Shown here in pieces: positions 1 to 44,131 of a stretch of 44,131 nucleotides of DNA. The stretch is taken from assembly GCF_902705855.1 (NCBI RefSeq), contig NZ_CACSIJ010000001.1:275910-320040 (forward strand). Reading direction: 5' to 3'. How positions within the stretch are numbered: position 1 is the stretch's first letter; each line of letters begins with the position of its first letter. The position numbers were made by a program, and so were the translations under genes. Origin of the DNA: Zhongshania aliphaticivorans (lineage in GTDB: Bacteria > Pseudomonadota > Gammaproteobacteria > Pseudomonadales > Spongiibacteraceae). Below the pieces are notes generated by a model, which saw only the letters and a list, made by a program, of their open reading frames with translations, had not been told where the DNA came from and ran no database searches.

Positions 1-279
1 CGCGACGATAGTAAGAACGACTAAAGCAAGTGCAAAATCTCCGTCTTTAATCAGGACAACGCTAGCAATCCATATAAACCAAGTAAATACGACCAAGCGG
101 TAAGTCCACTCCAACCATCTCGGCACAACTTGTTGACGAAGTGTTATTGCATCGCTGGCAGTGCGCTTTTCGGCACACCATTGCAAGGCCTGCTGCATTT
201 GGCGGCGGCCTTTAACCTCTTGAACCAACCAAACGACCAATGAAACAGCCGCAACCACCATCAGAATTAAATTCACCAT
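1..279 (-). CDS. lepB: Signal peptidase I, N-terminal part (runs off the window)
   Basis: The 93 visible residues start at an ATG preceded by AAAGGA and lie 15 bp after lepA on the same strand, the usual place for lepB. Two hydrophobic segments are visible: residues about 3-18, and about 60-93 containing WFIWIASVVLI followed by DFALALVVLTIVA. A basic, Gln-rich stretch (KGRRQMQQALQW) lies between them. LepB is the inner-membrane serine protease that removes Sec signal peptides. Its catalytic Ser and Lys lie beyond the window edge, so the call rests on gene order and membrane character. The first hydrophobic segment looks like an N-terminal extension relative to E. coli LepB. Another small membrane protein inserted between lepA and lepB cannot be excluded. 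Confidence 0.6.
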   Translation of the reverse strand, partial: MVNLILMVVAAVSLVVWLVQEVKGRRQMQQALQWCAEKRTASDAITLRQQVVPRWLEWTYRLVVFTWFIWIASVVLIKDGDFALALVVLTIVA

Positions 280-294
280 GCGGCTATTTATCCT

Positions 295-2094
295 TTAACT
301 ATCAATTTTAAGTACAGCCAAAAATGCTGTTTGTGGAATTTCGACATTACCCACTTGTTTCATCCGCTTTTTACCGGCCTTTTGCTTTTCTAATAGCTTG
401 CGCTTACGTGACACGTCGCCACCATAACACTTGGCTGTCACATTTTTCCGCAAAGCTTTAACGGTTTGCCGTGCTATAACATGGCCACCAATTGCAGCTT
501 GGATCGCAACATCAAACATCTGCCGAGGAATTAATTCCTGCATTTTATCAACTAATTGGCGTCCACGATTTTGCGCAATATCGCGATGTACAATCAACGC
601 CAAGGCATCAACTCTATCACCGTTTATTAATACGTCCAGTTTCACTAAATTGGCCGCTTCAAAACGGTCAAAACTATAGTCTAGGGATGCAAAGCCACGG
701 CTGACAGACTTTAGCCTATCAAAAAAGTCTAACACAACCTCGCTCATTGGAATCTCCCAATTCAGCGACACCTGTTGCCCAAGAAATTGCATATCTTTTT
801 GAATACCACGTTTCTCAGCACACAGGCTAATAACATTGCCTAAATGCTCTTGCGGCACGAGGATATTTACTCTGGCGATTGGCTCGCGGGTTTCTTCTAG
901 CTCACCAGGGTCGGGCATCGATGAGGGGTTATCGACCATCACAACTTGGCCGTTCTTTTTAAGAACTTCGTAGATAACTGTTGGCGCGGTTGTGATTAAA
1001 TCGAGATCGTACTCACGCTCTAAACGCTCCTGAATGATCTCCATATGCAAAGTGCCAAGGAAACCACAGCGGAAACCAAAACCTAAGGCGTCTGAACTTT
1101 CTGGCTCATAGAACAAAGACGCATCATTCAAAGTTAGTTTGCTCAACGCAACGCGAAAATCTTCATAGTCCTCGGTCGATACCGTAAACAATCCCGCATA
1201 AACCTGCGGCTTCACTTTTTTAAAGCCCGGTAAAGATGCGACTGTTGGCGTAGATGCATGAGTAAACGTATCGCCAACTGGCGCACCGTGAATATCTTTA
1301 ATACCCGCGATAACAAATCCAACTTCACCGGCGCGCAATATACCCGTCGCAGTTTGTTTGGGCGTAAAAATACCGACTGAGTCCACCACTTGCGATTTAC
1401 CAAGTGATTTAGTAATTATTTTATCGCCACGTTTCAGCGTGCCGTGCTTAACGCGCACCAAGGAGACGACACCTTGGTAGTTATCAAACCATGAATCAAT
1501 AATCAAGGCTTGCAATGGTGCATCTGGATCACCCACCGGCGGCGGAATCTTAGCCACTAAATGCTCTAGCGCATCAACAATGCCCATGCCAGACTTAGCC
1601 GACACGGCAACTGCCTCACTGGCATCAACACCTATGATCTCTTCAATTTCATGCTTTACCTTGTCTGGATCTGCCTGTGGCAAATCCATTTTGTTCAGAA
1701 TAGGCAGTACTTCCAAGCCCTGCTCTATCGCCGTGTAACAGTTCGCAACTGATTGGGCCTCTACACCCTGCGCCGCATCGACCACCAGCAAAGCGCCTTC
1801 ACAGGCCGCTAAGGAGCGAGATACTTCGTAGGAAAAGTCAACGTGACCAGGCGTGTCAATAAAGTTTAGCTGATAGGTTTTACCGTCAAGCGCGGTGTAG
1901 TTCAGCGTGACAGATTGGGCTTTAATGGTAATACCGCGCTCGCGCTCGATATCCATTGAATCTAATACTTGGGCTGACATTTCACGCTCTGTCAAACCAC
2001 CACAGGTTTGGATGAAACGATCAGCAAGGGTAGATTTACCATGATCAATATGGGCAATTATTGAGAAATTGCGAATTAAATCGAGACTGGACAC
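295..2094 (-). CDS. lepA: Elongation factor 4 (back-translocating GTPase LepA)
   Basis: This 599-residue protein is full length for LepA (about 600). The GTPase signatures are in order: the P-loop AHIDHGKST near residues 14-22, the G3 motif DTPGH near residue 80 and the G4 motif NKMD near residue 134. The EF-G-like domains follow, with [14 protein letters not shown] in domain V and the LepA-specific C-terminal domain ending in [13 protein letters not shown]. LepA is a ribosome-associated GTPase that acts on stalled or mistranslocated ribosomes and helps 30S biogenesis and initiation. It follows rseC after an 88-bp gap and precedes lepB by 15 bp, the enterobacterial order. No damage or key-residue loss is visible. 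Confidence 0.97.
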
Positions 2095-2182
2095 GCTCGG
2101 CTTATACCTCAGAGAAACAAAAATGATGAAATTTCAGAGGCGCGATTGTATCGCAAAGCCACGGCTCTAGGCTATGAATGAC

Positions 2183-2674
2183 TCACTCGGAATAGAGCGT
2201 AGCGCTAATAGCAAGCGAATCAACCGTAGTTGGGGTGTATTTAGCCACTACCGAGGCCTGAAAAGCGGGTTTATTCTGAATATACATGGCGTGTAAGCGA
2301 ACAAACACCATGCCCAGCACAAAACCCAGTAAGGCACCCACCGCAGCGACCCCATCACTAGAGGCATACTGTGAAGCCAATGCCATACCGGCAATCATGC
2401 TGAGCAGAGGGAGCAAATACACCATCATCGCGCCAGTAATCAAGGCACGCTCTGGAATACTGATTTCGACTTCATCATCTAAATGAAAAGCATCAGCAGA
2501 CTGGGAACCGAGTAGTACTCGTAACTGATTACGACGCCCGTCAGTTGCTTTATTCATTAAACCTTGGCCGCAACCTTTTTGCGCCGCACAGCTGCCGCAA
2601 GTACTGCGGCGAATAGTTTCAACCCACAGTGCCTTGTCTTCAATGCCGACAACACGCCCCGTTTCAGTTATCAC
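2183..2674 (-). CDS. rseC: SoxR-reducing/sigma-E regulatory membrane protein RseC (MucC)
   Basis: The 163-residue protein has a cytoplasmic N-terminus with the RseC cysteine cluster C26-x2-C29-x5-C35 (STCGSCAAQKGCG). Two transmembrane helices follow, at about residues 78-100 and 105-125, and then a hydrophilic tail. RseC/MucC is an inner-membrane protein of the sigma-E operon. In E. coli it takes part in keeping SoxR reduced with the Rsx complex, and its effect on sigma-E is modest. The start overlaps the rseB stop by 4 bp, indicating translational coupling. Length, Cys motif and position all fit the family. Confidence 0.93.
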   Translation of the reverse strand: MITETGRVVGIEDKALWVETIRRSTCGSCAAQKGCGQGLMNKATDGRRNQLRVLLGSQSADAFHLDDEVEISIPERALITGAMMVYLLPLLSMIAGMALASQYASSDGVAAVGALLGFVLGMVFVRLHAMYIQNKPAFQASVVAKYTPTTVDSLAISATLYSE

Positions 2675-3588
2675 CGCTGATCCCAGCTCAAAGATTTTGC
2701 TACCTGTTTGGCAGTTAGCATAGGGACCTCGCCCACCACGGTCGCAAACATTCCACTTTCGGGAAAGGCAACAGTATAACTAACCGACGCACCGCGCCGC
2801 ATACCGCCCTCAGTAACAGCCACTGCACCGGAATCCGTCGTTAACAGCGGCTCAACAAATACTGACATTACCGCAAGACCATCGGTGTAGGTCATTGCGG
2901 CATTGCCGTCACCAGCTTCTTTTAGTGGCGTAAAGCCAGCGGGAATCCAGTCTGGCCGCCACACTCGTATATGCATCGCGGCCGGATCATTTACAGCAAC
3001 GTCTTTATGCTGCACTTCAATAGCACCGTCCACAATCAGTTCATTGTCAGGAATATTTAAATCCAGCATCACATACTGAAAGCGCTCAAGCACTTTGCCC
3101 TGCTGATTTACAATATCTGAACGCAGCAATAAGCCGGTTTCGCTGTCCAGCGACAATTTATAACCTAGGCGGTACACATCACGTGGTTTTATTGACAATA
3201 TAACGGCATCGCGGCCAGCCACTCGGCCTTCACCCTCGACATCGACATCGTAATAGCGATAAAAGCCCTGCTCATCATCTGCGTTAAAAAGACGAATTAA
3301 CTGGGGGCCGGGATGAACACAATTCACATCGTGTCCGTGATGAACCAAATCTTGATGGTTGCCGTCCAGCGACTCTAAGGCCTCAAACTCTTTACCATCG
3401 TGAACGGTGTGAGTAATGCGGTAACTGCTAAGCTGCTCACCTAACTGATAAGTAACAATAGCGCGATAGTTCAGCTCACGATGACTGTGCGTCATCTTAT
3501 TGAGCAGTTCGCTACCGGATTCAAGACTGAATACTGGGGCGCTAACTAATATTGCAGCTAGCGCCGTAAAGGCAAGCCGAACGATCAC
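2671..3588 (-). CDS. rseB: Sigma-E regulatory protein RseB (MucB), periplasmic
   Basis: The 305-residue protein has an N-terminal signal peptide (residues about 1-21, ending APVFS). The MucB/RseB two-domain body follows, a large LolA-like lipid-binding N-domain to about residue 190 and a smaller C-terminal domain from about residue 205. RseB binds the periplasmic part of RseA and protects it from DegS. It releases RseA when it senses mislocalised lipopolysaccharide. It starts 1 bp after the rseA stop and overlaps rseC, so it belongs to one transcription unit. Family length is about 310-320, so it is complete. Confidence 0.93.
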   Translation of the reverse strand: MIVRLAFTALAAILVSAPVFSLESGSELLNKMTHSHRELNYRAIVTYQLGEQLSSYRITHTVHDGKEFEALESLDGNHQDLVHHGHDVNCVHPGPQLIRLFNADDEQGFYRYYDVDVEGEGRVAGRDAVILSIKPRDVYRLGYKLSLDSETGLLLRSDIVNQQGKVLERFQYVMLDLNIPDNELIVDGAIEVQHKDVAVNDPAAMHIRVWRPDWIPAGFTPLKEAGDGNAAMTYTDGLAVMSVFVEPLLTTDSGAVAVTEGGMRRGASVSYTVAFPESGMFATVVGEVPMLTAKQVAKSLSWDQR

Positions 3589-3589
3589 G

Positions 3590-4171
3590 CTATTCGGACT
3601 CCTGAGACACTACACGTGCGTAAGACACCATGCCTTGACCGTTATTAAACGCAGCCCGATCTGTGTGCTTGCGCAAATACGCCTCAAAGCGTTTACGCGC
3701 TTCAACGTCATTATTCAGCAACGGCCCAGCAGGAGATGCCTGCGCCTGAGCACTCACCGCCACGCCACCAACAGCGGCTGATGAAGCTTGTGCAGGATAA
3801 ACGCGGCCACTCACGCCATTGTTATCCGCCACCATTTGCGTTGAGCCGCCAAACATATTGCTGCCCATTGAGCCAATAACCACCACTGCAGCAACACTTG
3901 CAGCAATAGCTAACCCAGACATAGCCTGCTTCCAGCCCGTTCCGCCGCCACTCATTAGCTCTTCGTCGGCAATCTCAGCCATAACTCGCGACGAAATATC
4001 CCATCCCATGAATGGATTACTTTCGTTTTTGAGCAACTGCTGTGAGCGGTGCAAATCAGCCCATTCGGTACGGATTGCTTGCTCGTCGGCAGTGAGAATA
4101 CGCCGAAGCTCAAGCTCGCTAGCCTCGCCATCCATCAATGCTGATAGAGATTCTCTGACGGTATCGTTCAT
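3590..4171 (-). CDS. rseA: Anti-sigma-E factor RseA (MucA)
   Basis: The protein has 193 residues. The N-terminal cytoplasmic sigma-binding domain begins with [19 protein letters not shown], the typical acidic 'LSALMDGE' opening of RseA/MucA. A single transmembrane helix lies at about residues 84-103 (SGLAIAASVAAVVVIGS) and a Gln/Ala-rich periplasmic domain follows. RseA holds sigma-E at the membrane and is degraded by DegS and RseP under envelope stress. The start overlaps the end of rpoE by 4 bp, which fits balanced production of sigma and anti-sigma factor. The helix and opening motif make the call secure although the periplasmic part is variable. Confidence 0.93.
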   Translation of the reverse strand: MNDTVRESLSALMDGEASELELRRILTADEQAIRTEWADLHRSQQLLKNESNPFMGWDISSRVMAEIADEELMSGGGTGWKQAMSGLAIAASVAAVVVIGSMGSNMFGGSTQMVADNNGVSGRVYPAQASSAAVGGVAVSAQAQASPAGPLLNNDVEARKRFEAYLRKHTDRAAFNNGQGMVSYARVVSQESE

Positions 4172-4764
4172 ACTTCCACCTCTTCGCCACTTATCTGGGC
4201 TTTAACTCGCAGATCGACTGCCTCTCGGGCGCGAAAAATACGCGACCGAACCGTACCGACCGGACAATCCATTACCGATGCAATATCTTCATAACTCAAA
4301 CCATCAAACTCGCGCAGGCTAAGTGCCGACCGCAAATCTTCTGGCAGGGCCTTTATAGCGTCCTGTACCACTTTCTTCAGCTCTGCGCCGTAAAGTTGGT
4401 TTTCCGGCGTTTCTATATCCTTCAGGCCAGAGGGGCCCTCGAAATACTCCGCGTCAGCAACATCAACATCAACACCAGGTGGACGGCGATTACGCGCTAC
4501 CAGATAATTTTTTGCGGTATTAATCGCAATCCGGTAAAGCCATGTATAAAACGCACTGTCACCCCGAAATTTAGGTAGCGCGCGATAGGCTTTTATAAAT
4601 GCCTCCTGCGCCACATCCTGAATTTCGTCATTATCTTTCACATAACGTGAAATCAAGCCGAATATTTTGTGCTGATACTTGAGCACGAGCATATCAAATG
4701 CGCGTTTATCGCCCTTTTGTACCCGCTCAACCAGCTGCTGATCCGTCTGTTTAGGCTCGGCCAT
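4168..4764 (-). CDS. rpoE: RNA polymerase sigma-E factor (RpoE/AlgU)
   Basis: This 198-residue ECF sigma factor is close in length to E. coli RpoE and Pseudomonas AlgU. Region 2 spans about residues 20-95, with [20 protein letters not shown] in 2.2-2.3 and [21 protein letters not shown] after it. Region 4 is the helix-turn-helix at about 150-185 ([20 protein letters not shown]). It directs envelope-stress transcription and is restrained by RseA, encoded directly downstream. GAGG lies 6 bp before the ATG. A close match to the sigma-E promoter lies upstream, so autoregulation is likely. Confidence 0.97.
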
Positions 4765-4800
4765 ATTGCCTCACCGCAAGCCATTCGGCAGCATCTGTTG

Positions 4801-4828
4801 AATAGACCACCATGGCTAAAAGAAGTTC
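4801..4828 (-). promoter_or_regulatory. Sigma-E-type promoter of the rpoE operon
   Basis: On the minus strand GAACTT (4823-4828) is followed after exactly 15 bp by GTCTATT (4801-4807). This matches the sigma-E consensus GGAACTT-N15/16-GTCTAA. It would start transcription some 30 bp before the rpoE ATG. The site is seen directly; its use is inferred from the family rule that rpoE is self-activated. Confidence 0.8.
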
Positions 4829-4888
4829 TCTCATCGTATCCCTTTTCAGCATATCCACCGCTTAATGCGATGGTTACGCAGGCAAATA

Positions 4889-4917
4889 TTGGTAAGGCGA
4901 CTTTCTATCAGTATACT
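4889..4917 (+). promoter_or_regulatory. Sigma-70 promoter for nadB
   Basis: TTGGTA (4889-4894) and TATACT (4912-4917) are separated by 17 bp on the plus strand. They lie about 60 bp upstream of the nadB start, in the region divergent from rpoE. Confidence 0.6.
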
Positions 4918-4980
4918 TTGCGCCAATTTAGATCCCGAGCAGCATATTATAGCTGCACTGTGGCAGGAGCAAATAACAAC

Positions 4981-6576
4981 ATGACCCACTACCATTCACA
5001 CGATGTTCTGGTGATAGGCAGCGGCGCCGCAGGTCTCACTTTAGCGCTGCAACTCGCGGATAGTGCACGCATCGCGGTTATCAGCAAAGGCGAGCTTAAC
5101 GCCGGATCCACGTATTGGGCACAAGGCGGCATTGCCGCAGTGCTCCACGACGGTGACACCATCGATGCTCACGTCGCCGATACTCTGGCCGCTGGCGCCC
5201 AACTCTGCCACGAAGACAGCGTGCGCTTCACCGTTAAAAATAGCAGTGACAGCATTAAATGGCTGCTATCACAGGGCGTGCAATTTAGTCGCTACGAACA
5301 AAGCAGCGACGCCTTTCACCTAACGCGCGAAGGAGGCCATAGCCAGCGTCGTATTATTCACGCAGCGGACGCAACCGGACGAGAAGTATCAGAAACACTC
5401 ACTAATCGCGCGAAAGAAAACGCCAACATTGAAATCTTTACAAGGCACGTCGCCGTAGACTTAATTATCGCACAAGATCACTGTCACGGCGCTTACGTGC
5501 TGAACAGAGACAGCGGGCACGTCGAATTGTTCCACGCAAAAGCCATTGTGTTAGCGACCGGCGGCGCTAATAAAGCGTATTTGTATACCAGTAATCCCGA
5601 TGGCGCTAGTGGTGACGGTATCGCCATGGCTTGGCGGGCAGGATGCCGCGTGGCAAATATGGAATTTAACCAATTCCATCCGACCTGCCTTTACCACCCT
5701 AAAGCTAAATCGTTCCTTATTACTGAGGCCATTCGTGGTGAAGGTGGCCGGCTGATTTCCGCCAACGGCGAACGTTTTATGTTCCGCTACGACGAGCGTG
5801 GTGAGCTAGCCCCCCGCGACGTGGTTGCTCGCGCCATTGACCATGAAATGAAGCGACTCGGCAGCGACTGCGTCTATCTCGACATTAGCCACAAATCACC
5901 CGAGTTTTTACTCGAGCACTTCCCCACCATAAAGGCCCGCTGCCTTGAACTCGGGATCGACATAACCCGCGAAGCCATCCCCGTTGTACCTGCCGCGCAC
6001 TACACCTGCGGCGGAGTGATGGTAGATCAATACGGCCAAACCGATATTCCAGGGCTATACGCCATTGGCGAAACGTCATTTACAGGGCTGCACGGCGCGA
6101 ACCGCCTCGCGAGCAACTCTTTGCTAGAGTGCTTCGTTTACGGCACTTCCGCAGCAGCAGATATCCGCCAACGACTGGCAGATCTACCCTCACCAAAGAT
6201 TGCACTACCGTGGGATGAGTCGCAAGTTACCGACTCTGACGAAGACGTGGTTATATCCCACAACTGGGATGAATTACGGCGTTTTATGTGGGATTACGTT
6301 GGTATTGTTCGCACCAATAAACGCCTACAGCGCGCACTAAATAGAGCAGCCCTACTCCAGCAGGAGATAGATGAATACTACTCCAATTACAAAGTCAGCA
6401 ATGACTTATTGGAATTACGAAATCTTGCCATGGTCGCAGAACTGATTATTCGCTCGGCCTTGCAGCGCACCGAGAGCCGAGGCTTACATTACACCTTAGA
6501 TTACCCTCAGCAATCCGATATCGCCGAAGACACCATCCTTACACCGGACAACTTCCACAAGAGTAGCGAGACTTAA
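4981..6576 (+). CDS. nadB: L-aspartate oxidase
   Basis: The 531-residue flavoprotein oxidises L-aspartate to iminoaspartate, the first step of de novo NAD synthesis, with fumarate or oxygen as acceptor. The FAD dinucleotide motif GSGAAGLT is at residues 13-20. The succinate dehydrogenase-like active-site blocks follow in order: [57 protein letters not shown] and [13 protein letters not shown]. The reading frame is open further upstream. ATG 4981 was chosen because AGGAG lies about 10 bp before it, the N-terminus then matches the family, and a promoter sits inside the longer frame. Its TAA overlaps the TAA of convergent ygfX within the palindrome CTTAAG. Confidence 0.96.
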
Positions 6577-7025
6577 GGAATACGCGCGAAATTAGCGATT
6601 TGACGAAGTTTTCGATACTGATGTGCATCAAGGTGATCCGGCAACACCAGCACCGATTGCACTCGACCACTGAGAAGCCGAAAACGCAATACCACAGCAA
6701 AAGGCAATACCACCGCATCTAGCCAATCGACTTGCTGAGCGCCTAGCGTTGAGGAATATCTGACATCACCGCGGAAAATACGCCAACGATTATCTGCAAA
6801 AGCAATATGACCCAGCGAGTGATAATGCAAAAAATAAACATCGCGATATATGTAAAAACCCGCGCTGAACAGCAATAACACCATCAACACCACCGCGACA
6901 AAGGGTGGCACAAGCAAGTATAAACCCATCACCGCGAGGCCATGCACCCCCACAAAATAACCATATAACAGCCGTGAGGGACGAAACTTAAGATCTAGGG
7001 GTTTTGGTGAACGCATTAATGTCAT
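6573..7025 (-). CDS. ygfX: YgfX-like membrane protein (CptA family)
   Basis: The 150-residue protein has a short basic N-terminus, two adjacent transmembrane helices (about residues 20-60, joined at [10 protein letters not shown]) and a soluble C-terminal half rich in beta strands. This is the architecture of YgfX/CptA, encoded next to sdhE in many gammaproteobacteria. YgfX was described as an inner-membrane partner of SdhE and as a toxin affecting cell-division and cytoskeletal proteins. Sequence conservation in the family is weak, so the call leans on the helix pattern and the neighbour. It overlaps the 3' end of sdhE by 38 bp, or 29 bp if the second Met is used. Confidence 0.75.
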
Positions 7026-7248
7026 CGACGATCATCGCCAAATCAGGGTCTTCCGGAAGATTTCGACCCAGAAACCACATAAATAAATCCGTGTCCTCAC
7101 TCTCAAGTAAATTAATAAAGCGTTGCTGATTATCAGCATCCAAATCTCTAAAGCGATGCTCCACGTACGGCACCATAACCAAATCCAACTCCAGCATGCC
7201 GCGACGGCAGGCCCAGCGAATTCGCTTGAACTCGTTTTCTGAAACCAT
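6988..7248 (-). CDS. sdhE: FAD assembly factor SdhE (CptB/YgfY)
   Basis: The 86-residue protein carries the defining RGxxE motif at R16-G17-E20 (CRRGMLELD) and the WFLGRNLPEDPDL region typical of the family. SdhE binds succinate dehydrogenase and fumarate reductase flavoproteins and promotes covalent attachment of FAD. The frame is open to 7359. ATG 7248 was chosen because it gives the family length, has GTGGA upstream, and a TATAAT box lies at 7300-7305 inside the longer version. It sits before ygfX and divergent from ygfZ, a common gammaproteobacterial arrangement. Confidence 0.93.
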   Translation of the reverse strand: MVSENEFKRIRWACRRGMLELDLVMVPYVEHRFRDLDADNQQRFINLLESEDTDLFMWFLGRNLPEDPDLAMIVDDINAFTKTPRS

Positions 7249-7299
7249 TATTTTCCACTTCATCACGGTAGCCTGCATTAAGCGGCTACAAAAACGCGT

Positions 7300-7328
7300 A
7301 TTATAGCGGCAATCGGCGGCAATCACAC
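7300..7328 (-). promoter_or_regulatory. Putative sdhE-ygfX promoter
   Basis: On the minus strand a perfect TATAAT (7300-7305) lies about 50 bp upstream of the sdhE ATG. The hexamer 17 bp further up is GTGTGA (7323-7328), a poor -35 match. The -10 box is clear and the rest is tentative. Confidence 0.45.
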
Positions 7329-7384
7329 CGCAGCTAACTTTATACTTACACCTCGGCACCTAGCAGCAACACCTCTGAGACACT

Positions 7385-8428
7385 ATGAATACATTTTGGG
7401 AATGTTTAACAGATCAATATCCTAAGAGCACCCTATCGGCAGGGCATTACTGGAAGGTTGCTAGTTCACCAAGCGCGGAGCTTAGTGACTGCAATATCAG
7501 CGCGCTTAGTCAATACGGCTTTCTTGCCATTGAGGGGCCTGACAGCAGTAAATTTCTACAAGGCCAAACCACCTGCGATTGGCGCAAAATAGACACCGAA
7601 AACGCCGCGCTGGGAAGCTATTGCAATATTAAAGGCCGCATGGTGATAAGTTTTATCGCGGGTATGCGCAGCAGTGACAACGTACTACTCAGGCTCCATG
7701 CCGATACCGCCGAGTCAGCCTGTGCCACACTGGCAAAGTACATTGTATTCTCAAAAGCGAAAATTCGTGACGCGACATCCGAATACGTAGCGATTGGCAT
7801 CTCCGGCAAAAGCGCCAGAAGCCAGTTAATACAGCACATAGGCATGGCCCCCACTGCACTAATGAAGCAAGTCACCGACGGCCAAACCGTTTTAGTACAG
7901 CTAGACGATGAAGGTGAGCGATTTGAATGCTGGACACTGGCAGAGTCCGCTATTGAGCTATGGGCGAAGCTAAGCACCAACGCCACCGCGATAGACTCGA
8001 CCCACTGGGAGGCCCAAAACATTGCAGCAGGTCTTGGTGAAATTTGCGCCGCCACCCAAGACACTTTCATTCCCCAAATGCTAAATTACCAACTTATTGG
8101 CGGCGTTAGCTTTAATAAAGGCTGTTATACCGGTCAGGAAGTGGTTGCCAGAATGCAATACCGCGGCAAGCTCAAGCGTCGTTTGTATCGCGCCACAATG
8201 GCTCAATCTGACGGTACATTTAGCCACGCCCCCGGTACAGATTTATATAGCGGTGATCAAACACAAAGTATTGGCAACCTGGTATCGGCGGTTGAAAACA
8301 AGGACAAGGTTGAATTATTAGCGGTACTAACGGAAGACTCAGTAGCAGCAAACAATATTCATTTTGCAGATGAATCCATCTGCTTAACAATATTAGACCT
8401 GCCTTACGCCCTTCCTTCTGCCGAATAA
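7385..8428 (+). CDS. ygfZ: Folate-binding protein YgfZ (Fe-S cluster maintenance)
   Basis: This 347-residue member of the GcvT-like fold family carries the YgfZ signature KGCYTGQE at residues 245-252, including the essential Cys247. The N-terminal region has FLQGQTTCDW near residues 57-66, typical of YgfZ. The protein uses tetrahydrofolate in repair or assembly of certain Fe-S enzymes, such as the radical methylthiotransferase MiaB. It is divergent from sdhE with 136 bp between the two starts, and a 10-bp-stem hairpin follows its stop. Length is near the usual 320-330. Confidence 0.93.
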   Translation: MNTFWECLTDQYPKSTLSAGHYWKVASSPSAELSDCNISALSQYGFLAIEGPDSSKFLQGQTTCDWRKIDTENAALGSYCNIKGRMVISFIAGMRSSDNVLLRLHADTAESACATLAKYIVFSKAKIRDATSEYVAIGISGKSARSQLIQHIGMAPTALMKQVTDGQTVLVQLDDEGERFECWTLAESAIELWAKLSTNATAIDSTHWEAQNIAAGLGEICAATQDTFIPQMLNYQLIGGVSFNKGCYTGQEVVARMQYRGKLKRRLYRATMAQSDGTFSHAPGTDLYSGDQTQSIGNLVSAVENKDKVELLAVLTEDSVAANNIHFADESICLTILDLPYALPSAE

Positions 8429-8432
8429 ACAC

Positions 8433-8455
8433 TGTGGCGCAGTATCTGCGCCACA
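8433..8455. terminator. Hairpin between convergent ygfZ and SDR gene
   Basis: A perfect 10-bp inverted repeat, TGTGGCGCAG and CTGCGCCACA, has a 3-nt loop (TAT). It lies between two convergent genes. No T-tract follows on either strand, so it is a stem-loop that may serve both directions rather than a canonical intrinsic terminator. Confidence 0.55.
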
Positions 8456-8480
8456 TACTTCGGCAAAACAAATGCGATTA

Positions 8481-9320
8481 TTAAATACGCTTCAGCACCA
8501 TTCGGGTACCGGCATTCATAAGCGGCACCAATAAACGATCGTAGCAGCTAGGCAATAATCGCTGAACCACATCCAGCAACTTAGCATCACCCCCGATAAG
8601 TACCCGCGTCTTGGATTTACGCATTCCACGTATAATAACCGCAGCGGCTTTTTCTGGCGTGGTGGCAGCAATGCTATTAAAAAGATCCGCCGTTTTCCCA
8701 ATATCAGCCGCGTTACCCGTAATCGAATTTAGGTGCCTGCCATTATTGGCTATATTGGTTTTTATACCACCGGGATGCACCGTAACCACCTTTACCTTGG
8801 TGTCACGTAAATCTTGACGCAAGGATTCTGAATAACCTCTTACCGCAAATTTAGCGGCGTTATACGACGATTGCGACGGTACCGACATCAAACCAAATAA
8901 AGACGAAATATTGACCACGCAGGCTTCTGGGCGCTCCAGCAACTCAGGCAAGAAAGCCTCTACCCCGTTAATCACACCCCAGTAATTAATACCGAACACC
9001 CACTCCATTTGTTCACGCGGCTGCTCAGCGGCGTGGCAACTCAGCGCCACGCCTGCATTATTAATAATTCCATCTACCACTCCAAAGTGCGCCTTTACTG
9101 ACTTTGCCCACGCTTTCATGGCCGCATTATCGCTAACATCTAATTTAGCCAAAAATAGCTCAGACTCATCGCCATACTCACGAAGAACTTGTAAGTTTGC
9201 CTCGACAATATCTGAAGCCGCAACCCGGGCCCCAGCAGCTCTTAAACCAATAACCAACGCTCTACCAATACCTGATCCGGCACCGGTCACGGCGATAACT
9301 TTATTATTAAAATTTTTCAC
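8481..9320 (-). CDS. Short-chain dehydrogenase/reductase (catabolic operon, gene 4)
   Basis: This 279-residue classical SDR has the cofactor motif TGAGSGIG at residues 12-19 and NNAG at 87-90. The catalytic residues are Ser140, Tyr153 and Lys157 (YNAAK). Asp37 at the end of the second strand suggests NAD(H) preference. Its C-terminal extension, with PEKAAAVIIRGMRKSKTRVLIG, is typical of SDRs encoded beside Baeyer-Villiger monooxygenases. It is the last gene of a four-gene operon and starts 14 bp after the monooxygenase stop. A likely role is oxidation of an alcohol to the ketone that the monooxygenase accepts. The substrate is not known. Confidence 0.9.
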   Translation of the reverse strand: MKNFNNKVIAVTGAGSGIGRALVIGLRAAGARVAASDIVEANLQVLREYGDESELFLAKLDVSDNAAMKAWAKSVKAHFGVVDGIINNAGVALSCHAAEQPREQMEWVFGINYWGVINGVEAFLPELLERPEACVVNISSLFGLMSVPSQSSYNAAKFAVRGYSESLRQDLRDTKVKVVTVHPGGIKTNIANNGRHLNSITGNAADIGKTADLFNSIAATTPEKAAAVIIRGMRKSKTRVLIGGDAKLLDVVQRLLPSCYDRLLVPLMNAGTRMVLKRI

Positions 9321-9334
9321 CCTAAGCCTCTAAA

Positions 9335-10870
9335 TTAACTTGCCGTCGCCACAGAAGACTCTAATTCTGCCACCGCATTAGACGCGTTCACAAACTCATA
9401 CTCCGCCGCAGAAAAATGCCGTGTTGTTAATCGATACTGCCAAGAGAAACTCGGCCACAAGGTGGTGTTTTTACCGTCTTTGGTTAGGTACCAACTATTA
9501 CAACCCGACGTCCACGTGGTGCCCTTAAAGCGCTCTTGTATATCGGCATTAAACTCGCGCTGAACCATCGGCTTTAAATCAAGATATTTATTCTGACTTT
9601 TTCGCAGCGTTTTTAAATATTTCAAAATATAATTAATTTGTGATTCGATATAGAAAATCACTGAGGTGTTACCCGGCCCTGTGTTTGGTCCCATGACGTA
9701 CATCATGTTGGGATAACCTGACACCGCTATACCCTTATAAGCCTCACAACCTATCGCCCAATCCTTTGCAAGCAAGCGGCCACCCACTCCGCGAATAGGG
9801 ATCGGCGCACCAGAAACAGGCACTTTAAAACCGGTAGCATAAACAATCGCATCCACCTCATGGCGCTGGCCATCACTGGTGCATATGGCCGTCTCATCAA
9901 TCTTGTCAATACCCTCTACACAGACATTGACGTTACTCTTAGTCAAAGCAGGATAATATTCATCCGACAACAAAACCCGCTTACAGCCCATCGCATATTT
10001 AGGCGACAATTTATTCTGCAAAGCAGGATCACTCACCACTTTACGTAAATAACGCCGCGCGATGGTTTCGCCGAACCTTGTAAGAAAACTGTCCCACATA
10101 AAAGCAGGCACCACACTTTCAGCCATCAAATATTGCAGGCGACGCACAGTTGTTTGCACCATCGGCCAGCGCCTGTATAGGTCTTGGCGCTCAGGGCTAA
10201 GCGGTTTATCAAACTTGGGCATTACCCACGGTGGCGTGCGCTGGAAAACGCTAAGCTCCGCTACTTGAGATTGAATGGACGGAACAACTTGGATCGCACT
10301 CGCGCCAGTACCAATAACAGCAACACGCTTACCTGAAAGGTCATAACTTTCATCCCATTCCGCTGTATGCATTACTTTGCCAGCAAAATCATCAACACCC
10401 GTTATTTCAGGATATTGAGGGATATTTAAAGCACCAATTGCCATAACGACAGCACGCGCTTGACGCTGGCCGCCATCTGAAAATGTCAGTCGCCACAGAC
10501 CTGTGACTTCACAAAAATCCATTGCCGTTAATGACGTATTGAATTCAATTTTGTCACGCAACTTATATTTTTCTGTGCAATGGCGCAGATAGCGATGAAT
10601 CTCTTGCTGCGGGCCAAAAGTTCTACCCCAGTCAGGATTTGGCTCGAAGGAAAACGAATATAAATGTGAAGGCACATCACAGGCCGCACCCGGGTATACA
10701 TTGTCTCGCCACACCCCACCTACATCGCTCGCACGCTCATAAATCACAAAGTCATTAAGCCCTTGCTGCTGCATGCGAATGGCCACGCCCAAGCCACCAA
10801 AACCAGCACCAATTATGGCAACTTCGTCGACACGCCTATTACTTTGAGAATTATTTTTATCGTTGGTCAT
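9335..10870 (-). CDS. Flavin-containing Baeyer-Villiger-type monooxygenase
   Basis: The 511-residue flavoprotein has an FAD motif GAGFGGLG at residues 21-28 and an NADPH motif GTGASA at 187-192. Both type I BVMO fingerprints are present: GGVWRDNVYPGAACD (residues 51-65) and FAGKVMHTAEWD (162-173). Such enzymes insert an oxygen next to a ketone to give an ester or lactone, using NADPH and O2. The operon supplies what would be needed on either side: an SDR to make the ketone and an alpha/beta hydrolase to open the ester. It starts 3 bp after the hydrolase stop. Substrates of related enzymes include cyclic, aromatic and steroid ketones, so the substrate here is open. Confidence 0.92.
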   Translation of the reverse strand: MTNDKNNSQSNRRVDEVAIIGAGFGGLGVAIRMQQQGLNDFVIYERASDVGGVWRDNVYPGAACDVPSHLYSFSFEPNPDWGRTFGPQQEIHRYLRHCTEKYKLRDKIEFNTSLTAMDFCEVTGLWRLTFSDGGQRQARAVVMAIGALNIPQYPEITGVDDFAGKVMHTAEWDESYDLSGKRVAVIGTGASAIQVVPSIQSQVAELSVFQRTPPWVMPKFDKPLSPERQDLYRRWPMVQTTVRRLQYLMAESVVPAFMWDSFLTRFGETIARRYLRKVVSDPALQNKLSPKYAMGCKRVLLSDEYYPALTKSNVNVCVEGIDKIDETAICTSDGQRHEVDAIVYATGFKVPVSGAPIPIRGVGGRLLAKDWAIGCEAYKGIAVSGYPNMMYVMGPNTGPGNTSVIFYIESQINYILKYLKTLRKSQNKYLDLKPMVQREFNADIQERFKGTTWTSGCNSWYLTKDGKNTTLWPSFSWQYRLTTRHFSAAEYEFVNASNAVAELESSVATAS

Positions 10871-10873
10871 TGT

Positions 10874-11875
10874 CTATATCACTCGTGTTTGTGCTCGCCA
10901 GAAGTCACCAACAACTCTTGCCGTCAGGCGCGGATCTTCAAGCATGGGTAAGTGGCCCACTCCGGGTAAAATCATCGCCTTAGCACCGGCGATTTGCTCA
11001 CAAAATTGATCAGCGCACGTTACGTCCAAAACCTGATCCGAATCGCCCCACAACACCAACGTCGGCGCCGTAATTTTATTCAAGCTTTGATACGTATCTT
11101 TGAGGGAGTCCACCAAATGCGAAAAAATATAGTCATTAACGCATTTTCGATGGCTCATCGCGCCCGCCATAAAACAACTTAAAACCATGCCAAATGCACG
11201 TTGCCGCCTATGTAAGGCAATGGCAAAAACCTGCCATGTATCGCCCCGCTTGCCTGGCGCCAAATAATTCACACCCGCTGCCAAACCACTTTCTAATTGG
11301 CTAAGATGCCGACCTGGCACACCCGCCGCATTCATTAAACATAAGGTGTCGACTAATTGGGGGTGACGCGAGGCAAGCTGCGCCGCAATAGCGCCGCCCA
11401 TAGAACTACCGGCAAAGTGTGCTTTTTCGACCCCCAACAGTTTCAGCCATGCCGCAATTCGATCTGCCTGAGGTGCCATTCGATAATCGGCGTCGACATG
11501 AAAGTCACTGTCGCCAAACCCCGCTAAGTCGGGCACCAATAGATAGTAGTCACTACGTAATTTTGCGGTTAAATAACTCCAATTTTCTTTGCTCGATCCA
11601 AAGCCATGAAGCAAGACAACAACTGGGCCAGCGCTATTCCCACCGGCCCAATAACAAATATTGTGATCATCTACCTGCGTTACTCTACGCTTCAATCCTG
11701 CCTGCAAACCCATTACCGGCTGTAGGCGCTTCCATAAGGTCGCTTTAGGCCGCCAGTTAGCAAGCGCTGCGCGATCAACATTGGCCAGCGGCGTAGCCAA
11801 ATAGCGATCACGCATGACATCTAACTCGGCCAAAATGGCAGTATTCTTCTCTGCAATTCCGCTCACCGCGATCAT
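10874..11875 (-). CDS. Alpha/beta hydrolase, probable esterase or lactonase
   Basis: This 333-residue alpha/beta hydrolase has an oxyanion-hole motif HGFGSSKENW from residue 90. The nucleophile elbow is GSSMGG, with Ser158 in G156-x-S-x-G160. A late acid block WGDSDQVLD and a His block GVGHLPMLEDP complete the catalytic triad. No signal peptide is visible, so it is cytoplasmic. Its start overlaps the stop of the PF10118 gene by 4 bp. In this operon the natural inference is cleavage of the ester or lactone made by the Baeyer-Villiger enzyme, but C-C bond hydrolases share the same fold. Confidence 0.88.
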   Translation of the reverse strand: MIAVSGIAEKNTAILAELDVMRDRYLATPLANVDRAALANWRPKATLWKRLQPVMGLQAGLKRRVTQVDDHNICYWAGGNSAGPVVVLLHGFGSSKENWSYLTAKLRSDYYLLVPDLAGFGDSDFHVDADYRMAPQADRIAAWLKLLGVEKAHFAGSSMGGAIAAQLASRHPQLVDTLCLMNAAGVPGRHLSQLESGLAAGVNYLAPGKRGDTWQVFAIALHRRQRAFGMVLSCFMAGAMSHRKCVNDYIFSHLVDSLKDTYQSLNKITAPTLVLWGDSDQVLDVTCADQFCEQIAGAKAMILPGVGHLPMLEDPRLTARVVGDFWRAQTRVI

Positions 11876-12729
11876 GCCGTAGCACCTGTTACCGCATTGT
11901 CGTAGGCAGCCACTTCGCCAACAAGTGAATCTATATCAGCTAGGTAATGTGCGTTGTCATGATCCCAAGGATGAAAGCCCGGTTTAAAGTAATCCAGCCA
12001 ATCAGGAATTATTCGGCGCAATGCCCCCGGCGAACCCCACAAAAAGTTAGTCACTTTAATCCAGCCCCGAATATTGAAGAGCTGACCTTCACGGCGCACT
12101 AAACCGATATGAAAAGGAATAACCATCATCCAAAAGATAAATGTCGCAGTAAGTAGTGCCAAACAACGATGCAAATACCCTGACAAACCACCACCCAACA
12201 CCTGCTGATACACGTCGTAGGCAACAGCCTTGTGCTCCGTTTCTTCTAGTGCGTGCCACTTCCATATCGCAGCGTAACGTGGCTCAGCCCCTTCTAAACT
12301 GCGGGGTTCACTTAACACCATATTGGCTAGAATTGCTGTCAAATGCTCTAACGCAATTGTGGTGGCGAGCTGCATAGACTTTGGAGTGAATCGGGTAAGA
12401 AATTTCAATAAGCGAATCACAATCCGACCATAGCGGTCCGCAGGCAGACCCTTTGCCACCAAGGCATCGTTGTACTCTTCATGCTCTCTACCGTGCATCG
12501 CTTCTTGCCCAATAAATCCTCTCACCGATTCCCCTAATTCCGGATCGTGAATACGATCTCGGTAATGACGCACGCTATCAATAAAGAAGCGCTCACCGTC
12601 TGGAAAGAATATCGACAAGGCATTGAAGAAATGGGAGACATGGGCACCACCTGCGTGCCAATCGCCTATACGGTCTTTTGGCAGGTGGAATTCTAGATTA
12701 CGGCGTACTGGCTGGATTATAGTTTTCAC
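11872..12729 (-). CDS. PF10118-family protein with a diiron-carboxylate ligand pattern
   Basis: This 285-residue all-helical protein belongs to the family labelled 'predicted metal-dependent hydrolase'. The sequence shows the full ligand set of ferritin-like diiron proteins: Glu46 (helix A), E76-A-M-H79 (helix B), Glu128 (helix C) and E163-T-E-H166 (helix D). The gaps are 30, 52 and 35 residues. This two-ExxH arrangement is that of diiron oxygenases, R2 proteins and desaturases. An oxidative rather than hydrolytic role is therefore plausible but inferred. A hydrophobic segment near residues 185-210 suggests membrane association. It is the first gene of the operon and is preceded by the conserved promoter/operator at 12757-12806. 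Confidence 0.82.
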   Translation of the reverse strand: MKTIIQPVRRNLEFHLPKDRIGDWHAGGAHVSHFFNALSIFFPDGERFFIDSVRHYRDRIHDPELGESVRGFIGQEAMHGREHEEYNDALVAKGLPADRYGRIVIRLLKFLTRFTPKSMQLATTIALEHLTAILANMVLSEPRSLEGAEPRYAAIWKWHALEETEHKAVAYDVYQQVLGGGLSGYLHRCLALLTATFIFWMMVIPFHIGLVRREGQLFNIRGWIKVTNFLWGSPGALRRIIPDWLDYFKPGFHPWDHDNAHYLADIDSLVGEVAAYDNAVTGATA

Positions 12730-12756
12730 AAATCATCCTCTTATGAATCATCTTAT

Positions 12757-12806
12757 TATGTAACACCATTTAATGTCACATTAATCATGACATCACCCAA
12801 TGTCAA
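12757..12806 (-). promoter_or_regulatory. Promoter/operator A of the diiron-BVMO operon
   Basis: On the minus strand TTGACA (plus-strand complement 12801-12806) and TAATGT (12778-12783) are 17 bp apart. They are followed by a TGTNACA element, TGTTACA (12759-12765). The same elements occur in identical register upstream of the TonB receptor at 16215-16264. The outer blocks are conserved while most of the -35/-10 spacer differs, as expected of a real promoter with a downstream operator. Confidence 0.75.
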
Positions 12807-12855
12807 GTAGATTCGAATAAATCTGCTGTTGGTATATTTTGCACTTTAACGTTCA

Positions 12856-12896
12856 GCACGAGGCCAAATTTCTATGAAAGAAATCTGGCCTCGTGC
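12856..12896 (-). terminator. Long stem-loop after the START-domain gene
   Basis: Two 18-nt arms, 12856-12873 and 12879-12896, pair with a single mismatch around a 5-nt loop. The outer arm is GCACGAGGCCA. It lies 33 bp past the stop of the START-domain gene and upstream of promoter A. That placement suits a terminator separating the two operons, although no T-tract follows. Confidence 0.6.
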
Positions 12897-12929
12897 TCTC
12901 GAAGAAAGGAATAACGCTCACGCGTCTTA

Positions 12930-13595
12930 TCAGAAGGGGTTGAAATTAGCGTACTCAGCCAAAGCGGCTCGCTTACGTAATGCTTTTAAAGTTTCAAATG
13001 GATTATCAACAATCATCGCATTTACTAACCCAGAAGGCAGCGAACCCACCGGATTCAGATGTAATTGAAATACCACTTTAGTTTGCGTGTCGCTAAGAGG
13101 ACTTAACTCAAAAAAGCCTTGAACTTCTTCTACCCTCACCGCATCGGTGTTTGGTGGCATCGCTTCTTTAGCTTTGACAGGTAACGCATCGACACCAACA
13201 CCGGTGAGTTTTACGGTAGTAATACGACTGATCGGGTCTTGGGAAATTTCATTACGTAAAATCAATTCCCGATCAGCCGCCGGCCACGGGAAATCATTAA
13301 TCAAATACTGATAGCGATCCAACAAACTTGCCTTATAAAGCAACTTTGGGCTTTTGCATTTAAACATCCAATGTACAAAACCCTCGGTGTCGTCTAGCAC
13401 CGCCATCAATTGATTAAGCTCCGCATTTATAATGGTTTCACCACGAAATGCTCGATAGTCAGAGCCATCTACAATTCGTGTAAAAACCTGAATACCGCCC
13501 TCATCTTTCTCTAGCCTCCATTCAGCGGCTACTAATGAAAAACTAAGCAACATTAACGCGAGAACTTGCAAACACTGACCTTGTAGCTTCTTCAT
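12930..13595 (-). CDS. Exported START-domain lipid-binding protein
   Basis: The 221-residue protein has a clear signal peptide (residues about 1-24, ending SLVAA). One START (StAR-related lipid transfer) domain fills the rest, recognisable from EGGIQVFTRIVDGSDYRAF, the central NDFPWPAADRELILRN block and a C-terminal helix with LPSGLVNAMIVDNPFETL. START domains form a hydrophobic cavity for sterols, phospholipids or other lipids. Export implies a periplasmic carrier. It follows the TonB-dependent receptor by 100 bp on the same strand and probably shares its promoter, which suggests it receives the receptor's cargo. The ligand is unknown. Confidence 0.87.
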   Translation of the reverse strand: MKKLQGQCLQVLALMLLSFSLVAAEWRLEKDEGGIQVFTRIVDGSDYRAFRGETIINAELNQLMAVLDDTEGFVHWMFKCKSPKLLYKASLLDRYQYLINDFPWPAADRELILRNEISQDPISRITTVKLTGVGVDALPVKAKEAMPPNTDAVRVEEVQGFFELSPLSDTQTKVVFQLHLNPVGSLPSGLVNAMIVDNPFETLKALRKRAALAEYANFNPF

Positions 13596-13695
13596 ATTTC
13601 CCTCAGCCTTTAATCTCAGTCGCTTTTAAATTTCATCGCGCTACCGCTAGCGAAATACTCCCCCAGCGGCAGTAAGCATTAATGAAATGGCCAAA

Positions 13696-16170
13696 TCACA
13701 TACGATATGTAAACTGCATCGCAATCGAGCGTGGAGGTTCAATAAAGCCCGTATGGCTCGTAGCACCAAAGATAGTTTTTGACAGCGGTGTATCAGCTGC
13801 ATATACCACAACCACTTTGTCGGTTAAGTTTTTACCCACCAACGCCAACTCCCACTGTTTATCAATTGGGCCAATACCAATACGGCCATTCACTTTAATA
13901 AAACCATCTTGCTCAACCCGTGGGTCAAGGTTAGATGAGGGATTGTAGTTATCGGTAAACACAAAATCTAAGCCCATACCGATGCCCATCGTAGGGCTAA
14001 TCGGACGAATATAGCCTATAAGAAAGGTGCCCGACCAATCGGCAACATATTGGTTACTCTGTCCAGTGTAATCACAAAATAAGCCGTCATCCGAGGTAGC
14101 CGCTTGGTCTTGCTGACACTGCCCATTTTTAAAATCAGTGAACTCAAAGTCTAATATTGCTAAAGCACCGCCCAAACTTAAGTAATCCGTGATTTGCCAG
14201 CGACCATCCATCTCAATCCCCATCGTGACAGCCTCTTGAGCATTACCAACATTAAAGCCGAGCGTACCGTCGAAAAGGCTAATTTGAAGATCGTTATACT
14301 GGGTATAAAAAGCGGCAATATTGAATTCGGCTGCACCATCCAGAAGCCCTGTTTTCAGACCTAACTCAAGACTTGTCGCCTCTTCCTCTTCGTACTCAAA
14401 GGTTCCGACCAAAACCTGCTGGTTCGCAACCAATGCATTAGGGTTACGCGGAGTAGGGTCAGAACTTGGCGACATATTGGAGCGCGCGTCAAAGCCACCC
14501 GCTTTAACACCCTTGGTCGCCGTAAAGTAAGCCATCCCCTCGTCTGAATAGTCCCACTGTATATTTAATAGCGGCGAAAAGGATGTCTCTGTTCTCTTAC
14601 CTTTAAGATCATGGCGCTCAGCAGAAAATGTGATCGCGGAAACCGTATCTACCTCACCTATCGGTAAAACATTGCCATCAAGGTCGGCAAACTCAAGCTT
14701 ACGGCTACCGGTTTTTTGCTCAAGAGTTCCACGCCCACCTAAGGTCAAGCGAAGGTTGTCACCAAAATGAAAGGTCGTCTGTAAAAACGCAGAGAATATA
14801 TTAGATGTACTTAAAAATTTACGCGGCGCCGTAATATTCGCCACTGCATTACCCGCATCACCAACGCCGAGAACTTCCTCTGGCGCACCACTTAGTTGAA
14901 GCGGATCAATGTCGCCGCGCCCGCCCGCTTCCAATAAATCGGCGGCATTAAGCAACTGCACAACCGTCGCCGAGTCTTGAATTAACTTATCGCGGAAATC
15001 GAGCTCGTTGCGCTGCATATACACACCGCCAATATACTCAACATCTTCACCACCCGGCGACACCCAACGAAATTCCTGACTGTACTGGGTGTAATCTTCG
15101 CCCAGCGCTAATTTAAATAATTCCGCAGCGGTAGCATCACAGTCGCAAAGGTCGCTATAACTATAGTGTAAATAACCCGTGATCGCGGTAAATTCATGCC
15201 CGCTATCGGTAACTCTTGTTAAATTAGTGGTTAAATTCAAGGTTTCGTTGTTACTGAAATCACCATTGGAAGTGCGCTTAAAATCTTGATAATTATTCAA
15301 TACTGAGTCGTCGATATTGACGTCAACAACACCAGGAAATTGGGTGTTATTTAGAATCTCAGCCTCGGTCTTACCGGTGAATAAAAATACGTCTGATGTT
15401 GAAGGCTCATCATTAATAACTTCAGCCTGACGCCCCACACTATCGAAGGTACCTGTTTCAATCTTCGCTAAAAGCGTTGTCTTGTCATCAATTTCCCAAG
15501 CCGCTTTTAAACGGAAGGTCGCTTGGTCGTATTGGGGCTCATCGCGATCTAAAAAAAGGTTTTCTACAAAGCCACCGTATTCACGAAGACGGGCTGAGAA
15601 CCGTAAACCTAGAGTGTCAGTCACTGGGCCAGACAACATGATATCGGCCACCTTTTCGTCGTACTTCGGCTCATATAAAGTAGAAAACAGGGCTTCGAAA
15701 TAATCTGAGGGATTCGCCGTAATCAGATTTACCGCGCCAGCAATACTATTTTTACCGTGCAAAATATTTTGCGGGCCGCGCAACACCTCTACCCGTGCTA
15801 AATCTAGAAATGGCGCCCGCGCAAGCTGAGCACGCCCATAATAAATTCCGTCTACATACATACCCACGGATTGTTCAAAACCTTGGTTCATCCCCGTACC
15901 GATACCACGAATAAAAATATCGGTGCTGATACCACTTTCCGTTACGGTTAGATTAGGAACATAAGCTTGGAGGTCCTCCATACGGTTTATACCCGCCTCC
16001 ATCATTTTTTCGCCACCGATTGCGCTAACCGAAACCGGAACATCTTGGAGACTTTGAGTTCGATGCTGGGCCGTGACCACCACCTCCTCTAAAACGGCGG
16101 CAAAAGCCCCTGCCGGTGCCAAACTCATGGCCAACAAACAAAATGAAACGGACGTATTGCGACTACCCAT
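13696..16170 (-). CDS. TonB-dependent outer-membrane receptor
   Basis: The 824-residue receptor has a signal peptide (residues 1-24, ending PAGAFA) and a TonB box EEVVVTA just after it (residues 28-34). A plug domain covers about 40-155, with DVPVSVSA, GMYVDGIYYGR and RVEVLRGPQNILHGKNS. The 22-strand barrel region extends to the C-terminal FTYRM. It imports a substrate across the outer membrane with TonB-ExbB-ExbD energy. The plug style (VPVSVSAI, GKNSIAGAVN) is that of the large group common in marine and sphingomonad catabolic loci, not of a typical siderophore receptor. The downstream START protein and shared operator with the diiron-BVMO operon point to a hydrophobic organic substrate. 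Confidence 0.93.
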   Translation of the reverse strand: MGSRNTSVSFCLLAMSLAPAGAFAAVLEEVVVTAQHRTQSLQDVPVSVSAIGGEKMMEAGINRMEDLQAYVPNLTVTESGISTDIFIRGIGTGMNQGFEQSVGMYVDGIYYGRAQLARAPFLDLARVEVLRGPQNILHGKNSIAGAVNLITANPSDYFEALFSTLYEPKYDEKVADIMLSGPVTDTLGLRFSARLREYGGFVENLFLDRDEPQYDQATFRLKAAWEIDDKTTLLAKIETGTFDSVGRQAEVINDEPSTSDVFLFTGKTEAEILNNTQFPGVVDVNIDDSVLNNYQDFKRTSNGDFSNNETLNLTTNLTRVTDSGHEFTAITGYLHYSYSDLCDCDATAAELFKLALGEDYTQYSQEFRWVSPGGEDVEYIGGVYMQRNELDFRDKLIQDSATVVQLLNAADLLEAGGRGDIDPLQLSGAPEEVLGVGDAGNAVANITAPRKFLSTSNIFSAFLQTTFHFGDNLRLTLGGRGTLEQKTGSRKLEFADLDGNVLPIGEVDTVSAITFSAERHDLKGKRTETSFSPLLNIQWDYSDEGMAYFTATKGVKAGGFDARSNMSPSSDPTPRNPNALVANQQVLVGTFEYEEEEATSLELGLKTGLLDGAAEFNIAAFYTQYNDLQISLFDGTLGFNVGNAQEAVTMGIEMDGRWQITDYLSLGGALAILDFEFTDFKNGQCQQDQAATSDDGLFCDYTGQSNQYVADWSGTFLIGYIRPISPTMGIGMGLDFVFTDNYNPSSNLDPRVEQDGFIKVNGRIGIGPIDKQWELALVGKNLTDKVVVVYAADTPLSKTIFGATSHTGFIEPPRSIAMQFTYRM

Positions 16171-16214
16171 AATTCAAGACCTGCTATCAATTTTATTGTT
16201 ATACTACACGCCAC

Positions 16215-16264
16215 TATGTAACAGCGTTTGATGGGACATTAATTCGCGACCAAGCCTATGTCAA
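16215..16264 (-). promoter_or_regulatory. Promoter/operator B of the TonB receptor operon
   Basis: On the minus strand TTGACA (16259-16264) and TAATGT (16236-16241) lie 17 bp apart, with TGTTACA (16217-16223) downstream. Compared with 12757-12807 the 51-bp block keeps 35 identical positions without a gap, concentrated in the -35, -10 and TGTTACA parts. It sits between the receptor and the divergent MerR-type gene. Confidence 0.75.
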
Positions 16265-16418
16265 GAAAATGTTGACATCGACACCATTGGAATAATACCA
16301 ACATAAAATTCAAGCTAGCCCAAGCACATTGTATTAAGCGAATGCTTTAGTAAGAATTGCCAAATAAAATCAAACCGTTACAAGACAGGTCTACTTAACT
16401 TCGAGGGTGCCAAGCACA

Positions 16419-17273
16419 GTGAAAAGCATGAAATTTCCCGAAGACACCATAAGCAGTATGGCCCAGCTACTACCGCAAACTGGGTTTACTGCCGATGTTC
16501 AAAACGCCGACCACCAGCGTGACTACTCCGTTGAAGAACTCGCTTTAGCAGCCAACACCACAGTTCGTAACATCCGCGCTTACCAAGACCGGGGCGTACT
16601 CCCCCCGCCAGCGCTACAGGGCCGAAAAGGCGTGTATAGTAACGTCCACTTATCTCGTCTTCGGCTTATCGCCAATTTACTCGATCGGGGCTACACCCTC
16701 TCTAGTATTCGCGAGCTAATCTCGGCGCTTGAGGAAGGCATTGGTCTGAGCGAAGTACTTGGCATAGAATCGGCACTTAACTCACCATGGACAAATGAGT
16801 CACCAACAAATATCGCCATGACCGAGCTAGTCAAAATGTTTGGCACCAAATTGACCCCCTCTGCGGTAAAAACTGCACACGATCTTGGCTTATTCTCTAT
16901 TTCGGGCACCCACCTTCGGGTCTCGAGCATGAACACACTAAAAGTTGCCGAAGAACTTTGTGCTACCGGTATTCCTTTAGATGAGTTATTAGATATTTTG
17001 CGAATGATGCGAGGCAATGTGCAGCGTGTTGCAAATGAGTTTGTAAAATTAATATCTCACCACGTACTTGAGCCCTATGCAGAACAAAAGCTACCACCGC
17101 CAGAAGAGCTACCCAAAATTGCTGAATTAATCTGGCGATTACGGCCACTCGCTGAAAAAGTAGTCGATGCCGAACTGGGTCGTGCGATGGAAATCGCCGC
17201 CAGTGAATTCCTAGCAGACACCTTAGAATCCATCATGGATGATCTGCCAAAAGATACGACAAACAAAGATTAA
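16419..17273 (+). CDS. MerR-family transcriptional regulator
   Basis: This regulator of about 284 residues has an N-terminal MerR winged helix: YSVEELALAANTTVRNIRAY, then DRGVLPPP and HLSRLRLIANLLDRGYTLSSI. A long C-terminal domain of about 170 residues follows, without the Cys clusters of metal sensors, as in MerR proteins that bind organic ligands. Start: GTG 16419 has GAGGG 11 bp upstream; GTG 16407 and ATG 16428 are also in frame. It is divergent from the TonB receptor, and operator B lies between them. It is the obvious candidate to control both copies of that operator, though the 17-bp promoter spacing is not the stretched 19-20 bp of classic MerR activation. Confidence 0.88.
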   Translation: MKSMKFPEDTISSMAQLLPQTGFTADVQNADHQRDYSVEELALAANTTVRNIRAYQDRGVLPPPALQGRKGVYSNVHLSRLRLIANLLDRGYTLSSIRELISALEEGIGLSEVLGIESALNSPWTNESPTNIAMTELVKMFGTKLTPSAVKTAHDLGLFSISGTHLRVSSMNTLKVAEELCATGIPLDELLDILRMMRGNVQRVANEFVKLISHHVLEPYAEQKLPPPEELPKIAELIWRLRPLAEKVVDAELGRAMEIAASEFLADTLESIMDDLPKDTTNKD

Positions 17274-17284
17274 CCTAGCTCACT

Positions 17285-17956
17285 TCACAACTGCCAATCA
17301 ATGGCGTAGTGATGGTGTGCTTGCAGATATGCATTTGTTTTTGAAAAATGTTGGCAGCCAAAAAAACCACGATAGGCCGATAATGGCGAAGGGTGCGGAG
17401 CCTCTAAAACTAAGTGCCGCTGCCGATCAATTGACGCACCTTTCTTTTGCGCATGGCTACCCCACAACAAAAACACCAAGGCCTCGCGACGTTGATCTAA
17501 CTGTTGAATTATCGCGTCGGTGAATAACTCCCAACCCTTGCCCTGATGTGAGCCGGCAGCACCATCCTCTACCGTTAAGACATTATTCAATAGCAATACA
17601 CCCTGCTCTGCCCACGGCAACAAGTAACCATGCGACGGTATTGCCATACCTAAATCGGTATAAAGTTCTTTATAAATATTGCATAACGATGGGGGGATCT
17701 TCATAGCTGGCTGCACAGAAAAGCTCAGGCCATGTGCTTGACCAGCGGCATGGTAAGGATCTTGACCTAATATAACGACTTTAACTTTATCAAAAGGCGT
17801 ATTTTCTAAGGCCGAAAACCACTGTTTCTCTGGAGGATACACGTTGACGCCCGCAGCCTTGCGGCTTTGAATAAAGCCCAATAAATTTTGAAAATAGCGT
17901 TCTTGAAATTGCTCCGCAAGCGCACGCTGCCAAGTAGGCTCAATAATTATTGCCAT
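17285..17956 (-). CDS. ung: Uracil-DNA glycosylase
   Basis: The 223-residue family 1 UDG removes uracil from DNA in base-excision repair. The catalytic water-activating motif GQDPYH is at residues 64-69 (Asp66). The DNA-intercalation loop [17 protein letters not shown] is near the C-terminus, and [12 protein letters not shown] lies between them. ATG 17956 was chosen over an in-frame ATG 30 bp upstream because [17 protein letters not shown] aligns with the E. coli start (about 229 residues). It converges on the MerR-type gene with only 11 bp between stops. Confidence 0.96.
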
Positions 17957-18024
17957 ATTATTGCTCTGCCACCAATATCCCGCCATTCAATCAAAATAAT
18001 ATTGGCGGCCAGCATAGCAAAAAA

Positions 18025-18717
18025 TTAATAGACATACTCGCTAGTAGGCACGACGTCAATTTCATCAAAATCGATAAAATTCACGCAGCTATCGATCATA
18101 CGCTTCATATTATCTTGCTGCTTTTTGCTATCGCCCGCCGCATTGTAAAATACTGCAGAGTCCGTCATCGCCAGTGCCGGAAAACACTCCTCAACAATGG
18201 CGTGATAACAGCTAACATCTTCGCCAGCCACCTCAGAAACAATATTTTGAACATAACGAAATGTTGATTGGGTTTCTAAAGCAATTGTGGTGTGGGTATT
18301 TTGCCAATACGCCAACCACGCATCGTATTCCATACGCTGCGGGCAGCGCAGCAGCGCTACCTGACTAAAACCGAACGTGCGCACACCACACTCTGAAGAA
18401 TGCAGAGTATTTGGCAAGCGTTCAATTTCTTCGACATGATAGCGACTAAACTGCACACAGAAGTTGCGAACAATATTATCTAATAATGCTGCGGCCACCT
18501 CATTCGTGCACCAAACACTGCACATAGCGTCGAAGGCCGCTGCGCTATTTTCCATTCGCAATGCCGACGCGGCATCAACATCATGATCTGGAATATTTAA
18601 TTGCCTCCGGACTATGCCAGCGATGTCGCCAAGGCGTGGAATTAACTCCTGATGAAGTGCACGCATAAAATGCTCATCACTAGAGTCAGACCACATTAAA
18701 TAAATAATTTTTCGCAT
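18025..18717 (-). CDS. EthD-domain (dimeric alpha-beta barrel) protein
   Basis: The 230-residue protein has a recognisable EthD-type segment in its second half, about residues 110-215, with YDAWLAYWQNTHTTIALE followed by FRYVQNIV. That spacing of Trp, His and the FRYVQN strand is typical of EthD proteins. The first half (IIYLMWSDSSDEHFM, then VRRQLNIPD) looks like a diverged second copy, so the chain may form a pseudo-dimer barrel. EthD proteins occur in degradation clusters for ethers, polyketides and steroids, usually without assigned chemistry. It starts 21 bp after the SDR stop, so the two form an operon. The exact function is unknown. Confidence 0.72.
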   Translation of the reverse strand: MRKIIYLMWSDSSDEHFMRALHQELIPRLGDIAGIVRRQLNIPDHDVDAASALRMENSAAAFDAMCSVWCTNEVAAALLDNIVRNFCVQFSRYHVEEIERLPNTLHSSECGVRTFGFSQVALLRCPQRMEYDAWLAYWQNTHTTIALETQSTFRYVQNIVSEVAGEDVSCYHAIVEECFPALAMTDSAVFYNAAGDSKKQQDNMKRMIDSCVNFIDFDEIDVVPTSEYVY

Positions 18718-18738
18718 TGCACAGCCGCCCCTAGCGAG

Positions 18739-19515
18739 TTAAATGCCAATCGGTGGCGTCGCAGTCGAGGCATTATCAATTAACATCTCAGCAGCATTTA
18801 CAAAGCGCGACTCATCCGACGCAAGGTAAAGCACTAATGCCGCGATATCCTCAGGTTCACACATGGGGTTTGCTTCGGTAGACAAGGACTCAATCTCTTC
18901 GCGGGTCGCGCTTTCTTGGCCAGTAGCCACTTTAAAGACCATTGGCGTCTTTACACCGTCTGGATGGATCGAATTACAGCGAATACCGTTACGCTTTTCG
19001 CGACAATACAAGGCTACTGATTTCGTCAAGGCCATCACCGCGCCCTTACTCGCACTATAAGCTGCAACAAATGACATACCGTGCATCGCCGCAACTGATG
19101 ACATATTGATAATAGAACCGCCATTGCCAGAAGCTTCCATCGCCGGAATGGCAGTTTTACAACCTAAAAACACACCCTCGCTATTTACTGCATTAACGCG
19201 ACGATAATCTTCCAAGCTGCAATCAACGACATTGCCAAGGGTCATCATACCTGCGTTATTCACTAAAACATCGAGCCGCCCAAAACGCTCTACTGCAGTA
19301 TTCACCACCCGTTGCCAATCTTCTTCGCTAGTCACGTTATGCTTCAGAAAAATAGCGCGTTCACCAATTTGATTGGCAACCGCCTTACCATCTTTTTCAT
19401 TTAAATCAGTAAGTACCACTGAGGCACCCTGAGCCGCCAGCAAAATAGCATCGGCCTTACCCATACCGCTAGCGGCACCCGTTACAATACAAACCTTACC
19501 TTCAACACGGCCCAT
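18739..19515 (-). CDS. Short-chain dehydrogenase/reductase (hydroxysteroid/alcohol type)
   Basis: This 258-residue classical SDR has TGAASGMG at residues 12-19, NNAG at 86-89, Ser140, and Tyr153/Lys157 (YSASK). Asp37 marks NAD specificity. The C-terminal part (NSIHPDGVKTPMV, then PEDIAALVLYLASDESRFV) resembles NAD-dependent 3-alpha/20-beta-hydroxysteroid and cyclohexanol dehydrogenases. It is first in an operon with the EthD-domain gene. Substrate preference cannot be read from the sequence. A secondary alcohol such as a sterol, terpene or hydroxyacyl chain is the likely class. Confidence 0.9.
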   Translation of the reverse strand: MGRVEGKVCIVTGAASGMGKADAILLAAQGASVVLTDLNEKDGKAVANQIGERAIFLKHNVTSEEDWQRVVNTAVERFGRLDVLVNNAGMMTLGNVVDCSLEDYRRVNAVNSEGVFLGCKTAIPAMEASGNGGSIINMSSVAAMHGMSFVAAYSASKGAVMALTKSVALYCREKRNGIRCNSIHPDGVKTPMVFKVATGQESATREEIESLSTEANPMCEPEDIAALVLYLASDESRFVNAAEMLIDNASTATPPIGI

Positions 19516-19579
19516 AATTACCTCTTAATTGTTATTGGATTCTGGATGATAGCCGCAACATAGCCGCTCAAATGCCGAC

Positions 19580-19599
19580 TAGTTACAGGTTGTTAACTA
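19580..19599. promoter_or_regulatory. Inverted repeat upstream of SDR/EthD operon
   Basis: The arms TAGTTA and TAACTA are separated by 8 bp, in the intergenic region between the SDR gene (-) and the DUF1499 gene (+). This is a possible operator. Only the symmetry is seen. Confidence 0.3.
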
Positions 19600-19684
19600 C
19601 AAGTAAATCACGCATTTGTGTAAAAAAAAAGCGCAGACTAATTACCCTTTGGTAAGATTAGCTAGACGCCCACTTGGAGCCACT

Positions 19685-20383
19685 ATGAATATCCCGTCTA
19701 TAAGCTATAAAGTCGCCATTTGTTCGCTAGTATTATTAATACTTGGCGCCGCAGGGGTTCGATTCCATTGGTTCCACTTTCAAATTGGGCTCCTTATGTT
19801 CAGCCTTGCCGGCATGCTGAGTTTTAGTAGCATTTTTGCCGCCGCCCTGCTCACCAGACGCACGGCCAGTGCGGCAGGCCGGCGCCAACTCAGTTTGGCG
19901 TCCATAATCGCGCTGCCGGCTATTATTTTTTTTAGCCTCAGCCTTTTTAGCGGCGCAGGTACCCCCCTGATTCATGACATCACTACCAGCACACAAAACC
20001 CTCCGCAATTTATCATGGCCTTAGAGCAGCGGGAGCCCAGCGACAATAGCCTCGAAGACTCACCTGAAAATCACGCACTGCAGCAACAAGCCTATCCAAA
20101 CATTCACAGCATTCCGTCTGTTTACACGCAGGAAAAGGCGCAAGCCAAGGCGATAAGAATAGCCGAGCAACTCGGGTGGACTATTTATTACCAAGAACAA
20201 GGTCATATCGAAGCGTCAGTCAAAAGCTTTTGGTTTGGCTTTACCGACGACATAGTGATTCGCATTACTCAAACCCCAAGTGGGTCAATTATCGACCTCC
20301 GCTCTGCATCACGGGTTGGCAAAGGAGATTTAGGCGAAAATGCCAAGCGAGTCAAACTCTTTATCGAAGAATATCTACACTAA
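19685..20383 (+). CDS. DUF1499 membrane protein
   Basis: The 232-residue protein has three hydrophobic helices in its first half, at about residues 8-26, 32-54 and 68-90. A soluble DUF1499 domain follows, with AIRIAEQLGWTIYYQEQGHI, FGFTDDIVIRI and the closing IDLRSASRVGKGDLGENAKR. The function of DUF1499 proteins is not established; they occur widely in proteobacteria and plastids. Start: ATG 19685 with TTGGAG 8 bp upstream was preferred to the longer open frame. The neighbours give no functional hint, and a possible stem-loop follows the stop. Confidence 0.87.
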   Translation: MNIPSISYKVAICSLVLLILGAAGVRFHWFHFQIGLLMFSLAGMLSFSSIFAAALLTRRTASAAGRRQLSLASIIALPAIIFFSLSLFSGAGTPLIHDITTSTQNPPQFIMALEQREPSDNSLEDSPENHALQQQAYPNIHSIPSVYTQEKAQAKAIRIAEQLGWTIYYQEQGHIEASVKSFWFGFTDDIVIRITQTPSGSIIDLRSASRVGKGDLGENAKRVKLFIEEYLH

Positions 20384-20396
20384 TATCGACCGCTAG

Positions 20397-20421
20397 GGTG
20401 ATTTCACTGTGTTTAATCACC
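20397..20421 (+). terminator. Weak stem-loop after the DUF1499 gene
   Basis: GGTGATT and AATCACC pair around an 11-nt loop, followed by TTTGCATTTT. It lies 13 bp past the stop codon. The stem is short and the T-tract is interrupted. The rest of the 240-bp gap to the next gene shows nothing recognisable. Confidence 0.4.
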
Positions 20422-20623
20422 TTTGCATTTTCTATCAAAATACACACTTACCCCACGACAGTAAAAGCTTTACCATGTACCGTAACGTTCCAAAACAGCA
20501 TTATGAAACGTGGTCAGAAACAAACTTGGCAGCTCATGCCAATCGCTACTGAACACCTGTATCCGCTAGCAGTAGAACTCAAATAACAACGATCTCGGGT
20601 GGATTATCATTCTGAATAAAAAT

Positions 20624-23410
20624 GTGCCACAGCCAAAATCAAGCCTGATAGCCAACAAAGGCAAATACCTTGGGCTGCAACGCAAACTCAGCGGTGTGCT
20701 TTTTTTAGCAATCGCATTAGTTATGGGCGCACGCGGCTACTACACCTACACCCAAATAAGCTCGCATAACCACGAAGCTGTCGATAAATATCTTTTGCAC
20801 CTAGAACAGACCTTTCACTCGTTTATTAATCATTCAAACAATGAATTATTTCGATTAGCTAATAGTCCCACAATTTTAAATGACTTAGATTCTAATCAAA
20901 TCTCGCCCAAAAGCCTGTCGCCGGCACTACCCAATATTGATTCAGTGGCGTATTTTTCCCGCGATGGCCATCAGCTAGCTCTCGCCGGCAAAACTAATTC
21001 GGCCTCAACCCTTCCCCCCCCGCTGGAAGGCATTAGCAATTCGGCACCGATTGCAGTATTAAATTGTGATAGCACCTGCTACCAACGGGCGTATATACCT
21101 GTACAAAATAGTCATCAGCAGACTTACATTGTTAATCTCAATCGCTCAGCAGAATATTTAATCGAGGGATTTTCAGAAATTGCCGGCGTGGACATAGCGA
21201 TAATATCGTTAGCAAGCCCTGAGACCGCACCGCTTATCCTGCTCTCGAGCGACAGCGATAAAATCCAACACTTAGCTGTGAATATTGATTCTAGCGCCAA
21301 CATAAGAAAAAGTTTTTTTGACAAAAGTAAGGCCTATAGCACGCGCATATTTCCATTGAATTCGAACGTCGAAAACCATCATTACGTAGCCATTGTTATA
21401 GATCACGCCATGATCTACGAACAAGATTTTCAATCAGTAAAAGACATATTCCTCACTTGGCTTATTACTCTTTCGATTATAATGGGCCTAATCACCCTCA
21501 TACTAAAACCATCGCTCAACCGGCTATCTGAATTAACGAAGGTTCTCCCCTTGCTCCCGCATGGACAATTTGATGATGCAAGGCAGTCACTCAAAAAACT
21601 AGATTCCAACCCTCGCTGGAATGACGAAATCGACGTACTTGTCACCACTCTTGGCAAGATGATTGATTCACTCGACAGCATGGATCAAATTGTAAATGAC
21701 CATAAAAACGAACTAGCCCAAAAAATTGAGGCGCTTACCGAGGCCAAGGTTTTTAACGAAACCTTGCTCGACAGCTCTCCGCTGGCGATTCTTATTCACG
21801 ACATCGACGGTAAGATTAGTAATATAAATAAGCTAGGACGCCAATTAACCGGATTAACCGAACAATCTCCGCCGTCGGCAAATATCAATACTTGGATTAA
21901 AGATGGGCGCCAAAATATAAGCCTGAGCACCTCACTGAGACCACTGCTAAACCGTGAAGGGAATAAAACCCAGGGCGAAACCACTTTTTACACCGCAGAC
22001 GGGCGCAAGCTAGATTTTCTGTGGACTCACAGCAGCTTGCTGGTCGGTGGCGAACTTAAGATACTTTCTTTAGGTATTGATGTCACCGAGCGCCGCGAAG
22101 CCACGGAGAGTTTACGCTGGCTAGGACAACATGACCGTGTAACAGGTTTATTAAACCGCAGTAGCTTTACCGAGGACGCAAATAATTACATCAGTAAAAA
22201 TCAAACCCGTTCATTGATCGAATTACTGATGCTAGATATTGACGATTTCGCTACCTTTAATGATCGGCGCGGCTTTGACACTGGCGATAAACTACTCAAT
22301 GATTTTGCGGCCCATTTATACAAATCCTTACCGCCAGATACGCTCATCTCTCGCACTGGCTCTGGCGAGTTTTGCGCATTAATTCACCATGACAAGACAT
22401 CCCAATCGAGCACCAAAGATCTTTGTCTCGACCACTTAACACGATTTGCCTTCCGGCTTGGCGACGACGAAGAGGAAGTCTGTCTATCTGGCGTTGTTGA
22501 CTCTTACCACGAAGGTTTAAGCGGAATCGACGAACTCATATCGAACACCACCTCTACCATGCTGCGAGTAAAGAATAAGCTGCGGGGGCATTTATTTTAC
22601 GCAAGCGATGACGATGCCGAGAGCAGCCGCTCATCTCGCCACCAAAAATATCAAATGAAAGAGCAACTGCTATCTGCGCTTAATGAAAACCGCTTGGTAT
22701 TGTTCTATCAACCCATACTTAATCTCAGCAGCAACCGCATTAGCCACTGCGAATGCTTGGTGAGAATGCTCGACGATGAGGGGCAGTTTATCGCCCCGGC
22801 AAAATTTCTTGGAATTGCATCTGAATCCGGCTTGCTACCCAAACTCGATTACTCTGTGATCGAAAAAGCAATGCGCCAGCAAAGCCTCTGGGAAGAATCT
22901 GGAATCACCACGAGTTTAAGTATAAACGTAACCGCTCCCACCCTAGAGCAGGCGGATTTCAAACAACGTATTGAAGAATTAATCCATTTAACCGGCGCGA
23001 ATCCGCATCGATTAATTTTTGAAATTGTTGAAACCGACGCGATTTCAAATCTGGGCGTCACCCATGATTTACTCCACCACTTTAAAGCCATCGGCGCCAA
23101 AATCGCCTTTGACGACTTCGGTATAGGCTTCACATCCTTTGAATACGTACGTGAACTTCCGGTTGATTATATTAAAATAGACCAGTCATTTATTCGCTTT
23201 ATTCACGAGCGCGAACAAGACCGCGTACTAGTGAAATCGATGGTTGAAATGAGCCATAGCCTAGGCAAGAAAGTCATTGTGGAAGGTGTAGAAAATCGCG
23301 CGGCCTTAGATATAGTACGAGACATCGGCGTTGAATATGTTCAGGGTTACTATATCTGTCGGCCGATGCCGATAAGTGCACTTGATCTGTCGCTGCATCT
23401 TCGCAAATAA
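20624..23410 (+). CDS. Membrane PAS-GGDEF-EAL protein, probable c-di-GMP phosphodiesterase
   Basis: The protein has 928 residues. Transmembrane helices at about 22-42 and 275-295 flank a 230-residue periplasmic sensor domain. A linker and coiled coil (about 345-375), a PAS domain (about 376-490), a GGDEF-like domain (about 500-660) and an EAL domain (about 675-925) follow. The GGDEF signature is replaced by GSGEF (579-583), so cyclase activity is unlikely. The EAL residues are kept: Glu710 (in ECL), Asn768, Glu800, Asp830-Asp831, Lys851, Glu887 and Gln907. It probably degrades c-di-GMP in response to a periplasmic or PAS signal. The start is a GTG without a strong ribosome binding site, so the N-terminus is uncertain by a few residues. 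Confidence 0.92.
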   Translation: MPQPKSSLIANKGKYLGLQRKLSGVLFLAIALVMGARGYYTYTQISSHNHEAVDKYLLHLEQTFHSFINHSNNELFRLANSPTILNDLDSNQISPKSLSPALPNIDSVAYFSRDGHQLALAGKTNSASTLPPPLEGISNSAPIAVLNCDSTCYQRAYIPVQNSHQQTYIVNLNRSAEYLIEGFSEIAGVDIAIISLASPETAPLILLSSDSDKIQHLAVNIDSSANIRKSFFDKSKAYSTRIFPLNSNVENHHYVAIVIDHAMIYEQDFQSVKDIFLTWLITLSIIMGLITLILKPSLNRLSELTKVLPLLPHGQFDDARQSLKKLDSNPRWNDEIDVLVTTLGKMIDSLDSMDQIVNDHKNELAQKIEALTEAKVFNETLLDSSPLAILIHDIDGKISNINKLGRQLTGLTEQSPPSANINTWIKDGRQNISLSTSLRPLLNREGNKTQGETTFYTADGRKLDFLWTHSSLLVGGELKILSLGIDVTERREATESLRWLGQHDRVTGLLNRSSFTEDANNYISKNQTRSLIELLMLDIDDFATFNDRRGFDTGDKLLNDFAAHLYKSLPPDTLISRTGSGEFCALIHHDKTSQSSTKDLCLDHLTRFAFRLGDDEEEVCLSGVVDSYHEGLSGIDELISNTTSTMLRVKNKLRGHLFYASDDDAESSRSSRHQKYQMKEQLLSALNENRLVLFYQPILNLSSNRISHCECLVRMLDDEGQFIAPAKFLGIASESGLLPKLDYSVIEKAMRQQSLWEESGITTSLSINVTAPTLEQADFKQRIEELIHLTGANPHRLIFEIVETDAISNLGVTHDLLHHFKAIGAKIAFDDFGIGFTSFEYVRELPVDYIKIDQSFIRFIHEREQDRVLVKSMVEMSHSLGKKVIVEGVENRAALDIVRDIGVEYVQGYYICRPMPISALDLSLHLRK

Positions 23411-23424
23411 CAGCGTCGTTATTT

Positions 23425-23443
23425 CGGGGGCTAAAGGCCCCCG
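23425..23443. terminator. GC-rich hairpin between convergent EAL gene and glpK
   Basis: CGGGGGC and GCCCCCG form a perfect 7-bp stem with a 5-nt loop, in the 42-bp gap between two convergent genes. There is no T-tract. It probably serves both directions. Confidence 0.55.
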
Positions 23444-23452
23444 CTTATAGCC

Positions 23453-24943
23453 TTATTGTGATCCGCTGCTACGCACTCGAGATACTGCATTCTTCCAACC
23501 GGTATAGCGCCGCGCCCTATCGACTTCGTTCATAGCTGGATCAAAACCACTTTCACAGCGCCACAACCCTGCTATTTCTTCTAAAGAGCTATAGATTCCT
23601 AACTGAAGACCAGTCAGATAAGCGGCCCCCAATGCTGTTGTTTCCGTCACCTGCGGGCGCTCGCACCGACAATCCAACATGTCTGCCAAACGCTGCACAA
23701 CCCAGTTATTAGCCACCATACCACCATCCACCCGCAAAGTTTCAAAGTCAGCGCCGTCACCACGCATTGCCTCAAGTAAATCCCGAGTTTGATAACACAC
23801 AGACTCCAAGGTCGCCCGCGCGATATGTGCAATGCCCGTGTCGCGGGTTAAACCAAAGATCGCGCCCCGTGCATCAGGATCCCAGTACGGCGCGCCCAAG
23901 CCTGTAAATGCAGGCACCATATAAACACCGTTGGAACTTTCTACGCTTTCTGCCAAGGGTTGAGTTTCTGAGGCTGAACCAATTAAATGCAGACCGTCAC
24001 GCAGCCATTGCACGGCGGCCCCCGCTACAAATATGCTGCCCTCAAGCGCATAGCAAACTTCGCCGCGAATTCGATACGCAACCGTGGTTAATAAACGATT
24101 CTCCGAACGCAGCGCCGTCGACCCGGTATTAAGCACCACAAAACAACCCGTACCATAGGTACTCTTTACCATACCGGGTTCGAAACATGCCTGCCCAACC
24201 GTCGCGGCTTGCTGATCGCCAATTAGTGCACAGACCGGAATCTCAGTCCCAAACCATTGTTTGTCGCAGCAACCGTAATCATCGCAACTATCTTTAACTT
24301 CCGGCAGCATTGATTCAGGTATATTAAACAGCGCTAGTAGGTCTGGATCCCACTGTTGGGTATGGATATTAAATAACAGAGTTCGCGACGCATTTGTCGC
24401 GTCGGTGGCATGTTGCAAGCCGCCAGTTAAACGCCAAAGTAAAAAGCTATCTACCGTACCAAAAGCAAGTTCGCCGGCTTCTGCACGTGCTCTTGCGCCA
24501 GCAACATTATCGAGTATCCAGCCAACTTTACTGCCAGAAAAATACGGATCGAGCAGCAAGCCACTGCGTCGAGAGACAATATCTTCAACTCCCTGCGCCT
24601 TTAGCTCAGCACAGCGTGCCGCGGTGCGCCGATCCTGCCAAACAATCGCAGGATAAACGGCTTCGCCGGTTTTGCGATCCCACACAATAGTGGTTTCACG
24701 CTGATTTGTAATACCAATTCCGGCGATATCGCTTGATGATACCCCCGCATTCTCTATTGCCTTTCGACAGCTGCTTAAAGTTGTTTCCCAAATTTCTTCT
24801 GGATCATGCTCAACCCATGCATCCTGCGGATAATGCTGTGCGAATTCCTGCTGACCAACACCACAAATTTCGCCGCCGGCATTAAAAACAATTGCACGCG
24901 AACTGGTAGTACCTTGGTCAACCGCCAGAATAAAAGTATCCAT
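23453..24943 (-). CDS. glpK: Glycerol kinase
   Basis: This 496-residue FGGY-family kinase phosphorylates glycerol to sn-glycerol 3-phosphate. The phosphate-binding motif DQGTTSSRA is at residues 9-17. Substrate-site blocks follow: [44 protein letters not shown] and STYGTGCF. The FGGY signature region lies near residue 360. Length matches the family (about 500). AAGGAG precedes the ATG. No glpF or glpD is adjacent. An SDR gene lies 99 bp upstream on the same strand. Confidence 0.97.
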
Positions 24944-25042
24944 TGGGAAATCGTCTCCTTTAACTCGTTACCACGCTATGATGGCAGAGACTAAAGAAGA
25001 CGACCAGAATTTAGCTAGCTTTATAACGATATGTATCAGTAT

Positions 25043-25792
25043 TTACGCCAGTATGCCGCCATCGACCCGAATATGTTCACCAGTGATATGGCAACCATCT
25101 TCAGAAGCCAGCATCGCAATCACACCAGCAACCACCTCAGGCCCCTTCGCGCCGGTCAAGGAAGTAATTCTGCTCAATAAATCGAAATCTGCATCCGCCG
25201 GAAATGTAACCCCCTGAGCCATATTGGTATTAATATCGCCTGGGCAAACGCAATTTGCCCGTACTCCCCGTTTTGCATATTCAACGGCAATACTGCGAGT
25301 CATCGCCAACACGCCGCCCTTGCTTGCCGCATAAGCAACTCCCCAAGGTAAACCCTGTAATGACGCAGTAGATGCCGCATTCACAATATTACCCTTGGTC
25401 TTTAGCAACTCAGGCAACACCGCCTTACACAGCATAAAAGTGCCAGTAAGATTAATGGCGAGGATTTGATCCCATATATTTTGATCAAGCTCATGGCAGT
25501 TTGAGAATCGCAAAATACCCGCCATATTGACCACGGCATCCACTCCGCCAAACTCAGCCACACAGGCTTCAACACAGCGCTCCGCTGCACCGAGCTCGCT
25601 GATATCAAATCGATAAGCGACTGCCACGCCACCCACTGTCGTTATTTCATCGACAAGGGTATTAATGTCAGCTTCGTTGATATCAGTACACCAGACCTTG
25701 CCACCCTCAGCGGCCAAGCGGAGCGCGCTGGCACGACCAATACCAGAACCCGCACCAGTAAGCAGCACTACTTTATTTTCAAATCGCTTCAT
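25043..25792 (-). CDS. Short-chain dehydrogenase/reductase
   Basis: This 249-residue classical SDR has TGAGSGIG at residues 12-19, Asp37 for NAD preference, NMAG in place of the usual NNAG, Ser141, and Tyr154/Lys158 (YAASK). The C-terminal GCHITGEHIRVDGG-type ending is standard for the FabG-like/3-hydroxyacyl group. It sits upstream of glpK on the minus strand and is divergent from the acyl-CoA dehydrogenase pair across about 295 bp. In that setting oxidation of a hydroxyacyl-CoA or alicyclic alcohol is plausible but unproven. No operator could be recognised in the divergent gap. Confidence 0.88.
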   Translation of the reverse strand: MKRFENKVVLLTGAGSGIGRASALRLAAEGGKVWCTDINEADINTLVDEITTVGGVAVAYRFDISELGAAERCVEACVAEFGGVDAVVNMAGILRFSNCHELDQNIWDQILAINLTGTFMLCKAVLPELLKTKGNIVNAASTASLQGLPWGVAYAASKGGVLAMTRSIAVEYAKRGVRANCVCPGDINTNMAQGVTFPADADFDLLSRITSLTGAKGPEVVAGVIAMLASEDGCHITGEHIRVDGGILA

Positions 25793-26087
25793 ATTTTTTC
25801 CTTTTATTATTTTCTGGCAAGCAGTTACAACGATAATCTAACATCGCAGATATTGGCCAAGTGAGTCTATCCCCCCAACGGATGACATCAGTTAAATGGC
25901 AGAGAACTAACTAACGTGACTACGCGATGACCGCTTTTGATAGTCCGTATGACGTGTTTCGTCCTTGTCTTTAAAACCGCGTCGGCTAAGCTGAAGTCAC
26001 CATAATCGCCACCCCATACACCCTCATATGGGGCTATATGCGAACACTAATTTTTGTGTCAAAGCCAAACCTTTTAAGGAGACCGAC

Positions 26088-27278
26088 GTGAGCGATCTCG
26101 ATCAATTTCGACAAACTGTCCACGCGTGGTTAGAAGAGAACTGTCCACCGTCACAACGACGCCCTATCACCCGTGATGAACAAGTGTGGGCTGGAAAAAA
26201 TAAAGTATTTCCCAGCAACGACGCCAAACTTTGGTTTGAGCGCATGCGTGACAAAGGTTGGACCGTGCCGGAATGGCCCATCGAATTAGGTGGTGGTGGC
26301 CTAGATGAACGTCAAGCCAAAATTCTAAAAGAAGAAATGAAACGCTTAGGCTGCAGAACTCCGCTGTTCGATTTGGGCATATGGATGCTCGGGCCAGCAG
26401 TGCTTGAATACGGAACCGAGGCGCAGCGTCGACAACATATCCCTAATATTGCACGCGGCGAAGTGCGCTGGTGTCAAGGCTACTCAGAACCTGGCGCAGG
26501 CTCCGACCTTGCCAGTCTACAAACCCGAGCAGAAGACAAAGGCGACCATTTTTTAGTCAACGGCGCGAAAATTTGGACGACCAATGCCGACAAAGCTGAT
26601 TGGATATTTTGTTTAGTTCGCACCGATCCCAGCGCCAAGAAGCAGGAAGGTATTAGTTTTCTGTTAATAGACATGGATGACCCCGGCGTATCTACCACAC
26701 CCATTGAGCTGATCAGCGGTGAGTCAGAGTTTTGCCAGACCTTTTTCGACAATGTAAAAGTGCCCAAGGGCAATCTTATCGGCGAGCTTAATAAGGGCTG
26801 GTCGGTTGCCAAATCGCTATTAAAGCATGAGCGCAAACTGATGGCCGAAATTGGTGGCGACACCCCTGGGCCAAGTTTTGGCCCGGTGCAGGCGGCACTT
26901 GAGTACGTGGGATTGGATAGCAGCGGAAAATTAAAAGACCGCGGCCTGCGCGAGCAGCTAGTCAACCACGAAATGGCATTCCGCGCGATTGGCCTCACGC
27001 ATTTCCGCAGCTTTGAAGAACGCATGAACGGTGTTGCTGACAACAATGTACCGCTCATTATGAAATATGTTGGCACCGAAGAAAGTAAACGCAAAGAAGA
27101 AGTATTAATGGCGATACTAGGCCACCGTGCACTAGGCTGGAATGACGCTGAATTTAACGACGATGAACTGCTGACAAACCGCGGCTGGCTGTTTTCAAAA
27201 GCCTTATCCATCGCCGGCGGCACATCAGAAGTACAGCTTAATATTATCGCCAAGCGGGTATTGGGTCTTCCCGAATAA
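26088..27278 (+). CDS. Acyl-CoA dehydrogenase, catalytic-type subunit
   Basis: The 396-residue acyl-CoA dehydrogenase has the FAD-binding segment WCQGYSEPGAGSDLASLQT and the C-terminal AGGTSEVQLNIIAKRVLG. The usual catalytic Glu of the YEGT motif is replaced by Gly here. A Glu is present at the alternative, isovaleryl-CoA-dehydrogenase-like site in helix G (LLKHERK, Glu248 in this numbering). The start is GTG 26088, with AAGGAG 6 bp upstream; an in-frame ATG 60 bp earlier lacks such a site. The second acyl-CoA dehydrogenase gene follows after 44 bp. The family makes a trans-2 double bond in acyl-CoA, and this subtype often handles branched or ring-bearing chains. Confidence 0.93.
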   Translation: MSDLDQFRQTVHAWLEENCPPSQRRPITRDEQVWAGKNKVFPSNDAKLWFERMRDKGWTVPEWPIELGGGGLDERQAKILKEEMKRLGCRTPLFDLGIWMLGPAVLEYGTEAQRRQHIPNIARGEVRWCQGYSEPGAGSDLASLQTRAEDKGDHFLVNGAKIWTTNADKADWIFCLVRTDPSAKKQEGISFLLIDMDDPGVSTTPIELISGESEFCQTFFDNVKVPKGNLIGELNKGWSVAKSLLKHERKLMAEIGGDTPGPSFGPVQAALEYVGLDSSGKLKDRGLREQLVNHEMAFRAIGLTHFRSFEERMNGVADNNVPLIMKYVGTEESKRKEEVLMAILGHRALGWNDAEFNDDELLTNRGWLFSKALSIAGGTSEVQLNIIAKRVLGLPE

Positions 27279-27322
27279 GACCCCACACAATATATAGACC
27301 GTGAATAAACCGGAGAACGGAC

Positions 27323-28444
27323 ATGACACTGGTATTAAACGAAGAGCAGCGTTTGCTCAAAGATACCGCCAAAGATTTTTTAACACGCGTAATGCCGGTA
27401 ACCGCATTACGAAAATTGCGCGATCAAAAAGATGAGCTTGGCTTTAATCCAAATCACTGGCAGCAAATGGTTGAACTTGGCTGGGCCAGCATGGTGTTAC
27501 CTGAAGCCTACGATGGCTTAGACTTTGGCTATATGGGCCTTGGTGCGGTCATTGAAGAATCCGGCCGCACCCTCGCCGCCTCGCCCTTATTCTCAACCGT
27601 GGTACTTGGATCAACCATTATTATTGAAGGTGGTAGCGAAGAACAAAAATCTACTTTCCTACCGCAAATTGCTGCGGGCGCTCTGAGCCTAGCTCTAGCA
27701 TTAGAAGAAAAACCTCACCATCAGCCATCTGACTTTGCGGCCACCGCAGTTGCAGACGGCGATGACTATATTATTAATGGTGAAAAATTATTTGTACTAG
27801 ATGGCCACAGTGCCGACTATCTAATTATTGCTACTCGCCTGCAAGCTGGCACGGGCTTGTTCATCGTCGATGCCAATACTGATGGCATCGAACGCCGTCG
27901 CCACCACCTCATCGACAGTCGCAATGCGGCCACGGTGCGCTTTAATCAAGTGCGTGTTAAAGCATCTACCCTCATTGGCAATGCCGAACAGGGACAAGAT
28001 ATTCTCAACACCGGACTGGACTACGGACGCATTTGTCTCGCCGCTGAAATGCTCGGCGCTGCCAGCGAATGTTTCGAGCGCACCGTTGCGTACTTAAAAG
28101 AGCGAGATCAATTTGGCGTTAAAATTGGCAGTTTTCAGGCATTGCAGCATCGCGCCGCCAAAATGTTTATCGAGCTAGAATTATCTAAGTCTGTGGTCTT
28201 AGATGCGCTATCTGCAATAGACGAAAAGCGCGCAGACTTACCGCAATTAGCAAGCCTCGCCAAAGCCAGATTAAACGACGTATTTGAATTAATCACCAAC
28301 GAAGCCGTGCAAATGCATGGTGGTATTGGCGTCACCGATGAATTAGATATTGGCTTTTTTCTAAAACGCTCTCGGGTTGCTACGCAAATTCTCGGCAGCA
28401 GCCATTTTCATCGTGACCGCTACGCTAGCTTGTGCGGTTATTAA
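27323..28444 (+). CDS. Acyl-CoA dehydrogenase, probable non-catalytic partner subunit
   Basis: The 373-residue protein has the acyl-CoA dehydrogenase fold: N-terminal helices, a middle barrel with ALALEEKPHHQPSDF, and the C-terminal MHGGIGVTDELDIGFFLKR. Neither catalytic position carries Glu. The YEGT site reads ILGSSHFHRDR, and the helix G site reads LDYGRICLAAEMLG, with Gly235 where the first subunit has Glu. Acyl-CoA dehydrogenases encoded in such pairs can form alpha2-beta2 heterotetramers with one active subunit type, as for mycobacterial sterol side-chain enzymes. That reading is inferred here. A strong terminator ends the unit 28 bp later. Confidence 0.9.
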   Translation: MTLVLNEEQRLLKDTAKDFLTRVMPVTALRKLRDQKDELGFNPNHWQQMVELGWASMVLPEAYDGLDFGYMGLGAVIEESGRTLAASPLFSTVVLGSTIIIEGGSEEQKSTFLPQIAAGALSLALALEEKPHHQPSDFAATAVADGDDYIINGEKLFVLDGHSADYLIIATRLQAGTGLFIVDANTDGIERRRHHLIDSRNAATVRFNQVRVKASTLIGNAEQGQDILNTGLDYGRICLAAEMLGAASECFERTVAYLKERDQFGVKIGSFQALQHRAAKMFIELELSKSVVLDALSAIDEKRADLPQLASLAKARLNDVFELITNEAVQMHGGIGVTDELDIGFFLKRSRVATQILGSSHFHRDRYASLCGY

Positions 28445-28472
28445 GGCACTTCTGAATAATCAAAACAAAAAA

Positions 28473-28500
28473 GCCCCGCAAATTCTTGCGGGGCTTTTTT
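28473..28500. terminator. Strong bidirectional intrinsic terminator
   Basis: GCCCCGCAA and TTGCGGGGC form a perfect 9-bp stem with a 4-nt loop (ATTC). Six T follow and six A precede, so it works on both strands. It closes the acyl-CoA dehydrogenase unit (+) and the gsp operon (-). Confidence 0.93.
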
Positions 28501-28525
28501 AATTTTCGAACCTGTTCACACAAAT

Positions 28526-29248
28526 TTACAAACGCAGTATAAAATCTTTGCCGTTTGCTGGGCGCCCCATAAACTGGGTCAAACTATTAAATAAGGGCGT
28601 ACCTACTGCAGGCGACAACATCAGCTGTCCGTTCATTTGCCCATTAACCGAAATTCTCACTGTGCCACGCACTTTGGCAGAATTGTTTTCGTCAATTGCC
28701 AATACGATTCGTTTATTTTCACAGCTCAAACTTGCAGTGACCGGGGCAATGCTATCGACCCCCTCAATATCACCAGACAAGGCATTTAGGGTCATCGTGC
28801 CATCAATAGAAATACAGCCCACTGCATTGATTTTTGCTTCTTGCAAAGCCAGCGAAATACCGCCATCAAATCCCATGCTAGGGAAATTCATGGCATTTAA
28901 TAATCTTGCAAGTTGACCTTCTACATTCACATTGCGAAGTTGCAAGGTCTGCTCGCTGCCGATGCCAACATCACCCTCGCCTTGCACCGGCTCACTCACG
29001 GCGATAGCCAATGGCACACCGCTAATAAGACCGAATGGATTTAAGGTCCAGCGAATTCCACTAAGGGTAATTCCTTGATACTGAACCACATCTAATTCAC
29101 CGCGCCAAATTCGCCCACTGATATTACCTACCGCCATCGCCGGTTGCTGCTTAATAATAATGTCACGCACAATCCAAGCTGGGGTAGCGACTACTAAACA
29201 AATCAGAAAAAATACTATTCCTAAAATAATCCATACACTGCGTTTCAT
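28526..29248 (-). CDS. gspN: Type II secretion system protein GspN
   Basis: The 240-residue protein has one N-terminal transmembrane helix (about residues 5-26, WIILGIVFFLICLVVATPAW). A periplasmic domain follows with the GspN opening GNISGRIWRGELDVVQYQGI and the closing FMGRPANGKDFILRL. GspN is an accessory inner-membrane component of type II secretion found in a subset of systems. It is the last gene of the gsp operon, overlapping gspM by 4 bp and followed 25 bp after its stop by the strong terminator. Confidence 0.9.
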   Translation of the reverse strand: MKRSVWIILGIVFFLICLVVATPAWIVRDIIIKQQPAMAVGNISGRIWRGELDVVQYQGITLSGIRWTLNPFGLISGVPLAIAVSEPVQGEGDVGIGSEQTLQLRNVNVEGQLARLLNAMNFPSMGFDGGISLALQEAKINAVGCISIDGTMTLNALSGDIEGVDSIAPVTASLSCENKRIVLAIDENNSAKVRGTVRISVNGQMNGQLMLSPAVGTPLFNSLTQFMGRPANGKDFILRL

Positions 29249-29727
29249 TCGGCAACACCTAAAGATGCTCTAAGCGACACGGTGCCTGGGCTGTCTAATA
29301 AAGTAATATTTGCTGAATATAAGGTCATACCTGCCACTGATAATGTCTCGATAAATTGCACGGCACTGCTGTAATCGGTCTTGGCCACCCACACGCTATA
29401 TCGCCCCGACGATTGGGGTTCTATACGATTAATATTTACCGACAAAGCAGCAGCTGCGCCGGTTATTTGCTGCTGAGGTGAGCCAGATAGCGCCGCCGAT
29501 TGCGGAACTGAACCCCTCATAGATTGAATTTGCGACGCGGCCTGCTGCATCCATGCGTAGGCGTTGCGGCGTTGCTCAAGTTTGTTCTCCGCAACAGAAT
29601 TAGCTTTTAGCAAAGGCTGCCAAATCAGCATCCAAATAATAAGTGGAATCGCTAAAACGCCGCCAATAATGAGAATCTGACGCTCACGCTCATTACGGCC
29701 CTCAAGAAGCCGGTTAATTAATTTCAT
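29245..29727 (-). CDS. gspM: Type II secretion system protein GspM
   Basis: The 160-residue protein has a short cytoplasmic N-terminus, a transmembrane helix at about residues 16-36 (ILIIGGVLAIPLIIWMLIW) and a periplasmic ferredoxin-like domain. GspM dimerises with GspL in the inner-membrane platform of the secretion machine. ATG 29727 was chosen over the longer open frame because it overlaps the gspL stop by 4 bp, as elsewhere in this operon, and places the helix as in the family. Length is normal. Confidence 0.93.
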   Translation of the reverse strand: MKLINRLLEGRNERERQILIIGGVLAIPLIIWMLIWQPLLKANSVAENKLEQRRNAYAWMQQAASQIQSMRGSVPQSAALSGSPQQQITGAAAALSVNINRIEPQSSGRYSVWVAKTDYSSAVQFIETLSVAGMTLYSANITLLDSPGTVSLRASLGVAE

Positions 29728-30920
29728 TGTGCCGCCCCCCGAATACTTATCTGACCGGCAATACCGCTGCCTTCTTGACCAAAAGCGCCTCGATCCACAT
29801 CCAAACCCTGCGCCTTTAAGGCTGCTAACCACTGATCGATTTGCGCATAAGACGTCGCCTTCACCAATAGTTTCATTACCGGGGGATCATTTTCATAATT
29901 AAGTTGGCTAAGGCTAATATCGTTACGGCCACGAGTTGCTGCCGCGACTTTATCTAACCACGGCATCATAGCGCCGCTCGTACCTACACTTTCTAATGCA
30001 TTCAACTGGCTGCGCATCTGGCTGCGGGCATTCACCACCCTAGCCCCAGGAAAAGCCTGCTGATAAATATCAACCATACCCTTGTCGAGAAGTTCAGTTT
30101 CGCGGCTCATGGTGCGAGTTTGTACCGCCAAACCGAACCAATGCACAAGTAACAAACTAGCCAGCAATATTAGCGGCCAGCGCAGACGAGAAAATGCTTC
30201 ACCACTCTCATCCTTCAATAAATAATCACCGCTCAGTAAAGACAGCGACCAAGGCGTAAAGTTACGCGCTAGGGCCTGTAAGCGGGTTTTACAGCGAATA
30301 GCATTTGCAGGAGCTTGCTCGATGAGCTCCTCCTGACAATCACCGCCAAAATACCACTGAATATCTTGATCTGCCTGTTCACCCGCCGTCGCCAATTGCT
30401 GCCAAACCGAAAAATTTGCGGTGTTCATACCGGCTATCTTGGCGTGAAAATTCGCCGCTACCTGATGCTCTGCTACCACTACCGCATTTTCTGGCAATAC
30501 GGCATAGTCAGGTAATAAGGCTTTAATGCGCAGTCCACTACTGCGCAGCACATCCAAACAATACGCTGCCAAATCTCGGCTAAGAATAAGCACATCTGCG
30601 GCTTGATTGGCTTTGATGGTGCCCGTGGCAATATGAACGCTGTCTAAGTCGCTACAAAGTTTATCTTCGAGCTGGAAAGGCAATGCCGACAAACCCACGC
30701 GACCGCCCTTGGGCAGCACCACGCGATGGGCACTAACCACTTCGCCAGAGATCAACACATAGCAAGGTACACCTTCAGCTCTGTCAGCCAACTTTGGTAG
30801 TTCACTCGCATTGGCCAACACGCCCTCAGCAATGACGCTGGCGCGCTCTTTGTCCCAGTGCAACCAAGCGACCGGCGTATCGGGTGTCAAAGGTAAATCT
30901 ATTAGCAACAACGCAGTCAA
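29724..30920 (-). CDS. gspL: Type II secretion system protein GspL
   Basis: The 398-residue protein has a cytoplasmic actin-like domain (about residues 1-240, including LPKGGRVGLSALPFQLEDKL) and one transmembrane helix at about 250-270 (WPLILLASLLLVHWFGLAV). The periplasmic ferredoxin-like domain is at the end. GspL recruits the ATPase GspE to the membrane and partners GspM. It overlaps gspK and gspM by 4 bp each. Length is typical (about 380-400). Confidence 0.94.
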   Translation of the reverse strand: MTALLLIDLPLTPDTPVAWLHWDKERASVIAEGVLANASELPKLADRAEGVPCYVLISGEVVSAHRVVLPKGGRVGLSALPFQLEDKLCSDLDSVHIATGTIKANQAADVLILSRDLAAYCLDVLRSSGLRIKALLPDYAVLPENAVVVAEHQVAANFHAKIAGMNTANFSVWQQLATAGEQADQDIQWYFGGDCQEELIEQAPANAIRCKTRLQALARNFTPWSLSLLSGDYLLKDESGEAFSRLRWPLILLASLLLVHWFGLAVQTRTMSRETELLDKGMVDIYQQAFPGARVVNARSQMRSQLNALESVGTSGAMMPWLDKVAAATRGRNDISLSQLNYENDPPVMKLLVKATSYAQIDQWLAALKAQGLDVDRGAFGQEGSGIAGQISIRGAAQ

Positions 30921-31900
30921 AAAACTTCTCCATACTCGCGGGCATACACAATTGCTTTACCGTTTTTCACAACCAAGCGGCTGAACAAACGCATTTGACG
31001 CTGTTCGTAAAACACGTCTGCCAAGCCTCTAAAATAATGTGACTTCACCCCAACGCCCTGTAAAAGATTGGTTGGCAGGGTATCTTCAGATGCCAAGTTT
31101 AAGGCCGTTACAAAACTTGGCACATCAGCCCAACCAGTTTCTGGACGACTCTCTAAAACTGCAGCGGCCTGCTCTATCGAGATTATATTGCCAACCGTCG
31201 CAGCGAGTAATGCCGGTTTATCTAACGCCAACGTGTTCACATTTATGGCTGTGTTTACTTCTGGTAAGGCACACACATAAGGTGCAATACGCTTTTGTTC
31301 ATCTTCTTCAAACTCTGCGTACAAACCCATTTCACTGATGGAATCTAGTAAACCGTTCGGCGGCAAATACGGATAATCCAGCGCGGTGTAAGTTAAATCT
31401 TCTGCACCGTAAATGCCCTCAGGCGAAAAATCTTCATCGATCCAATCCTGAGTGCGGCCAATAATAAATTCGGCCCGCTGTGGAGAAATCTCCAAATTTT
31501 CTAGCAGTGCCGTAAACACTTGCTCCGCCGCAGTCACATCGTCAGCTGCCCCCGTTGCAGGCTCCGCCCGATACAGCGAATTCAAATTAAAACATGCCTG
31601 CTCGTCAGTGATGAGTCCCGCAATTGAACCGCCGTCAATGGGAAACACAATATCTTTTCTAGCCCAATCCTGATTTAAGGCGCTAACGGGATCGCCCGCT
31701 GTATCCTCAAGAGCAAATACCGCTATACGCTCACCGCCGAGGGCATACCAATAGCCCTGATCCATCAGCCGTTGATTTAACAGCCGTTGACTGCTGTAAC
31801 GCACGCCGTCGGTTAAACCCACCGCCAATACCACCATAATAGCGACTATGAGCAATACCATCATTAAGGCGGCGCCGCGCTGTGTATACTGCCCCTTCAT
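30917..31900 (-). CDS. gspK: Type II secretion minor pseudopilin GspK
   Basis: The 327-residue protein has the leader MKGQYTQRG cleaved before AALMMVLLIVAIMVVLAVG. As usual for GspK there is no Glu at position 5 of the mature protein. The large globular insert of GspK is recognisable from CFNLNSLYR, FIIGRTQDWIDED and PNGLLDSISEMG. GspK caps the pseudopilus tip with GspI and GspJ. ATG 31900 was chosen because it overlaps the gspJ stop by 4 bp and gives a normal leader, although the frame is open further upstream. Confidence 0.95.
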   Translation of the reverse strand: MKGQYTQRGAALMMVLLIVAIMVVLAVGLTDGVRYSSQRLLNQRLMDQGYWYALGGERIAVFALEDTAGDPVSALNQDWARKDIVFPIDGGSIAGLITDEQACFNLNSLYRAEPATGAADDVTAAEQVFTALLENLEISPQRAEFIIGRTQDWIDEDFSPEGIYGAEDLTYTALDYPYLPPNGLLDSISEMGLYAEFEEDEQKRIAPYVCALPEVNTAINVNTLALDKPALLAATVGNIISIEQAAAVLESRPETGWADVPSFVTALNLASEDTLPTNLLQGVGVKSHYFRGLADVFYEQRQMRLFSRLVVKNGKAIVYAREYGEVF

Positions 31901-32523
31901 TGCAATAACTCTGGCAGCAGCACATTTAACTGAATATCTGGCCATACGCCGGTCGAGACCGTCATCCGCAATGAGCGCGGTTGCGTCGCATTGACCTGCG
32001 TACTGGGTGGCCAAAACACAGACCAGCGATTACCGTCATATAGCTCCACAACAAACTCGCTGACGTCGTTTAATACTACCTGCCGCTGCCACGTGGTATT
32101 CCCCGCCGGATCCGCGACCGCTGCGCTATAGCGAATGAGCTCTTTTTCTTCGCGTACATACCGCACTCGCTCAAGTGTGCTTCCCAAGCTGCGGCCTGGT
32201 AATACCCGTCTACCGCCGTGTACAAATTCCAATTCGCTATCTTCGCCCACTTGCTCCGCAACAATATTTGCCGGCATGGGATCGCCTTGCTCATCACGAG
32301 GAATGCGGGGGGTGACTTGCTCCACATCGCGTCTAAATACGGTTAAGGCCAAAGCGACCCGCTCTAGTGCCTGCTGCCGCTTTTCTATCGCCGCTTGGTT
32401 TTCCAGCGAGGTATTTAACAACAGCGCGCCAACGGTTCCCAATAAAGCCATAATACCGACGGCAATCAGTAATTCGACTAGTGTAAAACCTCGATGATGC
32501 CCGCCCTGCATTAGTTTCCTCAT
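31897..32523 (-). CDS. gspJ: Type II secretion minor pseudopilin GspJ
   Basis: The 208-residue protein has a 12-residue leader ending in Gly, cut before FTLVELLIAVGIMALLG with the conserved Glu at position 5. The GspJ body follows, including QALERVALALTVFRRDVEQV, LEFVHGGRRVLPG and RSLGSTLERVRYV. GspJ forms the tip complex with GspI and GspK. It overlaps gspI and gspK by 4 bp each. Confidence 0.94.
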   Translation of the reverse strand: MRKLMQGGHHRGFTLVELLIAVGIMALLGTVGALLLNTSLENQAAIEKRQQALERVALALTVFRRDVEQVTPRIPRDEQGDPMPANIVAEQVGEDSELEFVHGGRRVLPGRSLGSTLERVRYVREEKELIRYSAAVADPAGNTTWQRQVVLNDVSEFVVELYDGNRWSVFWPPSTQVNATQPRSLRMTVSTGVWPDIQLNVLLPELLQ

Positions 32524-32912
32524 TTCCCAAGAAACGCCGAACGAGTGGCAAGCGAGTCGTTACTTGAGCTCAAAAACACCTGTATGTCGACCCGACGAAT
32601 ATCAGGATGCGGAGTTTGTTCAACCGTGCGCTGCCAACGATAATCAAAGCCCGCCAAACTCACTTTGCCACTATTATCATTTCCATAACCGTCACGCAGA
32701 ATTTCAACCAAAACGTTGTGAGCGACTACGTCGGCAAACTGGCGCTGCTCAATCGCACCGACATTACTTGCGCTTCCCGTCAAACTTTTGCTTAGCGCCA
32801 CCGCCGCCGTAGCGAAAATAACTAAGGCCACCATGATTTCTAACAAGGTAAAGCCCTTGCTGCGACAGGCCTGGGTTTGACCGCAACGTGTACGGATAGA
32901 CAACATAGTCAT
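32520..32912 (-). CDS. gspI: Type II secretion minor pseudopilin GspI
   Basis: The 130-residue protein has a leader ending RSKG, cleaved before FTLLEIMVALVIFATAAVAL with Glu5. The family motif AIEQRQFADVVAHNVLVE follows. It is the core of the minor-pseudopilin tip that starts pseudopilus assembly. The normal length is about 120-130. Both ends overlap neighbours by 4 bp. Confidence 0.94.
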   Translation of the reverse strand: MTMLSIRTRCGQTQACRSKGFTLLEIMVALVIFATAAVALSKSLTGSASNVGAIEQRQFADVVAHNVLVEILRDGYGNDNSGKVSLAGFDYRWQRTVEQTPHPDIRRVDIQVFLSSSNDSLATRSAFLGK

Positions 32913-33496
32913 TGCCGTTCGACTGTTAATTGTTCGTCAAGCACCAAAGACTCCGCCCCATCAGACGACAAACGCCATTCAAAGGGAGAAATCTGCCCGT
33001 CACCAAGGAACATCAGTTGCGGTGTTGTTTCTTGATCTTCACCACCTTCGTCCCTAGCATCACTGTCTTCAGACGCGCTTTTAATTGGTTCGCCGCCCAC
33101 GGTAATCAACGACCTAACGCGCTCATCCAAAACAACTTCTTTGGCTAATACTCCTTGCTGAATCACCTGCCAACCCTGCGCGGTAAGTACATAAAAACGT
33201 CCGCGCTGCTGCTCCCACGCTAGACCAAGGCTACGTCCGCTAAATACTGCCTCAGCCCGTGCACTGCGAAGATTCCCGATTAATTTATAACGCTGCTCCT
33301 GCAACAAAGCACCACCATCTTTCGATGGCAGTGTTAGCGCAGCAGCGCCACTGAGCAGGCCGATAATAAAAATAACGACCATCAACTCAAGTAACGAAAA
33401 CCCCCGACTATTCCTGCCAGTTAACGATGTCGCTGGCAAGCTCTTCACCACCTTCTTCCCCGTCTGCACCGGTTGAATACAAGTCAAAAGCGCCAT
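32909..33496 (-). CDS. gspH: Type II secretion minor pseudopilin GspH
   Basis: This pseudopilin is cleaved at NSRG before FSLLELMVVIFIIGLLSGA, with Glu5. The GspH body follows (LIGNLRSARAEAVFSGRSLG), with an acidic insert EDSDARDEGGEDQE not usual for the family. The start is uncertain. ATG 33496 has AGGTGA upstream but makes an 89-bp overlap with gspG and a leader of more than 30 residues. GTG 33451, preceded by GGGGAA, would give a more normal leader of about 16 residues. GspH is a minor pseudopilin placed between the shaft and the tip. The call is firm and the N-terminus is not. Confidence 0.9.
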   Translation of the reverse strand: MALLTCIQPVQTGKKVVKSLPATSLTGRNSRGFSLLELMVVIFIIGLLSGAAALTLPSKDGGALLQEQRYKLIGNLRSARAEAVFSGRSLGLAWEQQRGRFYVLTAQGWQVIQQGVLAKEVVLDERVRSLITVGGEPIKSASEDSDARDEGGEDQETTPQLMFLGDGQISPFEWRLSSDGAESLVLDEQLTVERQ

Positions 33497-33890
33497 GCTC
33501 ACCTGGCTGAATAAACACGTAAGGATTACCCCACGGGTCTTCCGGCAAACGCTTTATATAGCCATTGGTGCGATAGCTTTTTGGCGTTGGCCCAGTTTCA
33601 GGACGTTTTGCCAGTGCCTGCAATCCTTGATCTGTTGTTGGATATACATGGTTGTCTAGTTTGTACATGTCTAAGGCTTGTTCTAAAACGGATATGTCTG
33701 CACGCGCCTTTTCAACCATGGCTCGGTCTTGGTTTTGCAATACATTTGGTGCAACTACCGCTACCAGTAAACCCATGATGACAATCACCACCATGATTTC
33801 TAGCAAGCTAAAACCGCTCTGCTTTTTAGCGCGGTTAATGGGAGCACCGGCACGCTGATGCGATTTATCATTTAATCTATTAAGTAACAT
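33408..33890 (-). CDS. gspG: Type II secretion major pseudopilin GspG
   Basis: The 160-residue protein has a fairly long 26-residue leader cut at QSG before FSLLEIMVVIVIMGLLVAVV, with Glu5. The mature part shows the GspG signature: VYPTTDQGLQAL, PEDPWGNPYVF and the calcium-binding loop STGADGEEGGE. It polymerises into the pseudopilus that pushes substrates through the secretin. AGGAGG about 9 bp before the ATG is the strongest ribosome binding site in the operon, fitting a major subunit. Confidence 0.96.
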   Translation of the reverse strand: MLLNRLNDKSHQRAGAPINRAKKQSGFSLLEIMVVIVIMGLLVAVVAPNVLQNQDRAMVEKARADISVLEQALDMYKLDNHVYPTTDQGLQALAKRPETGPTPKSYRTNGYIKRLPEDPWGNPYVFIQPGEHGAFDLYSTGADGEEGGEELASDIVNWQE

Positions 33891-33904
33891 ACTGACAAAA
33901 CCTC

Positions 33905-35125
33905 CTAAAACTGTGTGAGATTATTCAACTGCAGTATCGGCAGCATGATCGCCAATACAATAGACAACACAACACCCCCCAGTACCACAATCAACAAGGG
34001 CTCAAACAAACTAACAAACATTTGTACTCGCGCTTGTAACTCGCGCTCTAAATTACTCGCCGCACGCTGGGTCATCGCTTCCATTTCACCACTGGCTTCG
34101 CCGCTGGCGATCATGTAAATCGCCAAGGGCGGTAGCTCAGCTTCGTCTTGCAGACAGCGACTAAAACTCTTACCCTCGCGCACTTGCTCACGCACCGTCG
34201 CCATACTTTTTTTCAAATGCTGGTTGGCCAAGGTATCGCAGGCGACCTTCAATGTTTCTAAAAATGGGACGCCAGAAGACATTAGAATTGACAATGTTCT
34301 GAGCATCCGCGCCGAATCTAGTTCCAACATTAACAGACCCCATAATGGGATTTTTAAAATTGCTTTGTCGGCCCTCAAGCGCCGCTCAGGCGAACGTAGC
34401 CACCACTTAACAGTAAGTGCTAGCGCGACAATAATCACCACCATGTAATACCAATTCGCCGCAAGACCATCACTCAAGGTAATGAGAATACGGGTTAATA
34501 GTGGCAAGGCCTGATCATAATGGGCGAACTGTGCAGTGACCTTAGGCACAACATACGTCATTAATGCGGCGATAACAGACAGCGCTACAAAACACAGTAC
34601 TATGGGATACATCGCCGCCTGCACAATAACACCGCGTAATTTCTGGCTGTCTTCGGTGTAATCGGCAAGCTGATCGAGAATGAGACCGAGATCTCCTGAT
34701 TTCTCACCGGAACTTACCAACGCCCTAAACACTGGATTAAATACCTGAGGGTGCTCATTCAAACCATCGGCTAAGGAATGCCCTTCTAAAACCCTAGCGC
34801 GCAGGTCTAATACCACCCGCTTTAAATACGCTTTGCGGGTGTGTTTAGCAGTCGCGGCAAGAGCCTCTTCTAAGGGAATACCAGATTGGATAAGCGTTGC
34901 CAAGTGCCGAACAAATAAAGCCAGATCAGCGATACTAACGCGGGAACGGCCAAAACTGCGACGGGCGTTTTCAGCCTTGGTTTTTTCGCGAGTTTGTTTT
35001 ACGTCTAAAGGAAATAGTTGCTGATCACGCAATAATTGCCGCGCTTGGCGCCCAGAATCAGCCTCAACAATACCTTTCTTATTGGCGCCGCTGGCATCGA
35101 GTGCGCGATATTCAAAGGCCGGCAT
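33905..35125 (-). CDS. gspF: Type II secretion inner-membrane platform protein GspF
   Basis: The 406-residue protein starts MPAFEYRALDASG, the usual GspF opening. Two T2SSF domains are present, the first around LFVRHLATLIQSGIPLEEAL and the second around MLRTLSILMSSGVPFLETL. Hydrophobic helices lie near residues 165-190, 215-235 and 370-395. GspF is the polytopic core of the assembly platform and contacts GspE and GspL. ATG 35125 was preferred to an in-frame start 18 bp upstream because of the conserved opening. It overlaps gspE by 14 bp. Confidence 0.95.
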   Translation of the reverse strand: MPAFEYRALDASGANKKGIVEADSGRQARQLLRDQQLFPLDVKQTREKTKAENARRSFGRSRVSIADLALFVRHLATLIQSGIPLEEALAATAKHTRKAYLKRVVLDLRARVLEGHSLADGLNEHPQVFNPVFRALVSSGEKSGDLGLILDQLADYTEDSQKLRGVIVQAAMYPIVLCFVALSVIAALMTYVVPKVTAQFAHYDQALPLLTRILITLSDGLAANWYYMVVIIVALALTVKWWLRSPERRLRADKAILKIPLWGLLMLELDSARMLRTLSILMSSGVPFLETLKVACDTLANQHLKKSMATVREQVREGKSFSRCLQDEAELPPLAIYMIASGEASGEMEAMTQRAASNLERELQARVQMFVSLFEPLLIVVLGGVVLSIVLAIMLPILQLNNLTQF

Positions 35126-36596
35126 CACCGCCCTCTCGTACACTTCTCAGTAGTTCATCAAGACTTGTTTGACCGGCTAAGACCAAGCGCCGACCCTCGC
35201 CCATTAAGGACGGCATATCATTGCCGACCTTACGTAGAATATCCTGTTCGCTGGCGCGATTATGAATAAGCTCTGCTACTTCGCGATCAACAACCAATAA
35301 TTCATAAACCCCTTGGCGCCCCTTATAGCCAGTATGTTGGCACTCGTCGCAGCCCGCCGCATTATAGGCTTTGTGGCCTTCTAAGCTCAGATCGCCAAGT
35401 AAACGCGCTTCGGTTTTATCTAATATAATTTCATGACGGCAATGCTGGCATAATTTACGAACCAAACGTTGGGCGACTACGCCTTTCAAGCTCGATGCGA
35501 TCAAATACGGCTCCACACCGATGTCGACCAAGCGTGTCACGGCACCAACAGCAGTATTGGTGTGCAATGTCGAGAGCACCATGTGCCCAGTTAACGATGC
35601 TTGAACCGCGATCTCCGCAGTCTCTTTATCTCGCACTTCACCAAGCATCACCACGTCTGGATCTTGACGAAGGATGGCACGCAAACCACGCGCAAAGGTC
35701 ATTCCCACCTTGGCATGAACCTGAGTTTGACCAATACCGTCAATATCGTATTCCACCGGATCTTCAACGGTAAGAATATTACGGCGCCGGTCATTCAACG
35801 ACATTAATCCTGCATAAAGCGTCGTGGTTTTACCCGAGCCCGTCGGCCCAGTTACCAGTAAAATTCCATTGGGTTGTTGCAATAAATCTTTCAGCGCAGC
35901 GAGGGTTTTCTCTGGCATACCGAGTTGATTAATATCTATGCGAGCAGCTTGTTTGTCGAGCAAACGCATAACGACACGCTCGCCGTAATTCGACGGGATG
36001 GTAGACACCCGCACGTCGACAGACCGACCGGCAATACGCAGCGACACTCGACCATCTTGCGGCACCCGCTTCTCTGCAATATCTAGTCGCGACATTACCT
36101 TAATGCGCGACACCAGCAACGGCGCTAAACGTCGGCTGGGGGTTAGCACTTCTTGCAAGATACCGTCGACACGCAGACGCACCGACATAGTTTTCTCGTA
36201 AGTTTCTATATGGATATCAGAAGCATCACGCTTCAGCGCTTCACCGAATAAGGCGTTGATTAAGCGAATAACCGGCGCGTCGTCCTGAGCATCGAGTAAA
36301 TCCTGCGACTCAGGAATTTCTTCCGCAAGACGATCAAGGTCAACCTCACTAGAAATATCACCCATTGCCGACATAGCGTCGCCCTGCTGGCGTTGGAAGG
36401 TCTCATTAATTTTGTCTTGCAGCGTTTTCTCATCGCAGAGCGTTAAGTTCACCTGCCCAGCAAGCACCCGCTGAACCTCTGCGACGGCAGAGGCGGGAGT
36501 TTCTTTACAACACAAGACATCGAAAGACCCATCGCTGCGGTCTTCGACTAAAACGCGATTACTGCGCGCAAATGCATAACTTAGCGGCTGACTCAT
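35112..36596 (-). CDS. gspE: Type II secretion ATPase GspE
   Basis: The 494-residue AAA-like secretion ATPase has an N-terminal GspL-binding domain and a linker. The Walker A motif GPTGSGKTT is at residues 250-258, an Asp box near 278 (TVEDPVEYDIDG), the Walker B region VVMLGEVRD at 315-323 and a His box near 345 (STLHTNTAVGA). A zinc site is formed by Cys383, Cys386, Cys416 and Cys419. It powers pseudopilus growth from the cytoplasmic side. It starts 1 bp after gspD ends. Length equals that of well-studied GspE proteins. Confidence 0.97.
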   Translation of the reverse strand: MSQPLSYAFARSNRVLVEDRSDGSFDVLCCKETPASAVAEVQRVLAGQVNLTLCDEKTLQDKINETFQRQQGDAMSAMGDISSEVDLDRLAEEIPESQDLLDAQDDAPVIRLINALFGEALKRDASDIHIETYEKTMSVRLRVDGILQEVLTPSRRLAPLLVSRIKVMSRLDIAEKRVPQDGRVSLRIAGRSVDVRVSTIPSNYGERVVMRLLDKQAARIDINQLGMPEKTLAALKDLLQQPNGILLVTGPTGSGKTTTLYAGLMSLNDRRRNILTVEDPVEYDIDGIGQTQVHAKVGMTFARGLRAILRQDPDVVMLGEVRDKETAEIAVQASLTGHMVLSTLHTNTAVGAVTRLVDIGVEPYLIASSLKGVVAQRLVRKLCQHCRHEIILDKTEARLLGDLSLEGHKAYNAAGCDECQHTGYKGRQGVYELLVVDREVAELIHNRASEQDILRKVGNDMPSLMGEGRRLVLAGQTSLDELLRSVREGGDAGL

Positions 36597-36597
36597 A

Positions 36598-38643
36598 TTA
36601 TGGTGCGGCCGGTGCCGATGCTGGAGCTTTAAGTAATTTCTTTTCCACTGCCTCTTCTGCCGGCGTCATCGGCGGCGGCACAGGCTTATTCGGTAAAATC
36701 CCCGGTGGCGATGGGTCCATACCGGCCCATTCAGGCAGCACCGCCATGTCCGTGAAGGGGAATAAATTTATGCCCTGCTCAGCCTTAACCAGCTGCTCAG
36801 CGCGAATATAATTGTATTTACGCGCGCTCAGCTCAGACAAGGTATTCTGATCTCGAACAATCGTTGGGCGGATAAACACCATCAAATTACGTTTAACTTT
36901 GCTCGTGCTGTCTGAGCGGAACAAACGGCCCAGTATCGGAATATCACCTAATAAGGGTACTTTTGCAGATTGCTCCGTCACCTGATCATCAATCAGACCA
37001 CCCAGCACAATAGTCGCACCATCGTTCACCAGTACAGCGGTTTTAATCGTTCGCTTATTCGTGATGACATCCGCTGCATCGGTAGATGGGCTTAACGATG
37101 ACACTTCTTGCTCAATATTCAACTGTACTGCGTCACCCTCATTAATTTGCGGCGTGAATAGCAGTTTGATACCCACCTCTTGACGGCTAATCGTTTGGAA
37201 AGGATTGGCATTCGTTGAGCTGGCCGTAGAGCCGGTCACCACGGGTATTTCCTGCCCCACCAAGATCGATGCCTCTTCATTGTCGAGGGTTAAAAGACTT
37301 GGTGTAGAAAGAATATTAGATTCAGTGTCACTCGATAACGCCGTTAACAAAGCCGCAAAACTAAAGGCACCGTCTTTTAGCTTACCAAGGCCAAAAGCTG
37401 CACCGCGAACCCCGCTCAATGCCGCTGCAGCCGCTTCTTCTCCAGCAAGTAGGCTCACAATACCAGGCGCACTACCGCTACCCGATGCTCCGCCACCAAA
37501 ATTAATACCACCGGCAGGCGTATTCCCTGAAGAGTCGCCCTTAAACAACCACTGAACACCGAGTTCTTTTGCGCGGTTGTCCGACACTTCAATAATGATC
37601 GCTTCAACCAAGACCTGCGCGCGGCGTATATCTAGGTCGGCAATAACTGACTCTAAATTGTCGATAATATGCGGGCTACCAGACATTACGATTGAATTAG
37701 TTTGATCGTGTGCCTCAATATTAATCAGTGAAGAACTAGCTGAGTTACTTACCGCTTTTCCGGCCTCTTCGCCTTTTACCAAGGTATCGCTAATGCTTTT
37801 AAGTACCGGCGCAATATCTGCGGCCTTAGCGTATTTTAAATACCGCACGCGGATATTCGATTGATTACTCACTTCGCTATCTAAATCTTTTACTAAGCGC
37901 CGCAAATAGGAGCGCGCATCGTCGTCACCAAACAAGATCAAGGTATTGGTACGCGGGTCTGCTGCTACCACAGGCTTAGCAGCACCACGTTTACGGGTTT
38001 GCTGAGACAAGACCTTAGTGAGTATGCGTTCTACTTCTTCTGCAGAGGAATGCTCGAGCACAACGGTTTCCATCAACTGGGTATCTACCGCATTCACAGC
38101 GTTCACGATAGACATAAGCCGCCGCACATTCGACTCGCGATCGGTAATCAAAATAATATTTGAGTCAGCATAACTAGTGATCACGCCAACTTTATTATCG
38201 ACTAAGGGCCTTAGTGACTTAACCAGCTCGTCGGCATCAGCATTTTGCAACTGTGCAATACGCGTGATGATTGATTCACTACGCCCCATTGAGGAGCGAT
38301 CTGACTGAACGCTAATACCTTCAATTTTGGCGGCTTGATTGGGGATGACTTTTAAAATGCCATCGCCTACTTCAATCGCAGAATAACCTTCAACCCCTAA
38401 TTGAAGCAGGAATATTTGGTACAGCTCTTCAGCGTCTAACTTCCGATGACTTTCGACGCTAATTTTCCCCTTAACACGGCTGTCTACCACGATGGTCTTA
38501 CCCGTCAATTTAGCGACGGTGTTTATAAACTCACCAATGTCGACATTCTGCATGTCGAGGTCGAAACGTTCCGCGAATACGCTGCCAGAAAAAACGACGA
38601 AAAGCCCAAGGGCAAGACAGGATTTACGCAATAAGAATTTCAT
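36598..38643 (-). CDS. gspD: Type II secretion outer-membrane secretin GspD
   Basis: The 681-residue protein has a signal peptide (residues about 1-24, ending GSVFA). It has an N0 domain (FDLDMQNVDIGEFINTVAK), N1-N3 repeats (QNADADELVKSLRPLVDN and VLEHSSAEEVERILTKVLS among them) and a secretin barrel domain from about residue 330. The barrel has the Gly-rich loop ahead of LLAGEEAAA and the closing VPLLGDIPILGRLF. A Pro/Ala-rich tail follows. It forms the outer-membrane channel. No pilotin gene (gspS) is adjacent. Its start overlaps the gspC stop by 4 bp. Confidence 0.97.
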   Translation of the reverse strand: MKFLLRKSCLALGLFVVFSGSVFAERFDLDMQNVDIGEFINTVAKLTGKTIVVDSRVKGKISVESHRKLDAEELYQIFLLQLGVEGYSAIEVGDGILKVIPNQAAKIEGISVQSDRSSMGRSESIITRIAQLQNADADELVKSLRPLVDNKVGVITSYADSNIILITDRESNVRRLMSIVNAVNAVDTQLMETVVLEHSSAEEVERILTKVLSQQTRKRGAAKPVVAADPRTNTLILFGDDDARSYLRRLVKDLDSEVSNQSNIRVRYLKYAKAADIAPVLKSISDTLVKGEEAGKAVSNSASSSLINIEAHDQTNSIVMSGSPHIIDNLESVIADLDIRRAQVLVEAIIIEVSDNRAKELGVQWLFKGDSSGNTPAGGINFGGGASGSGSAPGIVSLLAGEEAAAAALSGVRGAAFGLGKLKDGAFSFAALLTALSSDTESNILSTPSLLTLDNEEASILVGQEIPVVTGSTASSTNANPFQTISRQEVGIKLLFTPQINEGDAVQLNIEQEVSSLSPSTDAADVITNKRTIKTAVLVNDGATIVLGGLIDDQVTEQSAKVPLLGDIPILGRLFRSDSTSKVKRNLMVFIRPTIVRDQNTLSELSARKYNYIRAEQLVKAEQGINLFPFTDMAVLPEWAGMDPSPPGILPNKPVPPPMTPAEEAVEKKLLKAPASAPAAP

Positions 38644-39530
38644 ATATCAAATCTTTTGGTGAGTATGGTGTCGGCACGTTGAACCAGCAGTTCAAACGAG
38701 GTGGTATTTTGCATTAGTTTAAATAATTCTTGTGGCTGTAAATCGGCGACTGACTGACCATTTACAGACAAAACAACATCACCGGGTTCAAGAGAAAGCT
38801 GGTCGAACAGACGTTTATCGCGTCCCGGTTTAATCTCATACCCTAGTAAGCGTCCGCCCTCGTTAACGGGGTTAGCCGAGAAAAACCGAGCCAACATAAG
38901 TGGGCTGTTTTGTACGGTGTCTCTGGCATCACCAATCAATGAGCGAATTTCTGGCGTATTCAAATCGACGGTACTGTTGTCACCAGCACTCGGTGAGGCT
39001 GCGCTACTAATACCTGCGAGCCCGACCTTTTTATCGAGCTCTATTTTTTCTCTTTTGCGGTTATTTTCAATAATGATGTATTCGGGAAGTACTGCAAGCA
39101 AACGCACCGAACCAGGTACTTCGATTTTCTCACCAACACTATAGGCCTTGGTTTTATTGGCATGACGCAGTACTGCCACACCTTTTTCATCATTACCGGC
39201 AACTAAACCAATAACGGTAATTTTTAGGGTGCTACGGCGAACATCCTTTTCAGATTCTGTTGCCGCCACCTCGCCCACTGGTGGCACCCCAAATAAAGGC
39301 ACCCCAAGTAAACTTTGAACATCGTAAGATGAACTACTAGCTCCCGCCGAACCAGCACTCTGGGGATCATCATTCACTACTGCGGCAGGTAAGGCCGGAT
39401 CGCGAAGCCATGCTGATATTTGCCAGCATAAACCCGCCAAACACGCTAATAGCAGTGCCCACAGTAGAACGTTCGCGAGACTCACTACGCGAGGAGGGAA
39501 AAACTTTATCCAGATGACAGAGCGATCCAC
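38640..39530 (-). CDS. gspC: Type II secretion system protein GspC
   Basis: The 296-residue protein has one N-terminal transmembrane helix (about residues 20-40, VLLWALLLACLAGLCWQISAW). A homology region at about 95-170 (LKITVIGLVAGNDEKGVAVL to IIENNRKREKIELD) binds the secretin N0 domain. A C-terminal PDZ domain carries GRDKRLFDQLSLEPGDVVLS. GspC connects the inner-membrane platform to GspD and is the first gene of the operon. The start is GTG 39530, without an obvious strong ribosome binding site. No confident promoter was found in the 169 bp upstream. Confidence 0.94.
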   Translation of the reverse strand: MDRSVIWIKFFPPRVVSLANVLLWALLLACLAGLCWQISAWLRDPALPAAVVNDDPQSAGSAGASSSSYDVQSLLGVPLFGVPPVGEVAATESEKDVRRSTLKITVIGLVAGNDEKGVAVLRHANKTKAYSVGEKIEVPGSVRLLAVLPEYIIIENNRKREKIELDKKVGLAGISSAASPSAGDNSTVDLNTPEIRSLIGDARDTVQNSPLMLARFFSANPVNEGGRLLGYEIKPGRDKRLFDQLSLEPGDVVLSVNGQSVADLQPQELFKLMQNTTSFELLVQRADTILTKRFDI

Positions 39531-39699
39531 GTCTTAGATTTACCCCAAAAATACCGCGAAGCGCCGAATGGTAGACGAACAGTATGACATTTTTCTTACC
39601 AAAATCGTGCCCAGAGGCCAAAATCCACTTTTGTGGTCACAATTTTGTCGTATCGAATTACCCGTACTGGCCCATTTCAGCGCCCGAATCGCAAGCGTT

Positions 39700-39870
39700 T
39701 TACTTAAATACACAGTGCTTTGCATAATCCATTGATTCGTTGGCAGACCAATCACCCATATCTTTTTTATCCAAGCCTGCGCACCACGCTTCACTACCCA
39801 CTTCCGGCGCGCATGCCGAGACTAAGAAAACCAAACTTAGCAGCCCAAACAATTTTATTGTTTTCATCAT
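39700..39870 (-). CDS. DUF3012 small lipoprotein
   Basis: This 56-residue reading frame has a lipoprotein signal peptide ending VSAC, with the lipidated Cys at residue 20. It continues APEVGSEAWCAGLDKKDMGD and ends YAKHCVFK. This is the conserved DUF3012 pattern, with Cys30 and Cys53 able to form a disulfide. Members are tiny lipoproteins of marine gammaproteobacteria with no known role. Two adjacent ATGs (39870 and 39867) could serve as start, with GGGG upstream. It stands alone between the rubredoxin gene and gspC on the minus strand. Confidence 0.87.
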   Translation of the reverse strand: MMKTIKLFGLLSLVFLVSACAPEVGSEAWCAGLDKKDMGDWSANESMDYAKHCVFK

Positions 39871-39994
39871 GTTAACCCCAGCAATTAATCAATCTCCGAA
39901 GTGTAACAGAGGGCCGCATAATGAGGCACAGTGTCGCTACACTTTTCTCTAAAAAAGCGATTTACCCAGCACCTGCCCCATGCTTTACACTCGA

Positions 39995-40168
39995 TCAGGC
40001 GGGAACCATGTCAAAATCAAACTTGCTTATACCGCAATCAGGGCACTCCCAATCCTCAGGCACATCGGCCCACAAGGTGCCAGCTGGAATTCCATCGTCC
40101 GGCAAACCTTCGGCTTCGTCGTAAATAAAACCACAAATAACGCATTCCCACTTATTAAACTCGCTCAC
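39995..40168 (-). CDS. Rubredoxin
   Basis: This 57-residue protein has the two rubredoxin iron-binding knuckles, C9-x2-C12-G and C42-P-x-C45-G. The family core FIYDEAEGLPDDGI and the spacer WADVPEDWECPDCG lie between and around them. It carries one Fe(Cys)4 centre and moves single electrons, for example to alkane hydroxylases or in oxidative-stress pathways. The start is a GTG with GGGGG about 8 bp upstream. No rubredoxin reductase or AlkB gene is in the window, so its partner is unknown. Confidence 0.95.
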   Translation of the reverse strand: MSEFNKWECVICGFIYDEAEGLPDDGIPAGTLWADVPEDWECPDCGISKFDFDMVPA

Positions 40169-40296
40169 AAACTGCCCCCATTTCCATGCACATCAATCGT
40201 ATTGGGTACCCACCTCAAGATGGCGCCCCGTTTAAAGGTCCAAGTATACTACCGAATCCGCTACGGAAATATTAAGTAAATTCAATGATATGGCTT

Positions 40297-41088
40297 TTAA
40301 TCTAAAGCCGCTGCCAGCGGCTCAAGGTCGAGCAACACAACTCTACGCTCCTGACCACGGGCCAAACTTATTGCCAAATAATTTACATCATCTAAATCTT
40401 CGTAGATTTGGGTAGGTGCTTCATAGCGCGACAGGTCAACACCATTAAAAGCAAGAACCCGATCACCCGATTTAAGGCCAAGTGCGGCAAAAATCTGCTT
40501 ATCTCTTCCCTCAGAGATAATATATTCACGACCACTTACACCATCGACGACTTTTACATCTATTGCCCCAAGCAAAGAAAGCGGTCGATCATACAATCTG
40601 CGGCGATAATCAGACACCATGTGCCGCACATCAACATCCGCCCTTAAATCAACAACACGCGGTTTAATTTCTTGAGACTGCCCTTTTTGACTAATATCTA
40701 GGCGCAAACTCATAGTTGCTGGTTGATCCAAGCCCCTCCGCTGCCACAGCAAGATATAACTTCCGCAGTGATCCAACAATACGGCATCAGCTAAAATTCG
40801 ACTGACCGCTAGGCAAGGCTCCGCCAGTAATTCACCGGCCTGTAATTGCCGCACTTCACCATCAATATTAATAAGCGCGTATTCACCTGCGCTCGCTGCA
40901 ACTATTTTCTGTAGGCTAAGCTGGGTATACACATAGGGATCTTCCCCAAAGGAATCGGCGTTCTCGGCATTAAAAATACGTGCCTCTTCGGTCGCCGCAC
41001 GCATCACGGGAAATCGCTCCGCCAGCGCTAATAGCACTACCCCCGTCAACATAGCGCACACCGTAGCCCGCAAAACCGTAAAAACCAC
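40297..41088 (-). CDS. Orphan GspC-like protein (membrane anchor, HR-like and PDZ domains)
   Basis: The 263-residue protein has an N-terminal transmembrane helix (about residues 7-24). A region like the GspC homology domain lies at about 65-115, with EYALINIDGEVRQLQAGELL and later VLLDHCGSYILLW. A linker and a PDZ-like end from about 170 follow. Its GRDKQIFAALGLKSGDRVLAFNG segment matches GRDKRLFDQLSLEPGDVVLSVNG of the operon's own GspC at GRDKxxFxxLxLxxGDxVLxxNG. No protein of established function was recognised beyond this relation. It may be an alternative secretin-contacting subunit or a regulator of the system. It is divergent from dusC. Confidence 0.7.
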   Translation of the reverse strand: MVFTVLRATVCAMLTGVVLLALAERFPVMRAATEEARIFNAENADSFGEDPYVYTQLSLQKIVAASAGEYALINIDGEVRQLQAGELLAEPCLAVSRILADAVLLDHCGSYILLWQRRGLDQPATMSLRLDISQKGQSQEIKPRVVDLRADVDVRHMVSDYRRRLYDRPLSLLGAIDVKVVDGVSGREYIISEGRDKQIFAALGLKSGDRVLAFNGVDLSRYEAPTQIYEDLDDVNYLAISLARGQERRVVLLDLEPLAAALD

Positions 41089-41130
41089 CCCACCCCCTAT
41101 CTAATACATTTAGTCGTCTATTCTGACCCA

Positions 41131-41149
41131 GCTAATAGATTAGCTAATC
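41131..41149. promoter_or_regulatory. Overlapping palindromes between orphan gspC-like gene and dusC
   Basis: The perfect inverted repeat GCTAAT-AG-ATTAGC (41131-41144) overlaps a perfect 12-bp palindrome GATTAGCTAATC (41138-41149). It lies in the 112-bp divergent gap and is a possible operator. No regulator is assigned. Confidence 0.35.
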
Positions 41150-41200
41150 ACGCAGCGAGAGCTGCGCTACAATAGCGCTTTTATTCCATTGATCTAATTT

Positions 41201-42172
41201 ATGCAATTACATCTCGCGCCGATGGAAGGCGTTGTAAACGCTCGTATGCGGGCCATGCTGACCGCCATCGGCGGCATAGACCGCTGTATTACCGAGTTTG
41301 TACGAATAACTGACCAGCTCCTACCCGCCAGAGTATTCCATCGTCTGTGCCCCGAGCTAGAACACGACTGTAAAACGCCCTCCGGCACACCCGTCTACAT
41401 CCAACTTTTAGGCGGCGAACCCAACCCCATGGCCGAAAATGCGGCCAGAGCAGCGAGCTTAGGCGCGATTGGTATCGACACGAACTTCGGCTGCCCCGCA
41501 AAATGCGTCAATCGCCATCGCGGCGGCTCGGTGCTACTGGATGAACCGGAGCTACTCTACCAGATCATTAAATCTATGCGCAGCGCCGTTCCATCATCGA
41601 TACCTGTTACGGCTAAAATTAGACTTGGATTCAACGACGACAGCAAACTCATCGATATAGTTAGCGCAATCAGCGAAGCGGGGGCAGATGGCCTTACTAT
41701 CCACGCCAGAACAAAAACCGACGGTTATAAACCGCCGGCGCACTGGCACCAGCTGGCAAAAGTACATTCTTATATCGACGTACCCGTGATTGCCAACGGC
41801 GAAGTGTGGAGCCCTGCGGACTTTCTGGCGTGCCAGCAACAAAGTGGCTGCAGCGACGTTATGCTAGGCCGCGGTCTACTTGCCCGCCCCGATCTCGCCT
41901 TAGAGATAAAGTCGCTTGCGCAAGGTAACATTTATGACCGCCAGCAATGGTCGCATATTCTTATTTTACTTGAGGCATTATTTGCGGATAGCGTGGCAAA
42001 CTGCGCGCCACGCCATGTCGGTGGGCCGATAAAACAATGGCTAGGCTATTTGCGCAGGGAATACCCTCAAGCACAACAACTATTCGAGCAAATTAAACGT
42101 TTAAATACACCTGCCGATATTTGTGCTGCACTTGACGAGCATCGCGGCTATCAAACAATAGTCGCAGCCTGA
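41201..42172 (+). CDS. dusC: tRNA-dihydrouridine(16) synthase DusC
   Basis: The 323-residue FMN enzyme reduces uridine to dihydrouridine in tRNA. It begins LHLAPMEGVVNARMR, has the catalytic Cys98 in NFGCPAKCVN, and shows KIRLG, IHARTK and the phosphate-binding VIANGEVWSPADFL and MLGRGLLARPDL motifs. The pattern APMEGV and CPAKCVNRHRGGS separates DusC, which modifies U16, from DusA and DusB. Length matches the E. coli protein (about 315). It is divergent from the GspC-like gene. Confidence 0.93.
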   Translation: MQLHLAPMEGVVNARMRAMLTAIGGIDRCITEFVRITDQLLPARVFHRLCPELEHDCKTPSGTPVYIQLLGGEPNPMAENAARAASLGAIGIDTNFGCPAKCVNRHRGGSVLLDEPELLYQIIKSMRSAVPSSIPVTAKIRLGFNDDSKLIDIVSAISEAGADGLTIHARTKTDGYKPPAHWHQLAKVHSYIDVPVIANGEVWSPADFLACQQQSGCSDVMLGRGLLARPDLALEIKSLAQGNIYDRQQWSHILILLEALFADSVANCAPRHVGGPIKQWLGYLRREYPQAQQLFEQIKRLNTPADICAALDEHRGYQTIVAA

Positions 42173-42196
42173 TTCCTGTCTGCGCCAAGATTACAA

Positions 42197-42670
42197 CTAG
42201 CTGAATTTTTTCTTTAGATAGTCCAATTCATCCAAGGCACCGGAATCGGTCTGGGAGAGAATGAATTTCTCAACCTTTCCGCCCACCAAGGGAATCTTGG
42301 CCTTACAGCGATGCGATACGCTGTACTCACAACCATCGGCAGTTTCTAGCAGGGAAATTTTAGCAGTCAGCTCTACAGGCTGATTCCTAACATCAATGAC
42401 CAGCGCGCCTTCCCAACCATTTTCACTACGTTGCCAAGTTTCTTCAAATTCCAAGGTTTGCTTTGAGTTAAAGATTTTTGCCAATACTGAAGGCAGCTCG
42501 CGCACTACCTCTCTGACCATATGAACTTTGGCAGTATCCTCGTCTTCCTGAACATCGCATTCCGCACTTAACTCACCAAGCGCAATGCTGCGCTCAACGC
42601 GAAAGTCGGGGTCGCACAATACCGCCCAGACTTCATCAAGGCTATTCGCAAACTTACAAGTGACCGTCAT
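42197..42670 (-). CDS. DUF2505 (SRPBCC-fold) protein
   Basis: This 157-residue soluble protein matches the DUF2505 type: an opening MTVTCKFANSLDEVWAVLCD, then VRELPSVLAKIFN and the end IPLVGGKVEKFILSQT. The fold is the START/Bet v1-like SRPBCC hydrophobic-pocket fold, and the ligand and role are unknown. No signal peptide is present. GAGG lies about 9 bp before the ATG. It converges on dusC (24 bp between stops) and is separated from the YeeE/YedE pair by about 105 bp. Confidence 0.82.
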   Translation of the reverse strand: MTVTCKFANSLDEVWAVLCDPDFRVERSIALGELSAECDVQEDEDTAKVHMVREVVRELPSVLAKIFNSKQTLEFEETWQRSENGWEGALVIDVRNQPVELTAKISLLETADGCEYSVSHRCKAKIPLVGGKVEKFILSQTDSGALDELDYLKKKFS

Positions 42671-42775
42671 TTTGTCGCCTCATCATTATTGTTATGGCGA
42701 ATGCACTCTTACGCAGACGCTCGGCAAATATTAGCCCATAAAATGCTGTCGCTCTATGTCCGCAGAGATACAAAT

Positions 42776-43186
42776 TTAGGGCTCAAATACAAAACGATGT
42801 AAAAACATGCCCGCAAACATTGCCATAAGGAATATAAAGAAACTTGGCACGCCGCTCAAAATCGCTACTAAAGCCGGTGCCGGACACAAGCCACTCAATG
42901 CCCAACCGATGCCGAATAGCAAAGCACCCAATATCAATTTAGCGTCAATATCTTTACGGGTAGGCAGCGAAAATTTTTCAGCGTATTTTGGCGACGCCAT
43001 TTTAAATACAAAGAAAAACCCTGGCGTCGCAATCAGCAGCGCCGTTCCCATGACCAATGCCAAGCTCGGATCCCACACGCCGGCAAGGTCCAAAAAATTT
43101 TGGACCTTAGCAGGATTTGCCATCCCAGATACAGTGATGCCCGCACCAAATAAAACGCCGGCCAGAACGATAAACCAGCGATTCAT
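42776..43186 (-). CDS. YeeE/YedE-type half transporter, second subunit
   Basis: This 136-residue polytopic membrane protein has about four helices and the family pattern GAGITVSGMANPAKVQNFLD near the N-terminus. A Cys-containing GIGWALSGLCPAPALV lies in the second half. Related full-length YeeE/TsuA proteins take up thiosulfate. Half-size pairs like this one are often encoded next to persulfide or sulfide detoxification genes. It overlaps its partner gene by 4 bp and probably forms a complex with it. Transport of a sulfur compound is inferred from the family. Confidence 0.83.
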   Translation of the reverse strand: MNRWFIVLAGVLFGAGITVSGMANPAKVQNFLDLAGVWDPSLALVMGTALLIATPGFFFVFKMASPKYAEKFSLPTRKDIDAKLILGALLFGIGWALSGLCPAPALVAILSGVPSFFIFLMAMFAGMFLHRFVFEP

Positions 43187-43623
43187 ACGCCCTCTCCCAG
43201 CAGATGACGAATAACAAATACCGTCACCGCGCCACTAGCCATAAAAACCAGCGTGGCAACCACGGAACGCATCGAAAAACGTGAAATTCCGCACACCCCG
43301 TGCCCCGAAGTACAACCGCCGCCCATCCTCGTTCCTACACCCACTAGCAAACCTGCAAGCACCAGCATCGGCGTGCTCGCAACACTGGCAACAGACTCTA
43401 AGGCACCACTAATTAACGCCGCTACCAGCGCACCAAGGAACAAGCCTCCCAGAAAAATAAGACGCCAATTTCTCTCGTCACCATGTTCAAGCATGGCACC
43501 CGCAACAATTCCCGAAATCCCTGCGATTCTGCCGACCGACCACATAAGCAATACCGCAGCGAGCCCAATGAGCGCACCGCCTACTATCGCTGAAATAGGC
43601 GTAAAAGCCGTTTCTATCACCAT
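43183..43623 (-). CDS. YeeE/YedE-type half transporter, first subunit
   Basis: This 146-residue membrane protein has four to five helices and the conserved motif GGGCTSGHGVCGISRFSMRS near residues 106-125. The two cysteines of that motif are the type used in sulfur-atom relay by YeeE/TsuA. Its ATG has GAGGTG about 8 bp upstream. It is first in a two-gene unit with the second half transporter. A promoter with a CsoR/CstR-like palindrome in its spacer lies about 80 bp upstream, suggesting control by reactive sulfur species or a metal. Confidence 0.86.
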   Translation of the reverse strand: MVIETAFTPISAIVGGALIGLAAVLLMWSVGRIAGISGIVAGAMLEHGDERNWRLIFLGGLFLGALVAALISGALESVASVASTPMLVLAGLLVGVGTRMGGGCTSGHGVCGISRFSMRSVVATLVFMASGAVTVFVIRHLLGEGV

Positions 43624-43704
43624 TGCTGTGACACCTCTAATTGATAATTCGTACTAGCTTTTCTAAACACATTTTGCAGCAAGAATAACCCTATACCCAC
43701 ACAA

Positions 43705-43734
43705 AATATACCCCCACGGGTATACTTTGTTCAA
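43705..43734 (-). promoter_or_regulatory. Promoter with CsoR/CstR-like operator for the YeeE pair
   Basis: On the minus strand TTGAAC (43729-43734) and TATATT (43705-43710) lie 18 bp apart. A perfect inverted repeat, TATACCC-CCAC-GGGTATA (43707-43724), fills the spacer. This form, AT ends with a GC core, is that of CsoR-family operators, which include the persulfide sensor CstR. A further half site, TATACCC, is at 43692-43698. No CsoR gene is in the window. Confidence 0.65.
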
Positions 43735-43756
43735 GTAAAAAAATTGAGCACTCAAA

Positions 43757-43846
43757 ATGAGCACCCATACAATTAAAGAGAGCAAAGTCGCAACAGAAAA
43801 TGCTGCGATATTACCCCACCACTTGAAAAATCTGCTAGCGAGTTAG
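43757..43846 (+). CDS. Small open frame of 29 codons, possible regulator remnant
   Basis: A short frame, MSTHTIKESKVATENAAILP and nine more residues, begins 32 bp downstream of the operator on the opposite strand from the YeeE pair. The opening resembles the start of small sulfur-responsive regulators that often lie here, but it stops before any recognisable domain. It may be a decayed gene or a chance frame. The rest of the 43624-43864 gap holds nothing else recognised. Confidence 0.2.
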   Translation: MSTHTIKESKVATENAAILPHHLKNLLAS

Positions 43847-43864
43847 TGCCCCATCAAGAAACAC

Positions 43865-44131
43865 TTAAGCTCGAAGTGAATTTCTAGGCATTTCTGCCCC
43901 GAGGTGGTGATGACTTTTCGACAGACGATTCAGCTCTTCGGCCTCATACACTGCCAAAACTTCAGCTAGCTTGCGGCTAATGGTCGTACTGGCCCGAATC
44001 ATCTCAATTTTCGGCCATGTCGCCCGCTCTCCCTCGGCAATAAAAAACTGCAGTTCATCGGGTGTTAATTCAGTAAGTAATTTACGAGGATCAAAAAACC
44101 GATACCGAGGAATAATATTAATATCGCCGGT
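43865..44131 (-). CDS. Patatin-like phospholipase with DUF3336, C-terminal part
   Basis: Eighty-eight residues remain before the stop, the 5' part lying outside the window. The visible part starts TGDINIIPRYRFFDPRKLL and continues EGERATWPKIEMIRASTTIS. It matches the C-terminal region of DUF3336-patatin lipases, where (S)GDI.I.P is followed by an EGE-R-TWPK helix. Eukaryotic relatives are triacylglycerol lipases (TGL3/SDP1 type). The catalytic Ser and Asp are outside the window. A role in neutral-lipid or phospholipid turnover is the family expectation. Confidence 0.72.
   Translation of the reverse strand, partial: TGDINIIPRYRFFDPRKLLTELTPDELQFFIAEGERATWPKIEMIRASTTISRKLAEVLAVYEAEELNRLSKSHHHLGAEMPRNSLRA

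Follow-up and report, generated by a model that had tools for sequence, protein, structure and literature searches.

Two neighbouring operons for probable uptake and oxidation in Zhongshania aliphaticivorans share a palindromic promoter site that accompanies a MerR-type regulator

The window analysed here is a 44,131-nt stretch of the Zhongshania aliphaticivorans genome in which two minus-strand operons adjoin a plus-strand gene for a MerR-type regulator. Operon 1 encodes a PF10118 protein (11872-12729, E 4e-91), an alpha/beta hydrolase (10874-11875, PF00561), a flavin monooxygenase, probably of the BVMO type (9335-10870, PF00743 and PF13738), and a short-chain dehydrogenase (SDR; 8481-9320, PF00106). 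Operon 2 encodes a TonB-dependent receptor (13696-16170, PF00593 and PF07715) and a START-like lipid-binding protein (12930-13595) whose PF01852 match (E 1.9e-4) lies 0.7 bits under the Pfam cut-off. The flavin monooxygenase also matched the model for neopentalenolactone/pentalenolactone D synthase, with a score far short of the cut-off. The two neighbouring gene sets probably take up and degrade a greasy compound.

The first protein of operon 1 is a member of the PF10118 family of predicted metal-dependent hydrolases (305.7 bits, cut-off 33.2) and a possible ferritin-type diiron enzyme. The hallmark of ferritin-like diiron proteins is a helical bundle bearing two ExxH motifs plus another pair of carboxylates. 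Across 19 aligned PF10118 proteins the residues E46, E76xxH79, H83, E128, H129, E162 and E163xxH166 are invariant. The structure model is all-helical but weak (pLDDT 53), and a Foldseek search with it returned nothing at E ≤ 0.001, the best match (E 0.14) belonging to a mixed list that includes TenA, CADD, CmlI and RNR R2 types. Against the PDB, the profile of the 19 proteins gave one irrelevant match (E 0.44) and the single sequence gave none at E 0.1. In the open-access literature searched, COG3687 is not named and PF10118 is barely named by accession, so the family seems to be little studied.

The MerR-type protein (16407-17273, plus strand) is 288 aa long. It has the N-terminal winged helix-turn-helix (wHTH) of the MerR superfamily (PF13411 at residues 40-107, E 6e-18; 65.1 bits, cut-off 21.6) and a long C-terminal part of about 180 residues beyond it. 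Translation may begin instead at the ATG at 16428, and the invariant columns among seven Zhongshania MerR sequences begin at M8. Fifteen PDB sequences matched at E 2e-6 to 0.07, all MerR-type regulators or GlnR, and all ten NCBIfam matches were far below their cut-offs, leaving the protein outside curated subfamilies such as CueR, CadR, MerR and ZntR. The structure prediction is poor (pLDDT 47). The secondary structure of this model was all that hinted at another winged helix beyond the first; the idea was set aside, and a profile comparison of the C-terminal part with the first wHTH found nothing.

The first-pass annotation had noted that the promoters of the two operons resemble each other in identical register, and this was confirmed: the minus-strand blocks at 12757-12807 and 16215-16265 form a gapless alignment in which 35 of 51 positions are identical, and TTGACA, a 17-bp spacer, TAATGT and TGTTACA are equally spaced in both. 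The next-best 51-mer within the window reaches 27 identities to the first block and 28 to the second. A 50-mer of the common letters, allowing up to 3 mismatches, finds the two block sites alone in the window (mean of 100 shuffles, 0.00), and a 27-mer part of it at the same tolerance finds them alone in the whole 3.95-Mb genome. As had also been proposed, the functional parts are kept and most of the spacer has changed, 6 of its 17 positions being the same in both blocks.

Two of the annotated parts needed revision. The positions and distances of the −35 (TTGACA, 12801-12806 for operon 1 and 16259-16264 for operon 2) and of the −10 (TAATGT, 12778-12783 and 16236-16241) stand, while TAATGT makes a weak −10 with 3 of 6 matches to TATAAT, and neither promoter is among those listed by a simple promoter scan; both elements are therefore assigned from conservation and position. 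The TGTTACA element is correctly placed, and the repeat unit is larger than annotated, namely ATGTnACAT at offsets 0, +15 and, weakly, +30. For operon 1 the copies are ATGTGACAT (12773-12781), GTGTTACAT 15 bp on (12758-12766) and a degenerate ATGATTCAT 30 bp on (12743-12751); for operon 2 they are ATGTCCCAT (16231-16239), CTGTTACAT (16216-16224) and a degenerate GTGTAGTAT (16201-16209). The array thus extends beyond the earlier 51-bp blocks, to about 12743 and 16201. Within it lies an 18-bp candidate operator core, TnACAT-N6-ATGTnA, with 1 mismatch at 12761-12778 and 2 mismatches at 16219-16236. All of these elements are on the minus strand, as is an extra inverted repeat of operon 1, TGACA-N8-TGTCA, which overlies the −35 and spacer (12788-12805) and is present in part of the Zhongshania genomes.

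The expectation that the block would recur before orthologous operons was borne out, both in the Zhongshania family (f1) and in distant MerR loci. Among 20 f1 loci (19 fetched plus the window), the palindrome tandem at up to 3 mismatches precedes the TonB-receptor gene in 20 and the PF10118 gene in 16. The spacing is exact. Counting ATGTnACAT pairs at up to 2 mismatches, overlapping pairs included, we found 49 at a gap of 6 in the 19 fetched f1 loci, whereas ten other gaps yielded 0-3 pairs each; in 40 distant MerR loci the corresponding figures are 28 and 0-2. The exact core occurs 48 times at gap 6 (19 in f1, 25 in distant loci of the order and 4 in four Burkholderia-type loci, where the sites are 1.4-4.9 kb from the MerR gene) and 0-2 times at each of 16 other gaps in the summed sets; at any other gap from 0 to 16, each of the three sets holds 0 or 1. 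Outside f1, 25 of 29 exact cores are no more than 200 nt upstream of a gene from the queried pathway set, and four (in L097, L100, L101 and L108) are away from any queried gene. Loci and genomes are related and some sites are near-identical (L187/L192, L091/L092), so these counts are not independent.

The site is not universal among the distant relatives. A tandem at up to 2 mismatches was found in 19/19 f1 loci and 21/40 distant loci (0 expected from 5 Markov resamplings), and 10 of the 40 lack one even at up to 3 mismatches. Sixteen of the 44 distant and Burkholderia-type loci lack an exact core. Twelve of them contain at least one at 1 mismatch, a level at which chance matches are common, and L089, L093, L094 and L099 have none even then, L089 nevertheless having a tandem at up to 2 mismatches. 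Two loci are left out of the exact-core counts: L188, from Nocardia, and L190 (genome G625), the fourth of the f59 loci, which has no site and whose MerR gene is at the end of a short contig. The Nocardia plasmid relative was rejected as a further instance: it encodes a MerR protein, but the queried pathway proteins were unmatched and the stretch holds only a 4-mismatch tandem.

The likeness of the two blocks might instead be the remnant of a recent promoter duplication with no common regulator. The promoters are only 3.5 kb apart, and three sister-genus loci (L050, L051, L063) have the tandem (up to 3 mismatches) only before the TonB gene; in the sister genus a single site seems to govern all genes of the row. 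A duplication of this kind does not account for a spacer that has diverged while the array was kept, for the persistence of both sites in many f1 genomes or for the recurrence of the same core before other genes in other families, and we regard it as very improbable.

Conservation of the site is accompanied by conservation of the regulator. In a sample of 390 genomes of the order, a tandem with at most 1 mismatch occurs in 32 of 58 genomes that have the MerR protein and in 5 of 332 that do not (Fisher 8e-26), as compared to 2/58 and 6/332 for a backward control (p 0.34). The association holds outside f1 (16/41 against 5/331, p 3e-13); 26 of the 58 MerR genomes lack a tandem at this threshold. 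The sole f1 genome without the MerR gene (G018) has neither the motif nor a PF10118 homologue. Sites away from the MerR gene, fetched from 11 loci (ten in MerR genomes plus G334), precede PF10118 or SDR/FMO genes in 10. A MerR paralogue (41%) on contig 13 of the same genome is found with a similar enzyme cluster and sites of like type nearby (C13:67188 and C13:79613-79651). The divergent MerR gene, which the first-pass annotation had put forward as the regulator, is thus the best-supported candidate on comparative grounds, through co-occurrence, the paralogue with its cluster and sites, and the MerR-remote sites before pathway genes. The conserved sites before orthologous operons likewise support the claim of a single uptake-plus-catabolism regulon, and that regulon is wider than two operons.

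Exceptions exist. G117, G133, G168 and G276 have sites, and neither the MerR protein nor PF10118. Genome G334 (310 contigs, 91% complete) has the motif before PF10118 genes, and no full-length MerR protein of the window regulator's kind was found in it, the only match being wHTH-only (34% identical, 3e-5). G334 bears on whether an unlinked regulator reads the array, the MerR link being a by-product of common descent. A candidate for such a reader is a TetR-type protein on contig 15. A duplicated TGACA-N8-TGTCA element adjoins its gene and resembles the core as well as the additional repeat lying across the −35 of operon 1; the repeats, 27 bp apart, adjoin the TetR gene at its 16 closest homologue loci, and the extra element at 12788-12805 has the same 27-bp step to its core. 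Against this, distant sites track the MerR protein, and four genomes without a match to the TetR protein at E 1e-25 (G015, G001, G002 and G003) nevertheless keep the tandem before TonB (L058, L063, L051 and L050, respectively). This last observation disfavours the TetR protein as reader of the array, and we consider an unlinked regulator distinctly unlikely.

A related proposal is compatible with control by the MerR protein: both MerR paralogues may read the same sites, joining the window operons and the contig-13 cluster in one cross-regulated network, with operon 1 also under the TetR protein in some members of the genus. The site type shared with the contig-13 paralogue and the additional repeat at the −35 of operon 1 point this way; each MerR protein may serve its own cluster only, and 18 of the 20 f1 genomes in which a match was found encode just one MerR protein of the window regulator's kind. 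We put this forward tentatively.

The position of the site speaks to how the regulator might act. On the window promoters the core spans the −10 to about +25 relative to the likely start point. A TTGACA-like hexamer is found 17-19 bp ahead of the first palindrome in 20/20 f1 TonB promoters (16/16 non-redundant), and in 6 of 11 non-redundant f1 PF10118-gene promoters such a hexamer ends 18-19 bp ahead of the chosen pair's first palindrome; among the 28 non-redundant distant PF10118-gene promoters no fixed set has TTGACA at that distance. The geometry of a repressor site is therefore clear mainly for the TonB promoters. From the end of the site to the aligned gene start the distance is 17-140 nt, being at most 35 nt in 29 of 69 rows and 17-19 nt in 9. 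These rows comprise TonB and PF10118-gene rows only, with gene starts taken from tblastn alignments that may be some bases off; MerR rows, mostly the same sites from the opposite strand, were dropped, as were three alignment artefacts with distances of thousands of bases (pABHSDR L085, pSDR L055 and L056).

The textbook mode of the MerR family is activation, in which the protein occupies an over-long spacer between the −35 and the −10 hexamers and untwists it once ligand is bound (described in the BldC literature, PMC5859096), and the wHTH of the window protein is typical. For the promoters described here the spacer is 17 bp and not 19-20 bp, the array begins inside the putative −10 and continues downstream, and in the 9/69 rows where the site ends 17-19 nt from the gene start, a site within the spacer could hardly be accommodated. 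Classical activation is thus disfavoured by both the length of the spacer and the placement of the site, and we judge it unlikely. A 17-bp spacer with a site over the −10, likely start and leader instead makes repression lifted by a ligand the likelier mode.

TnrA and GlnR, which are MerR-like, use a TGTnA-type half-site, with half-site order opposite to that of the window core and with other spacing. Closer parallels are two MerR-type repressors. As reported in the parts of each study drawn on here, mycobacterial McdR (Rv1830) represses whiB2 through a site, AATnACAnnnnTGTnATT, around its transcription start (PMC9040748), and cyanobacterial CvkR acts through AnnACATnATGTnnT, which at tnsB, where the spacer is 17 nt, lies across the start and reaches into the −10 (PMC9938897). 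The half-sites (TnACA/TGTnA in the same orientation for McdR, ACAT/ATGT for CvkR) are the same as ours, and the window sites likewise place inverted ACA/TGT half-sites over the −10 and likely start. The distance between the ACA and TGT triplets differs, being 8 bp here, 4 bp for McdR and 3 bp for CvkR. The McdR sections consulted describe no tandem array and concern cell-division and stress targets (PMC9040748), while the CvkR site is a single 15-nt palindrome with transposon targets (PMC9938897). Streptomyces BldC, a MerR-like protein, also binds repeated sites of varying number; according to the sections used, it does so head-to-tail on direct repeats and has no effector domain (PMC5859096), whereas each window repeat is palindromic and the window protein, with its long C-terminal part, is not wHTH-only and falls outside the BldC family. 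Among NCBIfam models the MerR protein comes closest to Corynebacterium FtsR (residues 52-242, far below cut-off). The motif given in the FtsR text used, a 25-bp inverted repeat AACCCTAAAGTAAAGGTTGAGGGTA at −61 to −85 from which ftsZ is activated (PMC6683498), is unlike the window core, and identity with FtsR was rejected.

We consider it likely that both blocks are promoter-operators of one regulon under the divergent MerR-type protein, acting as a ligand-released repressor. The steps of binding, repression, ligand sensing and pathway are those we infer. The protein, most likely as a dimer, would read the 18-bp inverted repeat, which in the f1 family is part of an array of two or three ATGTnACAT palindromes set 15 bp apart. 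Bound over the −10, likely start and about the first 25 leader bases, behind a spacer of normal 17-bp length, it would block RNA polymerase. A substrate or breakdown product sensed by the long C-terminal part would make it release the DNA, and uptake (TonB receptor and START protein) and oxidation (PF10118 enzyme, SDR, BVMO and hydrolase) would be switched on together.

A broader proposal, for which we see the chances as even, is that Gamma- and Betaproteobacteria contain an undescribed subfamily of MerR-type repressors that respond to a hydrophobic compound. Through 18-bp cores, packed in f1 into 15-bp-stepped palindrome arrays, these would control uptake and a pathway of PF10118 (putative diiron), SDR, BVMO and hydrolase enzymes; several dimers might bind side by side, and two paralogues of a single genome might cross-regulate both clusters. 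Our literature search, which covered open-access and not subscription papers, found no description of this regulon.

The comparisons made here suggest that an uncharacterised MerR-type regulator, one that accompanies these oxidative enzymes, docks at the shared DNA site. Such a pair would add a group of MerR-type repressors distinguished by half-site spacing and by a stepped array, as opposed to classical activation by spacer distortion. The operator can locate further genes of the pathway in the genome, and an operator reporter can reveal the inducer. A regulator and operator that mark partner genes would give a handle on the role of the PF10118 family.

There are two 51-bp blocks on the minus strand of the window, at 12757-12807 and 16215-16265, that are identical at 35 of 51 positions in an ungapped comparison, as the first-pass annotation had reported. 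The best other 51-mer in the window has 27 identities to the first block and 28 to the second. A 50-mer of the letters common to both blocks gave a mean of 0.00 matches over 100 shuffled windows, and a 27-mer part of the blocks has no match elsewhere in the 3.95-Mb genome (≤3 mismatches). The first block precedes operon 1 (a PF10118 protein, an alpha/beta hydrolase, a flavin monooxygenase [FMO] of probable BVMO type and an SDR), and the second precedes operon 2 (a TonB receptor and a START-like protein), from which a MerR-type gene is divergent (16407-17273, plus strand). The MerR protein has relatives at 84-93% identity in six Zhongshania records. TTGACA, a 17-bp spacer, TAATGT and TGTTACA lie in one register in both blocks, and the spacer has diverged (6/17 positions identical), again as annotated. 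We infer the −35/−10 assignment of both blocks; a consensus promoter scan listed neither promoter, and TAATGT is a weak −10. TAATGT and TGTTACA are present but are not the separate parts they had been taken for, since both belong to one array of ATGTnACAT palindromes repeated at 15-bp steps. Past the START gene and ahead of the operon 1 promoter is a GC-rich hairpin without a following T-run (12856-12896, minus strand, 16-bp arms, one G-T), which could separate the two transcripts. Elsewhere in the window, GspF-, GspD- and GspC-type Type II secretion genes were recognized by Pfam at 33905-39530 (minus strand; three of the row tested).

The gap statistics define the element. Pairs of ATGTnACAT (≤2 mismatches) in the Zhongshania family number 49 at gap 6 versus 0-3 at gaps 2-5 and 7-12, and those in 40 distant MerR loci elsewhere in the order number 28 at gap 6 versus 0-2 at other gaps; for three control cores the count stayed at 0-2 whatever the gap. 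Kept most widely is the 18-bp inverted repeat at the centre, TnACAT-N6-ATGTnA. At gap 6 its exact copies number 19 in the family set, 25 in the distant set and 4 in the Burkholderia-type set, 48 in all; every other gap from 0 to 16 has no more than one in any set and 0-2 in the three sets together. In the reversed order, ATGTnA-Ns-TnACAT, the matches at gap 12 (8 family, 3 distant) are the tandem viewed from its outer halves, and the 5 family matches at gap 9 fit the step from an extra operon 1 repeat to the first copy; we also counted 2 and 1 for gap 2 and a single match for gap 10. The third array step (+30) is degenerate, yet it ranks next among the offsets in each of the three promoter groups, tied with −5 in the family's PF10118 promoters. 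Among non-redundant promoters, a third copy with ≥6/8 letters is found in 9/15 TonB, 4/8 family PF10118-gene and 2/28 distant promoters.

The block is kept 5′ of orthologous operons, a check that the first-pass annotation had proposed. In 19 fetched family MerR loci plus the window, the tandem ATGTnACAT-N6-ATGTnACAT (≤3 mismatches) precedes the TonB gene in 20/20 and the PF10118 gene in 16/20, the exceptions being L050, L051, L057 and L063. Three of these loci (L050, L051 and L063, of a sister genus) have the TonB, START, PF10118, hydrolase and FMO genes close together on one strand, with the SDR also in the row where the fetched stretch extends to it, and a single tandem before TonB. Thus one operator appears to serve the entire gene row in the sister genus, and the pair of blocks is the Zhongshania arrangement of a common switch. 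In part of Zhongshania (L046, L047, L052-L054), START is separated from the operon 1 promoter by an extra gene that resembles part of a hydrolase-SDR fusion on contig 13 (40-47% identity). At ≤2 mismatches the tandem is found at 19/19 family and 21/40 distant loci (random, 0), and at ≤3 mismatches at 30/40 distant loci (random, 0.8).

MerR homologues occur in 20/21 family genomes (E 1e-10), 58/390 genomes of the order (E 1e-15) and 13/398 genomes sampled across the phylum (E 1e-25). We found the tandem (≤1 mismatch) in 32 of the 58 MerR genomes of the order versus 5 of 332 without MerR (Fisher 8e-26), counts that are inflated by relatedness; a backward-read control motif gave 2/58 versus 6/332 (p 0.34). 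Outside the family the tandem counts were 16/41 versus 5/331 (p 3e-13). Four of the five motif-bearing genomes without MerR (G117, G133, G168 and G276) likewise lack a PF10118 homologue (E 1e-10), and their motifs are probably due to chance. The fifth, G334, a 310-contig assembly, has the motif directly 5′ of two PF10118 genes, and its MerR match is of wHTH type only (3e-5). The single family genome without MerR, G018, lacks the motif and a PF10118 homologue and keeps TonB paralogues at 53%.

Sites with ≤1 mismatch that are not near MerR, being on a different contig or separated from it by tens of kilobases, were examined at 11 fetched loci (ten from MerR genomes plus G334). Ten of the 11 sites are upstream of a PF10118 gene or an SDR/FMO row, and the one in L150, within an open frame, is probably a chance match. 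These remote sites match the pattern of a regulon, unlike that of one conserved intergenic region. At L146, L147 and L153, TGAATCCGAAC precedes the tandem at the same distance 5′ of SDR-FMO rows and is followed in two by a CGG half, giving a CCGAAC...TCGG-like repeat that is possibly a second operator. Four loci with Betaproteobacterial-type neighbours have the exact core ahead of FMO-SDR-PF10118 rows, at a distance of 1.4-4.9 kb from MerR: one named Burkholderia arboris (L187) and three of family f59 (L189, L191, L192) taken to be its kin, with identical site sequence in L187 and L192.

A second MerR in the window's own genome, on contig 13 (41% identity), is flanked by two PF10118 genes in a cluster that also holds an SDR, an FMO, an M24 peptidase-like gene and the hydrolase-SDR fusion. 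Copies of the site with 1 and 2 mismatches are found upstream of the M24 gene (C13:67188) and in the interval that separates a DUF4282/DUF1302 row from a divergent Abi_alpha gene (C13:79613-79651); at the latter, two overlapping tandem matches (L040:17614-17652) lie ~8 kb from the MerR paralogue. A whole-genome search at ≤3 mismatches gave 9 places versus 7 for the control, so only the five places at ≤2 mismatches are informative; all five are in the window or the contig-13 MerR region.

A TetR protein on contig 15 is a possible reader of operon 1. Its gene is separated from a GMC oxidoreductase gene by a duplicated TGACA-N8-TGTCA-like repeat, 27 bp apart (L042:8052-8102; C15:136051-136101), kept with TetR at the 16 closest family homologue loci. 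A similar element overlies the −35 of operon 1 (12788-12805), and its step to the core is likewise 27 bp; in part of the genus, TetR may therefore exert a second control on operon 1. However, four genomes without a match to this TetR retain the array. The reading of a single MerR-linked uptake and catabolism regulon is supported, with its mechanism refined and its membership widened.

In 20/20 family TonB promoters (16 non-redundant), the distance from the end of a TTGACA-like hexamer to the first palindrome is 17-19 bp, which places the −10 inside that palindrome, with the start and leader covered by the array. The same distance occurs in 6/11 non-redundant family PF10118 promoters, and no fixed TTGACA distance was found in distant promoters. 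From the end of a site to the aligned gene start there are 17-140 nt (≤35 nt in 29/69), and some sites adjoin Shine-Dalgarno-like sequence. These positions favour a predicted operator that would act by blocking RNA polymerase. Two MerR-type proteins offer precedents: McdR acts as a repressor from its site AATnACAnnnnTGTnATT, located around a start site, an effect abolished by altered spacer length (PMC9040748), and CvkR binds AnnACATnATGTnnT, which at tnsB covers part of the −10 as well as the start, with a 17-nt spacer (PMC9938897). Their half-sites, as given there, are those of the array, whereas the ACA-to-TGT distance is 8 bp here, 4 for McdR and 3 for CvkR (PMC9040748, PMC9938897). BldC is an example of how MerR-like proteins can be arranged along repeats, with another geometry than here (PMC5859096).

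The structure model of the PF10118 protein is all-helical and weak, and its fold comparison gave no significant matches. Common to the PF10118 members (19 sequences) are E46, E76xxH79, H83, E128, H129, E162 and E163xxH166, which we take to be the pattern of ferritin-type diiron proteins. A sensible order would be hydroxylation (PF10118), oxidation of the alcohol to a ketone (SDR), conversion of the ketone to an ester (BVMO) and cleavage of that ester (hydrolase), acting on a hydrophobic substrate that the TonB receptor would bring in and the START protein would hold. We found no description of the regulon in the open-access literature searched. As read from sequence, the system is ordinary in kind, comprising a regulator, a predicted operator and operons; it is well defined and widely conserved, and the regulon reading is directly testable.
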